In this document: positions 1 through 64,000 of the stretch, piece after piece
Layout: the number at the start of each line of letters is the position of its first letter
How positions within the stretch are numbered: position 1 is the first letter of the stretch
Assembly (NCBI GenBank): GCA_030746775.1
Contig: JASLLZ010000006.1
Location: 1-64,000, forward strand
Reading direction: 5' to 3'
Origin: Rhodospirillales bacterium
GTDB taxonomy: Bacteria > Pseudomonadota > Alphaproteobacteria > Rhodospirillales > JASLLZ01
Length of the DNA stretch: 64,000 nt
The notes under the pieces: generated by a model
The model's input: only the letters and a program-made list of their open reading frames with translations
Databases searched by the model: none
What the model was told of the DNA's origin: nothing
Made by a program: the position numbers and the translations under genes

Positions 1-127
1 TCCAGCCCGCATCTTGAATCACAAATCCACCTTCTTGGGAATCCCCTAAGATTCTAAATGGTCAGAAAGTGCTCTAGACTAGGAGGGGCAGCGGGGTAAG
101 TAGGCTATCAACTCACGGAGGACAACG

Positions 128-346
128 ATGGAAAAGCCGAGCAAACAGCACTGGTACTTTGGCGTGCTGTGCGAGAAATGCGGCGGCTTGTTTGTGTTGT
201 GGACCAACCGCAGCCGTGGGAAGGCTCATATTGGCGGGAAAAAGCTCGGGCTCATTGAGGGTATTTGCCGCAACAGCAAGTGTCGGCATGTGGGGCAATA
301 CCCCAATCAATCAATTCGACGTTTCGAAGGGCGTGCGGAGGTTTGA
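128..346 (+). CDS. Small zinc-ribbon-like hypothetical protein
   Basis: The 72-residue product has a CxxC pair (Cys15, Cys18) and a second CxxxxC pair (Cys47, Cys52), the spacing expected of a small zinc ribbon. The ATG has a well placed GGAGG ribosome site nine bases upstream, which favours this frame over the overlapping longer frames. No signal peptide or membrane segment is visible. The base composition is clearly less GC-rich than the rest of the window, as is that of the next gene, so both may be recently acquired. I do not recognise a specific family. Binding of nucleic acid or metal is only inferred from the cysteines. Confidence 0.55.
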   Translation: MEKPSKQHWYFGVLCEKCGGLFVLWTNRSRGKAHIGGKKLGLIEGICRNSKCRHVGQYPNQSIRRFEGRAEV

Positions 347-535
347 TCGGTTTGAACACGTCACCATCCCACGTTCCAGACTGCGGCGCATTGAGCCAGG
401 TAATATATTTGGCTTCCGGCGTTTGGGGTTTCGGTCACGTATTGAGCGCCCGCTTGAGCGCTTCGTCGTGGCGCTTGGCCGTTTCTTTGTCGGTTAGTTC
501 GTCTCTACATCTCTCATCCATCGGAGAATCCTACT

Positions 536-1054
536 ATGCCTCGTAGACCGATCAGCCTGGATCATATCCCGCCTAAAGATCATGAAGGAATCGGGCTTGT
601 CGCAAACGCATGGGCACACCTGGGGGGCGCAGTCGAACGTATCGTTTGGCGATTAGCGCGGCTTAACGACAATAAGGGTGCCGCCATCACTACACACATG
701 GGTATCAAGAGTCGTTTGGATGCTGCTTGTACGCTGGTCAATCTTGAATTTCCAAACTCTCCACAAGCCAAGCGTTTGATGAGCCTTCACGGCTATATCC
801 TTGGCGAGGAAATGTACGGCACACGAAATGAAATCCTACACTCTCGTACTCTTCATATCGGCATTTTTGGGCCCCAAACCATTCGCCCGATTACCAAAGC
901 TCGGCGGCGCCTCAAGAAACAAGCCAAACCTGTGATCCCAACAGAATATCAAGAGGCGGCGGATAGGTTCTTGGCTACAGCCACAGAGGTTCGTGAAATA
1001 CTTTCTGCGCTGCTCTCAATGATTAATCAGCAGGATAGCGCACCGCCTCCATAA
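536..1054 (+). CDS. Hypothetical protein with HEPN-like RNxxxH motif
   Basis: This 172-residue protein is predicted to be mostly helical. The start is supported by GGAGAA about eight bases upstream. Around residues 99-104 it carries Arg-Asn-Glu-Ile-Leu-His, which resembles the R-x4-H catalytic motif of HEPN nucleases and related RNA-cleaving or scaffold proteins. The C-terminal part is basic, then ends in a helix and a proline-rich tail. The preceding gene is a small zinc-ribbon protein on the same strand, with about 190 bases of noncoding DNA between them. The pair lies in DNA less GC-rich than its surroundings. A defence or toxin role is possible, but only this motif and the setting support it. 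Confidence 0.5.
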   Translation: MPRRPISLDHIPPKDHEGIGLVANAWAHLGGAVERIVWRLARLNDNKGAAITTHMGIKSRLDAACTLVNLEFPNSPQAKRLMSLHGYILGEEMYGTRNEILHSRTLHIGIFGPQTIRPITKARRRLKKQAKPVIPTEYQEAADRFLATATEVREILSALLSMINQQDSAPPP

Positions 1055-1189
1055 GTTGGCTGTTTCTGACCACTGACGCTTTGCTCAACGGTGATGGGCA
1101 CAATTTAGAACACTACGCCCCTATTTAGGTCAGCCCTCGCCGTCGCCGGGCTTTGCATCGGGGATGAAAATCGGGGTAAAAGGGCCGGG

Positions 1190-1195
1190 TATAAT
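1190..1195 (+). promoter_or_regulatory. Candidate -10 element for the oxidoreductase/gmhA/hldE genes
   Basis: A perfect TATAAT lies 32 bases before the ATG at 1228. No good -35 hexamer is present at 16-18 bases upstream, so the promoter is either weak or uses an activator. The rest of 1055-1227 holds no gene I can support. Confidence 0.4.
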
Positions 1196-1227
1196 GGCTT
1201 GAGTCCACGGACTCTTTTGGGAACGCG

Positions 1228-3387
1228 ATGAAACAGGTGATCCAAAGCACGCGCACCGGCAAGCTCGGTTTGCGCGATGTCCCGGCGCCCACCGTCAGGG
1301 CCGGCCATCTTGTCGTCCACACCCGGGCGTCGCTGATTTCCGCCGGCACCGAACGCCTGGTCGTCGACTTCGCCAAGAAAAGCCTGCCCGCCAAGGCCCG
1401 GGCGCGGCCCGATCTGGTCAAGAAGGTCATGACCAAGGCGAGGCGCGACGGCGCCGCCGCCACCATGCAGGCCGTCCTGGCCCGCCTCGACGAGCCGCTG
1501 CCGCTGGGCTATTCCGCCGCCGGTGACGTGGTCGCCGTCGGCGCCGGCCTGGAGGGCCGCTTCCGGGTCTCGGACCGCATCGCCATGGCGGGGGCAGGCC
1601 TTGCCAACCATGCCGAGCTTAACGTGGTGCCCGGCGCCCTGGCCGCCAAGGTGCCCGATGGCGTTGCGGACGAAGAGGCCTGTTTCGCTACTCTCGCCGC
1701 CATTGCCCTGCACGGTGTGAGGAACCTGGGCCTCGGCCTGGGCGACGTGGCGGCGGTCATCGGCGCCGGTCTGGTCGGCCAGTTGGCGCTCCAACTTCTG
1801 GTCCTGGCGGGGGCGCGGGTCGTGGTGCTGGATACCGACCCCAAGCGCCTGCAACTGGCCCAGGGCCTGGGCGCCGAGGCCACGTTCGATCCCACCGAGG
1901 TGGGCCTGCCCGACGCCATCCGGGCGCTGACCGGCGGGCGCGGCTGCGACGGCATCCTGATCGCGGCGGCGACCGAATCCAGCCAGCCCTTCGCCACCGC
2001 CGCCACCGTCGCCCGCGACCGCGCCCGGGTTGCCATGGTGGGCCTGACCGGCACCGCCTTTCCGTACCGCGAGTTCATGCAAAAAGAGCTTTCCGTGGTC
2101 GTCTCGCGCTCTTACGGGCCGGGGCGCTACGACGACGACTTCGAGGGCCGGGGCGTCAAGTACCCGCCCGGCTTCGTGCGCTGGACCGAAAGCGAGAACC
2201 TGGCCGAAAGCCTGCGCCTGATGGCGCCGACACAATTCCGCCGCCTCGACGTCGGCGCCTTGATCAGCCACCGCTTTGCCATTGACGACGCCGAGGCCGC
2301 CTACGCCCTGGTGCTGGGCGAAAATGAGACGCGCATGGGTGTCGTGCTGACCTATCCCGAGGCGACCGGCGAGACCCCTCCGCCGGCCTTTGCCGAACCC
2401 CGCGTTGCCAAGGGCCGGTGTGTCCTGGGTGTCATCGGCGCCGGCAACTTCGCCCGCGCCGTCCTGCTGCCGCAATTGAAAAAGCTAAAGGGCGTCGAGC
2501 TCAACACCTTGGTCGCCAGGCGCGGTGCCCAGGCCCAAGACAGCGGTCAGACCTTCGGCTTCGCTCATGCGTCGAGCGACGAGGCGGCGGTTCTGGACAA
2601 CCCAGCCGTCAACGCCGTCGTCGTCGCCACCCGCCACGACAGCCACGCCGAGCTGACGGCACGGGCGCTGGCCGCCGGCAAATCGGTGCTGGTCGAAAAA
2701 CCCCTCGGCCTCGACCGCGGACAGATCGAACAGGTTGAGGCGGCGCGCTACGCCGCCGACGGCTTCTTTCAGGTCGGATTCAACCGCCGATTCGCGCCTT
2801 TGGCCGTCAAGCTCCGCCAACGGCTCGATGAGGCGGTCGGACCCAAGTTCGTGCTTCTGCGCGTCAACGCCGGCGCCGTCGCCGCCTCGAGTTGGCTCCA
2901 CGATCCGGACGAGGGCGGCGGGCGCGTCCTGGGCGAGGTCTGCCATTTCGTCGATCTGGCGCGCTTTTTGATCGGGGCCCAGATCGTTTCGGTCCAGGCC
3001 GACTCAGCGGCCGTGATCGACGGCACATGCGACGACGTCAGCGTCGGTTTGCGCTTTGCCGACGGCAGCCTTGCCACCATCGCCTACACCGCCCTGGGTG
3101 ACACCGCGTCGAGCAAGGAACGCATAGAAGCCTACGCCGGCGGCTGGGTGGCGACGGTTGAAGACTTCCGCTCTTTGACCATTGTCGAGGCTGGCAAGGA
3201 GGCCAAGGAAGGCGTTCGCGGCCCCGACAAGGGCTTCCGGGCGGCGCTCGGCGCCTTTGCGGATGCGGTGGCGGCGGGCGGACCGGCGCCGGTGGACGAG
3301 GCGGAACTGATCGAGACCAGCCTTGCCACCATCGCCATCTTGGAATCCCTGCAACAGGGCCGGCGGATCGATCTCCCGGGGTCCTAA
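1228..3387 (+). CDS. Two-domain oxidoreductase (MDR alcohol dehydrogenase-like + Gfo/Idh/MocA)
   Basis: The 719-residue protein fuses two NAD(P)-dependent dehydrogenase folds. Residues 1-380 form a medium-chain zinc-type alcohol dehydrogenase-like domain with a Rossmann GAGLVG loop near residue 178. Residues 395-715 form a Gfo/Idh/MocA oxidoreductase with GAGNFA near 405 and the family's EKPL active-site motif near 490. Bi-domain proteins of this type are usually encoded in polysaccharide gene clusters, but I know of no firmly assigned substrate. It is followed closely by gmhA and hldE, so a role in surface glycan sugar metabolism is a reasonable inference. The zinc-ligand cysteines of classical alcohol dehydrogenases are not obvious. 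Confidence 0.8.
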   Translation: MKQVIQSTRTGKLGLRDVPAPTVRAGHLVVHTRASLISAGTERLVVDFAKKSLPAKARARPDLVKKVMTKARRDGAAATMQAVLARLDEPLPLGYSAAGDVVAVGAGLEGRFRVSDRIAMAGAGLANHAELNVVPGALAAKVPDGVADEEACFATLAAIALHGVRNLGLGLGDVAAVIGAGLVGQLALQLLVLAGARVVVLDTDPKRLQLAQGLGAEATFDPTEVGLPDAIRALTGGRGCDGILIAAATESSQPFATAATVARDRARVAMVGLTGTAFPYREFMQKELSVVVSRSYGPGRYDDDFEGRGVKYPPGFVRWTESENLAESLRLMAPTQFRRLDVGALISHRFAIDDAEAAYALVLGENETRMGVVLTYPEATGETPPPAFAEPRVAKGRCVLGVIGAGNFARAVLLPQLKKLKGVELNTLVARRGAQAQDSGQTFGFAHASSDEAAVLDNPAVNAVVVATRHDSHAELTARALAAGKSVLVEKPLGLDRGQIEQVEAARYAADGFFQVGFNRRFAPLAVKLRQRLDEAVGPKFVLLRVNAGAVAASSWLHDPDEGGGRVLGEVCHFVDLARFLIGAQIVSVQADSAAVIDGTCDDVSVGLRFADGSLATIAYTALGDTASSKERIEAYAGGWVATVEDFRSLTIVEAGKEAKEGVRGPDKGFRAALGAFADAVAAGGPAPVDEAELIETSLATIAILESLQQGRRIDLPGS

Positions 3388-3438
3388 ACACCGATCCAGG
3401 GTATAAGAAGGACGCGCCACGCAGAACGGATAGACGCG

Positions 3439-4017
3439 ATGGACATCAAGGCCTTTTTCACATCCGAGTTGGATCAGCACCGGGCCGTGCTGGCGGCCAC
3501 TGAGGGCGCCCTGGAAGAGCCCTTCCGGCGCCTCGTCGAGGCCTGCCTCGCGGCGGTGCGGGGCGGCAATGCCATCGCGTTTTTCGGCAACGGCGGCAGC
3601 GCCGCCGACGCCCAGCACCTGGCCACCGAATTGACCGTGCGCTACAAGCGCGACCGGACGCCGATCGCCGCCCTCGCCTTGACCACCGATTCCTCGTCTC
3701 TGACCGCGATCGGCAACGATTATGGATTCGACGACCTGTTCGCCCGCCAGGTCGAGGCCCTGGTCCGGCCCTCCGACGTGGTCATTGCTATCTCGACCTC
3801 GGGCAACAGCGAGAACGTCATCCGCGGTCTGGCGGCGGCGCGCGCCAAGGGCGCGGTCGGGGCCGGCCTGACAGGGCGCGGCGGCGGGCGCATGGTGGGC
3901 ATGGCCGACCCCCTGTTGATCGTGCCGTCGGACGACACGGCGCGCATCCAGGAAATGCATATCACCCTGGGCCACATGCTGTGCGGCGCCCTGGAAGAGG
4001 AGATCTCGGCGTCATGA
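3439..4017 (+). CDS. gmhA: Sedoheptulose-7-phosphate isomerase (phosphoheptose isomerase)
   Basis: This 192-residue single SIS-domain protein matches the length of GmhA. GmhA converts D-sedoheptulose 7-phosphate to D-glycero-D-manno-heptose 7-phosphate, the first step towards ADP-heptose for the LPS inner core. The phosphosugar-binding motifs FGNGGSAADAQH and STSGNSEN are present. The His and Glu after the first motif and the Gln and His in IQEMHITLGH fit the GmhA active-site residues. Its stop overlaps the start of hldE as ATGA, so the two are translationally coupled. The directly coupled heptose kinase makes GmhA more likely than another SIS isomerase. Confidence 0.88.
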   Translation: MDIKAFFTSELDQHRAVLAATEGALEEPFRRLVEACLAAVRGGNAIAFFGNGGSAADAQHLATELTVRYKRDRTPIAALALTTDSSSLTAIGNDYGFDDLFARQVEALVRPSDVVIAISTSGNSENVIRGLAAARAKGAVGAGLTGRGGGRMVGMADPLLIVPSDDTARIQEMHITLGHMLCGALEEEISAS

Positions 4018-5477
4018 ACGATCCCGCCGCCCTCATCGCCCTCGCCCAAGGCCTGGGCGCGGCCAAGGTGCTGTGCGTCGGCGACGTGGTCCTCGACCAT
4101 TACCGCCACGGCGTCGTCGAACGGATCTCGCCCGAGGCCCCGATTCCGGTGCTCAGCGTCGAGCGCGAGGACGCCATGCTGGGCGGCGCCGGCAACGTCA
4201 TGCGCAACCTGGCGTCGCTGGGCGCCCAGGTGCGCTGCGTGAGCGTGGTCGGCGAAGATGCGCCGGGCACCGCGATCGGGCGTCTGCTGCGCGATATCGG
4301 GGTCTCGACGCGCCACCTGATCAAGGACGGCGGACGGCGCACCTCGACCAAGGCGCGCTATCTCGCCGCCGGCCAGCAAATGCTGCGCGCCGATTTCGAG
4401 ACCGTCGCCCCCCTGGCGCCCGCCATTCGTCAACGCCTTTTGGATGCCGCCGCCAAGGCCATGCGGAGGTGTTCGGTGGTCGTGCTGTCGGATTACGGCA
4501 AGGGCACCTTGGCCGACGGCGTCGCCGGCGAACTGATTGCCCTGGCCCGCGATGCCGGAAAGGCGGTGATCGTCGATCCCAAGGGCAATGATTTCGCCCG
4601 CTACCGGGGCGCCACCCTGCTTACCCCCAACCGCCGCGAATTGGGCGAGGCGACCCGGATGGCGACCGAAAGCGAAGAAGACATCGTCGCCGCCGCCCGC
4701 CATTTGGTTGACGCGGCGGGCGTCGAGGCGGTGCTGGCGACGCGCGGCGCCGACGGCATGACCCTGGTCGCCGCCGACGGCGGGACCGCGCACTTCGAAG
4801 CGCGGGCGCGCGAGGTGTTCGACGTCTCGGGGGCCGGCGACACCGTGGTCGCCGCCGTTGCCGCGGCGCTCGGCGCCGGCGCTGACGTCGGGCCGGCGGC
4901 GGCGCTGGCCAACGTCGCCGCCGGCATCGTCGTCGGCAAGGTGGGCACGGCGGCGGTCGGCGCCGAGGAAGTGGTCGGCGCCCTCCACCATCAAGACCTG
5001 GAGGCCGCCGAGGCCAAGGTCCTGGGCCGCCAGACCGCCTTGGCGCGGATCGACAAATGGCGCGGCAAGGGCCTCAGGATCGGCTTTACCAACGGCTGTT
5101 TCGATCTCCTCCACCCAGGTCACGTGGCGCTTCTGGCCCAGGCCAAGGCGGCCTGCGACCGGCTTGTCCTGGGCCTCAACTCCGATGCCTCGGTGACCCG
5201 CCTCAAGGGCGCCACCCGGCCCTTGCAGAGCGAGGCGGCGCGGGCCACGGTGCTGGCGTCGCTGGCCTCGGTCGATCTGGTCGTCATCTACTCCGACGAC
5301 ACGCCCTTGCAATTGATTGCCGAAATCCGCCCCGACGTCCTGGTCAAGGGCGCCGACTGGGCGCTTGAAGACGTGGTCGGGGCCAAGGAGGTACGGGCGG
5401 CCGGCGGACGGGTTCTCCTGGTCGAGCTGGAACCCGGCCACAGCACCACGGCCACCATCGCGCGCATGGGTAAGTAA
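4014..5477 (+). CDS. hldE: Bifunctional heptose-7-phosphate kinase / heptose-1-phosphate adenylyltransferase
   Basis: The 487-residue product has the HldE (RfaE) architecture. The N-terminal ribokinase-like domain (about residues 1-320) carries the sugar-binding GGAGN and the catalytic GAGDT motif. The C-terminal nucleotidyltransferase domain (about 350-487) carries TNGCFDLLHPGH with its HxGH-type signature. The enzyme phosphorylates heptose 7-phosphate at C1 and later adds AMP to give ADP-heptose. I chose the ATG that overlaps the gmhA stop instead of an upstream in-frame ATG inside gmhA. The phosphatase GmhB and epimerase HldD needed to finish the pathway are not encoded nearby. Confidence 0.92.
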   Translation: MNDPAALIALAQGLGAAKVLCVGDVVLDHYRHGVVERISPEAPIPVLSVEREDAMLGGAGNVMRNLASLGAQVRCVSVVGEDAPGTAIGRLLRDIGVSTRHLIKDGGRRTSTKARYLAAGQQMLRADFETVAPLAPAIRQRLLDAAAKAMRRCSVVVLSDYGKGTLADGVAGELIALARDAGKAVIVDPKGNDFARYRGATLLTPNRRELGEATRMATESEEDIVAAARHLVDAAGVEAVLATRGADGMTLVAADGGTAHFEARAREVFDVSGAGDTVVAAVAAALGAGADVGPAAALANVAAGIVVGKVGTAAVGAEEVVGALHHQDLEAAEAKVLGRQTALARIDKWRGKGLRIGFTNGCFDLLHPGHVALLAQAKAACDRLVLGLNSDASVTRLKGATRPLQSEAARATVLASLASVDLVVIYSDDTPLQLIAEIRPDVLVKGADWALEDVVGAKEVRAAGGRVLLVELEPGHSTTATIARMGK

Positions 5478-5492
5478 GAGACCAGGCGCCCC

Positions 5493-6101
5493 TTGAGTCT
5501 TGTTCAGGCCCACCTGCTTTACGCCCTCGCCTGGCTTGCTTTCGGCGTCGTCCACTCAGGCCTTGCCGCATCGACACTCAAGGACCTTTTCACCGGCGCC
5601 CCCCGTGCCGCTTGGCGGCTTGCCTATAACGTCGTCGCGGCGGCCCAGCTCGGCGCTGTGTGGCTGGTCGGCGGCTATGTCTTCGCCGACGCCCCCGCCT
5701 ACACGTTGGAGCCCTGGGCGGCGGCGGTCCTCGGCGCAGCCAACGTCGCCGGCTGGGTGCTCTTTGTCTTCGCCTTGCGGGGCTACGACCTGGGGCGCCT
5801 GGCGGGCACGCGCCAGCTTCGCAACCATCGGCGCGGCATCGTCGAGGCCGAGGACGAACCCCTGCGCCGCGCCGGCCTGAACGGTTTCGTGCGCCATCCG
5901 CTTTACGCCGCCGCATTGCTGATTTTATGGGGGCGGATCGGCGACCCCTTCGATCTCGCCACGGCGATTTGGGGTTCGCTCTACATCCTTATCGGAACGT
6001 TTTTCGAGGAACGCCGACTCGCCCGCCTCTACGGCGCCGACTACGTCGCCTACCGCCGACGCGTCCCCGCCTTCGTGCCGTGGAAAGGCCGCGCCGATTA
6101 A
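5493..6101 (+). CDS. NnrU/isoprenylcysteine methyltransferase-like membrane protein
   Basis: This 202-residue integral membrane protein has about five hydrophobic segments. Its C-terminal half carries FVRHPLY followed by FFEERRL and YxxYRRRVP, a pattern shared by the PEMT, ICMT and NnrU membrane methyltransferase-like families. It begins with TTG, 15 bases after the hldE stop, and may be read with the heptose genes. The substrate cannot be deduced. A lipid or quinone methyl transfer is possible, but several NnrU-like members have no demonstrated methyltransferase activity. Confidence 0.7.
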   Translation: MSLVQAHLLYALAWLAFGVVHSGLAASTLKDLFTGAPRAAWRLAYNVVAAAQLGAVWLVGGYVFADAPAYTLEPWAAAVLGAANVAGWVLFVFALRGYDLGRLAGTRQLRNHRRGIVEAEDEPLRRAGLNGFVRHPLYAAALLILWGRIGDPFDLATAIWGSLYILIGTFFEERRLARLYGADYVAYRRRVPAFVPWKGRAD

Positions 6102-6115
6102 GTCAGTGGGAATGA

Positions 6116-6211
6116 ACCACAGAGGCACAGAGGCACAGAGAAGGACTCCCGCGCGCTCCGCGCGCAAGTATTCCTTCTTTCTTCCTCTGTGCCTCTGTGC
6201 CTCTGTGGTGA
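6116..6211. repeat. Inverted repeat with ccacagaggcacagag arms between convergent genes
   Basis: Two nearly perfect arms of about 25 bases, built on tandem cacagagg units, flank a short GC-rich centre that is itself palindromic (gcgcgctccgcgcgc). It fills the gap between two convergent genes and could act as a bidirectional terminator. A second member with the arms nested the other way round is at 23874-23957, also between convergent genes. As I recall, ccacagaggcacagag units are a widespread intergenic repeat in several bacterial phyla. Confidence 0.75.
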
Positions 6212-6235
6212 GATTGATCTTGGGACGCCAATCGT

Positions 6236-8137
<1,902 letters not shown>

Positions 8138-8225
8138 GGGCCAATTCTTGGCCCGCCGACGGTTAGGATTGGGTTAATGAATTTAGAGCGGCGCCGGCCA
8201 GCATCCCCGCCAGGCCACCCCTAGG

Positions 8226-8270
8226 TTACAATGCCATGGGTGGCCGGGCGGGGGTGCGGGCCGGCGCCGA
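8226..8270. repeat. GC-rich palindrome family, half copy 1
   Basis: This is the loop plus right arm of the dispersed palindrome seen complete at 37158 and 57117 (tacaatgccatgggtgg, then gggggtgcgggccgg). It lies between the pentapeptide-repeat gene and the PBP gene. Confidence 0.7.
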
Positions 8271-8285
8271 CAAATTGAAGTCGCT

Positions 8286-8687
8286 CTACGGCGTTCGGCA
8301 CTCGAGCAGGGCGTGCAACCCCTGGGGTTCGATGGTGCAGCCCTTGAGGTTGCAGCGCCACACTTCGGTGCCGCTGAGGCTGGCATCGGTCAGGTCGGTG
8401 TCGCGCAAGTCGGCCTCGCTCAGGTCGGTCTGGTCGAGGAGCGCGCCTTTCAGACTGGCGCCGAGCAGAACGGCTTCGCTGAGGTCGGCGTGGCGCAGGT
8501 CGGCCCGCGACAGGTCGGCGCCGGTCAGGTCGGCGCCGCGCATGTCGGCGTTGCGCAGGTCGGCGCCGCGCATGTCGGCTTGGCGCAGGTCGGCGCCGCT
8601 CAGGACCGCCCGGCCGCCCTTGTCCCCGCCACCCCGCATCCAGGCGGCATGGTCGTCAAGGACACGCTTCAGTGATGTGCCATCCAT
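8286..8687 (-). CDS. Pentapeptide-repeat protein
   Basis: The 133-residue protein has a short helical N-terminus and then a run of about sixteen A(D/N)LxxA-type pentapeptides (about residues 35-115). Such runs fold into a right-handed quadrilateral beta-helix. I chose the ATG at 8687, which has GGGA upstream; an alternative ATG four codons earlier is possible. The gene lies 87 bases downstream of gyrB on the same strand. Some pentapeptide-repeat proteins (MfpA, Qnr, AlbG) mimic DNA and bind gyrase, so the position is suggestive, but many family members have no link to gyrase. No signal peptide is visible, so it is probably cytoplasmic. Confidence 0.8.
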   Translation of the reverse strand: MDGTSLKRVLDDHAAWMRGGGDKGGRAVLSGADLRQADMRGADLRNADMRGADLTGADLSRADLRHADLSEAVLLGASLKGALLDQTDLSEADLRDTDLTDASLSGTEVWRCNLKGCTIEPQGLHALLECRTP

Positions 8688-8699
8688 GGCTTTTCCCAT

Positions 8700-8764
8700 A
8701 TGTATTTTGGTCCCGGCCCGCGCCCCCGTGCGGCCAACATGTATTTCGGCGCCGGCCCGCGCCA
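8700..8764. repeat. Degenerate direct repeat related to the GC-rich palindrome family
   Basis: Two direct copies of an atgtatttyggyscyggcccgcgcc-like unit about 39 bases apart resemble the left arm of the palindrome family. They lie between the gyrB stop and the pentapeptide-repeat gene. Confidence 0.5.
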
Positions 8765-8773
8765 AATACTTCA

Positions 8774-12413
<3,640 letters not shown>

Positions 12414-12499
12414 GGCGACCGATCCCCCGATCTGGCGGTCCGGGGGGTCGTCGAGTTTCGCCAAGCCTTGCCAACCGGTCAGGGGGGGCCCCTCAAGTA

Positions 12500-13618
12500 T
12501 CAAACGCGCATGGGCATGAGAACATACAGGGCGGAGGCATCGCCGACTTCGCGCACAATGGTCGGCGAGGCCGCGTCGGACATGACGAATTGGGCCCTGT
12601 CGCCTTCGATTTGCTGGGTAATGTCAAGGAGGTAACGGGCGTTGAAACCGATCTCCATGGCATCCGATTCGTAAGATACCTCCAACTCCTCGGTGGCGCT
12701 GCCGCTCTCGGGACTGCTCGCCGACAAGACCAGGTTGGTGCCGCTTAGAACCAGTTTCACCGAGCGCGACTTCTCGCTCGAGATGGCCGACACCCGGTCC
12801 ACGGCATCGGCAAAGGATTGACGGTCGACCTCCATGATCTTGTCGTTGTCGGCCGGGATGACGCGCTCATAGTCGGGGAAGGTGCCGTCGATCAACTTCG
12901 ACGTCAGCACCCCGTCGTCGAAGGAAATGCGGATCTTGGTCTCCGAGAGGGCAATGGCCACGTCGTCGGTGGTCTCGTCGATCAACTTGCGGACCTCGCC
13001 CACCGTCTTGCGCGGCACGATCACGCCCGGCATGCCGGCGGCGCCGTCGGGTAGGGGAACCTCGACGCTGGCCAGGCGGTGGCCGTCGGTGGCGACGGCG
13101 CGCAGCACATCGACGCCATCGCGCTCAGCCGCGTGAAGATAGATGCCGTTGAGGTAATAGCGCGTCTCCTCGGTCGAGATGGCGAAGCGGGTGCGGTCGA
13201 CGATACCCCGCAAATCGCCGGCCGAGAGGGTGAAGTGGTGGGCCAGCTCGCCCTCCGACATGACCGGAAAATCTTCAACCGGAAGGCATGACAGCGTGAA
13301 CCGCGAGCGCCCCGAACGCAGCACCAACTGGCCATCGCCGTCGGCGCTTTCCAATTCGACCTGCGAGCCCTCGGGCAGCTTGCGCACGACATCGTAGAGC
13401 GTATGGGCCGGCGCCGTCGTGGCGCCCGACTGGGCGACCTCGGTCGCCACCCTCTCGACAATGTCGAGGTCCATGTCGGTGGCGTTCAGGCTGAGGCCGC
13501 CGTCGCGCGCATCGATCTTGGCGTTCGACAGGATGGGAATGGTATTGCGCCGCTCGACCACGCTTTGCACATGTCCCAGGGACTTCAGCAGCGCGGCCCG
13601 TTCGATGGTCAGTTTCAT
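12500..13618 (-). CDS. dnaN: DNA polymerase III beta sliding clamp
   Basis: The 372-residue protein has the length and three-domain repeat of the bacterial sliding clamp, which tethers polymerase III to DNA as a ring-shaped dimer. The N-terminus MKLTIERAALLKSLGHVQSVVERRNTIPIL and the C-terminal end with PMRV are typical of the family when read in parts. It is preceded by its own good promoter-like sequence in the 170-base gap after dnaA, so it need not depend on dnaA transcription. Confidence 0.96.
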   Translation of the reverse strand: MKLTIERAALLKSLGHVQSVVERRNTIPILSNAKIDARDGGLSLNATDMDLDIVERVATEVAQSGATTAPAHTLYDVVRKLPEGSQVELESADGDGQLVLRSGRSRFTLSCLPVEDFPVMSEGELAHHFTLSAGDLRGIVDRTRFAISTEETRYYLNGIYLHAAERDGVDVLRAVATDGHRLASVEVPLPDGAAGMPGVIVPRKTVGEVRKLIDETTDDVAIALSETKIRISFDDGVLTSKLIDGTFPDYERVIPADNDKIMEVDRQSFADAVDRVSAISSEKSRSVKLVLSGTNLVLSASSPESGSATEELEVSYESDAMEIGFNARYLLDITQQIEGDRAQFVMSDAASPTIVREVGDASALYVLMPMRV

Positions 13619-13705
13619 GATTCCGCTTCAAGTTCCGTCGTTCGAATTCCGGCCCCAAGGCGCACCCTCTCGCGCGCCGCCCCGCAACCAAGGAGAGTGG
13701 CCGTC

Positions 13706-13733
13706 ATTATAGCAAAAGTCCTTGAAGTCCCAA
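13706..13733 (-). promoter_or_regulatory. Candidate sigma70 promoter for dnaN
   Basis: On the minus strand TTGGGA and a perfect TATAAT are separated by 16 bases, about 90 bases before the dnaN start. No other feature is visible in the dnaA-dnaN gap. Confidence 0.6.
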
Positions 13734-13790
13734 GCGCTTTCGACGCCCGGGGAGGTGTGCCGCCGTTCAGTGGAATTTGCCCGGCGGGTG

Positions 13791-15173
13791 TCATCCCTCA
13801 AGCATGCGGCGCAGCAGTTCGACGTCCTCGGCGAAGCCCTGATCGTGATCGCGCAACTCGTCCACCTTGCGCACCGCGTGCATGACCGTGGTGTGATCGC
13901 GGCCGCCGAACTTGCGCCCGATTTCAGGCAGCGAGCGCGACGTCAACTGCTTGGCCAGGTACATGGCGACCTGGCGCGGCCGGGCGACGGAGCGGGCGCG
14001 GCGCGCCGAATGCATGTCGGACATGCGGATGTTGAAATGCGCCGCCACGCGTTTTTGAATCTCCTCGATGGTGACGCGGCGGTCGTTGGCCCGCAACAGA
14101 TCGTGCAGGACCTCCTTGGTGGTCTCCATGGTAATGTCGCGGCCGACCAGGTCGGAATGAGCGATGACGCGGTTGAGGGCGCCTTCCAGTTCGCGCACGT
14201 TGGCGGTGATCTTGTGGGCCAGAAACTCCATGATCTTGGCCGCCACCTTGACTCCCATCTGTTCGGCCTTGGACTGCAGGATGCCGAGCCTGAGCTCATA
14301 GGTGGTGGCGTGAATATCGGCGACCAGGCCGCAATTGAGGCGCGATTTGAGGCGCTCCTCGATGCCTTCCAGGTCGGATGGCGACTTGTCCGCCGAAATG
14401 ACGATCTGGCGCCCCTGGTCGACCAGGGCGTTGAAGGTGTGGAAAAACTCCTCCTGGGTCGAATCCTTGCCGGCGATGAACTGGACGTCGTCAATCAACA
14501 TGACGTCGACCGAGCGGAACTGCTCCTTGAAACTGACCGTGTTCTGTTCGCGCAGGGCGCGGATGAACCGGTACATGAACTTTTCGGCTGAAATATAGAT
14601 GACGGTGCGCGATGGATCGCGTTCGCGGATGTGCCAGGCCAGGGCATGCATAAGATGGGTCTTGCCCAGGCCCACCCCGCCATAAAGGAACAAGGGATTG
14701 AAGGTGACGGACTGGGCCTCGGCGATGCGCCGCGACGCGGCGTAGGCGAACTCATTGGGTTTGCCGACGACAAAATTATTGAAGGTGAAGCGGGTATCCA
14801 AGGGCGCGCTGATCTGATCGACGACATTGGCGGCGGTGGCGGCCTTGGCCGGCACCTTGGCGGCCTGGCGCCGGGCCGGGGTCGCTTCGTCCGGCGCCGC
14901 CGGGCGGTCGGATTGGATGAAGATCTCGACCGAGCGTACCGTGTCGTCTTCCTCGTTCCACAGGCTTTGCAGGCGGTCGGCGTAATGGGCGACGACCCAA
15001 TCGCGCATGAAGCGCGTCGGAACGGAAATGCGCGCCAGGCCGTCGTGGACGTTGCGGACGGTCATCGGCGCCACCCAACTGCGGTAGGCCGCCTCGCCGA
15101 TCTCGGTCCGCATGCGACCGCAGACCCGCTCCCATTCGACGTGGAATTGGCGGTCCGTCGCCCCGTCGGTCAT
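13791..15173 (-). CDS. dnaA: Chromosomal replication initiator protein DnaA
   Basis: The 460-residue AAA+ protein opens the replication origin. It has the N-terminal helicase-interaction domain, a short linker, Walker A GGVGLGKTH, Walker B MLIDDVQF, and the C-terminal DNA-binding helix-turn-helix with GRDHTTVMHAVRKV. I selected the ATG at 15173 because it gives the usual DnaA N-terminus (a helix leading to SWVAPM). The open frame extends 53 codons upstream without family similarity. It is followed by dnaN, recF and gyrB and preceded by an AT-rich gap and rpsT. Confidence 0.96.
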   Translation of the reverse strand: MTDGATDRQFHVEWERVCGRMRTEIGEAAYRSWVAPMTVRNVHDGLARISVPTRFMRDWVVAHYADRLQSLWNEEDDTVRSVEIFIQSDRPAAPDEATPARRQAAKVPAKAATAANVVDQISAPLDTRFTFNNFVVGKPNEFAYAASRRIAEAQSVTFNPLFLYGGVGLGKTHLMHALAWHIRERDPSRTVIYISAEKFMYRFIRALREQNTVSFKEQFRSVDVMLIDDVQFIAGKDSTQEEFFHTFNALVDQGRQIVISADKSPSDLEGIEERLKSRLNCGLVADIHATTYELRLGILQSKAEQMGVKVAAKIMEFLAHKITANVRELEGALNRVIAHSDLVGRDITMETTKEVLHDLLRANDRRVTIEEIQKRVAAHFNIRMSDMHSARRARSVARPRQVAMYLAKQLTSRSLPEIGRKFGGRDHTTVMHAVRKVDELRDHDQGFAEDVELLRRMLEG

Positions 15174-15706
15174 TCTCGCAGCCCCCCCGTTTGGATAGTC
15201 CCGCGTCTTGCCTGTTCGGCGAAGGGAACTACCCTGCCTCGGCATTTGACGAAGCTCCGCGACGCTAGGTCCCAGGTCCTCGACCAAGATACCGGGCTTG
15301 CTCTTAAACTCGAACCCGATGCCCCAAAGCAAACGGCAAGACCCGGCACTTCCTTCGATAGACCCTCTCCGTGGGCCACACGTTTTAGAGCCTCATTCGC
15401 TCCTCGGAATGGCCCGTTACTCTAACGACGCTATTATTAAGTCAGCGAACTGTACTTTTTCCTCGAGAGTAAACTCTTATATTTTATTATAATTTTAACA
15501 AACTATGCTCACTCACAAAGGTTTATTTTATTTAGATAGAGGGCTTTCCCTGACAATTGTTCAATTTGTGCTTCCCTCCCGCTTCCGGCAAGGATCGAAT
15601 TTACATGATCCGGAACCGTTCTGGCAACAAGACCGTATGGGGAACGTGCAAAATAAATCCCTTGACATTCTTTCCATCGGCGCGACGCGGCCCTGTTTTG
15701 GACGTG
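15174..15706. other. AT-rich dnaA upstream region; possible origin or leader
   Basis: This gap between dnaA and rpsT contains no gene. The part from about 15420 to 15560 is strikingly AT-rich for this chromosome, with runs such as ttatattttattataatttt. Its position next to dnaA makes it a candidate origin or dnaA control region. I looked for the DnaA-box consensus TTATNCACA on both strands and found no good match, so the origin assignment is only a suggestion. In several alphaproteobacteria the origin lies elsewhere, for example near hemE. Confidence 0.4.
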
Positions 15707-15734
15707 AAAAAGGCCGCCCCCGAAAGGCGCGGCC
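15707..15734 (-). terminator. Rho-independent terminator of rpsT
   Basis: Read on the minus strand, a GC-rich stem (GGCCGC...GCGGCC-type pairing around CTTTCG) is followed directly by five T residues. It lies 28 bases after the rpsT stop and separates rpsT from dnaA. Confidence 0.8.
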
Positions 15735-15761
15735 CGATGCAACCGGTTGTCAGGCGTCGTC

Positions 15762-16028
15762 TCAGGCTTCCATGGCCTTGATCCGGGCCGACAGCCGCGA
15801 AATCTTGCGCGCCACCGTGTTGCGGTGCGCCACACCCTTGGTAACGCCGCGCATCATTTCGGGCTGAGCCGCCTTGAGGGCCGCCTGGGCGTTGGCCTTG
15901 TCGCCCTCGGCGATGGCGTGCTCGACGCGGCGGACGTAGGTCCGCAGGCGGCCGACCCGCTGGCGGTTGACGACGGTGCGGCGTTCGATCTGGCGAATGC
16001 GTTTCTTCGCCGTTGCGTTGCTGGCCAT
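15762..16028 (-). CDS. rpsT: 30S ribosomal protein S20
   Basis: The 88-residue basic helical protein binds 16S rRNA in the small subunit. The N-terminus [13 protein letters not shown] and the alternating charged helices are typical of S20. The ATG at 16028 was chosen over an upstream in-frame ATG that would add 32 proline- and glycine-rich residues. A strong promoter and a terminator flank it, so it is probably a single-gene unit. The rpsT-dnaA neighbourhood is common in alphaproteobacteria. Confidence 0.95.
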
Positions 16029-16071
16029 TCCTGGAGCCTTGTTTCCGTGACTGGTGTCCGGGGAAGGCAGG

Positions 16072-16100
16072 CTTATAGTCCCGCCGCCCGGCCGCGTCAA
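16072..16100 (-). promoter_or_regulatory. Strong sigma70-like promoter for rpsT
   Basis: TTGACG and TATAAG are separated by exactly 17 bases on the minus strand, about 45 bases before the rpsT start. Confidence 0.75.
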
Positions 16101-16129
16101 GCGCGGCTGGCGCCGCTCATACACATATA

Positions 16130-16906
16130 TCAGCGATTATTAAACGAGGGTTGGCGTTTTTCGGTGAAGGCGGCCATGCCCTCCTTCTGGTCTTCGGTGG
16201 CGAAGGTGGCGTGAAACAGGCGTCTTTCGAAGCGGATGCCTTCGGCCAGGGTCGTTTCATAGGCGCGGTTGACCGCCTCCTTGACCATGAAGGCCGCCAG
16301 CCGCGACTGCTTGGCGATGGTTTCGGCCGCCTTCAGCGCCTCTTCGATCAGGTCGGCCAGGGGCACGACCCGGCTGACCAGGCCGGCGCGCTCGGCCTCC
16401 TCGGCGTCCATCATGCGCCCGGTCAGGCACATTTCCATGGCCTTGGACTTGCCGACCAGACGGGTCAGCCGCTGGCTGCCGCCGGCCCCCGGAATGATGC
16501 CCAGCGTGATCTCGGGCTGGCCGAACTTGGCGTTGTCGGCGGCCAAGATGAAGTCGCACATCATCGCCACCTCGCAGCCGCCGCCGAGCGCATAGCCCGC
16601 CACCGCCGCGATGACCGGCTTGCGGCATGTCGTCAGACGTTCCCAGTCACGGGTGATGAAGTCTTCGGAATAGGCCTCGACGAAGGTCTTTTCGCGCATG
16701 TCCTCGATGTCGGCGCCGGCGGCGAAGGCCTTGTCGCCGCCGGTCAGGATCATGGCGCCGATTTCGTCGTCGGCCTCGTAGTCGTCGAGGGCCTGGGCCA
16801 GTTCCGAGACGAGCGCCGGGTTGAGGGCGTTCATCGCCTTGGGACGATTGAGGGTTATCAGCCCGACGCGGCCTTTCTTTTCGGTCCGGATACACTCGTA
16901 AGCCAT
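16130..16906 (-). CDS. Enoyl-CoA hydratase (crotonase family)
   Basis: The 258-residue protein has the size and motifs of a short-chain enoyl-CoA hydratase, which adds water to trans-2-enoyl-CoA in fatty acid oxidation. The oxyanion-hole sequence AAGADIEDM is near residue 63. The two catalytic glutamates can be placed at [11 protein letters not shown] and [17 protein letters not shown]. The ending in FxEKRQPxF is usual for the family. It lies between rpsT and a secreted hypothetical protein. The precise substrate range cannot be read from sequence. Confidence 0.92.
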
Positions 16907-16933
16907 GTCACCGCTCCTGGGTTAAGGATCTTG

Positions 16934-17350
16934 TCATCGCGACGGTTTGTCGGCGCCGGCCGGCGCAAGGGCGAAGCGAACGACCAATTGCCGGGTCCCG
17001 GTCGGGGTGTCGGAAAAATGCAGCTCCAGGGTTTCGCCTTCGCGGCTGAAACGGGTCGCGCCGGCCGGCGACCAGCCCAGATGGGGCAAGGTGGCGGCAT
17101 AAAATTCGACCACCTGCGCGCGGCCGACCGGCCCCGAGGCGGAAACCTCGACAATACGGCCGCCCGGCGTGTCGAAGATCATGTCCGTCCCCTCGATCTC
17201 GCCGAGACCGGGCATGAGGGGCAGGTCCTCGATGCCGCTGACGAAGGCGATGCCCGCGTTGCCCGTTTGCGCGCCGGCGGCGAAGGCGCTCGCCAATGCG
17301 CCAACCAGGACGGCGGCGAGGATCGAACGGCGGGGAATCGACCATGTCAT
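16934..17350 (-). CDS. Secreted hypothetical protein next to mutM
   Basis: The 138-residue protein starts with a basic stretch and a hydrophobic segment ending in AFAAGA, a probable signal peptide with cleavage near residue 27. The mature part is a small alpha/beta domain with a conserved-looking VGRAQVVEFYAATLPHLGW segment. It is probably periplasmic. The gene lies 16 bases after mutM on the same strand and may be cotranscribed with it. I cannot assign a function. Confidence 0.65.
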   Translation of the reverse strand: MTWSIPRRSILAAVLVGALASAFAAGAQTGNAGIAFVSGIEDLPLMPGLGEIEGTDMIFDTPGGRIVEVSASGPVGRAQVVEFYAATLPHLGWSPAGATRFSREGETLELHFSDTPTGTRQLVVRFALAPAGADKPSR

Positions 17351-17366
17351 GACACCCGCTCATACA

Positions 17367-18209
17367 TCACCGCTGGCGGGTCGCACAATAGAAAGTCGAG
17401 CGCCCCGACTGAACGATGCGCCGGATTCCGCCGCTGCGACGGCCCGCGCAATCGCATTGGGGGCAGGTCTCGCCCTCGCGTCCATAGACCGCGAAGTCAT
17501 GCTGAAAATAGCCCAGTTCGCCCGAAGGCCGGCGGTGATCGTTGATCGACGACCCGCCGGTCGCGATGGCCGCGTCAAGGACCTCGCGGATGGCGCCGGC
17601 CAAACGCCGGGCCCTCTGTCCCTGTACGGTGCCGGCGCGGCGCCGGGGCGACAGGCCGGCCCGGAACAGGCTCTCGCAGACATAGATGTTGCCCAGCCCG
17701 GCGACCACCGATTGATCCATCAGGGCGTTCTTGATCGGCCCCCGGCGCCCCTTCAGCCGCGCCGCCAGGGCGGCGCCGTCGAAGCTTTCGTCCAGGGGTT
17801 CGCCGCCCAGCCTGGCCAACAAGGGGTGGCGGTCGAGGGACGCTTTGTCGCTCAGCGCCATCAGGCCGAAGCGCCTGGGATCGCAAAAGCGCAGCGTCGC
17901 CCCGGCGTCGGTTTCGAAAACCACGTGGTCGTGGGGGCCCCTGGGCGGCGGCGGCCCGTCGAACACGCGCACCCGGCCCGACATGCCCAGGTGGACGATG
18001 AGGACCGTTGCGTCGTCGAAGTGCCATAAAAGGTACTTCGACCGCCGTCCCAGGGCCACGACCCGGCGCCCGGTCAGGCGCTGGGCAAGGCCTTCGGGCA
18101 GGGCGACGCGCAGGTCGGGACGGTAGGTGACGACGCGCGCCAGGCGCTTTCCGACAAGAACCGGGGTCAGGCCCCGGCGCACGGTTTCGACTTCCGGCAG
18201 TTCAGGCAT
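17367..18209 (-). CDS. mutM: Formamidopyrimidine-DNA glycosylase
   Basis: This 280-residue DNA glycosylase/AP lyase removes 8-oxoguanine and formamidopyrimidines. The N-terminus PELPEVE carries the catalytic proline (residue 2) and Glu3, and a lysine follows in SKYLLWH. The C-terminal zinc finger begins CPQC and ends with STFYC, but the fourth zinc cysteine expected in the FYCxxC pattern is replaced: the sequence reads FYCATR. An extra cysteine just after the first pair (CPQCDC) might compensate. The gene is divergent from ubiE, as in many alphaproteobacteria. Confidence 0.92.
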   Translation of the reverse strand: MPELPEVETVRRGLTPVLVGKRLARVVTYRPDLRVALPEGLAQRLTGRRVVALGRRSKYLLWHFDDATVLIVHLGMSGRVRVFDGPPPPRGPHDHVVFETDAGATLRFCDPRRFGLMALSDKASLDRHPLLARLGGEPLDESFDGAALAARLKGRRGPIKNALMDQSVVAGLGNIYVCESLFRAGLSPRRRAGTVQGQRARRLAGAIREVLDAAIATGGSSINDHRRPSGELGYFQHDFAVYGREGETCPQCDCAGRRSGGIRRIVQSGRSTFYCATRQR

Positions 18210-18261
18210 GGTTCATCCATCCTTGGGTCCGACAAAGTAGCGCCTGGGAACGGCTTAGGCT

Positions 18262-19038
18262 ATGGTTCCGGCCATGCCTGGCCAGCGTCAACCCGAACCA
18301 ACCCACCGCCTTGCCGACTTCGGCTACCGGCGCGTGCCCGAGGACGAGAAGGTGTCCCTGGTGCGCGCCGTCTTCGACAGCGTGGCGCCCAAATACGACC
18401 TGATGAACGATCTGATGAGCCTCGGCATCCATCGTTTGTGGAAGGCGGCCCTGATCGATTGGCTGAATCCCAGGCCGGGGATGCGACTGTTGGATGTCGG
18501 CGGCGGCACCGGCGACATCGCCCTGCGCTTTCTGGCCCGGGGCGGCGGCCAGGCGGTGGTCTGCGACATCAATCGCGAAATGGTGGCGGTGGGCCGCGAC
18601 CGGGCCATCGACCAAGGCCTGCTCGAGAACATCGCGTGGACCTGCGGCGATGGCGAAGCCCTGCCCTTGGCCGATGCCTCGGTCGATGCCTATAGCACCG
18701 CCTTTTGCATCCGCAACGTGACCCGCGTCGATGCCGCCCTGGCCGAGGCCAGGCGCGTGCTCAAACCGGGCGGGCGCTTCCTGTGCCTGGAATTCAGCCA
18801 TGTCACCGGGCCGGTCCTGGAGCGCATTTACGATGCCTATTCCTTCCGCGTCCTGCCGGCGCTCGGCGAAATCGTGGCCGGCGACCGCCAGTCCTACCGC
18901 TATCTGGCCGAAAGCATCCGGCGCTTCCCGGCCCAAGATGCCTTCGCCGCCATGATCGCCGACGCCGGCCTGGACCAGGTGCGCTGGCGCGACCTTTCGG
19001 GCGGCATCGCCGCCCTCCACTCGGCGTGGCGTTTGTAA
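18262..19038 (+). CDS. ubiE: Ubiquinone/menaquinone biosynthesis C-methyltransferase
   Basis: The 258-residue SAM-dependent methyltransferase adds the C-methyl group of the quinone ring. The family signature [17 protein letters not shown] is in the N-terminal part. The SAM motif [10 protein letters not shown] is near residue 77, and a later [20 protein letters not shown] segment is typical of UbiE. An alternative ATG four codons downstream is possible. It leads a run of plus-strand genes with ubiB, coaBC and dut, but a palindromic repeat now separates it from ubiB. Confidence 0.95.
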
Positions 19039-19054
19039 TGGGTTGTTTTTTGTC

Positions 19055-19176
19055 TACGGCGCCAGCCCGCACCCCCCCCACAGCATACAATGGCATTGGG
19101 TGGCCGGGTGGGGGTGCGGGCTGGTGCCGTACATACAAATGCGTGGCCGGGCGGGGGTGCGGGCCGGTGCCGTACC
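19055..19176. repeat. GC-rich palindrome family, copy plus extra half copy
   Basis: A near-complete element (19055-19131) with arms cggcgccagcccgcacc and ggtgcgggctggtgccg is followed by an additional right arm (19143-19176). The left arm has lost about nine bases near the loop compared with the copy at 57117. It sits between ubiE and ubiB, where it could change their co-expression. Confidence 0.8.
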
Positions 19177-19192
19177 AAGTAAGCTTAACCCC

Positions 19193-20734
19193 ATGATCCG
19201 CTCGCTGCGCAACATCGCCCGCCTTCTGGGGATCGCCCGCACCCTGGCCCGCCACGATGCGCTGTTCTTGCTTGAGACGCTGGGTGTCGCGCCGGCCGTG
19301 GTGGTGGCGGCCAGATTCCTCTCGCAGCGCAGCGCCGAGGGCCGGCCGGGACAGCGCCTGGCCCGCGCCCTGGAGGAGGCGGGACCGAGCTTCATCAAGC
19401 TCGGCCAGGCCCTTTCGACACGTTCCGATCTCCTGGGCGAGGAGATGGCGGCCGATCTTTCGGATCTGCAAGACAGCCTGCCGCCGTTCTCCGGTGACAA
19501 GGCGCGCGCCGCCATTGCCGCCGAGTTCGGGCAACCCGTCGAAAACCTGTTCGGCCGCTTCGACGACGACGCCGTCGCCGCCGCCTCCATTGCCCAGGTC
19601 CATTTCGCCGTCACCCCGGACGGCGCCGAGGTCGCGGTCAAGGTATTGCGCCCCGGCATCGAGGACGCTTTCGCCCGCGATCTCGAGCTCTTCTTGTGGG
19701 TCGCCGAGTTGCTGGAGGCGGCGCGTCCCGATTGGCGCCGGCTCAGGCCGGTGGCCTCGGTGCGCACCCTGGCCGAGACGGTGGAGATGGAGATGGACCT
19801 GCGTTTCGAGGCCGCCGCCGCCGCCGAAATGGCGGAAAACTTCGCCGGCGATGAAACCTTCGCCGTGCCCGAGGTGGACTGGCCCAGGACCGGGCGCCGG
19901 GTGATGACCACGGCTCGCATCGCCGGTCTACCGCTCGACGACCGCGCCGACATCATGGCCGCCGGACACGACCCCCAGGAGGTCCTGGGCAAGGCGGCGG
20001 CGGCGTTCTTCAAGCAGGTCTTCCGGGACGGCTTCTTCCACGGCGATTTGCACCCGGGCAACCTGTTCGTGCAGGCCGACGGCAGCATCGGCGCCGTCGA
20101 TTTCGGCATCATGGGCCGCCTCGATGTGGCGACGCGGCGCCACCTCGGCGAGCTTCTGCTGGCCTTTCTCGGCCGCGACTATCGGCGCGCCGCCGAGATC
20201 CATTTCGAGGCCGGCTGGGTGCCGCGCCACAAGTCGGTCGACAGCTTCACCCAGGCTTGCCGCTCGATCGCCGAGCCGATCTTGGACCGGCCGCAGAACG
20301 AAATTTCCATGGCGCGCCTGCTGGCCCAGCTGTTTCAGGTCACCGAGACCTTCCAGATGGAGGCCCAGCCCCAGCTTCTGCTGCTGCAGAAAACCATGCT
20401 GGTGGCCGAGGGAACGGGCCGCAAGCTGGCGCCCGAGGCCAACATGTGGATGCTGGCCAGGCCCTTGATCGAAGAATGGATGAACGCGACCCTGGCGCCC
20501 GAGGTCCAGGTGCGCGAAACCGTCGACGGCGTGGCCTCGGCCCTGCGCCGCCTGCCCAACATTCTCGACGGCGTGCAGGAAAGCGCGTCGCTGCTGGCCT
20601 CGGGCCGGGTCAGGCTCCACCCCGATACCATCGACGCCCTGCGCGCCGAACCCAAACCGGTTCGCTCCCCGGTCACGCCGTGGCTGTGGATCGTCGCCAT
20701 CGTCTTCATCATGGTCGTGATGCTGGCGGTGTAA
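19193..20734 (+). CDS. ubiB: Ubiquinone biosynthesis protein UbiB (ABC1/COQ8 kinase-like)
   Basis: The 513-residue atypical kinase-like ATPase is required for ubiquinone biosynthesis. The family KxGQ motif appears as FIKLGQALSTR near residue 65. The nucleotide-binding lysine is in VAVKVLRPG, the catalytic HGDLHPGN is near 285, and VDFGIMG is near 303. The last 20 residues form a transmembrane helix. The ATG at 19193 was chosen because the upstream open frame runs through the palindromic repeat. The start just after the repeat has little Shine-Dalgarno character. Confidence 0.94.
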   Translation: MIRSLRNIARLLGIARTLARHDALFLLETLGVAPAVVVAARFLSQRSAEGRPGQRLARALEEAGPSFIKLGQALSTRSDLLGEEMAADLSDLQDSLPPFSGDKARAAIAAEFGQPVENLFGRFDDDAVAAASIAQVHFAVTPDGAEVAVKVLRPGIEDAFARDLELFLWVAELLEAARPDWRRLRPVASVRTLAETVEMEMDLRFEAAAAAEMAENFAGDETFAVPEVDWPRTGRRVMTTARIAGLPLDDRADIMAAGHDPQEVLGKAAAAFFKQVFRDGFFHGDLHPGNLFVQADGSIGAVDFGIMGRLDVATRRHLGELLLAFLGRDYRRAAEIHFEAGWVPRHKSVDSFTQACRSIAEPILDRPQNEISMARLLAQLFQVTETFQMEAQPQLLLLQKTMLVAEGTGRKLAPEANMWMLARPLIEEWMNATLAPEVQVRETVDGVASALRRLPNILDGVQESASLLASGRVRLHPDTIDALRAEPKPVRSPVTPWLWIVAIVFIMVVMLAV

Positions 20735-20914
20735 GGCGGGCACGTCTTGGGGTGGCGGGCAATCGTCTGATTACGACGCGCCGGCGATCGCGGCCGGAGG
20801 TCTCGGGAAGCGGTGCGGTCCCCGGGCCGCCGCCAACGCGGGCCTTGCGCCCGGCGCCACCCGGGCCTATTTTTAACAACACCTTATTCGGGTTGAATTT
20901 TTTCCGGGTCCGTC

Positions 20915-22150
20915 ATGCTGGATGGGAAAAGCATACTCCTGGTCGTCACCGGCGGCATCGCGGCCTACAAGTGCCTCGAAGTGATCCGCCGGGTGCGCGA
21001 GAAGGGCGCCCGCGTGCGCTGCATCCTGACCCGGGGCGGCGCCAATTTCGTCACCCCCCTGGCCCTTGGCGCCCTCAGCGAGGACCGGGTCTTTCAGGAC
21101 CTCTTTTCCCTCACCGACGAGCACGAGATCGGCCACATCCGCCTGAGCCGCGAGGCCGACGTGGTGCTGGTGGCGCCGGCCAGCGCCAACGTCCTGGCCA
21201 AGATGGCGGCGGGCCAGGCCGACGATCTGGCGACCACGGCGCTTCTCGCCACCGACAAGCCGATCATGGTGGCGCCGGCCATGAACCCCGCCATGTGGGC
21301 CCATCCGGCGACGCGCGCCAACATGGCGATCCTGGAAGGACGCGGCGTGCACCGCGTCGGCCCGACCGAGGGCGCGATGGCCGAAAGCGGCGAATGGGGC
21401 CTGGGCCGCATGGCCGAGCCCGACGCCATCGTGGCGGCGTTGGAGAGCCTGTTTGGCGGTGCGGCGGACGGCCTTCTCAAGGACCGCCGGGCCCTGGTCA
21501 CCAGCGGTCCGACCCATGAAGCCATCGACCCGGTGCGCTACCTCGCCAACCGCTCGTCGGGCAAGCAGGGCCATGCCGTGGCCACCGCCCTGGCCCGCCT
21601 CGGCGCCGCCACCACCTTGGTTTCGGGCCCCACCCATCAGCCCGCGCCGGCGGGCGTCCACCTGGTCCGCGTCGAGACGGCGCGCGAGATGCTGGACGCC
21701 TGTCTCGCCGCCCTGCCCGTCGACGTCGCGGTGATGGCGGCGGCGGTCGCCGACTGGCGCCCCGCCGATGCCGCCCGCAACAAGTTGAAGAAGCCGGCCA
21801 AGGGCGGCAAGTCAGGCGGTAAGTCGGCGCCGCCGGCCCTCAAACTGGTCGAAAACCCCGATATCCTGGCGACCCTCGGCGGCCGCAACGAAGGGCGTCC
21901 GCAACTTGTCGTCGGTTTCGCCGCCGAAACCGACGCGGTGGTCGAGAACGCCGTCGCCAAGCGCCGCGCCAAGGGCTGCGACTGGCTGGTGGCCAACGAC
22001 GTCTCGGCCGCGGCCGCAACCTTTGGCGGCGACGACAACCAGGTTCACCTGATCACCGCCGACGGGGTCGAGGAATGGCCCAAGATTTCCAAGTCGGCGG
22101 TGGCCGAGCGTTTGGCCCAGCGCATCGCCGAGACCCTGGAACCGGCGTGA
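20915..22150 (+). CDS. coaBC: Bifunctional phosphopantothenoylcysteine decarboxylase / synthetase
   Basis: The 411-residue enzyme makes 4'-phosphopantetheine for coenzyme A. The N-terminal flavin-dependent CoaC domain has TGGIAAYK, a catalytic His in [10 protein letters not shown] near residue 73, and APAMNPAMW near 121. The C-terminal CoaB domain has TSGPTHE and NRSSGKQG for CTP and substrate binding. The 180-base gap upstream after ubiB shows no gene. dut follows after four bases. Confidence 0.95.
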
Positions 22151-22154
22151 GGCG

Positions 22155-22607
22155 ATGACCGCGACACCCGTGGCCGTCCACCGCCTGCCCCATGGTGCGG
22201 GTCTGGCTCTGCCCAGCCAAGCGACGGCCGAAAGCGCCGGCGTCGATCTGTTGGCGGCGGTAGCCGACGATCTGGTTATCGAGCCCGGCGCCAGGGCCGT
22301 GGTGCCGACCGGCATCGCGATTGCCCTGGCGCCCGGTTTCGAGGCCCAGGTGCGGCCGCGCTCGGGCCTGGCCGCCAGGCACGGGGTGACGGTGCTCAAC
22401 GCTCCCGGCACCATCGACGCCGACTACCGGGGCGAGATCGGAGTCATTTTGGTCAACCTGGGCGCCGAGGCCTTCACCGTTTGCCGCGGCATGCGCATCG
22501 CCCAGATGGTGGTGGCGCCGGTGCGCGGCATCGCCTGGCGCGAGGTCGATACCTTGCCGACAAGCGAACGCGACATCGGCGGCTTCGGTTCGACGGGAAC
22601 CGGATAA
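22155..22607 (+). CDS. dut: Deoxyuridine 5'-triphosphate nucleotidohydrolase
   Basis: The 150-residue trimeric dUTPase hydrolyses dUTP to dUMP. All conserved motifs are visible: [16 protein letters not shown], the substrate motif [13 protein letters not shown] (about residues 83-94), and the glycine-rich C-terminal arm GGFGSTG that closes over the active site. The stop overlaps the following start as TAATG, so it is coupled to the MoeB-like gene. Confidence 0.95.
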
Positions 22608-23404
22608 TGGACTTCAGCCAAGACCAGGTCCAACGCTACGCCCGCCACATCCTGCTGCGCGAGGTCGGCGGCGAGGGCCAGGCCCGGCTGTTGCGTTCGA
22701 AGGTCCTGGTGGTCGGCGCCGGCGGCCTGGGCTCGCCCCTGATCCTTTATCTGGCGGCGGCCGGCGTCGGCACCATCGGCGTCGTCGACCCCGATGTCGT
22801 CGATCTTTCGAACCTGCAGCGCCAGATCGTGCATCATACCGCCAGCATCGGCCGGCCCAAGGTCGAAAGCGCTCGCGAGACCGCCGCCGCCGTCAACCCC
22901 GAAGTCACCGTCGTCGCCCACAATGAGGCGATCACGGCGGACAACGCGCTCGGGCTGATCTCGGGCTACGACCTGGTGGCCGACGGCACGGACAACTTTC
23001 CGACCCGATTCTTGGTCAACGACGCCTGTTATCTGGCCGAAAAACCCCTGGTGTCGGCGGCTATCCTGCGCTTCGACGGCCAGATCTACACCTTCCGCCC
23101 CTTCGAGGACGGCGCCGACCGGCCCTGTTACCGCTGCATCTTTCCCGAAGCGCCGCCGCCGGGCCAGGTGCCGACATGCGCCGAGGCCGGCGTCCTGGGC
23201 GCGCTGTGCGGCATGGTGGGGTCGCTGCAGGCGACCGAGGTGCTCAAGGAACTGCTCGGCATCGGCGAGAGCCTGGCCGGCGCCATGATCATCTGCGACG
23301 CGCTTTCGGCCACATTCCGCAAGATCAAGGTCAAGCGCGACCCGGCCTGTGCGCTGTGCGGCGCGCAGGCGACAATAAAGGACCTGAGCCATCATGCCCT
23401 CTGA
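22607..23404 (+). CDS. MoeB/ThiF-type adenylyltransferase
   Basis: The 265-residue E1-like enzyme adenylates the C-terminus of a ubiquitin-like sulfur carrier (MoaD or ThiS). It has the nucleotide-binding GAGGLGSP near residue 37, the DxVDLSNLQRQ loop, and zinc-binding cysteine pairs CYRC (near 174) and CALC near the end. The family TCAEAGV cysteine is also present. No rhodanese domain is attached. The start is the ATG within the dut stop. The substrate carrier is not encoded nearby, so moeB and thiF roles cannot be separated. Confidence 0.88.
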   Translation: MDFSQDQVQRYARHILLREVGGEGQARLLRSKVLVVGAGGLGSPLILYLAAAGVGTIGVVDPDVVDLSNLQRQIVHHTASIGRPKVESARETAAAVNPEVTVVAHNEAITADNALGLISGYDLVADGTDNFPTRFLVNDACYLAEKPLVSAAILRFDGQIYTFRPFEDGADRPCYRCIFPEAPPPGQVPTCAEAGVLGALCGMVGSLQATEVLKELLGIGESLAGAMIICDALSATFRKIKVKRDPACALCGAQATIKDLSHHAL

Positions 23405-23846
23405 TTCGCCGCGCCGCACCATCGACAAGCTCTCGGTGGTCGTCTTCTCGGGCCACTTCGACAAGGTCCACTACGCCCTCTCCCTGGCCGCCGCGGCGGC
23501 GGCCACCGACACCCCGGCGACGCTTTTTTTCACCATGGGGGCGCTGCGCGCCCTTCAGGCCCCGGACGCCGACGGCGCGCCCGCCTGGCGCGGCCTGCCC
23601 CTGAGCGAGGGCGCGGGCGACGGCGGCACCCGCGACGACGATTTCGGCGCCCGGGGCGTCGCCACCTTCGAGGAATTGCTGGCCGCGGCGGCCGAAATGG
23701 GGGTGCGCTTCATGGCCTGCGAGATGGGCCTGCGCGCCGAAGGCCTGGCAGCCGGCGATCTGCGCCATGACCTCGCCATCGAAACCGTAGGCGCCGTCAC
23801 CTTCCTCAACGACGCCTCCAAGCACGGTACCGTGCTGTTCGTTTAG
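23394..23846 (+). CDS. DsrE-family-like protein
   Basis: The 150-residue protein looks like a DsrE/DsrF-like alpha/beta domain. It has a beta strand near LSVVVFSG followed by a helix, and a conserved cysteine in FMACEMGL near residue 107, where DsrE-like sulfur-relay proteins place their active cysteine. The gene overlaps the MoeB-like gene by 11 bases, so it is probably translated with it. A sulfur-transfer role fits the neighbour but is inferred. Confidence 0.7.
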   Translation: MPSDSPRRTIDKLSVVVFSGHFDKVHYALSLAAAAAATDTPATLFFTMGALRALQAPDADGAPAWRGLPLSEGAGDGGTRDDDFGARGVATFEELLAAAAEMGVRFMACEMGLRAEGLAAGDLRHDLAIETVGAVTFLNDASKHGTVLFV

Positions 23847-23873
23847 GCGACCTAATTAGGGCGGTCCCTTTAT

Positions 23874-23957
23874 CTTCCTCTGTGTCTCGGTGCCTCTGTG
23901 GTTAAACCGTCGCTTCAAAGGTGAGGAGACCACAGAGGCACAGAGACACAGAGAGAG
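23874..23957. repeat. Inverted repeat with ccacagaggcacagag arms, second copy
   Basis: Arms of about 26 bases (cctctgtgtctcggtgcctctgtgg-like and its near complement) flank a 28-base centre. Like the copy at 6116, it lies between convergent genes, here the DsrE-like gene and the glyoxylate reductase gene. The unit is inverted relative to that copy. Confidence 0.75.
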
Positions 23958-24018
23958 AAAGCAGACGATTGGTATGGAGATGGATAAGGGGCCGCCAAGC
24001 CTGACCAGGGGCGTTCCC

Positions 24019-25005
24019 CTAAAACTGATCCTTGAGAATGCGGTCGGGGGGCTTGTGGCCGTCGGTGAAGGCCTTGATGTTGGCGATGACCTTGTCGCCC
24101 ATGTCGATGCGCCCTTCCAGGGTGGCCGAGCCCAGGTGGGGAAGCAAAAGGGCGTTGTCGTGGGTCAGAAGCTTGGGATTGACCGCCGGTTCGTTTTCGA
24201 ACACGTCAAGGCCGGCGCCGGCGATATCGCCGGAAATCAGCAGCTGGGTCAGGGCGGTCTCGTCGATGACCTCGCCGCGCGCCGTGTTGACGATGTAGGC
24301 ATGGGGCTGGATCAGCTTGAGACGCCGCGCCGACAAGAGATGGTAGGTGGCCGGCGTATGGGGGCAGTTGACCGAAATGATGTCCATGCGCGCCAGCATC
24401 TGGTCCAGGCTTTCCCAATAGGTGGCCTCAAGGGCGTTCTCGATGTCGGCATGAACCCGGTGGCGGTTGTGATAGTGGATGGAGAGGCCGAAGCCGCCGG
24501 CGCGCCGCGCCACCGCCTGGCCGATGCGCCCCATGCCGATGATGCCGAGGCGCTTGCCGTTGACCCGGTTGCCCAGCATCCAGGTCGGCGACCAGCCGTC
24601 CCAGGTGCCGCCACGCATCAGGCGTTCGCCTTCGGCCAGCCGGCGCGGCACGGCCAGGATCAAGGCCATGGTCATGTCGGCGGTGTCCTCGGTCAGCACG
24701 TCGGGGGTGTTGGTCACCGTGATGCCGCGCCCGTGGGCTGCGGCCAGGTCGATGTGATCGACGCCGGTGCCGTAGTTGGCGATCAGGGTCATGGCGTCCC
24801 TGGCGGCGGCAATGACCTCGGCGTCGACGCGGTCGGTCACCGTCGGCACCATGACGTCGGCGATTGCCGCCGCCTCGATGAGGGCCACCTTGTCGAACGG
24901 CTTGTCGTCCAGGTTGAGGCGCGCGTCGAACAGCTCCATCATGCGGGTTTCGATGGCGTCCGGCAGGCGCCGCGTGACGATGACCAACGGTTTTTTCTTG
25001 GGCAA
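24019..25005 (-). CDS. D-isomer 2-hydroxyacid dehydrogenase, probably glyoxylate/hydroxypyruvate reductase
   Basis: The 328-residue NAD(P)-dependent enzyme has the family Rossmann motif GMGRIGQAVARR near residue 155. The catalytic Arg is in NTARGE (near 244), the Glu in DVFENEP and the His in PHLGSAT, so the active site is complete. The sequence resembles GyaR-type glyoxylate reductases and D-glycerate dehydrogenases. Reduction of glyoxylate to glycolate would connect to the glycolate oxidase genes at the right end, but this link is inferred. The gene is divergent from the SH3b gene. Confidence 0.85.
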   Translation of the reverse strand: MPKKKPLVIVTRRLPDAIETRMMELFDARLNLDDKPFDKVALIEAAAIADVMVPTVTDRVDAEVIAAARDAMTLIANYGTGVDHIDLAAAHGRGITVTNTPDVLTEDTADMTMALILAVPRRLAEGERLMRGGTWDGWSPTWMLGNRVNGKRLGIIGMGRIGQAVARRAGGFGLSIHYHNRHRVHADIENALEATYWESLDQMLARMDIISVNCPHTPATYHLLSARRLKLIQPHAYIVNTARGEVIDETALTQLLISGDIAGAGLDVFENEPAVNPKLLTHDNALLLPHLGSATLEGRIDMGDKVIANIKAFTDGHKPPDRILKDQF

Positions 25006-25049
25006 CGGCCCGGCTCCTTGAACTGGCTCGGTCGGGGGCGCCGCTCGCC

Positions 25050-25080
25050 TTGACCGCAGCCGCCACCGGGGCCCTATAAT
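25050..25080 (+). promoter_or_regulatory. Candidate promoter for the SH3b gene
   Basis: TTGACC and a perfect TATAAT lie upstream of the start at 25118, but the 19-base spacing is longer than ideal. Confidence 0.45.
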
Positions 25081-25117
25081 AGAGGACCTTTCGTCTCCCT
25101 CTCAAGCGGTTCCGGCA

Positions 25118-25627
25118 ATGCGGTTTTCGCCGACAGTTATCCTTGTTACCTTTTTCCTCGTTGCTTGTCCGGTCCTGGCCGGGACCGGATGGGCGGCGCC
25201 CGAGGGCACCGGCCTGCCCCTGCCGCGTTTCGTCAACCTGCGCGCCAACGAAGCCAACATGCGCACCGGGCCGGGCGTCCAGTATCCGGTCGAATGGGTT
25301 TTCGTGCGCCCCGACCTGCCCCTTGAAGTCATTGCCGAGTACCGCACCTGGCGCAAGGTGCGCGACTGGCAAGGCACCCAGGGCTGGATGCACCAAAGCA
25401 TGCTGGACAGCCGGCGCACGGTCATCGTCACCGGCGTTCAGCGCACGCTTAGAAAGCGCGGCGATACCGAAAGCGCCGCCCAGGCCCGCGTCGAGGCCGG
25501 CGTCAGCGGGCGTCTTTTGGAATGTCCCGACGCCGGCGGCTGGTGCAGGGTCGAGATCGACGGCTTCGAGGGCTGGCTCAGGCGCGTCGAGTTCTGGGGC
25601 GTCTACGCCAAGGAAGTGCTGCGTTAG
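25118..25627 (+). CDS. Secreted SH3b-domain protein
   Basis: The 169-residue protein has a hydrophobic signal peptide with probable cleavage after ALAGTGWAA near residue 27. Two SH3-like segments follow. The first has NMRTGPGVQYPVEWVF, the usual bacterial SH3b signature, near residues 47-62. The second ends in GWLRRVEFWGVY. Such proteins are probably periplasmic and bind cell-wall or protein ligands. The gene is transcribed away from the glyoxylate reductase gene. Ligand and role are unknown. Confidence 0.8.
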   Translation: MRFSPTVILVTFFLVACPVLAGTGWAAPEGTGLPLPRFVNLRANEANMRTGPGVQYPVEWVFVRPDLPLEVIAEYRTWRKVRDWQGTQGWMHQSMLDSRRTVIVTGVQRTLRKRGDTESAAQARVEAGVSGRLLECPDAGGWCRVEIDGFEGWLRRVEFWGVYAKEVLR

Positions 25628-26431
25628 GGGGTAGAATTGTTGATTCGGCACCGGCCCGCACCCCCACCCGCTCCATCGCGCTTTGGTAAGCGGCGAGGGG
25701 AACTTCCTCGAAGCCCGCGATGCGAAGCCGGGCACGAGCCGCCGCCAGCTCGGCGTCGTCGGCGGCATCGAAAAGGGCCGCCCTGATGCGCGCCAGGTCC
25801 TCCGCTCCGACGCTCCGCCCGGCGACGTAGGGCAGGGCCGGCGCCGCGGCGATTCGCCCAATCACCCGGGTTCCGGCCAGGCGGTCCGGGTCGGTATCGC
25901 CAAGGAGGGCATGGTTGACGCAGTCGACGGCGGCGAGGTCGGCGCCGCCATCGCGCACCAGATCGATGCTGGCCGCGTGGCTGCCGCTGACGACGGTCTT
26001 GGCGATCACCTTGTCCCAGCCGCCCAGGGAATCCGTCATCAGGCGGAGCGCGTTCCAACCCGAATGCGAATCGGTGGCGTTGACCGCGGCCGTCGCATCC
26101 TTGAAATCCCCAGGCGGTCCGCCGCCGTGTCGGCGCCGATGACGATCAGGCTGGAATACAGGGCGCCGGCGCAGCCGGGCGCGACGTGGCGCGGCGTCGC
26201 GATCAAGCCGACCACACCGTCCAGACCATGAACCAGGGGATAGCCGCAGGTCTGGGAAAGCATGAGATCGGGGGAGCGCCAAAGCCGCTCACGCGGCGCC
26301 GCGTCGCGGGTCAGCGCGTCGGGCACGCCCGCAACGCCGCGTGCCCGAAGATGACCGGCAAGGCCGGTCCACCAGGCATCGGTGGCGGCTCTCAGGCCGG
26401 GCAGGTCGTACATCGGCAGGGTGGCGATCAT
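25578..26431 (-). pseudogene. Frameshifted PhnD-like substrate-binding protein gene
   Basis: Two reading frames together encode one PhnD/TauA-like periplasmic binding protein. The first, from the ATG at 26431, covers MYDLPGLRAATDAWW and LLSQTCGYPL-type motifs to SLIVIGAD. The second resumes at DFKDATAAVNATDSHSGWN and runs to EEVPLAAY. The break falls at a run of four Cs (26108-26111); one extra C would join the frames, so this is either a one-base deletion or a sequencing error. At the other end, the natural stop seems lost and the frame reads on through a palindromic repeat into the SH3b gene. No obvious signal peptide is visible, as in many short PhnD-like proteins beside metabolic genes. 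Confidence 0.7.
25646..25674. repeat. GC-rich palindrome family, half copy
   Basis: The left arm only (cggcaccggcccgcacccc) lies between the SH3b stop and the 3' end of the damaged PhnD-like gene, and is read through by the latter's frame. Confidence 0.65.
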
Positions 26432-26457
26432 CTTGAATTCAAGGGCCTCGGTTTGCT

Positions 26458-27294
26458 TCACGGGGCGAGTAGCGCTTCGATCATCGCCGTTTCCTTGGGC
26501 GCCAGTCGAAAATCGAATACATCGAGGTCTTCGCCCATGTGGCGGGCGTCGGTGGTCCCGGTAAGGGGCAATATGCCGATATCGAGGGCGAAGCGGAAAA
26601 CGATCTGGCTGACGGTTCGACCGTGGCGATCGGCCAGGCGCGCCGTTTCGCGGTGGGCCGTAACCTGGCGATTGGCCGTGAGCAGGGAGAAACCCTGATA
26701 GACCAGCCCGTTGGCGGCGCAGAAACGTCGCATCGGCCGGTCCCAGCCCTGAACGGCGTAGCATCGGTTCTGAACGAAGCGCGGTCGCACCCGCGCTTCG
26801 CCACACAGTGTCCGGAGCTGTTCAAGGGTCACGTTGCTGATGCCGAGCAGACGCGCCCGGCCGGTGCCGTGAATCGCTTCCATGGCGCGCCAGGCCGCCC
26901 AGTCGTCGGGGCCCAGGCCGGCCCGGGCCGTGGGACCGTGAAGCACATAGGAATCGATGACGTCCGTTCCCAGATGCTCCAGCGAGCCCGCGAAAGACTG
27001 CGCCACCTGATCGGCTATGGGAGCCTTGGGGTCATAGGGCAGACGATGATCCTGGCCACGGCGGAAGGTGAATTTGGTTTGCACGAACAAATCGTCCCGC
27101 GTTGCCAGGCCGCTTTTCACCGCCTCGGCGAGGCCCGTCCCGACACCGGACTCATGATAATGTTTGCGCTGATTGGCGGTATCGATGCCGCGAAAGCCTT
27201 GGTTCAGGGCAAGGGCGGTCAAGCGCGCCGTCTCTTCCCCCTTCCAGGCCGTACCATAGAGAAAGCGGGGAACCCGAACCCCGTCGATCGTCAT
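26458..27294 (-). CDS. Aldo/keto reductase family protein
   Basis: The 278-residue protein has the aldo/keto reductase barrel pattern: GIDTANQRKHYHESGVG contains the catalytic Asp and Tyr region, FVQTKF the lysine strand, and SYVLHGP the histidine. The cofactor end carries QIVFRFALDIGILPLTGTT, as in NADPH-binding members. The ATG at 27294 was chosen because the upstream open frame belongs to a shadow of the DUF3501 gene. It follows the DUF3501 gene by 17 bases, so it may belong to the rubrerythrin operon. The substrate is unknown. Confidence 0.82.
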   Translation of the reverse strand: MTIDGVRVPRFLYGTAWKGEETARLTALALNQGFRGIDTANQRKHYHESGVGTGLAEAVKSGLATRDDLFVQTKFTFRRGQDHRLPYDPKAPIADQVAQSFAGSLEHLGTDVIDSYVLHGPTARAGLGPDDWAAWRAMEAIHGTGRARLLGISNVTLEQLRTLCGEARVRPRFVQNRCYAVQGWDRPMRRFCAANGLVYQGFSLLTANRQVTAHRETARLADRHGRTVSQIVFRFALDIGILPLTGTTDARHMGEDLDVFDFRLAPKETAMIEALLAP

Positions 27295-27311
27295 GGTCCG
27301 ATGCGCGTCCC

Positions 27312-27899
27312 TCAATCGAAATCCTGCGCCAAGGCGGCGCGCACCTCTTCGGGCATGCCCGCCTGGTGGTCGTAACCGGGGTGCGATATGGCGACGATGA
27401 CGCGGGTTCCGGGGCGGCGGAACGTCTCGATCTGGGAGGCGGTGAAAGGAAAGTGAAGGAACTGCACCGACGACGCCTTGCCGTCGGCCGTGGTGCGGTC
27501 GATGTCTTCCTCGGCGACGCCGGTGACCACCTCGCCTTCGAAGTTCAGCGTGACCGATTCTTCGACGCCGCCCAGGCGGTCCAGGACCTGGGCCCGGCGC
27601 ACAGGATCGTCGATTTCGAACATGAGGGTGGCGACCAGCTCGCCGCCCTTGGGAATCAAGGGGTTGTAGGCCGACAACTCGTCGGGGATCTGGTCTTCGC
27701 CGCCGCGTTCGATGTGCAGCATTTCGTGCACCTGGTGCCACATCGTGTCGTAGCATTCGAAATAGAAGGTGGCGTCGGGTCCAACCGCCATGCGGCGGTT
27801 TTTCTTCAATTCGGTGATGGCGCGGCGGCGCTCCCGGCGCACCGCGGCATAGGCTTCCATGGGCATGATGTCGGCGCGATTAAGCTCGTGCTTCGCCAT
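27312..27899 (-). CDS. DUF3501 family protein
   Basis: The 195-residue protein matches the DUF3501 pattern: a basic N-terminal RREINxLK-like helix, a central FECYDTMWHQVHEML segment, and a C-terminal beta-rich part with FLHFPFT. The start has GAAGGA upstream. In proteobacteria this family is often encoded next to rubrerythrin and a CCG-domain Fe-S protein, as it is here. The gene lies 19 bases downstream of the Fe-S gene. Its function is undetermined, but a part in peroxide or oxygen stress is suggested by the neighbours. The conserved histidines and acidic residues could bind a metal. Confidence 0.82.
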   Translation of the reverse strand: MAKHELNRADIMPMEAYAAVRRERRRAITELKKNRRMAVGPDATFYFECYDTMWHQVHEMLHIERGGEDQIPDELSAYNPLIPKGGELVATLMFEIDDPVRRAQVLDRLGGVEESVTLNFEGEVVTGVAEEDIDRTTADGKASSVQFLHFPFTASQIETFRRPGTRVIVAISHPGYDHQAGMPEEVRAALAQDFD

Positions 27900-27918
27900 G
27901 ATCGAAATTCCTTCGTGC

Positions 27919-29253
27919 TCACAGCCCGTAGGAGCGGGCAATCAGTTGGACCGGGTGTTGGATGGGCTCGATGGCGGCAGTCTCCTCGCCCAGGGTCTCG
28001 ATGCCCTGCACGATGTGTTCGCGGGCCAGGGGGCATTCGGAAACCAGGAAGGCGGACTTGTTCTTCGCCGCCTGGCGGGCCACCGGCTTGCCCACTTTGA
28101 GGGCGACCGGGAAGGTGTCTTCTAGTATTCCCCAGGTGCCGCCGTGGCCCGAACAGCGCTCGATCACTTCAACCGGCGTGTCGGGCAGAAGGGCCAGCAT
28201 ATCGGCCCCCTTGCGGCCGATGTTCTGGGCCCGGGCGTGACAGGCGATATGGACCGTGACGCCGCCCGCCAGCGGCTTCAGTCCGTCGGCCAGGCCCGGC
28301 CCCTTGGCCAGATCGACGATGTACTGGCTGATGTCGAAGGTGGCGGTGGCGAGGCGCTGGACTTTTTCGTCGGCGGGCAGAATGAGCGGCCATTCGAACT
28401 TCACCATGAGGCTGCACGACGGCACCAGGGAGACGACGTCATAGCCCTTGTCGATCCACCCCGCCAGTTCGCCGGCGACCTTGACAGCCGCCTCGGCCAC
28501 GGCGGCGATGTCGCCGTGCTCCAACTGCGGCATGGCGCAGCAGGCGGGATGGACGACCGCCGTCTCGACCCCGTTGCGGGCCAGCACGGCCTCGGCCGCG
28601 ACGCCGATCTCGGGGTTGTTGTAATTGGCGAAACAGGTCGCGTAGAGGACCGCCTTGCGGCCGAAGGCGGGGCCCTCGCGGTTGATCTCGGGCGGCGGCG
28701 CGGCGCGGCGCGTCAGTGTCTTGGCGTGGTAACGGGGCAGGGCCGCGTCGCGGTGGATACCGGCCAGGGCCTGCATGACGGGCCGGGTGAGGGCGTTGGA
28801 GCGCTGGGAAGCCCAGTTGGCAAGCGGCGCCACCATCGAGGCGAGGCGGCCGTTGCGGTCGGTCTTGGTCAGTTGGCGTTCGGCCGCTCCGACCTCTCCA
28901 TTCTTGAACTGAATGGCCCGGGCGCGCAGCATGAGATGGGGAAAATCAAGATCGAATTCGTGGGGCGGAACGTAGGGACACTTGGTCAGAAAGCACATGT
29001 CGCACAGGGTGCAGGCATCGATCACGGCCTTGAAGTCGGCGCTCGCCACGCCTTCGACCTCGCCCTCTTCGCATTCGTCGACCAGATCGAAGAGCTTGGG
29101 AAAGCTGTCGCACAGGTTGAAGCAGCGCCGGCATCCATGACAGATGTCGAAGACGCGGCGCAGCTCGGCGTCGAGCTTCTCTTGGTCGTAAAATTCGGAC
29201 TGCTGCCACGCGATGGGACGGCGCTCGGGGGCTTCCAGGCTGCCTTCGCCCAC
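27919..29253 (-). CDS. Fe-S oxidoreductase with CCG-like domains (GlpC/HdrD-related)
   Basis: The 444-residue protein has two [4Fe-4S] motifs near its N-terminus, CHGCRRCFNLC and CTLCDMCFLTKCPY. Two cysteine-rich domains of the heterodisulfide-reductase type follow, but both lack a canonical CCG: one has HPACCAMPQLEHGD and the other ERCSGHGG. It probably passes electrons to a partner, with the adjacent rubrerythrin a likely recipient. I chose the GTG at 29253, preceded by GGAAAGGA, over an ATG 17 codons upstream with a poor ribosome site. It is the second gene of the rubrerythrin-DUF3501 group. Confidence 0.8.
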   Translation of the reverse strand: MGEGSLEAPERRPIAWQQSEFYDQEKLDAELRRVFDICHGCRRCFNLCDSFPKLFDLVDECEEGEVEGVASADFKAVIDACTLCDMCFLTKCPYVPPHEFDLDFPHLMLRARAIQFKNGEVGAAERQLTKTDRNGRLASMVAPLANWASQRSNALTRPVMQALAGIHRDAALPRYHAKTLTRRAAPPPEINREGPAFGRKAVLYATCFANYNNPEIGVAAEAVLARNGVETAVVHPACCAMPQLEHGDIAAVAEAAVKVAGELAGWIDKGYDVVSLVPSCSLMVKFEWPLILPADEKVQRLATATFDISQYIVDLAKGPGLADGLKPLAGGVTVHIACHARAQNIGRKGADMLALLPDTPVEVIERCSGHGGTWGILEDTFPVALKVGKPVARQAAKNKSAFLVSECPLAREHIVQGIETLGEETAAIEPIQHPVQLIARSYGL

Positions 29254-29327
29254 GGCTCGGTCCTTTCCCGCAGGGTTGATATGGACCGGGGGCCATATGG
29301 CCATGGCCCCCGGGGGTCGCGGTGTTG

Positions 29328-29747
29328 CTAGTCCAGGTTGTCGAGGGCCTTCTGGAAGCGCCCGGCGTGGGACTTCTCGGCCTTGGCCAGGATCTCGAAC
29401 CAGTCGGCGATCTCGTCGAATCCCTCATCGCGGGCGGTCTTCGCCATGCCCGGATACATGTCGGTGTATTCGTGGGTTTCGCCGGCGATGGACGCCTTCA
29501 GATTGTCGGCGGTGTTGCCGATGGGAAGTCCGGTGGCCGGATCGCCGGTTTCCTCGAGATACTCCAAGTGGCCATGGGCGTGGCCGGTCTCGCCCTCGGC
29601 GGTCGAGCGGAAAACGGTGGAAACGTCGTTGTATCCCTCGACGTCGGCCTTCTGGGCAAAATAGAGGTAGCGGCGGTTGGCCTGCGATTCGCCGGCAAAG
29701 GCGTCCTTCAGGTTACCTTCGGTCTTCGAGCCTTTAAGCGTCGTCAT
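29328..29747 (-). CDS. Rubrerythrin (ferritin-like domain only)
   Basis: The 139-residue four-helix protein has the paired diiron ExxH motifs of rubrerythrin: the [12 protein letters not shown] start, [10 protein letters not shown], and the second pair in [11 protein letters not shown] and AEKSHAGRF. The C-terminal rubredoxin domain of classical rubrerythrins is missing, since the protein ends shortly after the last helix and has no CxxC. It would reduce hydrogen peroxide with electrons from another protein, plausibly the Fe-S protein encoded next. The start has GGAGAA seven bases upstream. Confidence 0.88.
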
Positions 29748-29833
29748 CGTTTTCTCCATGAAAGTGTGGTTGGTGCGGGTGATTTCGGATCGAATGCCGT
29801 CGACCGGTAGGCAATCCGTCAATCGTCACGGTC

Positions 29834-29862
29834 AATATGGCAACCGCGGCCGAAGCTGTCAA
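29834..29862 (-). promoter_or_regulatory. Sigma70 promoter of the rubrerythrin operon
   Basis: A perfect TTGACA and a CATATT box are separated by 17 bases on the minus strand, 87 bases before the rubrerythrin start. An Irr-like site lies just upstream of the -35. Confidence 0.7.
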
Positions 29863-29868
29863 CAAAAA

Positions 29869-29887
29869 ATTAAATTGATTCTAATAA
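29869..29887 (-). promoter_or_regulatory. Possible Irr/Fur-family operator upstream of rubrerythrin
   Basis: Read on the minus strand, TTATTAGAATCAATTTAAT resembles an imperfect dyad of the alphaproteobacterial iron control element (half-site TTAGAA). It lies immediately upstream of the -35 box. A related sequence occurs in the irr promoter region at 30410. Only one half-site is convincing. Confidence 0.35.
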
Positions 29888-29917
29888 ACCGTATAATACG
29901 TTGATTAATAATGAGTA

Positions 29918-30340
29918 TTATTCTTTTTCTCCTTTGACGCGAACGACCACATCGACGCGATCGATCATCGTTCCCTCAGGCGGCGGGGGCAGTTCGGAAT
30001 GCTTGACCAAGGTTTCGGGGATGTCCTTGAGCTCGCCCGTTTCCTCGACGTAGAAATGGTGGTGCGACGACGTGTTGGTGTCGAAGTAGGAGCGCGAGGC
30101 ATCGACCACGATCTCGCGCAACAGGCCGGCGTTGGTGAATTGGTGCAAGGTGTTGTAGATGGTCGCCAGGGACACCCGGATTTGGGCCGCCCGGGCCTCG
30201 GCATGGAGCTTTTCGGCGGTGATATGGCGGTTGCCGTTTTCGAACAGAACCTTGGCCAGGGCGAGTCGCTGGCGGGTGGAGCGTAGCCCGACGGCCTCCA
30301 TTTTTTTCAACACGTGGCTGTATGGTCTCACGGTTTCCAT
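29918..30340 (-). CDS. irr: Iron response regulator Irr (Fur family)
   Basis: The 140-residue protein has a Fur-type winged helix (RSTRQRLALAKVLF, then TIYNTLHQF) followed by the C-terminal metal domain with SSHHHFYVEETGEL. The HHH stretch is the heme-sensing region of alphaproteobacterial Irr, and LPPPPEGT is also typical of Irr. Irr controls heme and iron genes and, in several species, oxidative stress genes. The ATG at 30340, with GAGAGAGG upstream, was preferred to one 16 codons earlier. The gene lies directly upstream of the rubrerythrin operon on the same strand. Confidence 0.88.
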   Translation of the reverse strand: METVRPYSHVLKKMEAVGLRSTRQRLALAKVLFENGNRHITAEKLHAEARAAQIRVSLATIYNTLHQFTNAGLLREIVVDASRSYFDTNTSSHHHFYVEETGELKDIPETLVKHSELPPPPEGTMIDRVDVVVRVKGEKE

Positions 30341-30409
30341 GCCTCTCTCTATGGGTTGCAGATTCGCTTTCGCCCGACTAATACACAAAAAAAATGTGAG
30401 TATAAATGA

Positions 30410-30424
30410 TTTAGATCAATTCTT
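30410..30424 (-). promoter_or_regulatory. Possible Irr-like site in the irr promoter region
   Basis: TTTAGATCAATTCTT lies about 75 bases before the irr start and shares a TTAGA-TCAATT core with the site upstream of rubrerythrin. Autoregulation would be expected for Irr. A TATACT box lies nearby but without a good -35. Confidence 0.3.
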
Positions 30425-30453
30425 GGTATCATACAAATAAAAAATGAATTTTC

Positions 30454-31257
30454 TTACCTTTGGCGCGATGCCATCCCGGGCATGCCGATGACGTTGTAAC
30501 CCGCGTCGGCGTGGTGGGTCTCGCCGGTGACCCCCGTCGACAAGTCGCTCAGCAGATAGAGTGCCGCGCCGCCGACGTCGTCGAGGCTCAGGGTGCGCCT
30601 GAGGGGAGCGTTTTGCTCGGCCCACCGCAGGATATGCCGGGCGCCGGCGATGGCGCTGCCGGCAAGGGTTCTCATGGGGCCCGGCGAAAGGGCGTTGACG
30701 CGGATGTTGGCCGGCCCCAGGTCGACCGCCAGGGCGCGGACGCTGGCCTCCAGGGCCGCCTTGGCGACGCCCATGACGTTGTAGCTGGGCATGACGCGCC
30801 GCGACCCGGAAAAGGTCAGGGTCAGCAGGCTGCCGCCATCGGTCATCATGTCCCGGGCGCCGCGCGCCACGGCGGTGAACGAGAAGCACGACACCGCCAT
30901 GGTGCGCGAAAAGTTGTCCTCGCTGGTGTCGAGGTAACGGCCCTTGAGCTGGTCCTTGTCGGAATAGGCGACGGCGTGGACGACGAAATCAAGCCTGTCC
31001 CAGTGCCGCTTGAGGACGGCGAAGACGGCCTCGACGCTACCCGCGTCCTCTACGTCGCAGGGCTCGACGATCGTCGAGCCGACGGAGGCGGCCAAGGGCG
31101 CGACACGCTTGCCCAGGGCCTCGCCTTGGTAGGTGAAGGCCAGTTCGGCGCCATGCCGGCTCAGCGTCTTGGCTATTCCCCAGGCGATGGAGCGGTCGTT
31201 GGCGACCCCCATGACAAGACCCTTCTTGCCGGCCATAAGTCCTTTCGAAGAGGTCAT
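30454..31257 (-). CDS. fabI: Enoyl-[acyl-carrier-protein] reductase (NADH)
   Basis: The 267-residue short-chain dehydrogenase-type enzyme performs the last reduction in each cycle of fatty acid synthesis. The FabI pattern is clear: GVANDRSIAWGIA at the cofactor site, the catalytic pair in SYNVMGVAK with Tyr-x6-Lys, and LSPGPMRTLAGS after it. This distinguishes it from general short-chain dehydrogenases. It precedes irr on the minus strand with about 110 bases of AT-rich spacer. Confidence 0.93.
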   Translation of the reverse strand: MTSSKGLMAGKKGLVMGVANDRSIAWGIAKTLSRHGAELAFTYQGEALGKRVAPLAASVGSTIVEPCDVEDAGSVEAVFAVLKRHWDRLDFVVHAVAYSDKDQLKGRYLDTSEDNFSRTMAVSCFSFTAVARGARDMMTDGGSLLTLTFSGSRRVMPSYNVMGVAKAALEASVRALAVDLGPANIRVNALSPGPMRTLAGSAIAGARHILRWAEQNAPLRRTLSLDDVGGAALYLLSDLSTGVTGETHHADAGYNVIGMPGMASRQR

Positions 31258-31298
31258 GTCGGGGAGAAAACCGAGTATGAGGATGGATGGGACCGGCC

Positions 31299-31327
31299 AT
31301 CATAGCCGACTTCAAACGCCAACGAAA
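31299..31327 (-). promoter_or_regulatory. Candidate promoter for fabI
   Basis: TTTCGT and TATGAT are separated by 17 bases on the minus strand, about 40 bases before the fabI start. The -35 is poor. Confidence 0.4.
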
Positions 31328-31356
31328 GGCGGCGGGCCGTAAGCCGCAAAGGGGCC

Positions 31357-33762
31357 TCAGGCGCGCAGCGTTCCCCCGGTCGCTTTCTCGACGGCGGCCA
31401 CAACCTTGTTCGAGACCGCTTCGATCTCGGCGTCGGTGAGGGTTTTTTCCCTGGGCTGAAGGGTGACGGTGATGGCGAGGGACTTGCGGCCTGCCTCAAG
31501 CGCCCCGCCCGAGAACACGTCGAAAAGACCAACGTCGATGATAAGCTTGGGTTCGGCGCCGCGGGCCGCGCCGAGGACCGCCCCGGCGGCCACCCCTTCG
31601 TCGACGACAAAGGCGAAATCGCGCTCCACCGGATGGAGCGGCGACATATCGAGCGCCGGCCGGGCGGCGCTTTTGCGCGCCTTGGCCGGCGGCAGGGCGT
31701 CGAGGAATATCTCGACGCCGGCGACCGGACCCTTGACGCCCATGCGGCGCAAGACCCTCGGATGGACCTCGCCGAAATGGGCCAGCACCGTCTTGGGGCC
31801 GAGCTTCAGGCGTCCCGAGCGGCCCGGGTGGTACCAGCCGGGCGCCTCGGGGTCGACCTGCAATTTGTCGATCGGCACGCCAAGGGCGGCCAGGACGGCC
31901 AGGGCATCGGCCTTGGCGTCGAAGGCGTCCACCGGGCGCGCCGGGGCGGACCAGTTGCGCGGCTCCCAGCACCCCGAACGCGCCGCCGCCGCCACCATGG
32001 CCTGGTCTGGGGGTGCGTCGCCGGCGTATTGCGGCCCGATCTCGAACAAGGCGGCGTCGGCCAGGCCGCGGTCGGCGTTGCGCCCGGCCGCGGCGATCAG
32101 GTTGGGCAACAGGCAGGGCCGCATGACGTCTAGATCGCTGCTGATCGGGTTGACCAGGCGTGTCGTCTCGGGCACGCCGCCGAACAGCCCGGCTTGCGCC
32201 CCGGCCATGAACGATACCGTTACCGCCTCGACCAGGCCGCGCCCGGCAAGCACGCGCCGCGCCCGCGAGCGCCGTTGCTGTTCCTTGGTCAGGGCCGGCG
32301 CCGGCAGGGGATGGTCTTGCGCCATGGGCACCGCCGGCACCCGGTCGTAGCCGTATATGCGCACCACCTCTTCGACCAGGCAGGCTTCGCCGACTATGTC
32401 GCTTCGCCACGACGGAACCGAGACCCGGAGCACAAGGCCCTCGCCGGCGACGCCGAAACCCAGTGTTGTAAGGATGCGTTCGATCTCGCCGGCCGCCAAT
32501 TCGACGCCGCCAAGCGCCATGACCCGGTCCACCCTCAAGGTGATATCGCGGCTTCCCTCGGGCTCGGCGCCGGCGATGACGAGTTCGGAAGCCTCGCCGC
32601 CGCACAGATCGAGCGCCAGGCGGGTGGCGATCTCCATGCCGTCGATCAGGAAGGCCGGGTCGATGCCGCGTTCGAAGCGATAGCGGGCATCCGATTGAAG
32701 ATCCAGCTTGCGTCCCGTCGCCGCCGTGCGCAGGGGGTCGAAATAGGCCGCCTCGATGAACACGTTGACGGTGTCGCCGGTACAGCCCGTGCGCATGCCG
32801 CCCATGACGCCGCCCAGTGCCTCGGCGCCGCCTTCGTCGGCGATCACCGTCATGTCGCCGTCGAGGGTGTATTCCTTTTCATTGAGCGCCATCAACGTCT
32901 CGCCGGGCCGGGCCAGGCGCAGGTGAAGATCGCCCTCTACCTTGTCGGCGTCGAAGACGTGCAAGGGCCGGTTGAGGCCGATGGTGAGGAGGTTGGTGAT
33001 ATCGACCAGGGCCGAGATCGGCCTCAGCCCGATCGCTTCCAGGCGCTCCTTGAGCCAGTCCGGGCTGTCGCCGTTGACGACGCCGCGCAGGGTGCGGCCG
33101 ACGAAGTAGGGACAGGCGTCCAGCGTCTCCTTATCGAAGTCCAGATGCACGGCGATGGGGCTGGTGAAGGCGCCCGGGACCGCCTCGGCGTTCAGGGGCC
33201 TGAGGGTGCCCATGCCGGCCGCCGCCAGGTCGCGGGCGATGCCGCGCACGCCCAGGCAGTCGCCCCGGTTGGGGGTTATGGCGATGTCGATGATCGGATC
33301 GTCGAGGCCCATGACCTGGGCGGCGGCGGCGCCGACGGGGGTATCGGCGGCCAGCTCGACAATGCCGTCGTGGTCCTCGCCGAGGCCCATCTCGCGCTCC
33401 GACAGCAACATGCCGTTGCTCACGACGCCCCGGATCTCGGCCTTGTCGAAGGTATGTCCCGGCCCCGGCAGGTAGGAGCCGGCGGGGGCGAAGACGGCCT
33501 TCATTCCGGTCACCGCGTTGGGGGCGCCGCATACCACCTCGACCTCGCCGGCGGCGGTCTCGACCCGGCATACCTTGAGGCGGTCGGCGTTGGGGTGGGG
33601 TTTGGCCTCGATGACGCGGGCGGCGGTGAAACCGCTCAGGCCCTCGGCACGGTCGGTCACCTCTTCGACCTCGAGGCCGATCATGCTCAGGGTCTCGGCG
33701 ATGGCACCGACGGTTGCGTCGGTGTCCAGGTGCTCCTTGAGCCAACCGAGGGTGAATTTCAT
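31357..33762 (-). CDS. pheT: Phenylalanyl-tRNA synthetase beta subunit
   Basis: The 801-residue subunit contains the N-terminal tRNA-binding (EMAP-like) domain with VVCGAPN, the B3/B4 editing domain, the B5 domain and the C-terminal anticodon-binding FDX-ACB domain ([17 protein letters not shown] onward). Together with PheS it forms the alpha2-beta2 enzyme charging tRNA-Phe. The length is normal. Its start overlaps the pheS stop as ATGA, so the subunits are translated in a coupled way. Confidence 0.95.
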
Positions 33763-34832
33763 GGGTCCAGCCCCGCCGTCATGGTCGGCAGGTCGAGAGC
33801 GGCGAAGCCGTAATGGCGCAGCCAGCGCAGGTCGGAATCGAAAAAGGTGCGCAAGTCGGGGATGCCGTACTTGAGCATGGCCAGGCGCTCGACGCCCATG
33901 CCGAAGGCGAAGCCCTGATAGCGCTCCGCGTCGATGCCGCAGTTCTCCAAGACCTTCGGGTTGACCATGCCGGAGCCCAGGATTTCCAGCCAGTCGTCGC
34001 CGCCGATGCGCAAGGTGCCGTCCGCGCGGGTGCAGCCGATATCCACTTCCGCCGACGGTTCGGTGAAGGGAAAGTAGCTCGGCCGGAAACGCACCGGCAG
34101 GTCGTCTATGCCGAAAAAGGCGCGGCAGAAATCGATCAGGCAGCCCTTGAGGTGGCCGAAATGAGTGCTCTCGTCGACGACCAGACCCTCGACCTGATGA
34201 AACATCGGCGAGTGGGTGGCGTCCGAATCGCAGCGATAGGTGCGCCCCGGCACGATGATCGAAAGCGGCGGCGCGGTTTCCATCATGGTGCGGATCTGCA
34301 CCGGCGAGGTATGGGTGCGCAGCACCATGCGGGCGCCGTCCTTGGTGCCGGGAAGATAGAAGGTGTCGTGTTCCTGGCGCGCCGGATGTTCGGGCGGGAT
34401 GTTCAGCGCCGTGAAGTTGTGCCAGTCGTCCTCGATGTCGGGGCCTTCGGCGACCGAGAACCCCATTTCGGCGAAGATGGCGATGACCTCGTCGATGGTC
34501 TGGCTGATGGGGTGGATGGAGCCCGCCGCCCGGGGCCGCGCCGGCAAGGTGACGTCGACCCGTTCGTCGGCCAGGCGGGCGTCGAGATCGGCGTCGGCCA
34601 GGTCTTCGCGCCGGGCCTCGATGGCGGCGCCGATGGCGTCCTTGAGCTGGTTCAGCGCCGCGCCGATGGTTTTCCTTTGATCCGCCTCAACCGTGCCCAA
34701 TCCCTTCATCAGCGCCGTGACGCGGCCCTTGCGGCCAAGCGCCGCGACGCGCACGGCCTCGAGCGCCTGGGCGTCGCCGGCCCCGGCGACGGCGGCCATC
34801 AGCTCGGTTCGGAGCGCGTCCAGGTCTTCCAT
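33759..34832 (-). CDS. pheS: Phenylalanyl-tRNA synthetase alpha subunit
   Basis: The 357-residue catalytic subunit has the N-terminal coiled coil, then the class II motifs: the HPxxQEHDTFY region, [26 protein letters not shown], and motif 3 as [10 protein letters not shown]. It aminoacylates tRNA-Phe with PheT. The ATG at 34832 has GGCGGAA upstream and gives the standard [11 protein letters not shown] beginning. It follows rplT across a terminator-like hairpin. Confidence 0.95.
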
Positions 34833-34858
34833 TGTCGTTCCGCCGCCCTGTGGTAACG

Positions 34859-34887
34859 AAAAGGGGGCCGCCTGTCGGCCGGCCCCC
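34859..34887 (-). terminator. Hairpin between rplT and pheS (terminator or attenuator)
   Basis: On the minus strand a stem of about eight GC pairs (GGGGGCCG with CGGCCCCC) is followed by TTTTC. It would end or reduce transcription from rpmI-rplT before pheST. Attenuation of pheST is known in enterobacteria, but I see no phenylalanine-rich leader here. Confidence 0.65.
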
Positions 34888-34917
34888 GCAATCACATCGC
34901 CCGATCGGGGACCCCGG

Positions 34918-35283
34918 TCAAGCGGCCTCGGTGATGGCGGCCTGGGCCCGGTCGACCAAGGCCTTGAACCCGTCGGGTTCGTGAATGGCGAGATCGGACA
35001 GCACCTTGCGGTCGATCTCGATACCCGCCTTGGCCAGGCCGTTCATGAACTGGGAATAGCTCAGGCCGTGCTGGCGGGCGCCGGCGTTGATGCGCTGGAT
35101 CCACAGGCGCCTGAACGAGCGCTTGCGCGTGCGCCGGTCGCGGTAGGCGTATTGCAGGCCCTTTTCGACGCGCTGGATGGCGGCGCGGAAGGTGTTCTTG
35201 TTGCGGGCCCGGTAACCGCGGGCCTTGGCGATCAGTTTCTTGTGCCGGGCGTGGGTGGTGACGCCCCTTTTGACGCGAGCCAT
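34918..35283 (-). CDS. rplT: 50S ribosomal protein L20
   Basis: The 121-residue basic protein is a full-length L20, needed for assembly of the large subunit. The N-terminus [16 protein letters not shown] and the internal [19 protein letters not shown] are diagnostic. It lies 12 bases after rpmI, in the conserved rpmI-rplT-pheST order. infC, often upstream in other bacteria, is not here; a divergent BON gene occupies that place. Confidence 0.96.
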
Positions 35284-35295
35284 GTCGGGGCCTCC

Positions 35296-35493
35296 TCAGC
35301 CGTTGGGCATGTAGGACTTGATGATGCGCGAATCCGAGCGGCCCAGGATCCTGGTGCCGCGCGCATTGCGCTTCATCTTCTGCGAACGGCGCCGCAGCAT
35401 GTGGTTCTTGCGCGAGAAATTGGCCCGGACCTTGCCCGTGGCGGTGAGGCGAAAGCGCTTCTTGGCGCTGGCCTTGGTCTTCATCTTGGGCAT
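35296..35493 (-). CDS. rpmI: 50S ribosomal protein L35
   Basis: The 65-residue basic protein begins MPKMKTKASAKKRF and has the HMLRRRSQKMKRN segment of L35. The open frame extends far upstream, but the ATG at 35493, with AGGAAG upstream, matches the family length. It heads the operon with rplT, pheS and pheT. Confidence 0.95.
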   Translation of the reverse strand: MPKMKTKASAKKRFRLTATGKVRANFSRKNHMLRRRSQKMKRNARGTRILGRSDSRIIKSYMPNG

Positions 35494-35596
35494 TTGGTTG
35501 TTTCCTTCCTGAAGGGTGGCGGCGAGCGCCGATGACGCGCGCCCCAAGCGGCTGGGCATGCCCACGCCGGACCGCTTGTGAGGCGCGAAGGCGAGG

Positions 35597-35625
35597 GTTA
35601 TAGCGGCTCGCCCGGTTGATTGCAA
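35597..35625 (-). promoter_or_regulatory. Sigma70-like promoter of rpmI-rplT-pheST
   Basis: TTGCAA and TATAAC are separated by 17 bases on the minus strand, about 100 bases before rpmI, leaving room for an untranslated leader. Confidence 0.65.
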
Positions 35626-35677
35626 GGCACCGCCAACTAACTCTTTCGGCCCGGCGCCGAGCCCACTAAACTGCCCC

Positions 35678-36304
35678 ATGGCCTGGAACACGATCAGCGG
35701 CGGCGGACGGCGGCGAACCCGGTTCGGGGTTGCGGCAACGCTGGTCCTGTGCCTGGCCGCCGGCGCCGTTTTGTCCGGTTGCGCCGGCACGGCGGTCGGG
35801 GTCGGCGCCACGGCCGGCGTCGCCGCCTATCAGGAACGCGGCTTCGAGGGCGCGGCGCGCGACCTCAAGACCCAGGCCGCGATTACCGAATTGTGGTTCA
35901 ATTTCGATCATACCTTCGTCGTCCGCCTCGGCCTCAACGTCTACGAGGGCCGGGCCCTGCTGACCGGCGCCGTGGACGACGCGAAAGTGCGCGCCGACGC
36001 CGTGCGCCTGGCGTGGAAGGCGACGGCGGTCAAGGAGGTGCTCAACGAAATTCAGGTGACCGACGAGGGCGGACCCCTGGTGGTGGCGCGCGATACCTGG
36101 GTCACCGCCCAGCTGGCGTCGCGCATCACCTTCGACGAGACCATCCTGGCCATCAATTACGACATCGAAACGGTGACCGGAGTCGTCTACCTGATCGGCA
36201 TCGCCCAGAATCAGGCCGAAGTGGACCGGGTGACGGCCCATGCGCGGACCATCCCATACGTGAAGAAAATCATCAGCCACGTCCGCGTCAAGGGGGCGTC
36301 ATGA
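35678..36304 (+). CDS. BON-domain outer-membrane lipoprotein (DolP-like)
   Basis: The 208-residue protein has a lipoprotein signal with the lipobox LSGC, so the mature N-terminal cysteine would be near residue 35. Two BON domains follow, each with the ITxxLxxxxxxxxxNVyEGRALLTGAV-type pattern, read in pieces. The architecture is that of DolP/OsmY-like proteins that bind anionic lipids and support outer-membrane integrity. The next gene starts inside its stop codon. It is divergent from rpmI. Confidence 0.82.
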   Translation: MAWNTISGGGRRRTRFGVAATLVLCLAAGAVLSGCAGTAVGVGATAGVAAYQERGFEGAARDLKTQAAITELWFNFDHTFVVRLGLNVYEGRALLTGAVDDAKVRADAVRLAWKATAVKEVLNEIQVTDEGGPLVVARDTWVTAQLASRITFDETILAINYDIETVTGVVYLIGIAQNQAEVDRVTAHARTIPYVKKIISHVRVKGAS

Positions 36305-37134
36305 CCCTGAGCGCCGGGGCGCGCGCCCAACTGATCGCCGTCGGAACCCTGCCCGACGATGAAATAGACCTGGGTGAAGCGGCCCTGACCCTGGCTTCCA
36401 TCGACCGTCCGCGGGTCTCCATCGAGCCCTATCGCCGCCATCTGGCGCGCCTGGCGGCCGACGTCCGCGCCTATGTCGGCAATCACGGGGCGGGGCTGGA
36501 ATTGCGCGCCGAGGCCCTGGCTCAGGTCATCGCCAAGCGCTATGGCTACGCCGTCGACGAGGACATCGAAGACGTGGTCGAGGGCGCCAACCTGATGCAC
36601 GTCATCGACGCCCGCCGGGGCCTGGCGGTCGGCGTCGGTATCGTTTACATCCACGTCGCCGCCAGCCTGGGATGGGCCATCGAAGGGTTGGATTTTCCGA
36701 CCCGTTTTCCCCTGCGTCTCGAACACCGGGGCCAGCGCGCCATCGTCGATCCCGCCGCCGGGGCGCGTATCGTCGGCGCGGCCGACCTGCGCGGTCTTCT
36801 AAAGGCCCTGGTCGGCAACCACGCCGAGCTCGATCCGTCGCGCTATCGGGGCTTGGGCAAGCGGGATATCTTGTTGCGCCTGCAAAACGACATAAAAATC
36901 TACCTGCTGCGCCGCGAGAAGTTGGACCAGGCCCTGGAACGGGTCGAAACGGCGCTTCTGTTCGCCCCCGACGCGGCGCTTCTATGGCGCGAGGCCGGCC
37001 TTCTGCATGCCCACCTCGACAACGTCAAGGAGGCGGTGGCGGCGTTGGAGGAATACATGCGCTGCAACGCCGGCGACGCGGTGCGCTACCGCACGTCGGT
37101 CCTGCTCCAGGAACTGCGCGGCCGGCTGGGGTAA
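36301..37134 (+). CDS. SirB1-family transglutaminase-like / TPR protein
   Basis: The 277-residue protein resembles SirB1. It has an N-terminal helical part, then NLMHVIDARRGLAVGVGIVYIHVAASLGW, the transglutaminase-like core motif (shown across two halves: NLMHVID and RRGLAVGVGIVY), and a C-terminal tetratricopeptide region ending in ALEEYMRCNAGD. The catalytic cysteine of true transglutaminases is not obvious, as is usual in SirB1 proteins. The start is the ATG overlapping the BON gene stop (ATGA). The role is unknown. Confidence 0.72.
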   Translation: MTLSAGARAQLIAVGTLPDDEIDLGEAALTLASIDRPRVSIEPYRRHLARLAADVRAYVGNHGAGLELRAEALAQVIAKRYGYAVDEDIEDVVEGANLMHVIDARRGLAVGVGIVYIHVAASLGWAIEGLDFPTRFPLRLEHRGQRAIVDPAAGARIVGAADLRGLLKALVGNHAELDPSRYRGLGKRDILLRLQNDIKIYLLRREKLDQALERVETALLFAPDAALLWREAGLLHAHLDNVKEAVAALEEYMRCNAGDAVRYRTSVLLQELRGRLG

Positions 37135-37157
37135 AGGAAAAGTTGTGTTGAATAATT

Positions 37158-37241
37158 ACGGCGCCAGCCCGCACCCCCTCCCGGCCACCCAGTGCCATTG
37201 TATGCTGTGGGTGGCCGGGAGGGGGTGCGGGCCGGTACCGC
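37158..37241. repeat. GC-rich palindrome family, complete copy
   Basis: Two arms of about 33 bases, differing at only a few positions from perfect pairing, flank a short loop containing cagtgccattgtatgctg. The loop is in the opposite orientation to the copy at 57117. The copy lies between the SirB1-like gene and gshB. Confidence 0.85.
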
Positions 37242-37263
37242 GCAATATTAAAGTGCCTTAGAC

Positions 37264-38217
37264 GTGGGACTTGTCGTCGCCATCCAGATGGATCCGGTCG
37301 AGACCATCGACATCGACGCCGATTCGACCTTCGTCCTGGCGCTCGAGGCGCAGAAGCGCGGCCACCGGCTTTATCATTATTTGACCCGCGAGCTGTCGTT
37401 CGCCGCCCCCCGGGTGACGGCCCGCGCGCGGGCCTTGGAGATGCGCCGCGTCAAGGGCGATCACTATACGCTTGGCGCCGATGAGGTCATCGATCTGAGC
37501 CAGGTCGACGTCGTCTTGATGCGCCAGGACCCGCCCTTCGACATGTCCTACATCACGGCGACCCATATTTTGGAGACCATTCACCCGGCGACCCTGGTGG
37601 TCAACGACCCGGCCGCCGTGCGCAACGCGCCGGAAAAGCTGTTCGTCACCCAGTTTCCCGACCTCATGCCGCCGACCCTGATCACGGCGGACCGCGACGC
37701 CATTACCGATTTTCGCGCCCAGCACGGCGACATCATCGTCAAGCCCCTGTTCGGCAACGGCGGCGCCGGGGTTTTCCACATCGGGCCCGAGAACGAAAAC
37801 CTCAACGCGCTCTTGGAAATGTTCGACGGGCTGTATCGCGAACCGATCATCGTCCAGGCCTATATGAAAGAGGTGCGCCAGGGCGACAAGCGCATCATCT
37901 TGGTCGACGGCAAACCCGTGGGCGCCATCAACCGCATCCCCGAGGCGGGCGAGGCCAGGGCCAACATGCACGCCGGCGCGACGCCGACCAAATCGGCCCT
38001 GGACGCGCGCGACCACGAGATTTGCGAGGCCATCGGCCCGGCCTTGAGGGAACGCGGGATGATCTTCACCGGCATCGACATCATCGGCGGCAAACTGACC
38101 GAGATCAACGTCACCTCGCCGACCGGTTTGCAGGAAATCAACCGCTTCGACGGCGTCGCCCTGGAAGCGGCGATCTGGGACGCCATCGAAGACCGCCTGG
38201 CGCGGACCCAAAGTTGA
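37264..38217 (+). CDS. gshB: Glutathione synthetase
   Basis: The 317-residue ATP-grasp enzyme ligates glycine to gamma-glutamylcysteine. It has the N-terminal AIQMDP start of the family, [10 protein letters not shown], the ATP-grasp GNGGAGVF loop, and the C-terminal [12 protein letters not shown] metal and substrate motif. The start is GTG, just after the palindromic repeat and with no clear ribosome site. An ATG eight codons later is an alternative but would remove conserved residues. gshA is not in the window. Confidence 0.93.
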
Positions 38218-38237
38218 ACGAAAGAGGAAGCCCTGCG

Positions 38238-38969
38238 ATGACCGGCGGGCCGGGAATCCCATTCAACACCTTTACCATCGTCGCCAGGTGCGAGACCACT
38301 GGCGCGCTCGGCATCTGTCTGGCGTCGAGCCCGCTGACCGTTGCCTCGCGCTGCCCCTTCCTGCGCGCCGGCGTCGGGGCGGTGTCGACCCAGGCCAACA
38401 CCAACCCCAAGCTGGGCCCCGCCGCCCTCGATCTATTGGCATCCGGCAAAAGCCCGGCCCAGGCCATCGAGGCGCTACGCTCCGACGACCCCTGGATCGA
38501 CCACCGCCAGATCGGCATCGTCGACGCGGCCGGGCGCTCGGCCGCCTTCACCGGGCCCAAGACCGCCGCCTGGGCGAGCCACGAGACCGGCCCCGGCTTC
38601 GTCGCCATGGGCAACAACCTGATCGGCGAGCCGGTCGTCCAGGCAATCGCCGAAAGCTACCGCGCGTCGGCCGCCGAGCCGGTGTTCGAGGAACGCCTGA
38701 TGGCCGCCGTCGAGGCCGGCCGCGACGCCGGCGGCCAGGCAATCGGCCACCTGTCGGGCGGCATGATCGTCTGCGGCGACGATCCCCACCCGCGCACCGA
38801 CCTGCGCATAGAGATGGCCAACCCGACGCCGCAAGAAGGCGGTGACGCGGTCGACGACCTACGCCGCGTCTTCGACGCCTTCAAGCCACTGATCCCGTAT
38901 TACCAGCAATGGCCAGGCAACCCGGACATGGATGATTGGCAAACGTGGTTGAAGAAGAACGCGGGGTGA
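38238..38969 (+). CDS. DUF1028 family protein
   Basis: The 243-residue protein begins MTGGPGIPFNTFTIVARC and has the GAVSTQANTNP and TGPKTAAWA motifs of the DUF1028 family. The family has an Ntn-hydrolase-like fold, and members are often encoded near peptidases or amidases. GAGGAAG upstream of the ATG supports the start. It follows gshB by 20 bases. An amide-cleaving activity is possible but not shown by the sequence alone. Confidence 0.78.
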   Translation: MTGGPGIPFNTFTIVARCETTGALGICLASSPLTVASRCPFLRAGVGAVSTQANTNPKLGPAALDLLASGKSPAQAIEALRSDDPWIDHRQIGIVDAAGRSAAFTGPKTAAWASHETGPGFVAMGNNLIGEPVVQAIAESYRASAAEPVFEERLMAAVEAGRDAGGQAIGHLSGGMIVCGDDPHPRTDLRIEMANPTPQEGGDAVDDLRRVFDAFKPLIPYYQQWPGNPDMDDWQTWLKKNAG

Positions 38970-39335
38970 GGGGGTGACTTATCAACAAGACGGTGCGCAC
39001 CCCTTGAAGTTGGCTCTTTCTCGTATATATTGTGATCTAGGAGAGAGGTGATACCTACATGTAGGGCTTCCTGATTATCCTGCCTAGTCGAGAAAATGAG
39101 TGAATTGGCGCCGTGGACATGACCGATGTGTCGCCGCCTGTAGTTTACCATCCAACCATTGACCCTGACCGATGGCCTCTGTTGTACGGGGGCCCATACT
39201 ATGATGTATCGCCCAGATTTCGAGAACAAGCTCGCGACTTCCTTGATCACACAAATGACCCAGAGGCATTCCCTGGCCTCCAGCCTGACCGCCCACAGCG
39301 CGACATGAAATGGAGAATAATTCTCTCGTTTGAAA
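38970..39335. other. AT-richer noncoding or degraded stretch
   Basis: This segment between the DUF1028 gene and the Rap1a-like gene is visibly less GC-rich than both sides. A plus-strand frame of 104 codons (from GTG 39113 to 39427) looks protein-like, but it has no ribosome site and its last 90 bases overlap the conserved part of the minus-strand gene, so I do not call it a gene. It may be an insertion that damaged the Rap1a-like gene. Confidence 0.4.
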
Positions 39336-39679
39336 AGAAGATTCAAAAGGGATATCGAGAGGGCGTCGGGGAAGAGTTGTGCTTCGCTCTGGTAGAAATG
39401 GATGATTTCCTTCACCGTCAGGGTTAGCGGCGGGCAGGTGAGGGTGCGCCTGGCCTTCAGGGTGTCCAGCGCATCCACCACGCCTTGGACATAGCCCAGG
39501 CATCGGCTGTCCGCCGGTGTTCCGGCCACGGGCTTTGCGGCCTCAATGCCTTCGCACAGTTGCAACAGTTGGCGGCCCGATAGCGGCCGGTCGTCATTCG
39601 CCGCCGAGGCCGCCGACGCGGTGAGCATGAATAACGCCGCCGCCATGGCGGCCCGCGCGGTCCGGGCCCGGCCTCTCAC
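39330..39679 (-). pseudogene. Rap1a/Tai-like secreted protein, C-terminus replaced
   Basis: From a GTG that overlaps the racemase stop (GTGA), the frame encodes a signal peptide with a basic start and cleavage near SAASA. A Rap1a-like domain follows with LSGRQLLQLCEG, SRCLGYVQGVVDA and a later CPP, whose cysteines fit the family. After about residue 115 the frame runs into AT-richer DNA and continues to 38900 with no similarity I recognise, overlapping the DUF1028 gene. I take this to mean the native end was lost. It is last in the hydantoin operon. Confidence 0.55.
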
Positions 39680-40335
39680 TTCGCTTCGGCCAGGCGGACG
39701 GCGCCGATGGCCATGGTGGTTGCCGCTTGGCTTGGTTCGACGACGGGCAGGCCGAGGGCCGATTCCAGGCCCCCCTTGTAGCGCGCCATGCCGGCGCAGC
39801 CCATGATCACCACGTCGGCGCCCCCCTCGTCGCGCAGCGCCGCCCCGGCGGCGGTCATGCGCGCCATCACCTTTTTTTCGTCCGCCAGTTCCGCGATGCC
39901 CATGCCGATGGGCCGGCTGGCGGCGAAGCGGGATTCGAGGCCCAGGGCGCAGACGTATCGTTCGTGGCGCCCCACCGAATCCTCCAGGATGGCGATGATG
40001 CCGAAGCGTTCGCCGCGCGTCATGGCGTTCAGCATGGCGCATTCGGCGATGCCGAAGACCGGGCGCGGGGTGGCGGCGCGGGCGAGGGACAGGCCCGGGT
40101 CGCTGAAGCACGCGATGACGTAGGCCGCCGCGTCGCGGTCCTCAACGGCGCGGCGGATCGGCTCGACGACGCTGTCCACGTCGGCCTGGCTTTCGATGCC
40201 GGGCGGGCCGTCGGCCAGGGTGATGCACTCGATCGCCGGGCCGCCCGCCATGCGCAGCGGCTCGAGGGCGGCATCGATGCCCTCGGTCACGGCGACCGTC
40301 GAGTTGGGATTGATGACCACGATTGGGGCGTTCAT
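39676..40335 (-). CDS. Asp/Glu/hydantoin racemase family protein, probable hydantoin racemase
   Basis: The 219-residue protein carries the family INPNST start and two cysteines, Cys76 in VIACFSDPGL and Cys180 in VIMGCAGM. These match the two catalytic cysteines of hydantoin racemase, which equilibrates D- and L-5-monosubstituted hydantoins. The ATG at 40335 has GAGG upstream and lies only seven bases after the carbamoylase stop; a GTG two codons earlier is possible. The position after D-hydantoinase and D-carbamoylase is the main support for this specificity over other amino acid racemases. Confidence 0.82.
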   Translation of the reverse strand: MNAPIVVINPNSTVAVTEGIDAALEPLRMAGGPAIECITLADGPPGIESQADVDSVVEPIRRAVEDRDAAAYVIACFSDPGLSLARAATPRPVFGIAECAMLNAMTRGERFGIIAILEDSVGRHERYVCALGLESRFAASRPIGMGIAELADEKKVMARMTAAGAALRDEGGADVVIMGCAGMARYKGGLESALGLPVVEPSQAATTMAIGAVRLAEAK

Positions 40336-40342
40336 GGCCACC

Positions 40343-41284
40343 TCACGCGTCTTCGGGCGGCACGACGCCGGTTTGCTCGGTGATCAGGCCGTAGTGTTCG
40401 ATGCGCCGGTGGGCGGCGAAGTTGAAGATGACCTCCTTGATATAGTTGCCGAGGTCGAGATCGCAGGTATAGGTGACGACCTCGTCGCCCTCGGTCATGG
40501 CCTGGGCGACGATCTCGCCGGTCGGCGCCACGATGCACGAACCGCCGTAGAGGCCGTGGCCGTCCTCCTTGCCCGCCTTGGCGCTGCCCACCACCCACAT
40601 GCCGTTCTGATAGGCCGCCGCCTGCATGCACAGGCGATGGTGAAACATGCGCAGGTGCAAGGGCTCGTCATGGTGGATGTTGGTGGTCGGCGTGTTGTAG
40701 CCCAGCACCACCATCTCAGCGCCCTGGAGCGCCATGACGCGGAAGGTCTCGGGCCAGCGCCGGTCGTTGCAGATGCACATGCCCATGACGCCGCCGAAGG
40801 CGCGCCACACCGGAAAGCCCAGGTCGCCGACCTCGAAATAGCGTTTCTCCAGGTGCTGAAAGGCGACGTCGGGGATGCGATGGGCATGGCCGGGCAGGTG
40901 CACCTTGCGGTACTTGCCGATGATGGCGCCGGCGCCATCGACCAGAATGGACGTGTTGAAGTGGCGCGGGGTGCCATTCTCCTCGGTCAGCTCGGCGTAG
41001 CCGAGATAGAAGCCGATGCCGAGCCGTGCCGCCGCGTCGAACAGGGGTTGGGTCGCCGGGTTCGGCATGGCGGTCTCGAAAAAGGCATCGATCTCGGCGG
41101 GGTCCTCCATCCAGTAGCGCGGAAAGAAGGTGGTCAGGGCCAGTTCGGGAAAGACCACAAGGCGGCAGCCCGACGCGTCGGCCTGATGCAGCATGGCGAT
41201 CAGGCGCTCGACCACCTGGGCGCGGCCCTCAGCCAGGTGGATGGGACCCAGCTGCGCCGCCGCGACCTTGAGGATGCGTGTCAT
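40343..41284 (-). CDS. N-carbamoyl-D-amino-acid amidohydrolase
   Basis: The 313-residue nitrilase-fold enzyme hydrolyses N-carbamoyl-D-amino acids to D-amino acids, carbon dioxide and ammonia. The Glu-Lys-Cys triad falls at Glu47 (VFPELAL), Lys127 (YRKVHLPGH) and Cys172 (CICNDRRWPE). This is the same numbering as the well studied Agrobacterium D-carbamoylase when its initiator Met is counted. The start overlaps the hydantoinase stop and has GAGGGAG upstream. The enzyme is full length and every key motif is present. Confidence 0.9.
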   Translation of the reverse strand: MTRILKVAAAQLGPIHLAEGRAQVVERLIAMLHQADASGCRLVVFPELALTTFFPRYWMEDPAEIDAFFETAMPNPATQPLFDAAARLGIGFYLGYAELTEENGTPRHFNTSILVDGAGAIIGKYRKVHLPGHAHRIPDVAFQHLEKRYFEVGDLGFPVWRAFGGVMGMCICNDRRWPETFRVMALQGAEMVVLGYNTPTTNIHHDEPLHLRMFHHRLCMQAAAYQNGMWVVGSAKAGKEDGHGLYGGSCIVAPTGEIVAQAMTEGDEVVTYTCDLDLGNYIKEVIFNFAAHRRIEHYGLITEQTGVVPPEDA

Positions 41285-42768
41285 GACGGGTCTCCCTCTC
41301 CGTCCAGCAATTGGGCGCCGAAGTTGCGTTCGGGGTCCATTTCGGGCGCCAGGCGGCCCAAGGGCCGGGCGGCGTCGGGGACGGCGCAGGGCAGGAACTC
41401 GCCCGAGCCGCGCTCGGCGTTGAGTTGGCCGTCCTCGACCACGACGCGGCCCCGGCTCAGCACGGTGACCGGCCAGCCGGTGACGGCGCGCCCCTCATAG
41501 GGCGTGTAGCCGACGTTGTCGTGCAGCATGTCGGCGCCGATGGTGACCTCTTTTTCGGGGTCCCAGATGGCGATGTCGGCGTCGGCGCCGACCGCAATCG
41601 TGCCCTTGCGCGGGAACAGGCCATAGAGCTTGGCCGCCGCCGTGGCGCTCAAATCGACGAAGCGATGCAGATCGATGCGGCCCGCCCCCACGCCTTCGGA
41701 AAACAACAGCGGCAGGCGGGCCTCGATGCCCGGCACGCCGCTGGCGATTTGCTTGAACGACGGGTTGGGTCCGGCGGCCAGCTTGCCCGTCTCGTCGTGG
41801 CGGTAGGGCGCGTGGTCGGACGAGAAGACCTGGAAGGTGCCGTTGCGAAGACCGGTCCAGATCGCCTCCTGGGCTTGGGCGTCGCGGGGCGGCGGGCTGC
41901 AACAGAACTTGGCCCCTTCGGAGCCCTCGAGGTCGAGGTCGTCGGCGGTGAGAAACAGATACTGGGGACAGGTCTCGCCATAGATCTTGAGGCCCAGGTT
42001 CTGGGCCTGGCGGATCTCGTCGCGCGCCTCTTCGGTCGAGACGTGGACGATCAGGATGGGCACGTCCATGAGCCGCGACAGGGCGATCACCCGATGGGTC
42101 GCCTCGCCCTCGCCGATCCGCGAATGGGCAACCGCGTGATAGCGCGGCTCCCGATGCCCCTTGTCGAGCAGGCGGTTGGAGATCCAGCGGATGGCGTCGT
42201 CGTTTTCGGCGTGCACCATGACCAAGGCGCCCTCGCGCCGCGCCAGGGCAAGAACGTCGAGGAACTGGTAGTCGTCGATCTTCAGCGCCTCATAGGTGGT
42301 GTAGACCTTGAACGACGTGTAGCCGTCGCGGATCAGGGCCGGCAGCTCCTGGCCCAGGACCTCGTCGGTGGGGTCGGAGATGATCAAATGAAAGGCGTAG
42401 TCGATCACCGCCTTGGGGCCGTCGCGGTCGTGGTAGTCGGTGACCACCTGACGCAGCGACTGGCCCCGGTGCTGGGCGGCGAAGGGCATGATCGTGGTCG
42501 TGCCGCCGAAGGCCGCCGAGACGGTGGCGCTCAGGAAGTCGTCGGCGCACATCAGACCGGTCGACGAAACCTGCTCGACATGGCAATGGCTGTCGACACC
42601 GCCCGGCAGGACCAGCTTGCCCTTGGTCTCGATGACCCGCTCGCCACCTTTGAGGTTTTCGGCCAGGGCCGCCACCCGGCCGTCTTTGATGCCGACGTCG
42701 CAGAGCGAGCGCTCCGACGCCGTGGCGACGGTTCCGCCCCGGATGATCAGATCATAGGCCGCCATCAT
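41281..42768 (-). CDS. D-hydantoinase / dihydropyrimidinase
   Basis: The 495-residue amidohydrolase opens cyclic ureides such as 5-substituted hydantoins. The metal-binding HCH in GGVDSHCHVE lies near residue 61. The carboxylated lysine is in GYTSFKVYTTYE, the later histidines are in MVHAEND and LIVHVSTEE, and the catalytic Asp is in SSDHAPY. Two ATGs occur in tandem; the second has the better distance from GGAGG. The downstream D-carbamoylase and racemase favour hydantoin use over pyrimidine catabolism, for which a dihydropyrimidine dehydrogenase would be expected and is not seen. Confidence 0.88.
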   Translation of the reverse strand: MMAAYDLIIRGGTVATASERSLCDVGIKDGRVAALAENLKGGERVIETKGKLVLPGGVDSHCHVEQVSSTGLMCADDFLSATVSAAFGGTTTIMPFAAQHRGQSLRQVVTDYHDRDGPKAVIDYAFHLIISDPTDEVLGQELPALIRDGYTSFKVYTTYEALKIDDYQFLDVLALARREGALVMVHAENDDAIRWISNRLLDKGHREPRYHAVAHSRIGEGEATHRVIALSRLMDVPILIVHVSTEEARDEIRQAQNLGLKIYGETCPQYLFLTADDLDLEGSEGAKFCCSPPPRDAQAQEAIWTGLRNGTFQVFSSDHAPYRHDETGKLAAGPNPSFKQIASGVPGIEARLPLLFSEGVGAGRIDLHRFVDLSATAAAKLYGLFPRKGTIAVGADADIAIWDPEKEVTIGADMLHDNVGYTPYEGRAVTGWPVTVLSRGRVVVEDGQLNAERGSGEFLPCAVPDAARPLGRLAPEMDPERNFGAQLLDGEGDPS

Positions 42769-42802
42769 GGCCTCCTTTCCCTTTATCCATTTAACGCAAA
42801 TA

Positions 42803-42842
42803 GGTCGTCGCGGATGTAAACATGCGCTCGGGATTTGCTCTA
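42803..42842. repeat. Partial copy of the TAGAGCA/TGCTCTA element
   Basis: The sequence cgctcgggatttgctcta and its flank ggtcgtcgcggatg match one end of the complete element at 43917-44021. The outer CTA is the coq7 stop codon read on the minus strand. The piece fills most of the gap before the hydantoinase start. Confidence 0.7.
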
Positions 42843-43388
42843 GATACGCTCCGACAGCCAGATGGCGAGGCGCGAGCCGGTCTTGACCACCGCCGTAAGG
42901 GCGTCGAAGGCCGGGGCGTCGAGGGCGCCGTGATCAAGCCCGGTCTGGCGGTGTTCCATCTCTTCTTCGCGAAAGCCCTCGAAGGCGCGCTTCAGTTCCG
43001 GCTCGTCGTCGCCCAACTGTTCGATCTGGCCGGCGTAGTGTTGGTCGATGACTTCCTCGACGGCAACCGTGCAGGCCATGGCGGCGCGTTCGCCCAACAG
43101 CGCCGTCGTGGCGCCAAGGGCGAAACCCGCCGCGTGCCACAGGGGCATCAGGGCCGTCGGGCGAATCCGCCGTTCGGCGGCCAGCTCGTTGAAAGCCGCC
43201 AGATGCTGGCGCTCCTGTTCGGCCATGTGGCGGATGACCGGCGCCGACGGGCTTCGCCCGAGGATCGCCAGTTGGCCTTCGTAGATGCGAACGGCGCCGA
43301 ACTCTCCGGCCTGATCGACGCGGATCATGCGCTTGACCCGGTCGACGGGCGAAAGGTCGCCGGGCAGGCGGCGGGGCCGGGCGGTCAA
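42840..43388 (-). CDS. coq7: Demethoxyubiquinone hydroxylase Coq7
   Basis: The 182-residue diiron monooxygenase performs the C6 hydroxylation in ubiquinone synthesis. The four-helix bundle has its iron ligands in GEFGAVRIYEGQ, EQERQHL, VEEVIDQHY and EEEMEHRQ. The start is TTG overlapping the dsbB stop (TTGA). The stop codon is supplied by a repeat element. An alternative internal ATG would delete the helix before the first motif. With UbiE and UbiB it makes three quinone genes in the window. Confidence 0.92.
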   Translation of the reverse strand: MTARPRRLPGDLSPVDRVKRMIRVDQAGEFGAVRIYEGQLAILGRSPSAPVIRHMAEQERQHLAAFNELAAERRIRPTALMPLWHAAGFALGATTALLGERAAMACTVAVEEVIDQHYAGQIEQLGDDEPELKRAFEGFREEEMEHRQTGLDHGALDAPAFDALTAVVKTGSRLAIWLSERI

Positions 43389-43903
43389 GGCGACTTCCCT
43401 CTGAGAAGGGCGCGCGCGCCCAACAGGCTGAACACGGCCAGGCCCAGGGAGACCAGCGCGTTATAGCCGGCCAAGGAGACGCCGAAGAGCGTCCAGTCGA
43501 CCTGGTCGCAGGGCTTGGCCGGCGAGCCCGCCGCCAGCCCGGCCTTCAACTGCTCCAGGGTCATGGCGCCCGGCTGGCCGCCGCCGCAGGCGGCGATGGA
43601 ACCCCACCAGTGCTGCTCGACGCCGACGTGATAAAGGGCCAGCCAGGCGCCGGTCAGGAAAACGACGGCGCACAGGCCGGCGATGGCGGCGCCGGCCCGC
43701 CCCTCGCCGCCGAGCCCGACGCCGACAGTGGCCAGCATCGCCGCGATCACGTAGGGCACGCGCTGATAGATGCAAAGGACGCAGGGCTCGAGCCCGAAAA
43801 GATGCTGGGCGGCAAAGGCACCGATCAGCACCGCCGAACTGGCGAGCAGAATGGCCAGGGCGACAAAGCGCGGATGGACATAGGCTGAAAGGGACCCGTT
43901 CAT
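43385..43903 (-). CDS. dsbB: Disulfide bond formation protein B
   Basis: The 172-residue four-helix membrane protein reoxidises DsbA and passes electrons to quinone. The first redox pair CVLC follows the first helix. The second, more widely spaced pair is in the periplasmic loop (AACGGG and KPCDQVDW). The gene is coupled to coq7 through a TTGA overlap. The quinone dependence of DsbB makes this pairing sensible, though it may be chance. Confidence 0.9.
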   Translation of the reverse strand: MNGSLSAYVHPRFVALAILLASSAVLIGAFAAQHLFGLEPCVLCIYQRVPYVIAAMLATVGVGLGGEGRAGAAIAGLCAVVFLTGAWLALYHVGVEQHWWGSIAACGGGQPGAMTLEQLKAGLAAGSPAKPCDQVDWTLFGVSLAGYNALVSLGLAVFSLLGARALLRGKSP

Positions 43904-43916
43904 GGCTCAAGGATAG

Positions 43917-44021
43917 TAGAGCAAATCCCGAGCGGATGGAATCATCCGCGACGACGTATTTGCACCTAGAACAAGGAGTTAGAGAATTTTCGGTGAACGC
44001 ATGTGAACGGAAAATGCTCTA
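43917..44021. mobile_element. TAGAGCA...TGCTCTA MITE-like element, complete copy
   Basis: The 105-base element is bounded by TAGAGCAaatcc and ggaaaatGCTCTA, with TA at both ends, as expected for target duplication by a TA-targeting transposase. I recall closely similar sequences dispersed in other alphaproteobacterial genomes. It fills the space between dsbB and yqaA, and its last bases are the stop codon of yqaA on the minus strand. Confidence 0.7.
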
Positions 44022-44600
44022 GAAGACGAACTTGAGGGCCAGGAAGCCGCCCAGAAGGAGAACGAAGAAGAGGATGGCAAGGCGGTTCAGATGGGTCTCG
44101 ACGAAGACCCGGATGGGCGCGCCGAAACGCCACAGGAGACCCGCCTCGACGAAGAAGCGCAGCCCCCTCGAGGCCACGGACGCCACGGTGAAGACGACGA
44201 TATCAAGGCCGGTGACGCCGCTGGCGATGGTGATCACCTTATAGGGGAACGGAGTCACCCCGGCGCCGGCGACGATCCACGCCCCCCATTCGTTGTAGCG
44301 CTCCTGGAAAGCCGAGAACTGGGTCCCGTAGCCGTAGAAATCCAACAAGGGCCGGCCGACGGATTCGTACATGAAATAGCCGATGCCATAGCCCGCTAGG
44401 CCGCCCAGCACCGAGCCGGCCGTACAGACGGCGGCGATGCGCCATGCCTTGTCGCGGCTGGCCAGCACCATGGGAATGATCAGGACGTCGGGCGGGATCG
44501 GAAAGACCGAGCTTTCGACGAAAGCGACCGCGAACAGCGCCGCTAGGGCATGGCGGTGGGCCGCCCATTTCATCGTCCAGTCGTAAAGTCCGCGCAGCAC
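44019..44600 (-). CDS. YqaA/DedA-like VTT-domain membrane protein
   Basis: The 193-residue membrane protein has the VTT (SNARE-associated) core: ESSVFPIPPDVLIIPM, a glycine-rich GGLAGYGIGYF helix, and GAGVTPFPYKVITIASG with its re-entrant helix character. It belongs to the YqaA branch of DedA-like proteins, which act on membrane lipid or proton homeostasis. The GTG at 44600 is preceded by a strong GGAGGAG, and upstream sequence runs into a repeat. The stop is supplied by the preceding element. Confidence 0.82.
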   Translation of the reverse strand: MLRGLYDWTMKWAAHRHALAALFAVAFVESSVFPIPPDVLIIPMVLASRDKAWRIAAVCTAGSVLGGLAGYGIGYFMYESVGRPLLDFYGYGTQFSAFQERYNEWGAWIVAGAGVTPFPYKVITIASGVTGLDIVVFTVASVASRGLRFFVEAGLLWRFGAPIRVFVETHLNRLAILFFVLLLGGFLALKFVF

Positions 44601-44682
44601 CGGCTTCTCCTCCCACCGCTTCCTCGCCCCGGCGGATGTGTACCAGCCCGGCCGGGCCGGGGCAATTGCCGGCGACGGGCGA

Positions 44683-44786
44683 CCCCCCACCCTGGCCCTC
44701 CCCCACAAGGGGGGAGGGAAGTTCTTGGCGATCGCCGAAATATGCGCCCCCTCCCCCTTTCGACGGGGGAGGGCTGGGGTGGGGGC
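44683..44786. repeat. CCCTCCCCC-type imperfect inverted repeat
   Basis: Two arms of about 35 bases are imperfect complements of each other: one with ccaccctggccctccccc, the other with gggggagggctggggtggg. Each arm is also a small hairpin. It belongs to a class of C-rich intergenic repeats common in high-GC proteobacteria. No gene is seen from 44601 to 45212. Confidence 0.7.
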
Positions 44787-44872
44787 GATGACCGCAACGC
44801 AATTGAATTCGCATGGATGATGCCGTGGACCGCGAAAAGGCTTGCCATCGGCGGCCCCGCGCTGTCGTATTC

Positions 44873-45194
44873 TAGTGTTCTGAATCGGACTGATAGTACC
44901 CATACGATCGCTTTTCCCGTTCGCTCGGCAGGAAGGGAGGCGCGGGCGATGCCTTTGCATCGGCAAGCCTTCCTGACGTACCGAGGGGGCGGGAAAAGCG
45001 ACCCGCTGGGCGGTCTTCCGAGCCCACCGGGGCCATGGGGTGCCCCCGTATTTGAATTGCGGGGGGCGCCCCCGCGACCCCCGGCGTCGGTGCGCGGCGC
45101 TTGTGATGGTTCCCCATCACGGCGCACCACGCGCCTAGCCGGATGAACTCGGAAGGCCGTCGTATGGGTACTATCAGTTCGATTCAGAGCACTA
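44873..45194. mobile_element. MITE-like element with 33-bp terminal inverted repeats
   Basis: Terminal inverted repeats at 44875-44907 and 45160-45192 pair at 31 of 33 positions and are flanked by TA on both sides, the mark of IS630/Tc1-type transposition. The interior has no open frame of note but contains nested palindromes, including cgcttttcccg with cgggaaaagcg and tgtgatgg with ccatcacg. It ends 18 bases before an MFS gene and may carry that gene's promoter. No matching transposase lies in the window. Confidence 0.75.
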
Positions 45195-45212
45195 ACCAGG
45201 AGGAAACGGCGG

Positions 45213-46460
45213 ATGATCGACGGGACGGGGCAGGGGGCGCGCCGGGAAGTGCGCCGCGAGACCAAGGTCATCGGCCTGGTGGGCGGCGCTTTTCTGGTCC
45301 ATCATTTTCTGCAACTCGCCCTGCCGCCCCTGTTTCCCCTGCTCAAGATCGAGTTCCAGGTCAGCTACGCGGCCCTCGGCGGCATCATGACGGCCTTCAG
45401 CCTGGCCTCGGCGGCGGCTCAGATTCCGGTCGGTTTTCTGGTCGACCGGGTCGGTGCCCGGTGGGTTCTGATGGGCGGCCTGGGTCTGGCCTCGGCGTCC
45501 CTGGCGCTGATCGCCGCCACCTCGTCCTACACCGCCTTCCTGGCCCTGGCCGTGGTCATGGGCGCCGCCAATTCGGCCTGCACGCCGGCCGATTACGCCA
45601 TCCTCTCAAGTTCCATCGCCCGGGCCCGCGCCGGCCGTGCCTTCAGCCTGCATACCTTCGCCGGCCAGGTCGGCTTTGTCCTTGCCCCCGCCACCATGGG
45701 CCTCTTGGCGGCCTGGGGCGGATGGCGCATGGCGGTCGTCGCCGCCGGCGTTCTGGGCCTGCTCGCCGTCGCCGCCCTCATCGTCGGGCGCGGGCTCCTC
45801 GTCGAGGGCACGCCGCATACGGCCTCGACCGAGGCGCCGCCGGCGGACAGGCGCGAGCCCGTGCCCGAGAAAGGAGGCTTCGCGCTCCTCCTGTCGCCGC
45901 CCATTCTGTTGTTCCTTTTGTTCTTCATCCTCAACTCGTCGGCCTCGACCGGCATCAGGACCTTTTCGGTCACCGCCATGATGGCGTTTCACGAAAGCTC
46001 GCTCACGGTTGCCAACGCGGCGCTGACGGGCTACTTCGTCGGCACCTCGACGGGGGTTCTGGCGGGCGGCTGGCTGGCCGACCGGGTGCGGCGCTACGAT
46101 CTTCCCATGGCCTGCGTGGTTTTGCCCGGCGTCGCCGTCCTGGCCCTGCTCGGCGGTTACGTCCTGCCCGGCGTCGGCCTGATCGCGGCGGTCGTTTTCT
46201 TCGGCCTTACCCAGGGCGTTATGCGGCCCTTGCGCGACGTCTTGATCATGCTGGCGACGCCGCCGGGTTCGTTCGGCAAGGTGCGCGCCTTCGTCAACAT
46301 GGGCGGCCACGTCGGCAGCGCCGTCATCCCGGTGTTCCTCGGTTGGCTCATCGACCAGGGCGAGCCGCAATGGGTGTTCTGGACCATCGCCGCGGGCATC
46401 CTGCTCGCCATCGGGACGATCTTCATCGTCCACCCGATGGTCAAAATCGAGCGCCGATGA
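45213..46460 (+). CDS. MFS transporter
   Basis: The 415-residue protein has twelve predicted hydrophobic helices in two halves. The loop between helices 2 and 3 reads GFLVDRVGARWVLM, the usual MFS motif A. A hydrophilic central loop (about residues 195-220) separates the halves. AGGAGG upstream of the ATG, immediately after the MITE-like element, supports the start. It resembles general drug or metabolite permeases, and the substrate cannot be deduced. Confidence 0.82.
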   Translation: MIDGTGQGARREVRRETKVIGLVGGAFLVHHFLQLALPPLFPLLKIEFQVSYAALGGIMTAFSLASAAAQIPVGFLVDRVGARWVLMGGLGLASASLALIAATSSYTAFLALAVVMGAANSACTPADYAILSSSIARARAGRAFSLHTFAGQVGFVLAPATMGLLAAWGGWRMAVVAAGVLGLLAVAALIVGRGLLVEGTPHTASTEAPPADRREPVPEKGGFALLLSPPILLFLLFFILNSSASTGIRTFSVTAMMAFHESSLTVANAALTGYFVGTSTGVLAGGWLADRVRRYDLPMACVVLPGVAVLALLGGYVLPGVGLIAAVVFFGLTQGVMRPLRDVLIMLATPPGSFGKVRAFVNMGGHVGSAVIPVFLGWLIDQGEPQWVFWTIAAGILLAIGTIFIVHPMVKIERR

Positions 46461-46468
46461 TCAGCGTA

Positions 46469-46496
46469 TTGACGCGTGATCGCGCCGGGCTATGAT
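46469..46496 (+). promoter_or_regulatory. Promoter of tRNA-Leu
   Basis: TTGACG and TATGAT are separated by 16 bases and end 16 bases before the first base of the tRNA. Confidence 0.7.
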
Positions 46497-46512
46497 CGGC
46501 GCCGTCGCGGCG

Positions 46513-46599
46513 GCCCCTGTGGCGGAATTGGTAGACGCGCTGGATTCAAAATCCAGTTCCGGTAACGGAGTGGGAGTTCGATTCTCCCCGGGGGCACCA
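46513..46599 (+). tRNA. tRNA-Leu (anticodon CAA)
   Basis: The 87-base gene folds as a class II tRNA. The acceptor stem is GCCCCTG with CGGGGGC, the D arm contains AATTGGTAGACGC, and the anticodon stem ctgga/tccag encloses ttcaaaa, giving anticodon CAA. The long variable arm (ttccggtaacgga) and the TTCGATT loop are normal for leucine. The CCA end is encoded. It reads UUG codons. Confidence 0.96.
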
Positions 46600-46606
46600 C
46601 CTTCCC

Positions 46607-47182
46607 TCATGCCGCCTCCACGCCATCGAGAAACCGGCACCAGTGTTCGGGCAGGCCGTGGGCCCGGGCGCCTTCGCGCAGCAGCGTCAAGTAGCGCAGC
46701 GACGGTTTGCCGTCGATCTCGTTGCCCTGGGCGATGTAGGTCACGGCCGGGACCGGGCGGCCGTCCCCATCCTCGGCCTCGATCCACAGATGGCGGTAGT
46801 AGCGGCCGGGGACGCCCTCGGTCGAATCGAGGCGCACCAGGTCATGGCGCGTGATCTTGTACAACACGCCCCAGACCTCGCCGTCCGGCGCCGGCTCGAT
46901 GTTGGCCGGCGCCGCCCGGCCCTTGGGCCGGCCGTCGAGGTTGAAGCGCAGGCGGTAGCCCTTTATCCGGCCGGCCCGCCATTCGCGCGCGGTCATGCGC
47001 CGGCGGTCGCGAAAGGCTGTATCGTGCATGTTGGAGCCGAAGGCGAAATACCACACCGCCTCGCCGGGCCCGCCGTCGAGCCCAAGGCCCCAAAAACGGT
47101 AATAGAGACGCGCCGCCGTCCACGACCTCCGGCAAACAGCGTTCGCCGCCCGGCGCAATAATCTCCGCACCCGGCGCCTCAC
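46607..47182 (-). CDS. Gamma-glutamylcyclotransferase-like protein
   Basis: The 191-residue protein has the family start YFAFGSNM near residue 46 and a conserved glutamate in the STEGVPGRYYR region, which fits the catalytic Glu. Proteins of this fold cleave gamma-glutamyl amino acids or dipeptides to 5-oxoproline. About 40 basic residues precede the domain, so the true start may be further inside. The GTG used overlaps the upstream MFS stop (GTGA). The end lies 8 bases from the tRNA. Confidence 0.78.
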   Translation of the reverse strand: MRRRVRRLLRRAANAVCRRSWTAARLYYRFWGLGLDGGPGEAVWYFAFGSNMHDTAFRDRRRMTAREWRAGRIKGYRLRFNLDGRPKGRAAPANIEPAPDGEVWGVLYKITRHDLVRLDSTEGVPGRYYRHLWIEAEDGDGRPVPAVTYIAQGNEIDGKPSLRYLTLLREGARAHGLPEHWCRFLDGVEAA

Positions 47183-48438
47183 TCTTCGCTGTCCCCGGCC
47201 GGTTGGCCGAGCCGCCGGATGGTCAGGTATTGCAGCGCGCCGGCGACTACGGCGACAACGAACACGCCGTTAAGCGAAACGGCGTCGGCAATAACGCCGC
47301 CGACGATCGGCAGCAACGAGGACGGCGCCACGAAGGCGTTGAAATATCCGCTGTAGGCCGGACGCCGATCGTCGGGCGAGATTTCCATCAGGTAGCCGAG
47401 CATGGCGATGGTGGTGCCGTTGACCAGGGCGCCGAGCAAGAAGAACAGCGCGGCGAAGGCCGGCAACGTTGCAACCCCGAGACGATCCCAGGTGAGCGCC
47501 ATGATAAGAACCGCCAGCGGCGGGATCAGGCGCAACACGGCGACGCCTTCCAACAGGCTCTGCTTGCCCCGCCTGTCGCCCCACCGGCCCCATAGCGGGT
47601 TCGAGGCCAGCGCCCCGGCGGTCTGGGCGCCGAGCAGCAGCGGGATGTCGAGAAGGGCGAGGCCGCCGGCGCGCGCCTGGATGACGTAAAAGGGCAGCGC
47701 CATCAACGCCGCGCCGCCGAGCCACTGGGAACGGAGAAAGAGGCGAAAGCGGGCGTCCTCGCGGTAGACCCGGAGCCCGCCCAGCAGAAATTCGGCGAAT
47801 CCCCGCCTTGGTTCCCGTGGCGCCGGGGCGTCGGTCTCGCCGGCCGAGACGAACAGGACCGACGATGCCAACATCAAGGCGGCGCCGATGGCGAAGATGG
47901 CGGCGTGGGCTTCGACAAATGGCAGGTGGCCGATCAACCGATGGGCGGCGGCGGCCACCGCCAGGCCCAACAGACCGCCGCCGAAGAAACGCCACGCCAG
48001 CAGGCGGCTGCGCCGGCCGGACGGAATCGAGCGCCCGACGATGTCGTTGTAGGGCACCGCGACGATGCCGCTGATGAAGGCGTAGCCGGTCCACAGAACG
48101 AAGAAGACGACCGCCAGGACGGTGGGCGAGGCGCCGCCCAGGGCCGCGACGGCGGCGGCCAGAAGGGCCAGACAGGCGGCGCGCCCGAAGGCGCCGACGA
48201 CGTAGAAAGGCATGCGGCGGCGGCGTCCCTCGGCCAGATAGCCGACGAAAAGCTGGGGGAACAGCCAGCCGAAGCGCAATATCGCGCTGGCCAGGCCGAC
48301 GGCGATCGAACTGCCCGTCACGGCGTGGACGAAGCCGGCGATGATGGTCGCCGAATCGACCGCCGCCGAGCCGCCCTGAAAACCGACCCCGGCGCCGGCG
48401 ATGCGCCAGAAACGTTCACTTTCGGGTTTATCGGCCAT
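47179..48438 (-). CDS. MFS transporter
   Basis: The 419-residue membrane protein has about twelve hydrophobic helices, a basic FVGYLAEGRRRRMPFY loop after helix 2, and NDIVGRSIPSGRRSRLLAWRFFGGG-type loop motifs (shown in part: GRSIPSGRRSRLLAW). The pattern suits the major facilitator superfamily. I chose the ATG at 48438, as the upstream frame is basic and unrelated. The cyclotransferase-like gene starts in its stop codon. The substrate is unknown. Confidence 0.8.
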   Translation of the reverse strand: MADKPESERFWRIAGAGVGFQGGSAAVDSATIIAGFVHAVTGSSIAVGLASAILRFGWLFPQLFVGYLAEGRRRRMPFYVVGAFGRAACLALLAAAVAALGGASPTVLAVVFFVLWTGYAFISGIVAVPYNDIVGRSIPSGRRSRLLAWRFFGGGLLGLAVAAAAHRLIGHLPFVEAHAAIFAIGAALMLASSVLFVSAGETDAPAPREPRRGFAEFLLGGLRVYREDARFRLFLRSQWLGGAALMALPFYVIQARAGGLALLDIPLLLGAQTAGALASNPLWGRWGDRRGKQSLLEGVAVLRLIPPLAVLIMALTWDRLGVATLPAFAALFFLLGALVNGTTIAMLGYLMEISPDDRRPAYSGYFNAFVAPSSLLPIVGGVIADAVSLNGVFVVAVVAGALQYLTIRRLGQPAGDSEE

Positions 48439-48653
48439 TGTCCGCCCAGTCTGGTGCGTCGTTCGACCAATGTCACGCCGATCCGCCGCGATCGACCTTA
48501 TAAAGCATCGGTTGGCGACCCTATGCCGAGACCGCGCCATGCGAGTGGGGCGATCGCCCCTTGAGCATCGTTTACGGTGCCACAGAGATAGGTATCATGG
48601 GATTCCACGAGATTTCGATGTGCGCCGCCGCCGATCCTGGCATGGGAATGCGA

Positions 48654-48875
48654 ATGGCCGTCAACAACGGTAAGTCACAGGTTGGCACACCCCGCATCGC
48701 GGTTGTCGGCTGCGGCGCCTGGGGCAAGAACCTGGTGCGCAACTTCAAGGCCCTCGGCGCGCTCGCCGCGGTGCATGACGCCGACGCGGACACTGCCCGT
48801 TCCAACGCCGCCGCCGCCGCCGAGCAGGCCATGCGGACAGGAAGGGCCGTTCCCTTGCGCGAGGAGCAATCATGA
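48654..48875 (+). pseudogene. Gfo/Idh/MocA oxidoreductase remnant
   Basis: The frame starts like a sugar oxidoreductase with IAVVGCGAWGKNLVRNF, a complete Rossmann start, then jumps after about 45 residues to a short AMRTGRAVPL end. It reads as the N- and C-terminal ends joined by an in-frame deletion of most of the enzyme. Its stop overlaps an acyltransferase start, as in nucleotide-sugar operons of the WbpB/WbpD kind. An upstream ATG at 48561 is also in frame. Confidence 0.65.
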
Positions 48876-48940
48876 TCCACGAAACCGCCCAGGTCGACGA
48901 GGGCTGCGTCATCCATGTCCTTCAATCGGGCAGCCGCTGA
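48872..48940 (+). pseudogene. Truncated acyltransferase start (WbpD-like)
   Basis: Only the first 15 or so codons remain: MIHETAQVDEGCVI is the usual N-terminus of left-handed beta-helix sugar N-acetyltransferases. After that the frame meets a stop and transposase remnants. The insertion element probably cut the gene. Confidence 0.55.
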
Positions 48941-48943
48941 CAG

Positions 48944-49150
48944 GATTGCCCAGCCCAATACGGGCCGTCGACGACGATTTACAATCGCTTTAACCGTTGG
49001 TCGCACAAGGGCATCTGGCAGGACATGTTCGCCCAACTGACGGCGGCGGAAAAGGGGGCTTCTGTTCAGGCCACGGGCCGCACCAAGGGCGGGCGCGACA
49101 CCAAGGTCCATGCCATAAGCGGCGCCCATTGCCGTCCCCTGGCGGCCCCA
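48944..49150 (+). mobile_element. IS5-family transposase remnant
   Basis: The frame encodes YGPSTTIYNRFNRWSHKGIWQ and then GRTKGGRDTKVHAI, both (taken as separate parts) typical of IS5/IS427 transposases. The usual residues between them are missing, and there is no intact end or inverted repeat that I can identify. The remnant lies inside the broken sugar genes. The following bases to 49281 show no gene. Confidence 0.7.
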
Positions 49151-49281
49151 TGCATCGTAGCGCTCATCCGTTACGGAATTCGAACGAGTCCCGACCCTGA
49201 TAAGCAAGCAAAGTTTTTACAAATTGACGCTCAAAAGGTGTATTTTCGAGGCGCGGTCGTTCCTTAAGCGTAAACTGAACT

Positions 49282-49917
49282 ATGACCACTCCCGACATTC
49301 TTTTCGACGGACCCGAGGACGCGCCGTTCACCGTCGCCCTGGCCCATGGCGCCGGGGCACCCATGGACAGCCCCTACATGGCCGCTTTCGCCGAGGGCCT
49401 GGCCGGGCGGGGATACCGGGCGGCGCGTTTCGAGTTCCCCTACATGGCCAAGCGCCGCGTCGGCGGGCCCAAGCGGCCGCCCGACCGGGCGCCGGTGCTG
49501 CTCGAGACCTGGCGCACCGTCGCCGAGGCCCTGGGACACCAACGCCTGATCGTCGGCGGCAAGTCCATGGGCGGACGCATGGCGAGCATGTTCGCCGCCG
49601 ACGCCGAAGTCGGCGACGCCCCGGTGCGCGGCATCGTTTGTCTGGGCTATCCCTTCCACGCACCGGGCCGCCCCGAGAAGCCGCGCATCGATCATTTGAA
49701 ATCGCTGCGTACCCCGGCGTTGATCCTGCAAGGCACCCGCGATCCCTTCGGCGGCGCCGCCGAGGTCGCGACCTACGGCCTCGATCCCGCCATCCAGGTG
49801 CATTGGCTGGAGGACGGCGATCACGGTTTCAAGCCGCGCAAGGCGTCGGGACTGACGGAGCGGCAGAACTGGGACGAGGCCCTCGACGTCATCGCCGCCT
49901 TCCTGGGCCGCCTCTAA
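49282..49917 (+). CDS. Alpha/beta hydrolase family protein (KANL3/Tex30-like)
   Basis: The 211-residue protein has the alpha/beta hydrolase core. The nucleophile elbow is GGKSMGGRM with Ser near residue 95, the acidic residue is probably in LQGTRDPFGG, and the histidine is in EDGDHGFKP. Residues around AHGAGAPMDSPYM match the KANL3/Tex30 branch. No signal peptide is visible, so the enzyme is cytoplasmic. The substrate is unknown. It is convergent with the AHSA1 gene, overlapping by four bases. Confidence 0.8.
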   Translation: MTTPDILFDGPEDAPFTVALAHGAGAPMDSPYMAAFAEGLAGRGYRAARFEFPYMAKRRVGGPKRPPDRAPVLLETWRTVAEALGHQRLIVGGKSMGGRMASMFAADAEVGDAPVRGIVCLGYPFHAPGRPEKPRIDHLKSLRTPALILQGTRDPFGGAAEVATYGLDPAIQVHWLEDGDHGFKPRKASGLTERQNWDEALDVIAAFLGRL

Positions 49918-50357
49918 CGGCCAGCCAGGTAATCGGCCAGGCAATCGAGGCTGCCGTTCCAGCCCTGGGCGTGCTTGTCATGCGCTTCTTCGCCCGGCAG
50001 GCGCCGGTGGATCAGGGTCAGCTCCGTGCCGCCCGCGACATCGGCCAGGGTGACCTCGACTTCGGTCTCGATGCCGGCAAAGTGACCGTTCTCCCACGTC
50101 CAGGTGAAGACCAGGCGTTGCGATGGCACCACTTCGCTAAATCGGCCGGCGACGATGTAGGTGCCGTCTTCTTTCATTTCGCAGCGGTAGCGTCCGCCGG
50201 GCCGGGGGTCGAGCTCGGTAATGCGCGCCGTCACGCCCTTGGGTCCGAACCAGGCGCTCAAGGCGTCGGCCTCCGTCCAGGCGCGGTAGACGTCTTCGCG
50301 GGGCGCGGCGATGACGCGCTTCAGTTCAAGCTCGGCGGTCGTGACGATACTGTCCAT
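49914..50357 (-). CDS. SRPBCC/AHSA1-domain protein
   Basis: The 147-residue START-like protein has the RVIAAPREDVYRAWTE start, WFGPKG, and GGTELTLIHRRLP of the AHSA1 branch, with the C-terminal GWNGSLDCLADYL helix. These proteins bind hydrophobic ligands, and the name comes from similarity to an Hsp90 co-chaperone domain. It follows an ArsR-type regulator by three bases, a common pairing in which the regulator controls both genes. Confidence 0.85.
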   Translation of the reverse strand: MDSIVTTAELELKRVIAAPREDVYRAWTEADALSAWFGPKGVTARITELDPRPGGRYRCEMKEDGTYIVAGRFSEVVPSQRLVFTWTWENGHFAGIETEVEVTLADVAGGTELTLIHRRLPGEEAHDKHAQGWNGSLDCLADYLAGR

Positions 50358-50360
50358 TGG

Positions 50361-50711
50361 TCAATCCTCCTTGGGTGTTTCCAAATACTCGGCGAGGCGC
50401 TCCAGGCGGTCTTCCCAAAATGCCCGCGTGGCGGCGATCCAATCCGCCGCCCCGGCCATCGCCCCGGCCTCCAGCCGGCAACGATGCACCCGGCCCTCGC
50501 GGTCGCGCGCCAACAGGCCGGCTCTTTCCAAGACTTTCAGGTGCCGCGAGACGGCCGGCAACGAAATGGCGAAGGGCATGGCCAAATCGCCGACCTTTGT
50601 CGGACCCTCGGCCAGGCGGGCCAGGATGGCGCGCCGCGTCGAATCGGCGAGGGCGCCGAAGACGGCGTCCAACGCGGCCTCGCCTCCAGGTCTTTGCTGA
50701 TAGTTAACCAT
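50361..50711 (-). CDS. ArsR-family transcriptional regulator
   Basis: The 116-residue winged helix protein has FGALADSTRRAILARLAEGP and SLPAVSRHLKVLERAGLL, read separately, which are the dimer and recognition helices of ArsR-like regulators paired with AHSA1 proteins. No metal-binding cysteine pair is present, so it is unlikely to sense arsenic. The ATG at 50711 lies within a palindrome that could be its own operator. It leads the two-gene operon. Confidence 0.86.
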   Translation of the reverse strand: MVNYQQRPGGEAALDAVFGALADSTRRAILARLAEGPTKVGDLAMPFAISLPAVSRHLKVLERAGLLARDREGRVHRCRLEAGAMAGAADWIAATRAFWEDRLERLAEYLETPKED

Positions 50712-50719
50712 ATGGTTAA
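50704..50719. promoter_or_regulatory. Perfect palindrome TTAACCATATGGTTAA at the arsR-type start
   Basis: The 16-base perfect palindrome overlaps the ATG of the ArsR-type gene. It is a plausible autoregulatory operator, because binding there would block transcription or translation start. It stands out in GC-rich surroundings. Confidence 0.55.
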
Positions 50720-50842
50720 ATATATGTTCCGCCACGGCGCCTGTCAAGTGTCGATGATCCATCCACCCACGGCGGGTTTCCCACCGGCGGCCCGGGCGCT
50801 AGACTGCGCCTTCCCGGCAAAGGCGGATGAAAGGGCGGCGTC

Positions 50843-52159
50843 ATGGCGTCATCTTGGGCGGATTTGGGTCCCCATCGGGGCTACTTCACCGACGACCTGG
50901 CGGCCGCCGATCCCGAGGTCCACGCGGCGATCGAGGGCGAGCTCAGGCGCCAGCAGGACCAGATCGAGTTGATCGCGTCGGAGAACGTGGTCAGCCTGGC
51001 CAGTCTCGGCGCGCTTGGTTCGGTGATGACCAACAAGACCGTCGAGGGCTACCCGGGACGGCGATATTACGGCGGCGCCGAGTTCGCCGACGACCTCGAA
51101 TCCCTGGCCATCGAGCGCGCCAAGCGGCTGTTCGGCTGCGCCTTCGCCAACGTCCAGCCCCATTCCGGCAGCCAGGCCAACCAGGCGGTCTATCTGGCGC
51201 TCCTCAAGCCCGGCGACACCATCCTCGCCATGGCCCTCAGCGCCGGCGGGCACCTGAGCCATGGCGCCGCGCCCAATATTTCGGGCAAGTGGTTGCGGGC
51301 CGTCCACTACGGCGTTGGCGCCGACGACGGCTTGATCGATTACGATGAAGTCGAGCGCCTGGCCCATGAGCACGAGCCGCGCCTGATCATCGCCGGCGGC
51401 TCGGCCTATCCGTGCGTCATCGACTTCGCCCGCTTCGGCGCCATCGCCAAGGCGGCCGGCGCGTCGCTTTTGGTCGACATGGCCCACTTCGCCGGCCTGG
51501 TCGCCGGCGGCGTCCACCCCGACCCCCTGCCCCACGCCGACGTGGTGACGGCGACGACGTACAAGAACCTGCGCGGCGGGCGCGGCGGGCTCATCCTGAC
51601 CAACGACGGCGATCTGGCGCGGCGTTTCGATTCGGGCGTCTTTCCCGGCGTTCAGGGCAGCGTCCTTCTCAACGCCGTCGCCGCCAAGGCGGTGTGCCTG
51701 GGCGAGGCCCTGAGGCCCGAGTTCAAGACCTATGCGCAAGCCGTTCTGGACAATGCCCGGGCCCTGGCCGGGGCCTTGACGGCGCGCCATGTCGATGTCG
51801 TCTCGGGCGGCACCGACACGCCGCTCATGCTGGTCGATCTTAGGGCGCGGAGGTTGACCGGCGACGCCGCCTCGCGGTGCCTCGAGGAAGCCGGCCTGAC
51901 CTGCAACAAGAACGCCGTCCCCTTCGACGATCAGCCGCCCAGTGTTACGTCCGGACTCCGCTTTGGTGTTTCGGCGGCCACGACCCGGGGCTTCGGGGTG
52001 GCCGAGTTCGCCGCTATCGGCGGCCTCGTCGCCGATGTCCTGGACGGCATGGCGGGGGACGCGGCGCCCGGGACGGCTGCCGAAGCGAGCCAAAAAGTGC
52101 GGGCGCTGTGCCGCGACTTTCCCATCTACCCGGACCTGGCGTCGTGCCCGTCGAGTTAG
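50843..52159 (+). CDS. Serine hydroxymethyltransferase-family protein, noncanonical
   Basis: The 438-residue PLP enzyme has the SHMT layout: SENVVS at the start, [38 protein letters not shown] and the PLP lysine (Lys241). The lysine motif reads [12 protein letters not shown], whereas GlyA has TTTTHKTLRGPRGG, so the His before the lysine is Tyr and the loop is altered. The end [18 protein letters not shown] also differs. These changes suggest a paralogue, possibly acting on alpha-methylserine or another beta-hydroxy amino acid. It overlaps a LysE exporter. Confidence 0.8.
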
Positions 52160-52773
52160 CCGTCCTCGGTGCCTTTATCGTCGCCGTGACGGCCCTGGTC
52201 ATGTCGCCGGGGCCCGATACCATCCTCATCTTGCGTTACACCTTGACGTCCGGTCCCAAGGCCGGCCTGGCCGCCGTCGCCGGGGTGCAGGTCGGCCTTA
52301 CCCTCCACACCTTGCTGGCGGTGCTCGGCGTCAGCTTGATCATCGCCTCGTCGCCGGTGCTGTTCAAGACCGTGGCCGTCGCCGGCGCGGCGTATCTGGG
52401 CTGGCTTGGGGTCCAGGGCCTGCGGGGCGGCGGCGCCCTTAGCCTGCAAGGCGGCGGCCCCCAAGTCGGCACCGGCAAGGCGTTGCGCGACGCCGTCTTG
52501 TGCAATGTCCTCAATCCCAAGGTCATCTTGTTGTTCCTGGCCCTGTTGCCGAACTTCGTCGATACCGGGCGCGGTGACGTATCGCTTCAACTGATTACGC
52601 TGGCCGCCGTTCTCATCGCCATCAACACCTTGTGGCAGGCGCCCATGGTATGGGCGGCGGAAGCGGTGCGCCGATGGCTGGTGGCGCCCGCCGTCACCCG
52701 CGCCATGGCGCGCGGCACGGGCGTCATCTTGTTGGGCTTCGCCGTCTTGATGCTGTACGAACACCTGACATGA
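52144..52773 (+). CDS. LysE/RhtB-family amino acid exporter
   Basis: The 209-residue membrane protein has six hydrophobic helices and the family start with [16 protein letters not shown]. The [16 protein letters not shown] helix is also typical. It exports amino acids or their analogues by proton exchange. The GTG start lies within the end of the SHMT-like gene, an overlap of 16 bases, so the two are probably coupled and the exporter may handle a product or substrate of that enzyme. The substrate is not clear. Confidence 0.85.
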
Positions 52774-52786
52774 GAGGGGACCATCG

Positions 52787-53146
52787 ATGGCCGTCAGCCC
52801 CGAGCTTCGCGATCATATCCTGGACCTTCTGGAACCCCTCGGCGGGGTTACGGCCCGGCCCATGTTCGGCGGCGTCGGGCTCTACCGCGAAGGCATCATG
52901 TTCGGCCTGATCACGCGCCGCGACGTGCTCTACTTCCGCACCGATGACGGCAACCGCGGGGAGTACGAAGCAGCCGACATGGCGCCATTCGTTCCCTTCG
53001 CCGACGGCCGCATGACCATGCCCTATCACGAGGTGCCGGACGACGTATTGGAAGACACCGATGAGATCAGCGCCTGGGCCGGCCGCGCCTGGGAGGCGGC
53101 CAGGCGCAACCGCAAAACAGGCACGGGAAAAGGAAGGAAACGGTGA
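52787..53146 (+). CDS. TfoX N-terminal domain protein
   Basis: The 119-residue protein has the TfoX/Sxy N-terminal domain: RPMFGGVGLYREGIMFGLI and LYFRTDDGN, read separately, are diagnostic. The C-terminal helix-hairpin domain of full TfoX is absent, and the protein ends in a basic tail. Many such single-domain proteins have no shown role in competence. The stop overlaps the next start as GTGA. Confidence 0.82.
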   Translation: MAVSPELRDHILDLLEPLGGVTARPMFGGVGLYREGIMFGLITRRDVLYFRTDDGNRGEYEAADMAPFVPFADGRMTMPYHEVPDDVLEDTDEISAWAGRAWEAARRNRKTGTGKGRKR

Positions 53147-53373
53147 CCACGGACCGGGGCCGCATCCGCAAGCATTCGCTGGAAATCGCCGGCCACCGCA
53201 CCAGCGTGTCCCTGGAAGACGCCTTTTGGGAGGCCTTCACCGAAACGGCCCGCATCAGGGGCGTTTCCGTCAACCGCCTCGCCGCCGAGATCGACCGGGC
53301 GCGCACCGGCAACCTGTCCAGCGCCATCCGCCTTTTCGTCCTTGACCAGACGAGCCGCCTTAACGGACCTTGA
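53143..53373 (+). CDS. Ribbon-helix-helix domain protein
   Basis: The 76-residue protein fits the ribbon-helix-helix family: a basic strand with RIRKHSLEIAGHRTSVSLEDAFW (read as two parts) and two helices with RGVSVNRLAAEIDRART. It probably binds DNA as a dimer. The GTG start overlaps the TfoX-like stop. The end overlaps the convergent AsmA gene by 14 bases. The target is unknown. Confidence 0.72.
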   Translation: MTTDRGRIRKHSLEIAGHRTSVSLEDAFWEAFTETARIRGVSVNRLAAEIDRARTGNLSSAIRLFVLDQTSRLNGP

Positions 53374-56300
53374 AAATCTGCTTCAGAATGTCCTCGGGCC
53401 GTATCTTTTTCTGTTCGGTGGGAGGGGGCGGCGGCGGCGGTGCCAAGGTGCCATCGGTAGACGGCGCCGGCGCCGGCGGCGCGGCGGTGCTTTTCTGGCG
53501 CGGAATGATTTTATCGAGCACCCCGCCGAGGCCCTTCTTCTCCAGCAACTTGTCGAGCGGCTTGATGCCGGTGCCGCCCTGCGGCGCGCCGCCGGTACTG
53601 CCCCTCAATAACGTAACTTTGGGGGCATCGAGGGCGCCCTTGACCTTAAAGGGAACCTGCTGGGGAATGCGCACCTTGCTGGCCAAAAGACGGGTCAGAA
53701 GGTTCTGGGCCATGGTCAGCTGGCCCTCCACATCGAGGGTCCAGTTGGCCAGATCGACGCTTCCCCGCGCGGCGCCGTTGCTGAGATCGGAGACCAGCTT
53801 GAGGTCCTGGGTGCGGGCCACGCCGCGCTCGATAAGGAAGCTGCCGGTGACGTCGGCCAGGCCGCCGCCCTTGCCGGCCAACCCGCCGCCCAGCCCCTGA
53901 ACGGCGGTGAGCAGTTGAAGGATCGAGGCCAGCGCCGTGCCGCGGGCGCCGCCCTTGACGTCAAGCCCACGCAACGCGAGATTTCCCTTGCCGCCGAGGG
54001 CCGCCACCAGATCGGCGACGCTTGGCCCGCGCGAGACGACGGCGAGGTCCATATTGATCCAGCCGCCGGCGGCCGATTTCCCGGCCACCGCGCCCAGCGC
54101 CCGGCGAACGTCGGCGTTTTTCAACGTCATCGCCGCATCGACGCCGAGGACCGGGGCCGAGGTGACGGTTGCCGTCGCGTTGAGATCGCCGCCGAACAGG
54201 ACTCCGGTGAGACGTTCGGCGCGCAACACGCCGTCCTTGACCGTCGCCGTCACCTGGGCCTTGTTCAGCGCATAGGTGTCGAAGACCAGGGACGCCGCCT
54301 TGACCTTGAGATCGGCGTCGAAAGCCCGCAGCGCCGCAAGGTCGATGGGATCCCGGGGCCAGCGCCCCGCCGCGCCGGACTTGGCCGCCACCGGGCGGAC
54401 CCCCGAGCGCTGGGCGAACGGCACCGGGCCGGGCCAGGCGGCGGGAACGACGGCGGACCGGGCGCGCCAAACCGGCGGCCGGCCGGGCAACCAAGCGGCC
54501 CGCTTGGCGGGCAGGAAACGATCGACGATGATCTTGGAGGTGGTCAGATCGGCGCTGACCTTGGGACGCGGCCCGGTCAGTCCAAGCGCCGCGCTGCCCT
54601 TGACCGTCACGGCGCCGATTTTGGCGTCGATACCGCTGAGCGTCACCTTGGATGGATCGCCGGCCACCAGGGCGGCGAATTTCACCGCGCCAATGGGGCC
54701 GGCCGGCCGGTAGTCCACGTCAAGTTTGCCCAACAGGCGAACCAGGTTGGGATGGCTGGCCGTGAGCTTCAATTTCAGGCCGCCAAACAGGGTCAACGCC
54801 GACACCGAGCCGGACACCGACGCATCGACGCCGGCCGCCTTGACGCGCATCTTGACGCGCGGTTGCAGAAGGGATCCTTCAAGGTCGGCGTTGATTTTCA
54901 CAGCGCCCAATTTGTTGGGCGCCACCGGCGGCTTGACATCGGCGAGCCGGAACAGGCGCCCCAGATTGGCGCCGCCGAGTTGAAAGCGGACCCCCTTCAG
55001 TTCGGGAACGCCGGCCAGTCCGGCGACGGTGCCGCTGGCCTTGACCGAGACCCCGGCCAGGTCGGCGACGCTGGCCCGGCGCAGCTTCAGCGTGCCGTTG
55101 AACAGCGTCGCATCGAGGACGACGTTCTTGATCGTCGTGCGGCGAAAGATCACCGAGCCGACGCGCGCCGTGAGATTGGCGTCGATGGTGTTGAGCAGGG
55201 TCAGGGCGGCGAACGGATTGGCGGGCGTGGCCTGTTTTTCAGCGCCGGCCGCGGATTCTTTCGCCGGCGCCGCTTCTTGCGGCTTTCTGTCTGCCTTGGC
55301 CTGGCCGGTGAGATAGGAATCGAGATTGAGGCTGTCGAGCGCAAGGTCGGCACCGAAGGCCAGGCGGCGGCGCAACGCCACCGTCACCCCGCCGGTGATG
55401 CCGGTATTGTCGATCTTGAGCTTGATGGCGCTGGCTTGCACCTCCTGGGCCGTGGCGCTGATCTCGCCCGACATTTTAAGGGTGCGCAGGCGGTCCGAGG
55501 GCACGGGAGGAGCCTTGACGCCGAGCCAGCCGAGAAGACGGCGGAGGTCGTTCACCTTGCCTTCGACCGAGCCTTCGAAGCGAGGCTTCCCCTTATCGGC
55601 GCCGACGACGCCGAACAGGGCGAATTCCGAGCCGCCGGGAAGTTGGGCCGAGAGCTGGCTAATGGTGACGTCGCCCTCGGCCAGCTCGATATTGGCCTTG
55701 ACCTGGCGCACCAGTCCGCCCCGGAAAGTAACGGTGTCGACCGCGGCGACGAGGGAGCCGGCAAGGCCCGCCGGCAGGGCAAAGGCCTGGGTCGGCGGCG
55801 CCGGTGGGCCGGCCGCCTTGCGCGGCACAAGCTTGATCGACGCCTTCGGTGTGCCGTCTTTCCGCTTTGCCTCGGCCGGCGGCGGCGCCGAGGCCGCCTT
55901 CGCCGGCAGCGCGTCCGGCATGTCCAGCCACTTGTCCAGGTTGACGTGGCGAACGGTGAGCCGGGCCGCCGTGGTGACACCGTTTTCCGCCTTTACCGTA
56001 AGCGCGCCCTTGGCCTCGGTATCTCCCAGGTTCATCACCAGGCTCTTGACCTCGGCGCCGGTGGCGGCGGCCACCATCTCGCCCTCGATGCCGAAGGGCT
56101 GGCCCAGGAAACCGGGAAGCGGGCCTTCGCCGCTCGCCATGCGGACCAGACCGGCCAGGTCCTTTCCCGCCGCCTTGACCTTACCCTTGAACTTTGGCGT
56201 TTCGGCCAGACCGACCAGGGTTCCGTCGAGCTGGATTCGGGTCGTGCCGGCCTCGACCCCCGATACCAGGTTCAAGGGCGCGGTGCGTTGATTGATGATG

Positions 56301-57046
56301 GCGCCGACGGTGGCCTCGTAATCGAAGGCGACGCCCTTGAGCTCCAACCGCCCGGCACTTTCGAAGGGCCCGCTCAGCGAGGCGGCGGCGATGGTGGCGG
56401 TCTCCACCTTGACCGTCTCGACGGTTGCGCTCCGCCCATCGCGATAAACGAAAAGGCCGTCCTTGATGACGAAGTTGTCGAGACTGACGGCAAGGGCGGG
56501 CGGGACGGCCGCCGGGTCCGCCGCTCCCGTGGTTGCTGTCGGGGCGGCAGCCGGCGCGGTGTCCCTACTCGCGGCGGCGGCCAGGTCCCAGTTACGGCGC
56601 CCGTCCGCCAACACCTCCAGTTCGATGACGGGCTCGATCAAACGCACGGTTTCGACCTGGATGTTCCCGCCCAGGAGGGGGCCCAGCGCGATCCGCACCT
56701 CAAGCGAGCCGAGCCGCACCATATCGGGGACCGCCGCGCCGATCAGGTTGGCCATGCGGACGTCGCGCGCCACCACCTGGGGGGCGGGCAGGAGCGCGAT
56801 GGAAATATCGCCGCCGATGGTGATGTCGCGCCCGGTCAGGGCCTTGCCCTGGGCCGCCAACTCGCCCCTGTACTGGTTCCAATCGACGAAGGAGGGGACG
56901 ATCAGCACCGCCGCCACCAGGGCGACGGGCAGGGTAATCAGGGCAGACAGAAGTTTTTTCAGGGTCGCCGCTCCGAGGTTGGCAATGGTTTGGGGTCCAC
57001 ACCGTCCGCCCCAGCACGGTTCCGGTCCCGGCCGGCATACTATCAC
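53360..57046 (-). CDS. Large AsmA-family protein
   Basis: The protein has one N-terminal membrane helix (LSALITLPVALVAAVLIV) followed by VPSFVDWNQYRGEL, the AsmA start, and then about 1100 residues of repeated beta-rich segments. A C-terminal AsmA domain (GGWINMDLAVVSRG onward) is followed by a proline-rich tail. AsmA-like proteins bridge the periplasm and are linked to lipid transport and outer-membrane assembly. The first usual start is GTG at 57046. The family N-terminus instead begins at a CTG (56962) with GGAG upstream, which may be the real start. Confidence 0.85.
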   Translation of the reverse strand: MIVCRPGPEPCWGGRCGPQTIANLGAATLKKLLSALITLPVALVAAVLIVPSFVDWNQYRGELAAQGKALTGRDITIGGDISIALLPAPQVVARDVRMANLIGAAVPDMVRLGSLEVRIALGPLLGGNIQVETVRLIEPVIELEVLADGRRNWDLAAAASRDTAPAAAPTATTGAADPAAVPPALAVSLDNFVIKDGLFVYRDGRSATVETVKVETATIAAASLSGPFESAGRLELKGVAFDYEATVGAIINQRTAPLNLVSGVEAGTTRIQLDGTLVGLAETPKFKGKVKAAGKDLAGLVRMASGEGPLPGFLGQPFGIEGEMVAAATGAEVKSLVMNLGDTEAKGALTVKAENGVTTAARLTVRHVNLDKWLDMPDALPAKAASAPPPAEAKRKDGTPKASIKLVPRKAAGPPAPPTQAFALPAGLAGSLVAAVDTVTFRGGLVRQVKANIELAEGDVTISQLSAQLPGGSEFALFGVVGADKGKPRFEGSVEGKVNDLRRLLGWLGVKAPPVPSDRLRTLKMSGEISATAQEVQASAIKLKIDNTGITGGVTVALRRRLAFGADLALDSLNLDSYLTGQAKADRKPQEAAPAKESAAGAEKQATPANPFAALTLLNTIDANLTARVGSVIFRRTTIKNVVLDATLFNGTLKLRRASVADLAGVSVKASGTVAGLAGVPELKGVRFQLGGANLGRLFRLADVKPPVAPNKLGAVKINADLEGSLLQPRVKMRVKAAGVDASVSGSVSALTLFGGLKLKLTASHPNLVRLLGKLDVDYRPAGPIGAVKFAALVAGDPSKVTLSGIDAKIGAVTVKGSAALGLTGPRPKVSADLTTSKIIVDRFLPAKRAAWLPGRPPVWRARSAVVPAAWPGPVPFAQRSGVRPVAAKSGAAGRWPRDPIDLAALRAFDADLKVKAASLVFDTYALNKAQVTATVKDGVLRAERLTGVLFGGDLNATATVTSAPVLGVDAAMTLKNADVRRALGAVAGKSAAGGWINMDLAVVSRGPSVADLVAALGGKGNLALRGLDVKGGARGTALASILQLLTAVQGLGGGLAGKGGGLADVTGSFLIERGVARTQDLKLVSDLSNGAARGSVDLANWTLDVEGQLTMAQNLLTRLLASKVRIPQQVPFKVKGALDAPKVTLLRGSTGGAPQGGTGIKPLDKLLEKKGLGGVLDKIIPRQKSTAAPPAPAPSTDGTLAPPPPPPPTEQKKIRPEDILKQIFKVR

Positions 57047-57116
57047 TTTGGTCCGGGGCTGTCATAACCAAAGGCGGCGATAAAGGGGATGAGAGTGTTT
57101 CCATGTTAATAATAAC

Positions 57117-57198
57117 CGGCACCGGCCCGCTCCCCCTCCCGGCCACCCACAGCGTACAATGGCATTGGGTGGCCGGGAGGGGGAGCGGGCCGGTGCCG
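57117..57198. repeat. GC-rich palindrome family, perfect copy
   Basis: The two arms of 33 bases are perfect complements and enclose a short loop with cagcgtacaatggcat. Compared with the copy at 37158, the arms differ at the same paired positions (gctcccc/ggggagc here, gcacccc/ggggtgc there), so pairing has been kept. The copy lies between the AsmA gene start and the FAD oxidase stop. Confidence 0.88.
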
Positions 57199-57215
57199 AG
57201 CAATCTTGAAATTCC

Positions 57216-58610
57216 TTAAACGCGCACGATCTTGCCCGGATTCATGATCCCTAAGGGATCGAGCGCCGTCTTGATGGTGCGCATGACGCTCACCGCCTCG
57301 CCGTGCTCGGCGACCAAGAAGTCGATCTTGCCATGGCCCACCCCGTGTTCGCCGGTGCAGGTGCCGTCCATCGCCAGGCCGCGCATCACCAGGCGCTCGT
57401 TGAGGGCCTTGGCGCGGGCCATCTCGTCGGCGTCGTCGGGGTCGAGGACCATCACCAGGTGGAAATTACCGTCACCGACGTGGCCGACGATGGGCGCCAA
57501 GATCTTCGAATCCTCAATGTCCTTGCGGGTCTCGACGATGCACTCGGCGAGGCGCGAAATGGGGACGCAGACGTCGGTGGCGTAGCCCTTGGACCCCGGG
57601 CGCAGGGCCATGGCGGCGTAAAAGGCGTCGTGGCGCGCCTGCCACAGCCGCGCCCGGTCTTCCGCCCCGGTCGCCCATTGGAAATCGGAGCCGCCGAAGT
57701 CGCTGGCAACGGCCTTGACCGTCTCGACCTGCTCCACAACCCCGGCCTCGGAGCCGTGGAATTCGAAAAAGAGCGTCGGCGCCTGGGGGTAATCGAGGTT
57801 GGAGTATTTGTTGATCGCTTCCATCTGCTTGTCGTCCAGGATTTCGATGCGCGCCACCGGAACGCCCGCCTGAATGGTGGTGATGGTGGCATTCACCGCA
57901 GCCGCCAGGTCGGGGAAGGCCGAGACCGCCACCGAGATCGCCTCGGGCACGCCGTGGAGCCGCAAGGTCACTTCCGTAATCACGCCGAGCGTCCCTTCCG
58001 AGCCGACGAACAACCGCGTCAGGTCGTAGCCGGCCGACGACTTGCGGGCCCGCCGGCTGGTTCGGATGATCCGTCCGTCGGCCAGAACCACGGTCAAGGC
58101 AAGGACGGTCTCGCGCATGGTGCCGTAGCGAACCGCGTTGGTGCCCGAGGCCCGGGTCGCCGCCATGCCGCCGATGGAGGCGTCGGCGCCGGGATCGACG
58201 GCAAAGAAAAGTCCGGTATCGCGCAGGTGTTCGCCAAGCTGTTTGCGCGTCACCCCGGCCTGAACGGTGCAGTCCATGTCTTCGACGTTGACCGCCAGGA
58301 CCTCGTTCATCTGCGTCAGATCGATGCATACCCCGCCCCTGAGCGCCGCCACGTGGCCCTCCAGCGAGGTCCCGGTGCCGAACGGGATGACGGGCACCCG
58401 GCGCCGGGCGCAGACCTTGACGATGGCGCTGACCTCTTCGGTCGAGGCGGCGAAGACCACCACGTCGGGCGGCTGTGGGGCATGATAGGACTCGTCGCGG
58501 CCGTGTTGCTCGCGCGCCGCCGGCGCCGTCGTCAGGCGCTGACCGACGATGGCGTGAAGCTCTTCGGTCAGGCCGTCTTCGATCGGGTCGGATGCCGGTT
58601 GCGCTGTCAT
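57216..58610 (-). CDS. FAD-linked oxidase (D-lactate dehydrogenase/GlcD-like)
   Basis: The 464-residue flavoprotein has the PCMH-type FAD domain with VIPFGTGTSLEGH and VDPGADASIGGM, and the C-terminal cap with GHVGDGNFHLVM and the final GEHGVGHGK. This is the pattern of D-2-hydroxyacid dehydrogenases, such as cytochrome-linked D-lactate dehydrogenase. It is a paralogue of the glcD gene at the right end of the window but stands alone, without Fe-S or second FAD subunits. The ATG at 58610 has GGAGGG upstream. Confidence 0.88.
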   Translation of the reverse strand: MTAQPASDPIEDGLTEELHAIVGQRLTTAPAAREQHGRDESYHAPQPPDVVVFAASTEEVSAIVKVCARRRVPVIPFGTGTSLEGHVAALRGGVCIDLTQMNEVLAVNVEDMDCTVQAGVTRKQLGEHLRDTGLFFAVDPGADASIGGMAATRASGTNAVRYGTMRETVLALTVVLADGRIIRTSRRARKSSAGYDLTRLFVGSEGTLGVITEVTLRLHGVPEAISVAVSAFPDLAAAVNATITTIQAGVPVARIEILDDKQMEAINKYSNLDYPQAPTLFFEFHGSEAGVVEQVETVKAVASDFGGSDFQWATGAEDRARLWQARHDAFYAAMALRPGSKGYATDVCVPISRLAECIVETRKDIEDSKILAPIVGHVGDGNFHLVMVLDPDDADEMARAKALNERLVMRGLAMDGTCTGEHGVGHGKIDFLVAEHGEAVSVMRTIKTALDPLGIMNPGKIVRV

Positions 58611-58679
58611 GGCGGTCCCTCCTTGCCTGCGTCCTTGTACCACGGAGCGGTCATATTACCTCATGGAGACGGACGGCGC

Positions 58680-59366
58680 TCAGAAAGTCTCCACCCAGGG
58701 TCTCAGTTCGACCTCCCAGCTCCAGGCGCTGCGGTGCTGGCGGTGGATGGAGAGGTAGGTCTCGGCGATGGCGTCGGGATCCAAGAGCGAGTCGGGTGTA
58801 CGCCCCTCCCCGGCCCGCCCGATACCGCCGTCGATGACGAAGTGCGCCACGTGAATGTTCCTGGGCGCCAGTTCGCGCGCCATGCTCTGGGCCAGACCGC
58901 GGAGGGCGAACTTGCCCATGGCGAAGGGCGCCGAGTTGACGTAGCCCTTGACACTGGCCGTGGCGCCGGTGAACTGGATGGAACCACTACCCTTCTCCAA
59001 CATCAGCCGCGCCGCCGCCTGACCGACCAGGAAACCGCCGAAGCACGAGACCATCACCGTTTTCTCGACATCGGCGGGATCGAGTTCGACGAGCGGCCCC
59101 TTGGTCCGGAAGCTGGGGTTGTAGACGACCACGTCGGGGGTCCCGAAATCCTTGCCGACGGCGGTGAACAGGCCGTTCACGTCGCCCCGACGCACGGCGT
59201 CGCAGGCATAGGCGCGGGCGCCGGTCTCGTCGACCAGGGCGGCCAGCTTGTCGGTGTCGCGCGCGGCCAGGGCGACCGCCATGCCCTGACCGGCGAAGAG
59301 CCTGGCAAGGGAAGCGCTGAGCCCATCGCCGACACCGACGATCAGCGCCGTTTCCTTGGTTGTCAT
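58680..59366 (-). CDS. Short-chain dehydrogenase/reductase
   Basis: The 228-residue protein is an SDR-type Rossmann enzyme. The cofactor loop reads VGVGDGLSASLARLF, which departs from the usual TGxxxGIG. The later GAT-containing strand and the FAMGKFALRGLAQSMA helix are present, but the catalytic Tyr is replaced: the position before the lysine reads NSAPFAMGKFA, with Phe where Tyr is normal. The activity may thus be altered. The ATG at 59366 has a strong AGGAGG upstream. It follows the saccharopine-dehydrogenase-like gene by ten bases. Confidence 0.78.
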   Translation of the reverse strand: MTTKETALIVGVGDGLSASLARLFAGQGMAVALAARDTDKLAALVDETGARAYACDAVRRGDVNGLFTAVGKDFGTPDVVVYNPSFRTKGPLVELDPADVEKTVMVSCFGGFLVGQAAARLMLEKGSGSIQFTGATASVKGYVNSAPFAMGKFALRGLAQSMARELAPRNIHVAHFVIDGGIGRAGEGRTPDSLLDPDAIAETYLSIHRQHRSAWSWEVELRPWVETF

Positions 59367-59376
59367 CGAATGCCTC

Positions 59377-60444
59377 CTAATCGTAGACGCGACCGAAACG
59401 GTTGGCGATGAAGTCGCCGAAGTCGGCGTCCTCTTGGCGCGCGAAACCGGTTTGCGGCAGCTTGCCGTCGCGGTGCAGATCGACCATGGCGCAGGCGCCG
59501 CCGGCGGTCGTCTTCTGGATGGCGCTTTGTCCGCCTTCCTCATCGTCGCCGTAAATCTTTTTGGCGAAGGTCTCCTGGGTTAACACGCCGTTCCGAATCC
59601 CGGTAACGGTCACGAAGATGAGCACCACGTCCTGGCGCGTAACCGGAATGCCGTGTTCGATGAGTTCCTTGAAGGTGTCGCGGTGTTCGCCGAGCTTGAG
59701 GTCGCGGATCAGCATCTGGACCATGTCGCGGTGGCCGGGATAGCGGATGGTCTTGTAGCTGACGTTTTGCGCCCGTCCGGCCAGGGTCTCGCACAGGGTG
59801 CCGACGCCGCCCGACGTCGAGAAGGCTTCGTAGTCGATGCCGTCGAGGGAAAAGCTTTCAAGACCCTCAAGGGCCAGAAGCTGGCGCCGTTCGCCCTCGT
59901 GGATGGCCTCGCAGGGGTTGCAGTATTCGTTGATCAGGCCGTCGGTGCTCCAAGTCAGGTTGTACTTGAGGGCGTTGTCGGGGAACTGCGGCAGGGCACC
60001 GACCCTGAGCCGCACGTCCCTGGCTTCATCGAACTTTCCCACCAGATGGTTGGCGACGATGGAAATGAAGCCCGGCGCCAGGCCGCATTGAGGGACGAAA
60101 CCGGTGTCCGCCCCGTCGGCGCATTGGCGCGCCAGGTGTGCCGTCTCGACGTCCTCGGTGAGGTCGAAATAGTGGGCACCGCCGTCGCGCGCCGCCGCCA
60201 TGACCTTGCGGTTGAGAAAGAACGGCAGGGCGCTGACCACCACGTCCGTGCCGTAAAGGGCGCGGCCCAGGGCGCCGGTGTCGGCGACGTCGAGGACCAA
60301 GGCCGTCACATCGTCGCGGGGCCGGACCTTCAACGCCGCCGCGTCGCCGTCGGCCAGCGTGACCGTGTAGTCGCCCGCCTCGGCAAGAAGTTCGGCGACG
60401 ATGATGCCGATCTTGCCGGCGCCCAGAACCAGAACCTTTGTCAT
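59377..60444 (-). CDS. Saccharopine dehydrogenase-family protein
   Basis: The 355-residue protein has an N-terminal Rossmann domain starting VLVLGAGKIGIIVAELL and a C-terminal domain with PQCGLAPGFISIVANHL and RYPGHRDMVQML, as in saccharopine or lysine dehydrogenase-like oxidoreductases. The size suits the short bacterial group that includes lysine 6-dehydrogenase, but the substrate cannot be fixed. It starts an apparent operon with the SDR gene. Confidence 0.8.
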   Translation of the reverse strand: MTKVLVLGAGKIGIIVAELLAEAGDYTVTLADGDAAALKVRPRDDVTALVLDVADTGALGRALYGTDVVVSALPFFLNRKVMAAARDGGAHYFDLTEDVETAHLARQCADGADTGFVPQCGLAPGFISIVANHLVGKFDEARDVRLRVGALPQFPDNALKYNLTWSTDGLINEYCNPCEAIHEGERRQLLALEGLESFSLDGIDYEAFSTSGGVGTLCETLAGRAQNVSYKTIRYPGHRDMVQMLIRDLKLGEHRDTFKELIEHGIPVTRQDVVLIFVTVTGIRNGVLTQETFAKKIYGDDEEGGQSAIQKTTAGGACAMVDLHRDGKLPQTGFARQEDADFGDFIANRFGRVYD

Positions 60445-60584
60445 ATTCGTCTATCCGTACATGGTGAGTATAGCCCGTCCCCTTGGGACAGGGGCAACGG
60501 GCGCGATACCATAAGCGGCGTCCCGATCCTTGCCAAGTTTAGTCGAGGGATGGGGGGAGGGCCGGGCAGGCCCCCCGAGCGGCG

Positions 60585-61139
60585 TCAGATCGGCGTGCCG
60601 AGGAACTTCTTTTTCAGCTTGTCGACCCGCATTTGGACAAATATCAGGTGGGGGTGGACGGCGAGGGCCTTTTCCAGGGCCTTGAGCGCGTCTTGTTCCT
60701 TGCCCGTCTCCAGATAGATGCTGCCCAGGCCCGCCAGGGCGCCGAAATGGCGCGGTTCCAGCGCCAAGGTCTTCTCGACGTCGCGGATCGAGGCCTCGTA
60801 TCGGTTCATGTAGTAATAAATGGTCGCCCGCTTGTTCCAGCCCTCGGCGAAGCCGGGCGCCTTCTTGACCACCGAATCGAAGACCGCCAACGCCGCCTCG
60901 GCATTGCCGATATCCATGGCGTTGAGGCCCTTCTTCATCTCGCGGTCGATGGCCTCGTCGCCCGAGCGGGTCCATATCCCCCAGATGGTCTGTTCGATAG
61001 CCTTGGCGACGGCCAGATCGTCGGTCTTCTGGAGGCGGGAGAACAAGTCGGGCAGGCGCGGATCGTTCTGGTCCGCCGCCGCCGGGGCGGCCAGGGTCAG
61101 AAACGCCAGAGCCAAAACCGTATTGAGAATGCCACGCAT
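60585..61139 (-). CDS. Secreted tetratricopeptide-repeat protein
   Basis: The 184-residue protein has a signal peptide (cleavage near PAAADQ, about residue 23) and then about three TPR units. One covers ALAVFDSVVKKAPGFAEGWNKRA and the next ASIRDVEKTLALEPRHFGALAGLG; both are read here as separate short pieces. It is probably periplasmic and mediates protein contacts. The ATG at 61139 was chosen because upstream sequence lacks the signal. It stands alone between the saccharopine-like gene and glcF. Confidence 0.78.
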   Translation of the reverse strand: MRGILNTVLALAFLTLAAPAAADQNDPRLPDLFSRLQKTDDLAVAKAIEQTIWGIWTRSGDEAIDREMKKGLNAMDIGNAEAALAVFDSVVKKAPGFAEGWNKRATIYYYMNRYEASIRDVEKTLALEPRHFGALAGLGSIYLETGKEQDALKALEKALAVHPHLIFVQMRVDKLKKKFLGTPI

Positions 61140-61206
61140 GGGCAAAGGATACGGTGTCCCGTCCGCTCGTGCCAAGGGATGAAGGGGGGTGCTCACGCAG
61201 TGTTGA

Positions 61207-62508
61207 TTAGGCCAGTTCTTCGGGCGCGGGCCCGCCGGTTGCCCAGTCGAGGAGCTCCACCGTATGCACCACGGTTGCCGTCGTGGCGCCGGCAAGCTGC
61301 ACCAGACAGCCGATGTTGCCGGTGGCGACGACGGCGGCGCCGAGGCTTTCCAGGTTGGCCGCCTTGCGCGCCCCGAGCCGGGCCGCGATGTCGGGCTGCA
61401 ACAGGTTGTAGGTGCCGGCGGAACCGCAGCACAGGTGCCCTTCGGCCGGCTCGCGGGCCTCGAAGCCGGCTCGCCTCAGGAGCGCCACGGGTTCTTCGCG
61501 CAAGCCCTGGCCGTGTTGCATCGAGCACGCCGAGTGATAGGCGACGACCCGGGGTCCGCCGCCCGGCCAGGGGATGGAAACCGGGTCCTTGAGGCCAAGC
61601 TCGGTCATCACCTCGCTCACGTCGCGGGCCAGGGCGGCGGCGCGCCGGGCCGGTTCCGCCCAATCGTCGTTGCCGTCCAGGATATGGCCGTAGTCCTTGA
61701 CCATGGTGCCGCAGCCCGACGCGTTGATGACCACGAAGTCGAGGCCGCCGGCGCCGGCTTCGGCCTCGATGGCCTTAACGTTGGCCTTGACCACGGCCCG
61801 GGTCTCGTCCTCGCGGCCCATGTGGTGGACCAGGGCGCCGCAGCAGCCGAGCCCGCCCAACACCACGACCTCGCAGCCGTGGCGGGTCAGGAGCCTGACG
61901 GTGGCCTCGTTGATGGCCGGGCGCAGGACCCGTTGGGCACAACCGGTCAACAGCGCCACTCGCTTGCGCCGGGGACCCTGGGCGGCGAAGACCTGGGGCC
62001 GGTCGGCGGGCGAGGCGGCGGCGATGCGTCCCGGCGCCATCGCCATCATTCCCTTCAGGCGCCCCGGCATCAGACGCCGAAAAGGCCGCGCCAGCCGGGC
62101 CCCTCGAAGCGCCAGGCGGAAGCGCCCCGGATGGGGAAGGATTCGGGCCAGCACGGCGCGCAGCAGGCGCTCGGCCAAGGGGCGGCGGAAGGTCTTTTCG
62201 ATATGCACCCGGCCGCGGTCGACCAGATGCATGTAATCGACCCCCGACGGACAGGTGGTGGTGCACGACAGACACGTCAGACAGCGGTCGATATGCCTGA
62301 CCACCCCGGCCGAGGGCACCTTGTCGTTCTCCAGCATGTCCTTGATCAGATAGATACGCCCGCGCGGGCCGTCCAGCTCGTCGCCGAGCAGGATATAGGT
62401 CGGACAGGTCGCCGTGCAGAAGCCGCAGTGGACGCACTTGCGCAAGATGTCGTTGGCTTGCCGGATGGCGGGATCGGCGAGTTGGCCGGCGGTGAAACTG
62501 GTTCGCAT
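61207..62508 (-). CDS. glcF: Glycolate oxidase iron-sulfur subunit
   Basis: The 433-residue subunit has two [4Fe-4S] motifs, CVHCGFCTATCPT near residue 25 and CLTCLSCTTTCPSG near 76. Two CCG domains follow, with GGLGCCGALVHHMG and GHLCCGSAGTYN. It carries electrons from the flavin subunits towards the quinone pool during oxidation of glycolate to glyoxylate. It lies two bases after glcE, in the order glcD-glcE-glcF. Confidence 0.93.
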   Translation of the reverse strand: MRTSFTAGQLADPAIRQANDILRKCVHCGFCTATCPTYILLGDELDGPRGRIYLIKDMLENDKVPSAGVVRHIDRCLTCLSCTTTCPSGVDYMHLVDRGRVHIEKTFRRPLAERLLRAVLARILPHPGRFRLALRGARLARPFRRLMPGRLKGMMAMAPGRIAAASPADRPQVFAAQGPRRKRVALLTGCAQRVLRPAINEATVRLLTRHGCEVVVLGGLGCCGALVHHMGREDETRAVVKANVKAIEAEAGAGGLDFVVINASGCGTMVKDYGHILDGNDDWAEPARRAAALARDVSEVMTELGLKDPVSIPWPGGGPRVVAYHSACSMQHGQGLREEPVALLRRAGFEAREPAEGHLCCGSAGTYNLLQPDIAARLGARKAANLESLGAAVVATGNIGCLVQLAGATTATVVHTVELLDWATGGPAPEELA

Positions 62509-62510
62509 GG

Positions 62511-63734
62511 CTAAACGCCCGCCGCCATGCGGCCCGGGTTGAGCACGCGGAGGGGATCGAAGCTGTCCTTGACGCGCGCCGTCAGGGCCGCCAGGGGCGC
62601 CGGCTGGGGCTCGAAGACGGGCACCCGGGCGCGCACCTCGGCGGCGGCGCGCACCAAGGTCGCATGGCCGCCGTGTTGGGCCGTGGCGGCGCGCACCACC
62701 GCCTCGCCGCCGTCGTCGGCCGGCGCCAGGGAAAGCCACAGAAGGCCGCCGCCCCAGTCGTAGAACACCTTGCCGTCGATACGGTCGAGAATTTGCGCCG
62801 CCACCCGGGGGCCGGCGGCCGGCGCCACCGAAAGCCGCCATACCGGGCCGTCCCCGGCGCCGGCGAAATAGGCGACGTCACCGACCTCGCGCCACAGCGC
62901 CGCCGAATCGGCCGATCCCAGCTCGTCGAGCTCGCCCCGGCCCTTGACCAGATCGCCCAGCGATCGGGCGCGTGCCTTGACCGACGGCGCCGGTCCTTCG
63001 AGGCGCAGCGCCGTCACCGCCCGGCCCGCCCCGGCCACCCCGGCGACGCCCGAGGCCGCCGCCACCGGGGCCGGCAAATGGGCCGCCCCCGAAACGTCGC
63101 AGGGCGCGCCGAGGGCGGCTGACAGGGCCTCGCCGGCCGCCGCGTCGTCGCCGCCCAGGACCAGGACCGTGCAAATCTCCTCGGCCGCCGGCAGCACCTT
63201 TACCGTGACCTCGGTCATCGCGGCCAGGGTCCCGAAGGAGCCCGCCATGAGCTTCGACAGATCGAAGCCGGTGACGTTCTTGACCACCCGGCCGCCCGAC
63301 TTGAAGGTCTCGCCGCGGCCGCTTACGGCGTGAAAACCCAGGACATGGTCGCGCGCCGCGCCGGCCTTGATGCGCCGGGGCCCGGCCAGATTGCACGCGA
63401 TGGCGCCGCCGATGGTTGCGCCGCCCGGCGCCGCGCCAAGCAGCGGTCCCAGGTCCGGGGGCTCGAACTCCAGGCGCTGGCGCTTGTCGGCCAGCGCCGC
63501 CTCGATCTCGGCCAGGGGCGTCGCCGCGCCGGCGGCGAGGACCAGTTCCTCGGCCTCGTAAAGCCCGATGCCGGTAAATGCGCCGAGGTCGAGGCGGTGG
63601 CCGGCCTCCACCGGCCGCCCGAAGGATCGCTTGGTGCCCGCCGCCACGACGTCGAACGACGTCTCCTCCGCGGCGGCCCAGCGGACGGCTTGGCAAAGCT
63701 GCTCGGGCGTTCCGGGTTTCAGGGTTTCGGTCAT
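62511..63734 (-). CDS. glcE: Glycolate oxidase FAD-binding subunit
   Basis: The 407-residue protein is a shorter FAD-binding subunit with the PCMH fold: AAGTKRSFGRP for the FAD pyrophosphate, PGGATIGGAIACN, and GGRVVKNVTGFDLSKLMAGSFG (read in two parts). The end FDPLRVLNPGRM is typical of the family. The ATG at 63734 starts 17 bases after glcD; a TTG at 63755 is possible. It completes the three-part glycolate dehydrogenase. Confidence 0.92.
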   Translation of the reverse strand: MTETLKPGTPEQLCQAVRWAAAEETSFDVVAAGTKRSFGRPVEAGHRLDLGAFTGIGLYEAEELVLAAGAATPLAEIEAALADKRQRLEFEPPDLGPLLGAAPGGATIGGAIACNLAGPRRIKAGAARDHVLGFHAVSGRGETFKSGGRVVKNVTGFDLSKLMAGSFGTLAAMTEVTVKVLPAAEEICTVLVLGGDDAAAGEALSAALGAPCDVSGAAHLPAPVAAASGVAGVAGAGRAVTALRLEGPAPSVKARARSLGDLVKGRGELDELGSADSAALWREVGDVAYFAGAGDGPVWRLSVAPAAGPRVAAQILDRIDGKVFYDWGGGLLWLSLAPADDGGEAVVRAATAQHGGHATLVRAAAEVRARVPVFEPQPAPLAALTARVKDSFDPLRVLNPGRMAAGV

Positions 63735-63751
63735 TGGCGTCCGGGATAGGC

Positions 63752-64000
63752 TCAAAAGCGCGGGATGTCGGGAAAACGCGTCTGGCCGCGGCTAATGTGG
63801 ACCCGGCCCAGTTCGGCGCAGCGGTGCAGGGTCGGGTAAACCTTGCCCGGATTGAGCAGGCCGTCGGGGTCGAAGGCGCACTTGACCCGCTGCTGGTGTT
63901 TCAAATCGTCCTCGGTGAACATCACCCCCATGAGGTCGCGCTTTTCCACCCCGACGCCGTGCTCGCCGGTCAGCACGCCGCCGACCTCGACGCAGAGCCG
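63752..64000 (-). CDS. glcD: Glycolate oxidase subunit GlcD, C-terminal part (cut by window end)
   Basis: The last 80 or so residues are present, with GEHGVGVEKRDLMG and the FDPDGLLNPGKVYP end found in GlcD and related flavoproteins. Its position directly before glcE identifies the gene. The N-terminal part, with the main FAD site, lies outside the window. The extra residues after the conserved end (about 25) are common in GlcD. Confidence 0.88.
   Translation of the reverse strand, partial: RLCVEVGGVLTGEHGVGVEKRDLMGVMFTEDDLKHQQRVKCAFDPDGLLNPGKVYPTLHRCAELGRVHISRGQTRFPDIPRF

Follow-up and report, generated by a model that had tools for sequence, protein, structure and literature searches.

A probable IS630-type MITE family with a folded core and variable paired arms in Rhodospirillales

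A strongly palindromic stretch of DNA immediately upstream of an MFS transporter gene in a Rhodospirillales genome raises the questions of whether it is a mobile element, which transposase group would have moved it, and whether it now plays a part in the expression of its neighbor. The window (the whole stretch analyzed, 64,000 nucleotides of contig JASLLZ010000006.1) contains this feature at 44873-45194, and an initial annotation made from the sequence alone had described it as a MITE-like element that might provide the promoter or 5' leader of the MFS gene. The best explanation of the observations as a whole is that it represents one copy of a gene-less, non-autonomous MITE family of the IS630/Tc1-mariner type, to which a probability of roughly 0.92 can be assigned.

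The anatomical figures given in that annotation are sound (Table 1). The two terminal inverted repeats match at 31 of 33 positions, or at 33 of 35 when the terminal TA bounding each end is counted with its arm (44873-44907 against 45160-45194), and the element measures 318 bp without the TAs and 322 bp with both. The open reading frame list shows no plausible gene inside it, and the mechanical frames that cross it pass through its palindromes. The nested hairpins noted earlier are reflected in an RNA fold of the element of -225 kcal/mol (z = -16.2), a stability reached by none of 100 shuffles, and the gap between the end of the element at 45194 and the ATG of the MFS gene at 45213 is indeed 18 bases. 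The window copy consists of 268 bp plus a nested 54-bp palindrome, and its right flank reads TA-A, not TA-G. A search of the window against Rfam returned no match above the gathering score, only spurious sub-threshold microRNA matches at an upstream repeat outside the element. A separate GC-rich palindromic repeat (CCCTCCCCCACAAGGGGGGAGGG...) lies upstream of the element, at window positions 44682-44786; an exact 23-mer from it occurs once in the window, and the sister species aligns poorly over this stretch.

Table 1. Features of the window copy and its surroundings (window positions).
Feature	Position	Strand	Remarks
Left terminal arm (TIR) with terminal TA	44873..44907	+	Matches the right arm, read as reverse complement, at 33/35; arm types covary across copies
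Core hairpin P2	44908..45001	+	Covarying helices 1-3
Small central hairpin P3 (CCCGCTGGG)	45002..45010	+	Helix 4, 98% of cells paired
Core hairpin P4	45011..45159	+	Inverted diverged copy of P2, split by nested insertion; covarying helices 5-7
Nested 54-bp GC-rich palindromic repeat	45031..45084 (boundaries +/- ~4 bp)	+	L049 lacks it at this site
Right terminal arm (TIR) with terminal TA	45160..45194	+	
43-bp upstream flank, possible promoter	44830..44872	+	86% kept in sister species
Shine-Dalgarno-like AGGAGG of the MFS gene	45198..45203	+	Read directly; just outside the element
MFS transporter gene, 415 aa	45213..46460	+	PF07690, 5e-48

The MITE-like reading is borne out by further copies in this genome and in relatives, as well as by empty sites with a single TA at sister copies. 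The check for other copies that the initial annotation had proposed returned full ones: the same genome holds, as lower bounds because several copies stop at contig ends, four further near-full-length relatives (at C143, C145, C18, and C137) and one diverged full copy (C2), in addition to fragments. An exact search of genome contigs with the arm sequence gave no match, nor did a plasmid search. Matches were present in 8 of the 40 genomes searched, the window genome included; across the order, another arm type was present in 7 of 297 genomes, and a pattern scan placed relatives in uncultured Rhodospirillales MAGs. Complete copies without a nested insertion have a fixed length of 266-269 bp, and members are short (268-322 bp) and lack a transposase gene, as is typical of an IS630-type MITE. 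In draft genomes, copies often lie at contig ends (L115, L116, L119, L124, L125, L129, L131, and L132); element copies probably break assemblies and are undercounted. The window genome is itself a draft assembly with an estimated contamination of 6.6%. No evident earlier description of the family, which occurs across marine Rhodospirillales, was found in the open-licence literature searched, and it appears to be undescribed.

Reduced and distant forms were also observed. Genome G015 contains shrunken forms of 139 and 165 bp (L138 822-960 and L140 713-877), together with a 51-bp palindrome made of the element arms without the core (L154 847-897). In a more distant relative (L256 1448-1711), TACCAAGGCTCGATGATAGG arms enclose a core that matches weakly, while a partial relative (L257 1470-1641) has kept a single hairpin. 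There is also a second palindromic repeat family, about 50-60 bp long, GC-rich, and with a ATTTGAAT-like loop; members of this small family stand alone (L010, L013, L014, and L015) and also lie within a number of copies of the larger element, at varying places. One such case is the 54 bp at about 45031-45084 in the window copy, which resemble the solitary palindromes at those other loci of the genome and are missing from the same element in the sister species (L049). The palindrome is a later nested insertion into the window copy.

Evidence for insertion came from a search in which the joined flanks of eleven copies were compared with the window genome and its one congener. Three filled/empty pairs (L005/L191, L007/L195, and L101/L196) yielded clean empty sites with a single TA, and at these sister copies (L005, L007, and L101) the single TA is duplicated on insertion. 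Other filled/empty pairs were consistent but diverged at the join, including L002/L193 and L103/L192, in which neither a stop-codon site nor a clean empty site is demonstrable. The initial annotation had staked its reading on other copies or an empty site; both were found, the empty sites at sister copies, whereas no empty allele of the window copy emerged, the one congener searched being occupied. The target context is strongly skewed, with C before the TA in 45 of 51 copies, G after it in 42, and both in 37. This CTAG context of the MITE copies matches the preference reported for IS630, which a 1991 title by Tenzen and Ohtsubo, cited in PMC2170065, reportedly names.

Many insertions coincide with the ends of genes. 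Among approximately 33 flanking genes whose 3' ends face a copy, 19 stop exactly at the terminal TAG of the element, a count obtained with a simple ORF heuristic and approximate gene calls. When filled and empty alleles were compared, the protein ended at the same residue in five of six cases (L007, L101, L102, L104, and L005); the stop codon of the empty allele was TAA or TAG, and the TAG of the filled allele was supplied by the element. Since the first base of the element behind the TA is G, a TAA or TAG stop codon hit at its TA is rebuilt as TAG, leaving the gene intact. The window copy, which sits between divergent genes, is not of this stop-codon kind.

An IS630-type transposase gene with the same ends had been suggested as the means of identifying the parent. 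This expectation held in part: IS630 ends similar to two arm types were found, including in the window genome, whereas the arm type of the window copy showed weak similarity. IS630 transposons of the order lie in a CTAG context, with a C in front of each end in all 17 copies inspected, and their ends resemble several of the arm types. In genome G026, an intact IS630 family transposase frame of 380 aa (L068; NF033545 at 6e-82) is bounded by TAGTGTCCTGCTTCTGAAGTTT and TAGTGTCCTGATCGCGAAGTTT; MITE copies in that genome have closely similar arms, TAGTGTCCTGGATCAGAAGTTC. A second end type (TAGTGGAT..AATCTAAC..) is found on further IS630 elements of the order, which measure about 1.14-1.19 kb. The window genome's IS630 at C150 has TAGTGGATAGTCGCTAACGAAAGATTCCCATACGG, and the arm of L007 is TAGTGGATAGAATCTAACATATGGTACCCATACGA; beyond TAGTG, these agree at 21 of 30 positions, and TAGTGTCCTGGATCAGAAGTT arms agree with the IS630 ends of L068 and L162 at 19-20 of 30. 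Both matches are significant when judged against shuffled arms, for which the per-arm maxima were mostly 16-18 and in one case 19, whereas the arm type of the window copy and of its sister-species counterpart reaches 14-17 of 30 (per-arm p 0.013-0.11). Among 13 element-bearing genomes, the latter arm type was found in no IS630 transposon, and its occurrences were confined to MITE copies from this genus. Because of this weak match and restricted occurrence, the parent is assigned at group level only, with the ends pointing to IS630 and not to an individual progenitor of the window copy. A first family search gave four IS630 loci, two of which (L069 and L070) had no detectable ends, L069 starting near a contig end. 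The IS630 of the window genome (L071 375-1964, at C150) seems to have been rearranged, since part of its transposase frame is duplicated.

The arms differ from copy to copy yet stay matched within each copy, having been kept so through many double changes. Within the genus, L049 and L005 have cores that are 93% identical and arms that are 55% identical; copies with cores about 93% identical may have arms only about 50% identical, and several arm types occur per genome. Genome G348, from another alphaproteobacterial order, contains four matches with the same core, and the one examined (L255 1467-1738), which aligns to the full family model with an E-value of 8.7e-36, has wholly different arms, with TTAGTGCCCACTTTCACGGATAG on the right side. 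It seems that arms are exchanged as matched pairs, probably through recombination between copies or with IS630 ends.

The core, by comparison, folds as a cloverleaf with extensive covariation. An alignment of 34 copies has 102 predicted pairs, of which 72 contain double changes. When the arms are left out, two-sided changes occur in 44 of 67 core pairs, compared with a shuffle mean of 17.7 (0 of 500 shuffles reach 44), and sliding the pairing partners abolishes pairing. Each half-core is a diverged version of the other in inverted orientation (their alignment scores 30, whereas shuffles reached at most 18.5), while loops, bulges, and total length have been retained over large divergence. Wobble changes were counted as GU against AC events on a tree of 70 distinct copies. 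In P2 they lean to GU on the top strand (82:37), whereas in P4 the bottom strand is favored (21:48); those in the arms are unbiased (42:45), and transitions at unpaired sites are strand-symmetric. Such a pattern is compatible with folding, as RNA, of whichever hairpin is encountered first from either side, although it is only suggestive because the bias is concentrated in a few columns (sign tests by column gave p 0.04-0.08 for P2 and p 0.02 for P4).

Copies, TA duplication, CTAG preference, IS630-like arms, stop-codon insertions, fixed length, and core covariation, all read at the level of sequence, are consistent with a mechanism in which an IS630 transposase supplied in trans would most likely recognize the ~30-bp arms and excise the element. 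Reinsertion would occur at a TA, preferably within CTAG, with duplication of the TA. The element may be viewed as an inverted pair of related half-elements, each consisting of an arm and a hairpin, that flank a small central hairpin, and the folded core may be retained because it is functional as RNA or single-stranded DNA. The window copy would have been inserted before the split of the two congeneric species and would have acquired the nested palindrome afterward; it now probably makes up the region upstream of the MFS gene, or its 5' leader. A bolder reading, tentative and on balance unlikely, is that the structured core is a modular passenger that swaps its paired arms for those of resident IS630-type transposases, the first-transcribed hairpin being an RNA element that can be entered from either side, often right after a stop codon. 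The L255 core, with its different arms in another order, fits this reading.

Two alternatives would deny the element its MITE status. A REP/RAYT-type or other non-IS630 palindromic repeat would likewise be strongly palindromic, intergenic, and multi-copy, but TA duplication at empty sites, the CTAG context, and IS630-like ends speak against it, and 268 bp far exceeds the size of a REP; this explanation is rejected as very improbable. A chance palindrome might be entertained for a GC-rich intergenic region such as this one, but the failure of every shuffle to fold as well, together with the copies and empty sites elsewhere, reduces its likelihood to a negligible level, and it is rejected too.

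Two further alternatives concern the conservation of the core, not MITE status, and are compatible with an IS630-type MITE family. The window copy could have been co-opted as a 5' leader or regulatory RNA, with selection on this role, and not mobility, explaining its present conservation. In the sister species the element (L049) occupies the same site in the same orientation and is identical at 252 of 268 positions (94%), whereas identity between the MFS genes is 83% over their whole length and falls to 71% at third positions of codons; the copy may therefore now serve as a leader of that gene. The element also abuts the Shine-Dalgarno sequence, its core helices covary, and the one-strand wobble preference of the core hairpins is absent from the arms, with unpaired changes being symmetric. 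However, the covariation belongs to the whole family, mostly at unrelated genes, the wobble bias is limited to few columns, and the 54-bp core insertion is tolerated in the window species. The 43 bp before the element are 86% kept in the sister species (91% in a local match), but a scan of this flank found no consensus sigma-70-like promoter site. Moreover, the core of the window copy is 97% identical to that of its paralogue L002, and either selection or gene conversion from other copies could explain the 94% identity. Co-option is conceivable, if somewhat doubtful. Comparable doubt attaches to the proposal that the core palindromes stay matched through a mutational process, namely template switching or conversion between quasi-palindrome arms, and not through selection on the fold. 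Template switching and conversion are known for imperfect palindromes, and the arms, for which recognition by the transposase should be the sole requirement, also stay matched via many double changes. Nevertheless, loops, bulges, and total length are preserved over large divergence, and a wobble strand bias that affects the core hairpins and spares the arms would not be expected from such a process.

The IS630-type MITE family can be compared with several described systems. According to sections of PMC2229807, RUP of Streptococcus pneumoniae is gene-less, inserted at TA, and proposed to be mobilized by an IS630 transposase via shared ends. The present element is similarly gene-less, with TA insertion and IS630-like ends, a likeness by anatomy only. 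In contrast, RUP is 107 bp long, with no structure or function signature reported beyond its TIRs in the same sections (PMC2229807), whereas the element here has 268 bp, a cloverleaf core whose helices covary, and several arm types within a genome. Correia/NEMIS elements of Neisseria, as outlined there, have TIRs, TA ends, target duplication, both filled and empty sites, long stem-loop transcripts with proposed RNase III cleavage, and a longer variant containing an internal sequence of 50 bp (PMC2229807). Compared by anatomy only, their 107 or 155 bp differ from 268 bp, and these sections were not found to describe arm exchange on a constant core (PMC2229807). CIR elements of Caulobacter and Brucella are intergenic repeats of alphaproteobacteria in which a linker joins two hairpin arms, and they have a conserved RNA model; by the description given, they measure ~110 bp and have no end-to-end pairing or known mobility (PMC2229807). 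For ISY100, the TA target and its duplication have been shown in vitro (PMC2170065). The element here resembles IS630/ISY100 transposons in TA target and duplication and IS630 in CTAG preference, but those transposons encode a transposase and it does not.

Exactly rebuilt stop codons provide a simple, low-harm route for a mobile element, and insertion at stop codons puts the element hairpin at the 3' end of transcripts. Bacterial MITEs are usually recognized by conserved ends surrounding a dispensable middle. This family presents the reverse, with a middle conserved across genera and ends that change in matched pairs between IS630-like types, making it a natural system for studying how gene-less elements switch transposases and whether a folded middle has an RNA function.
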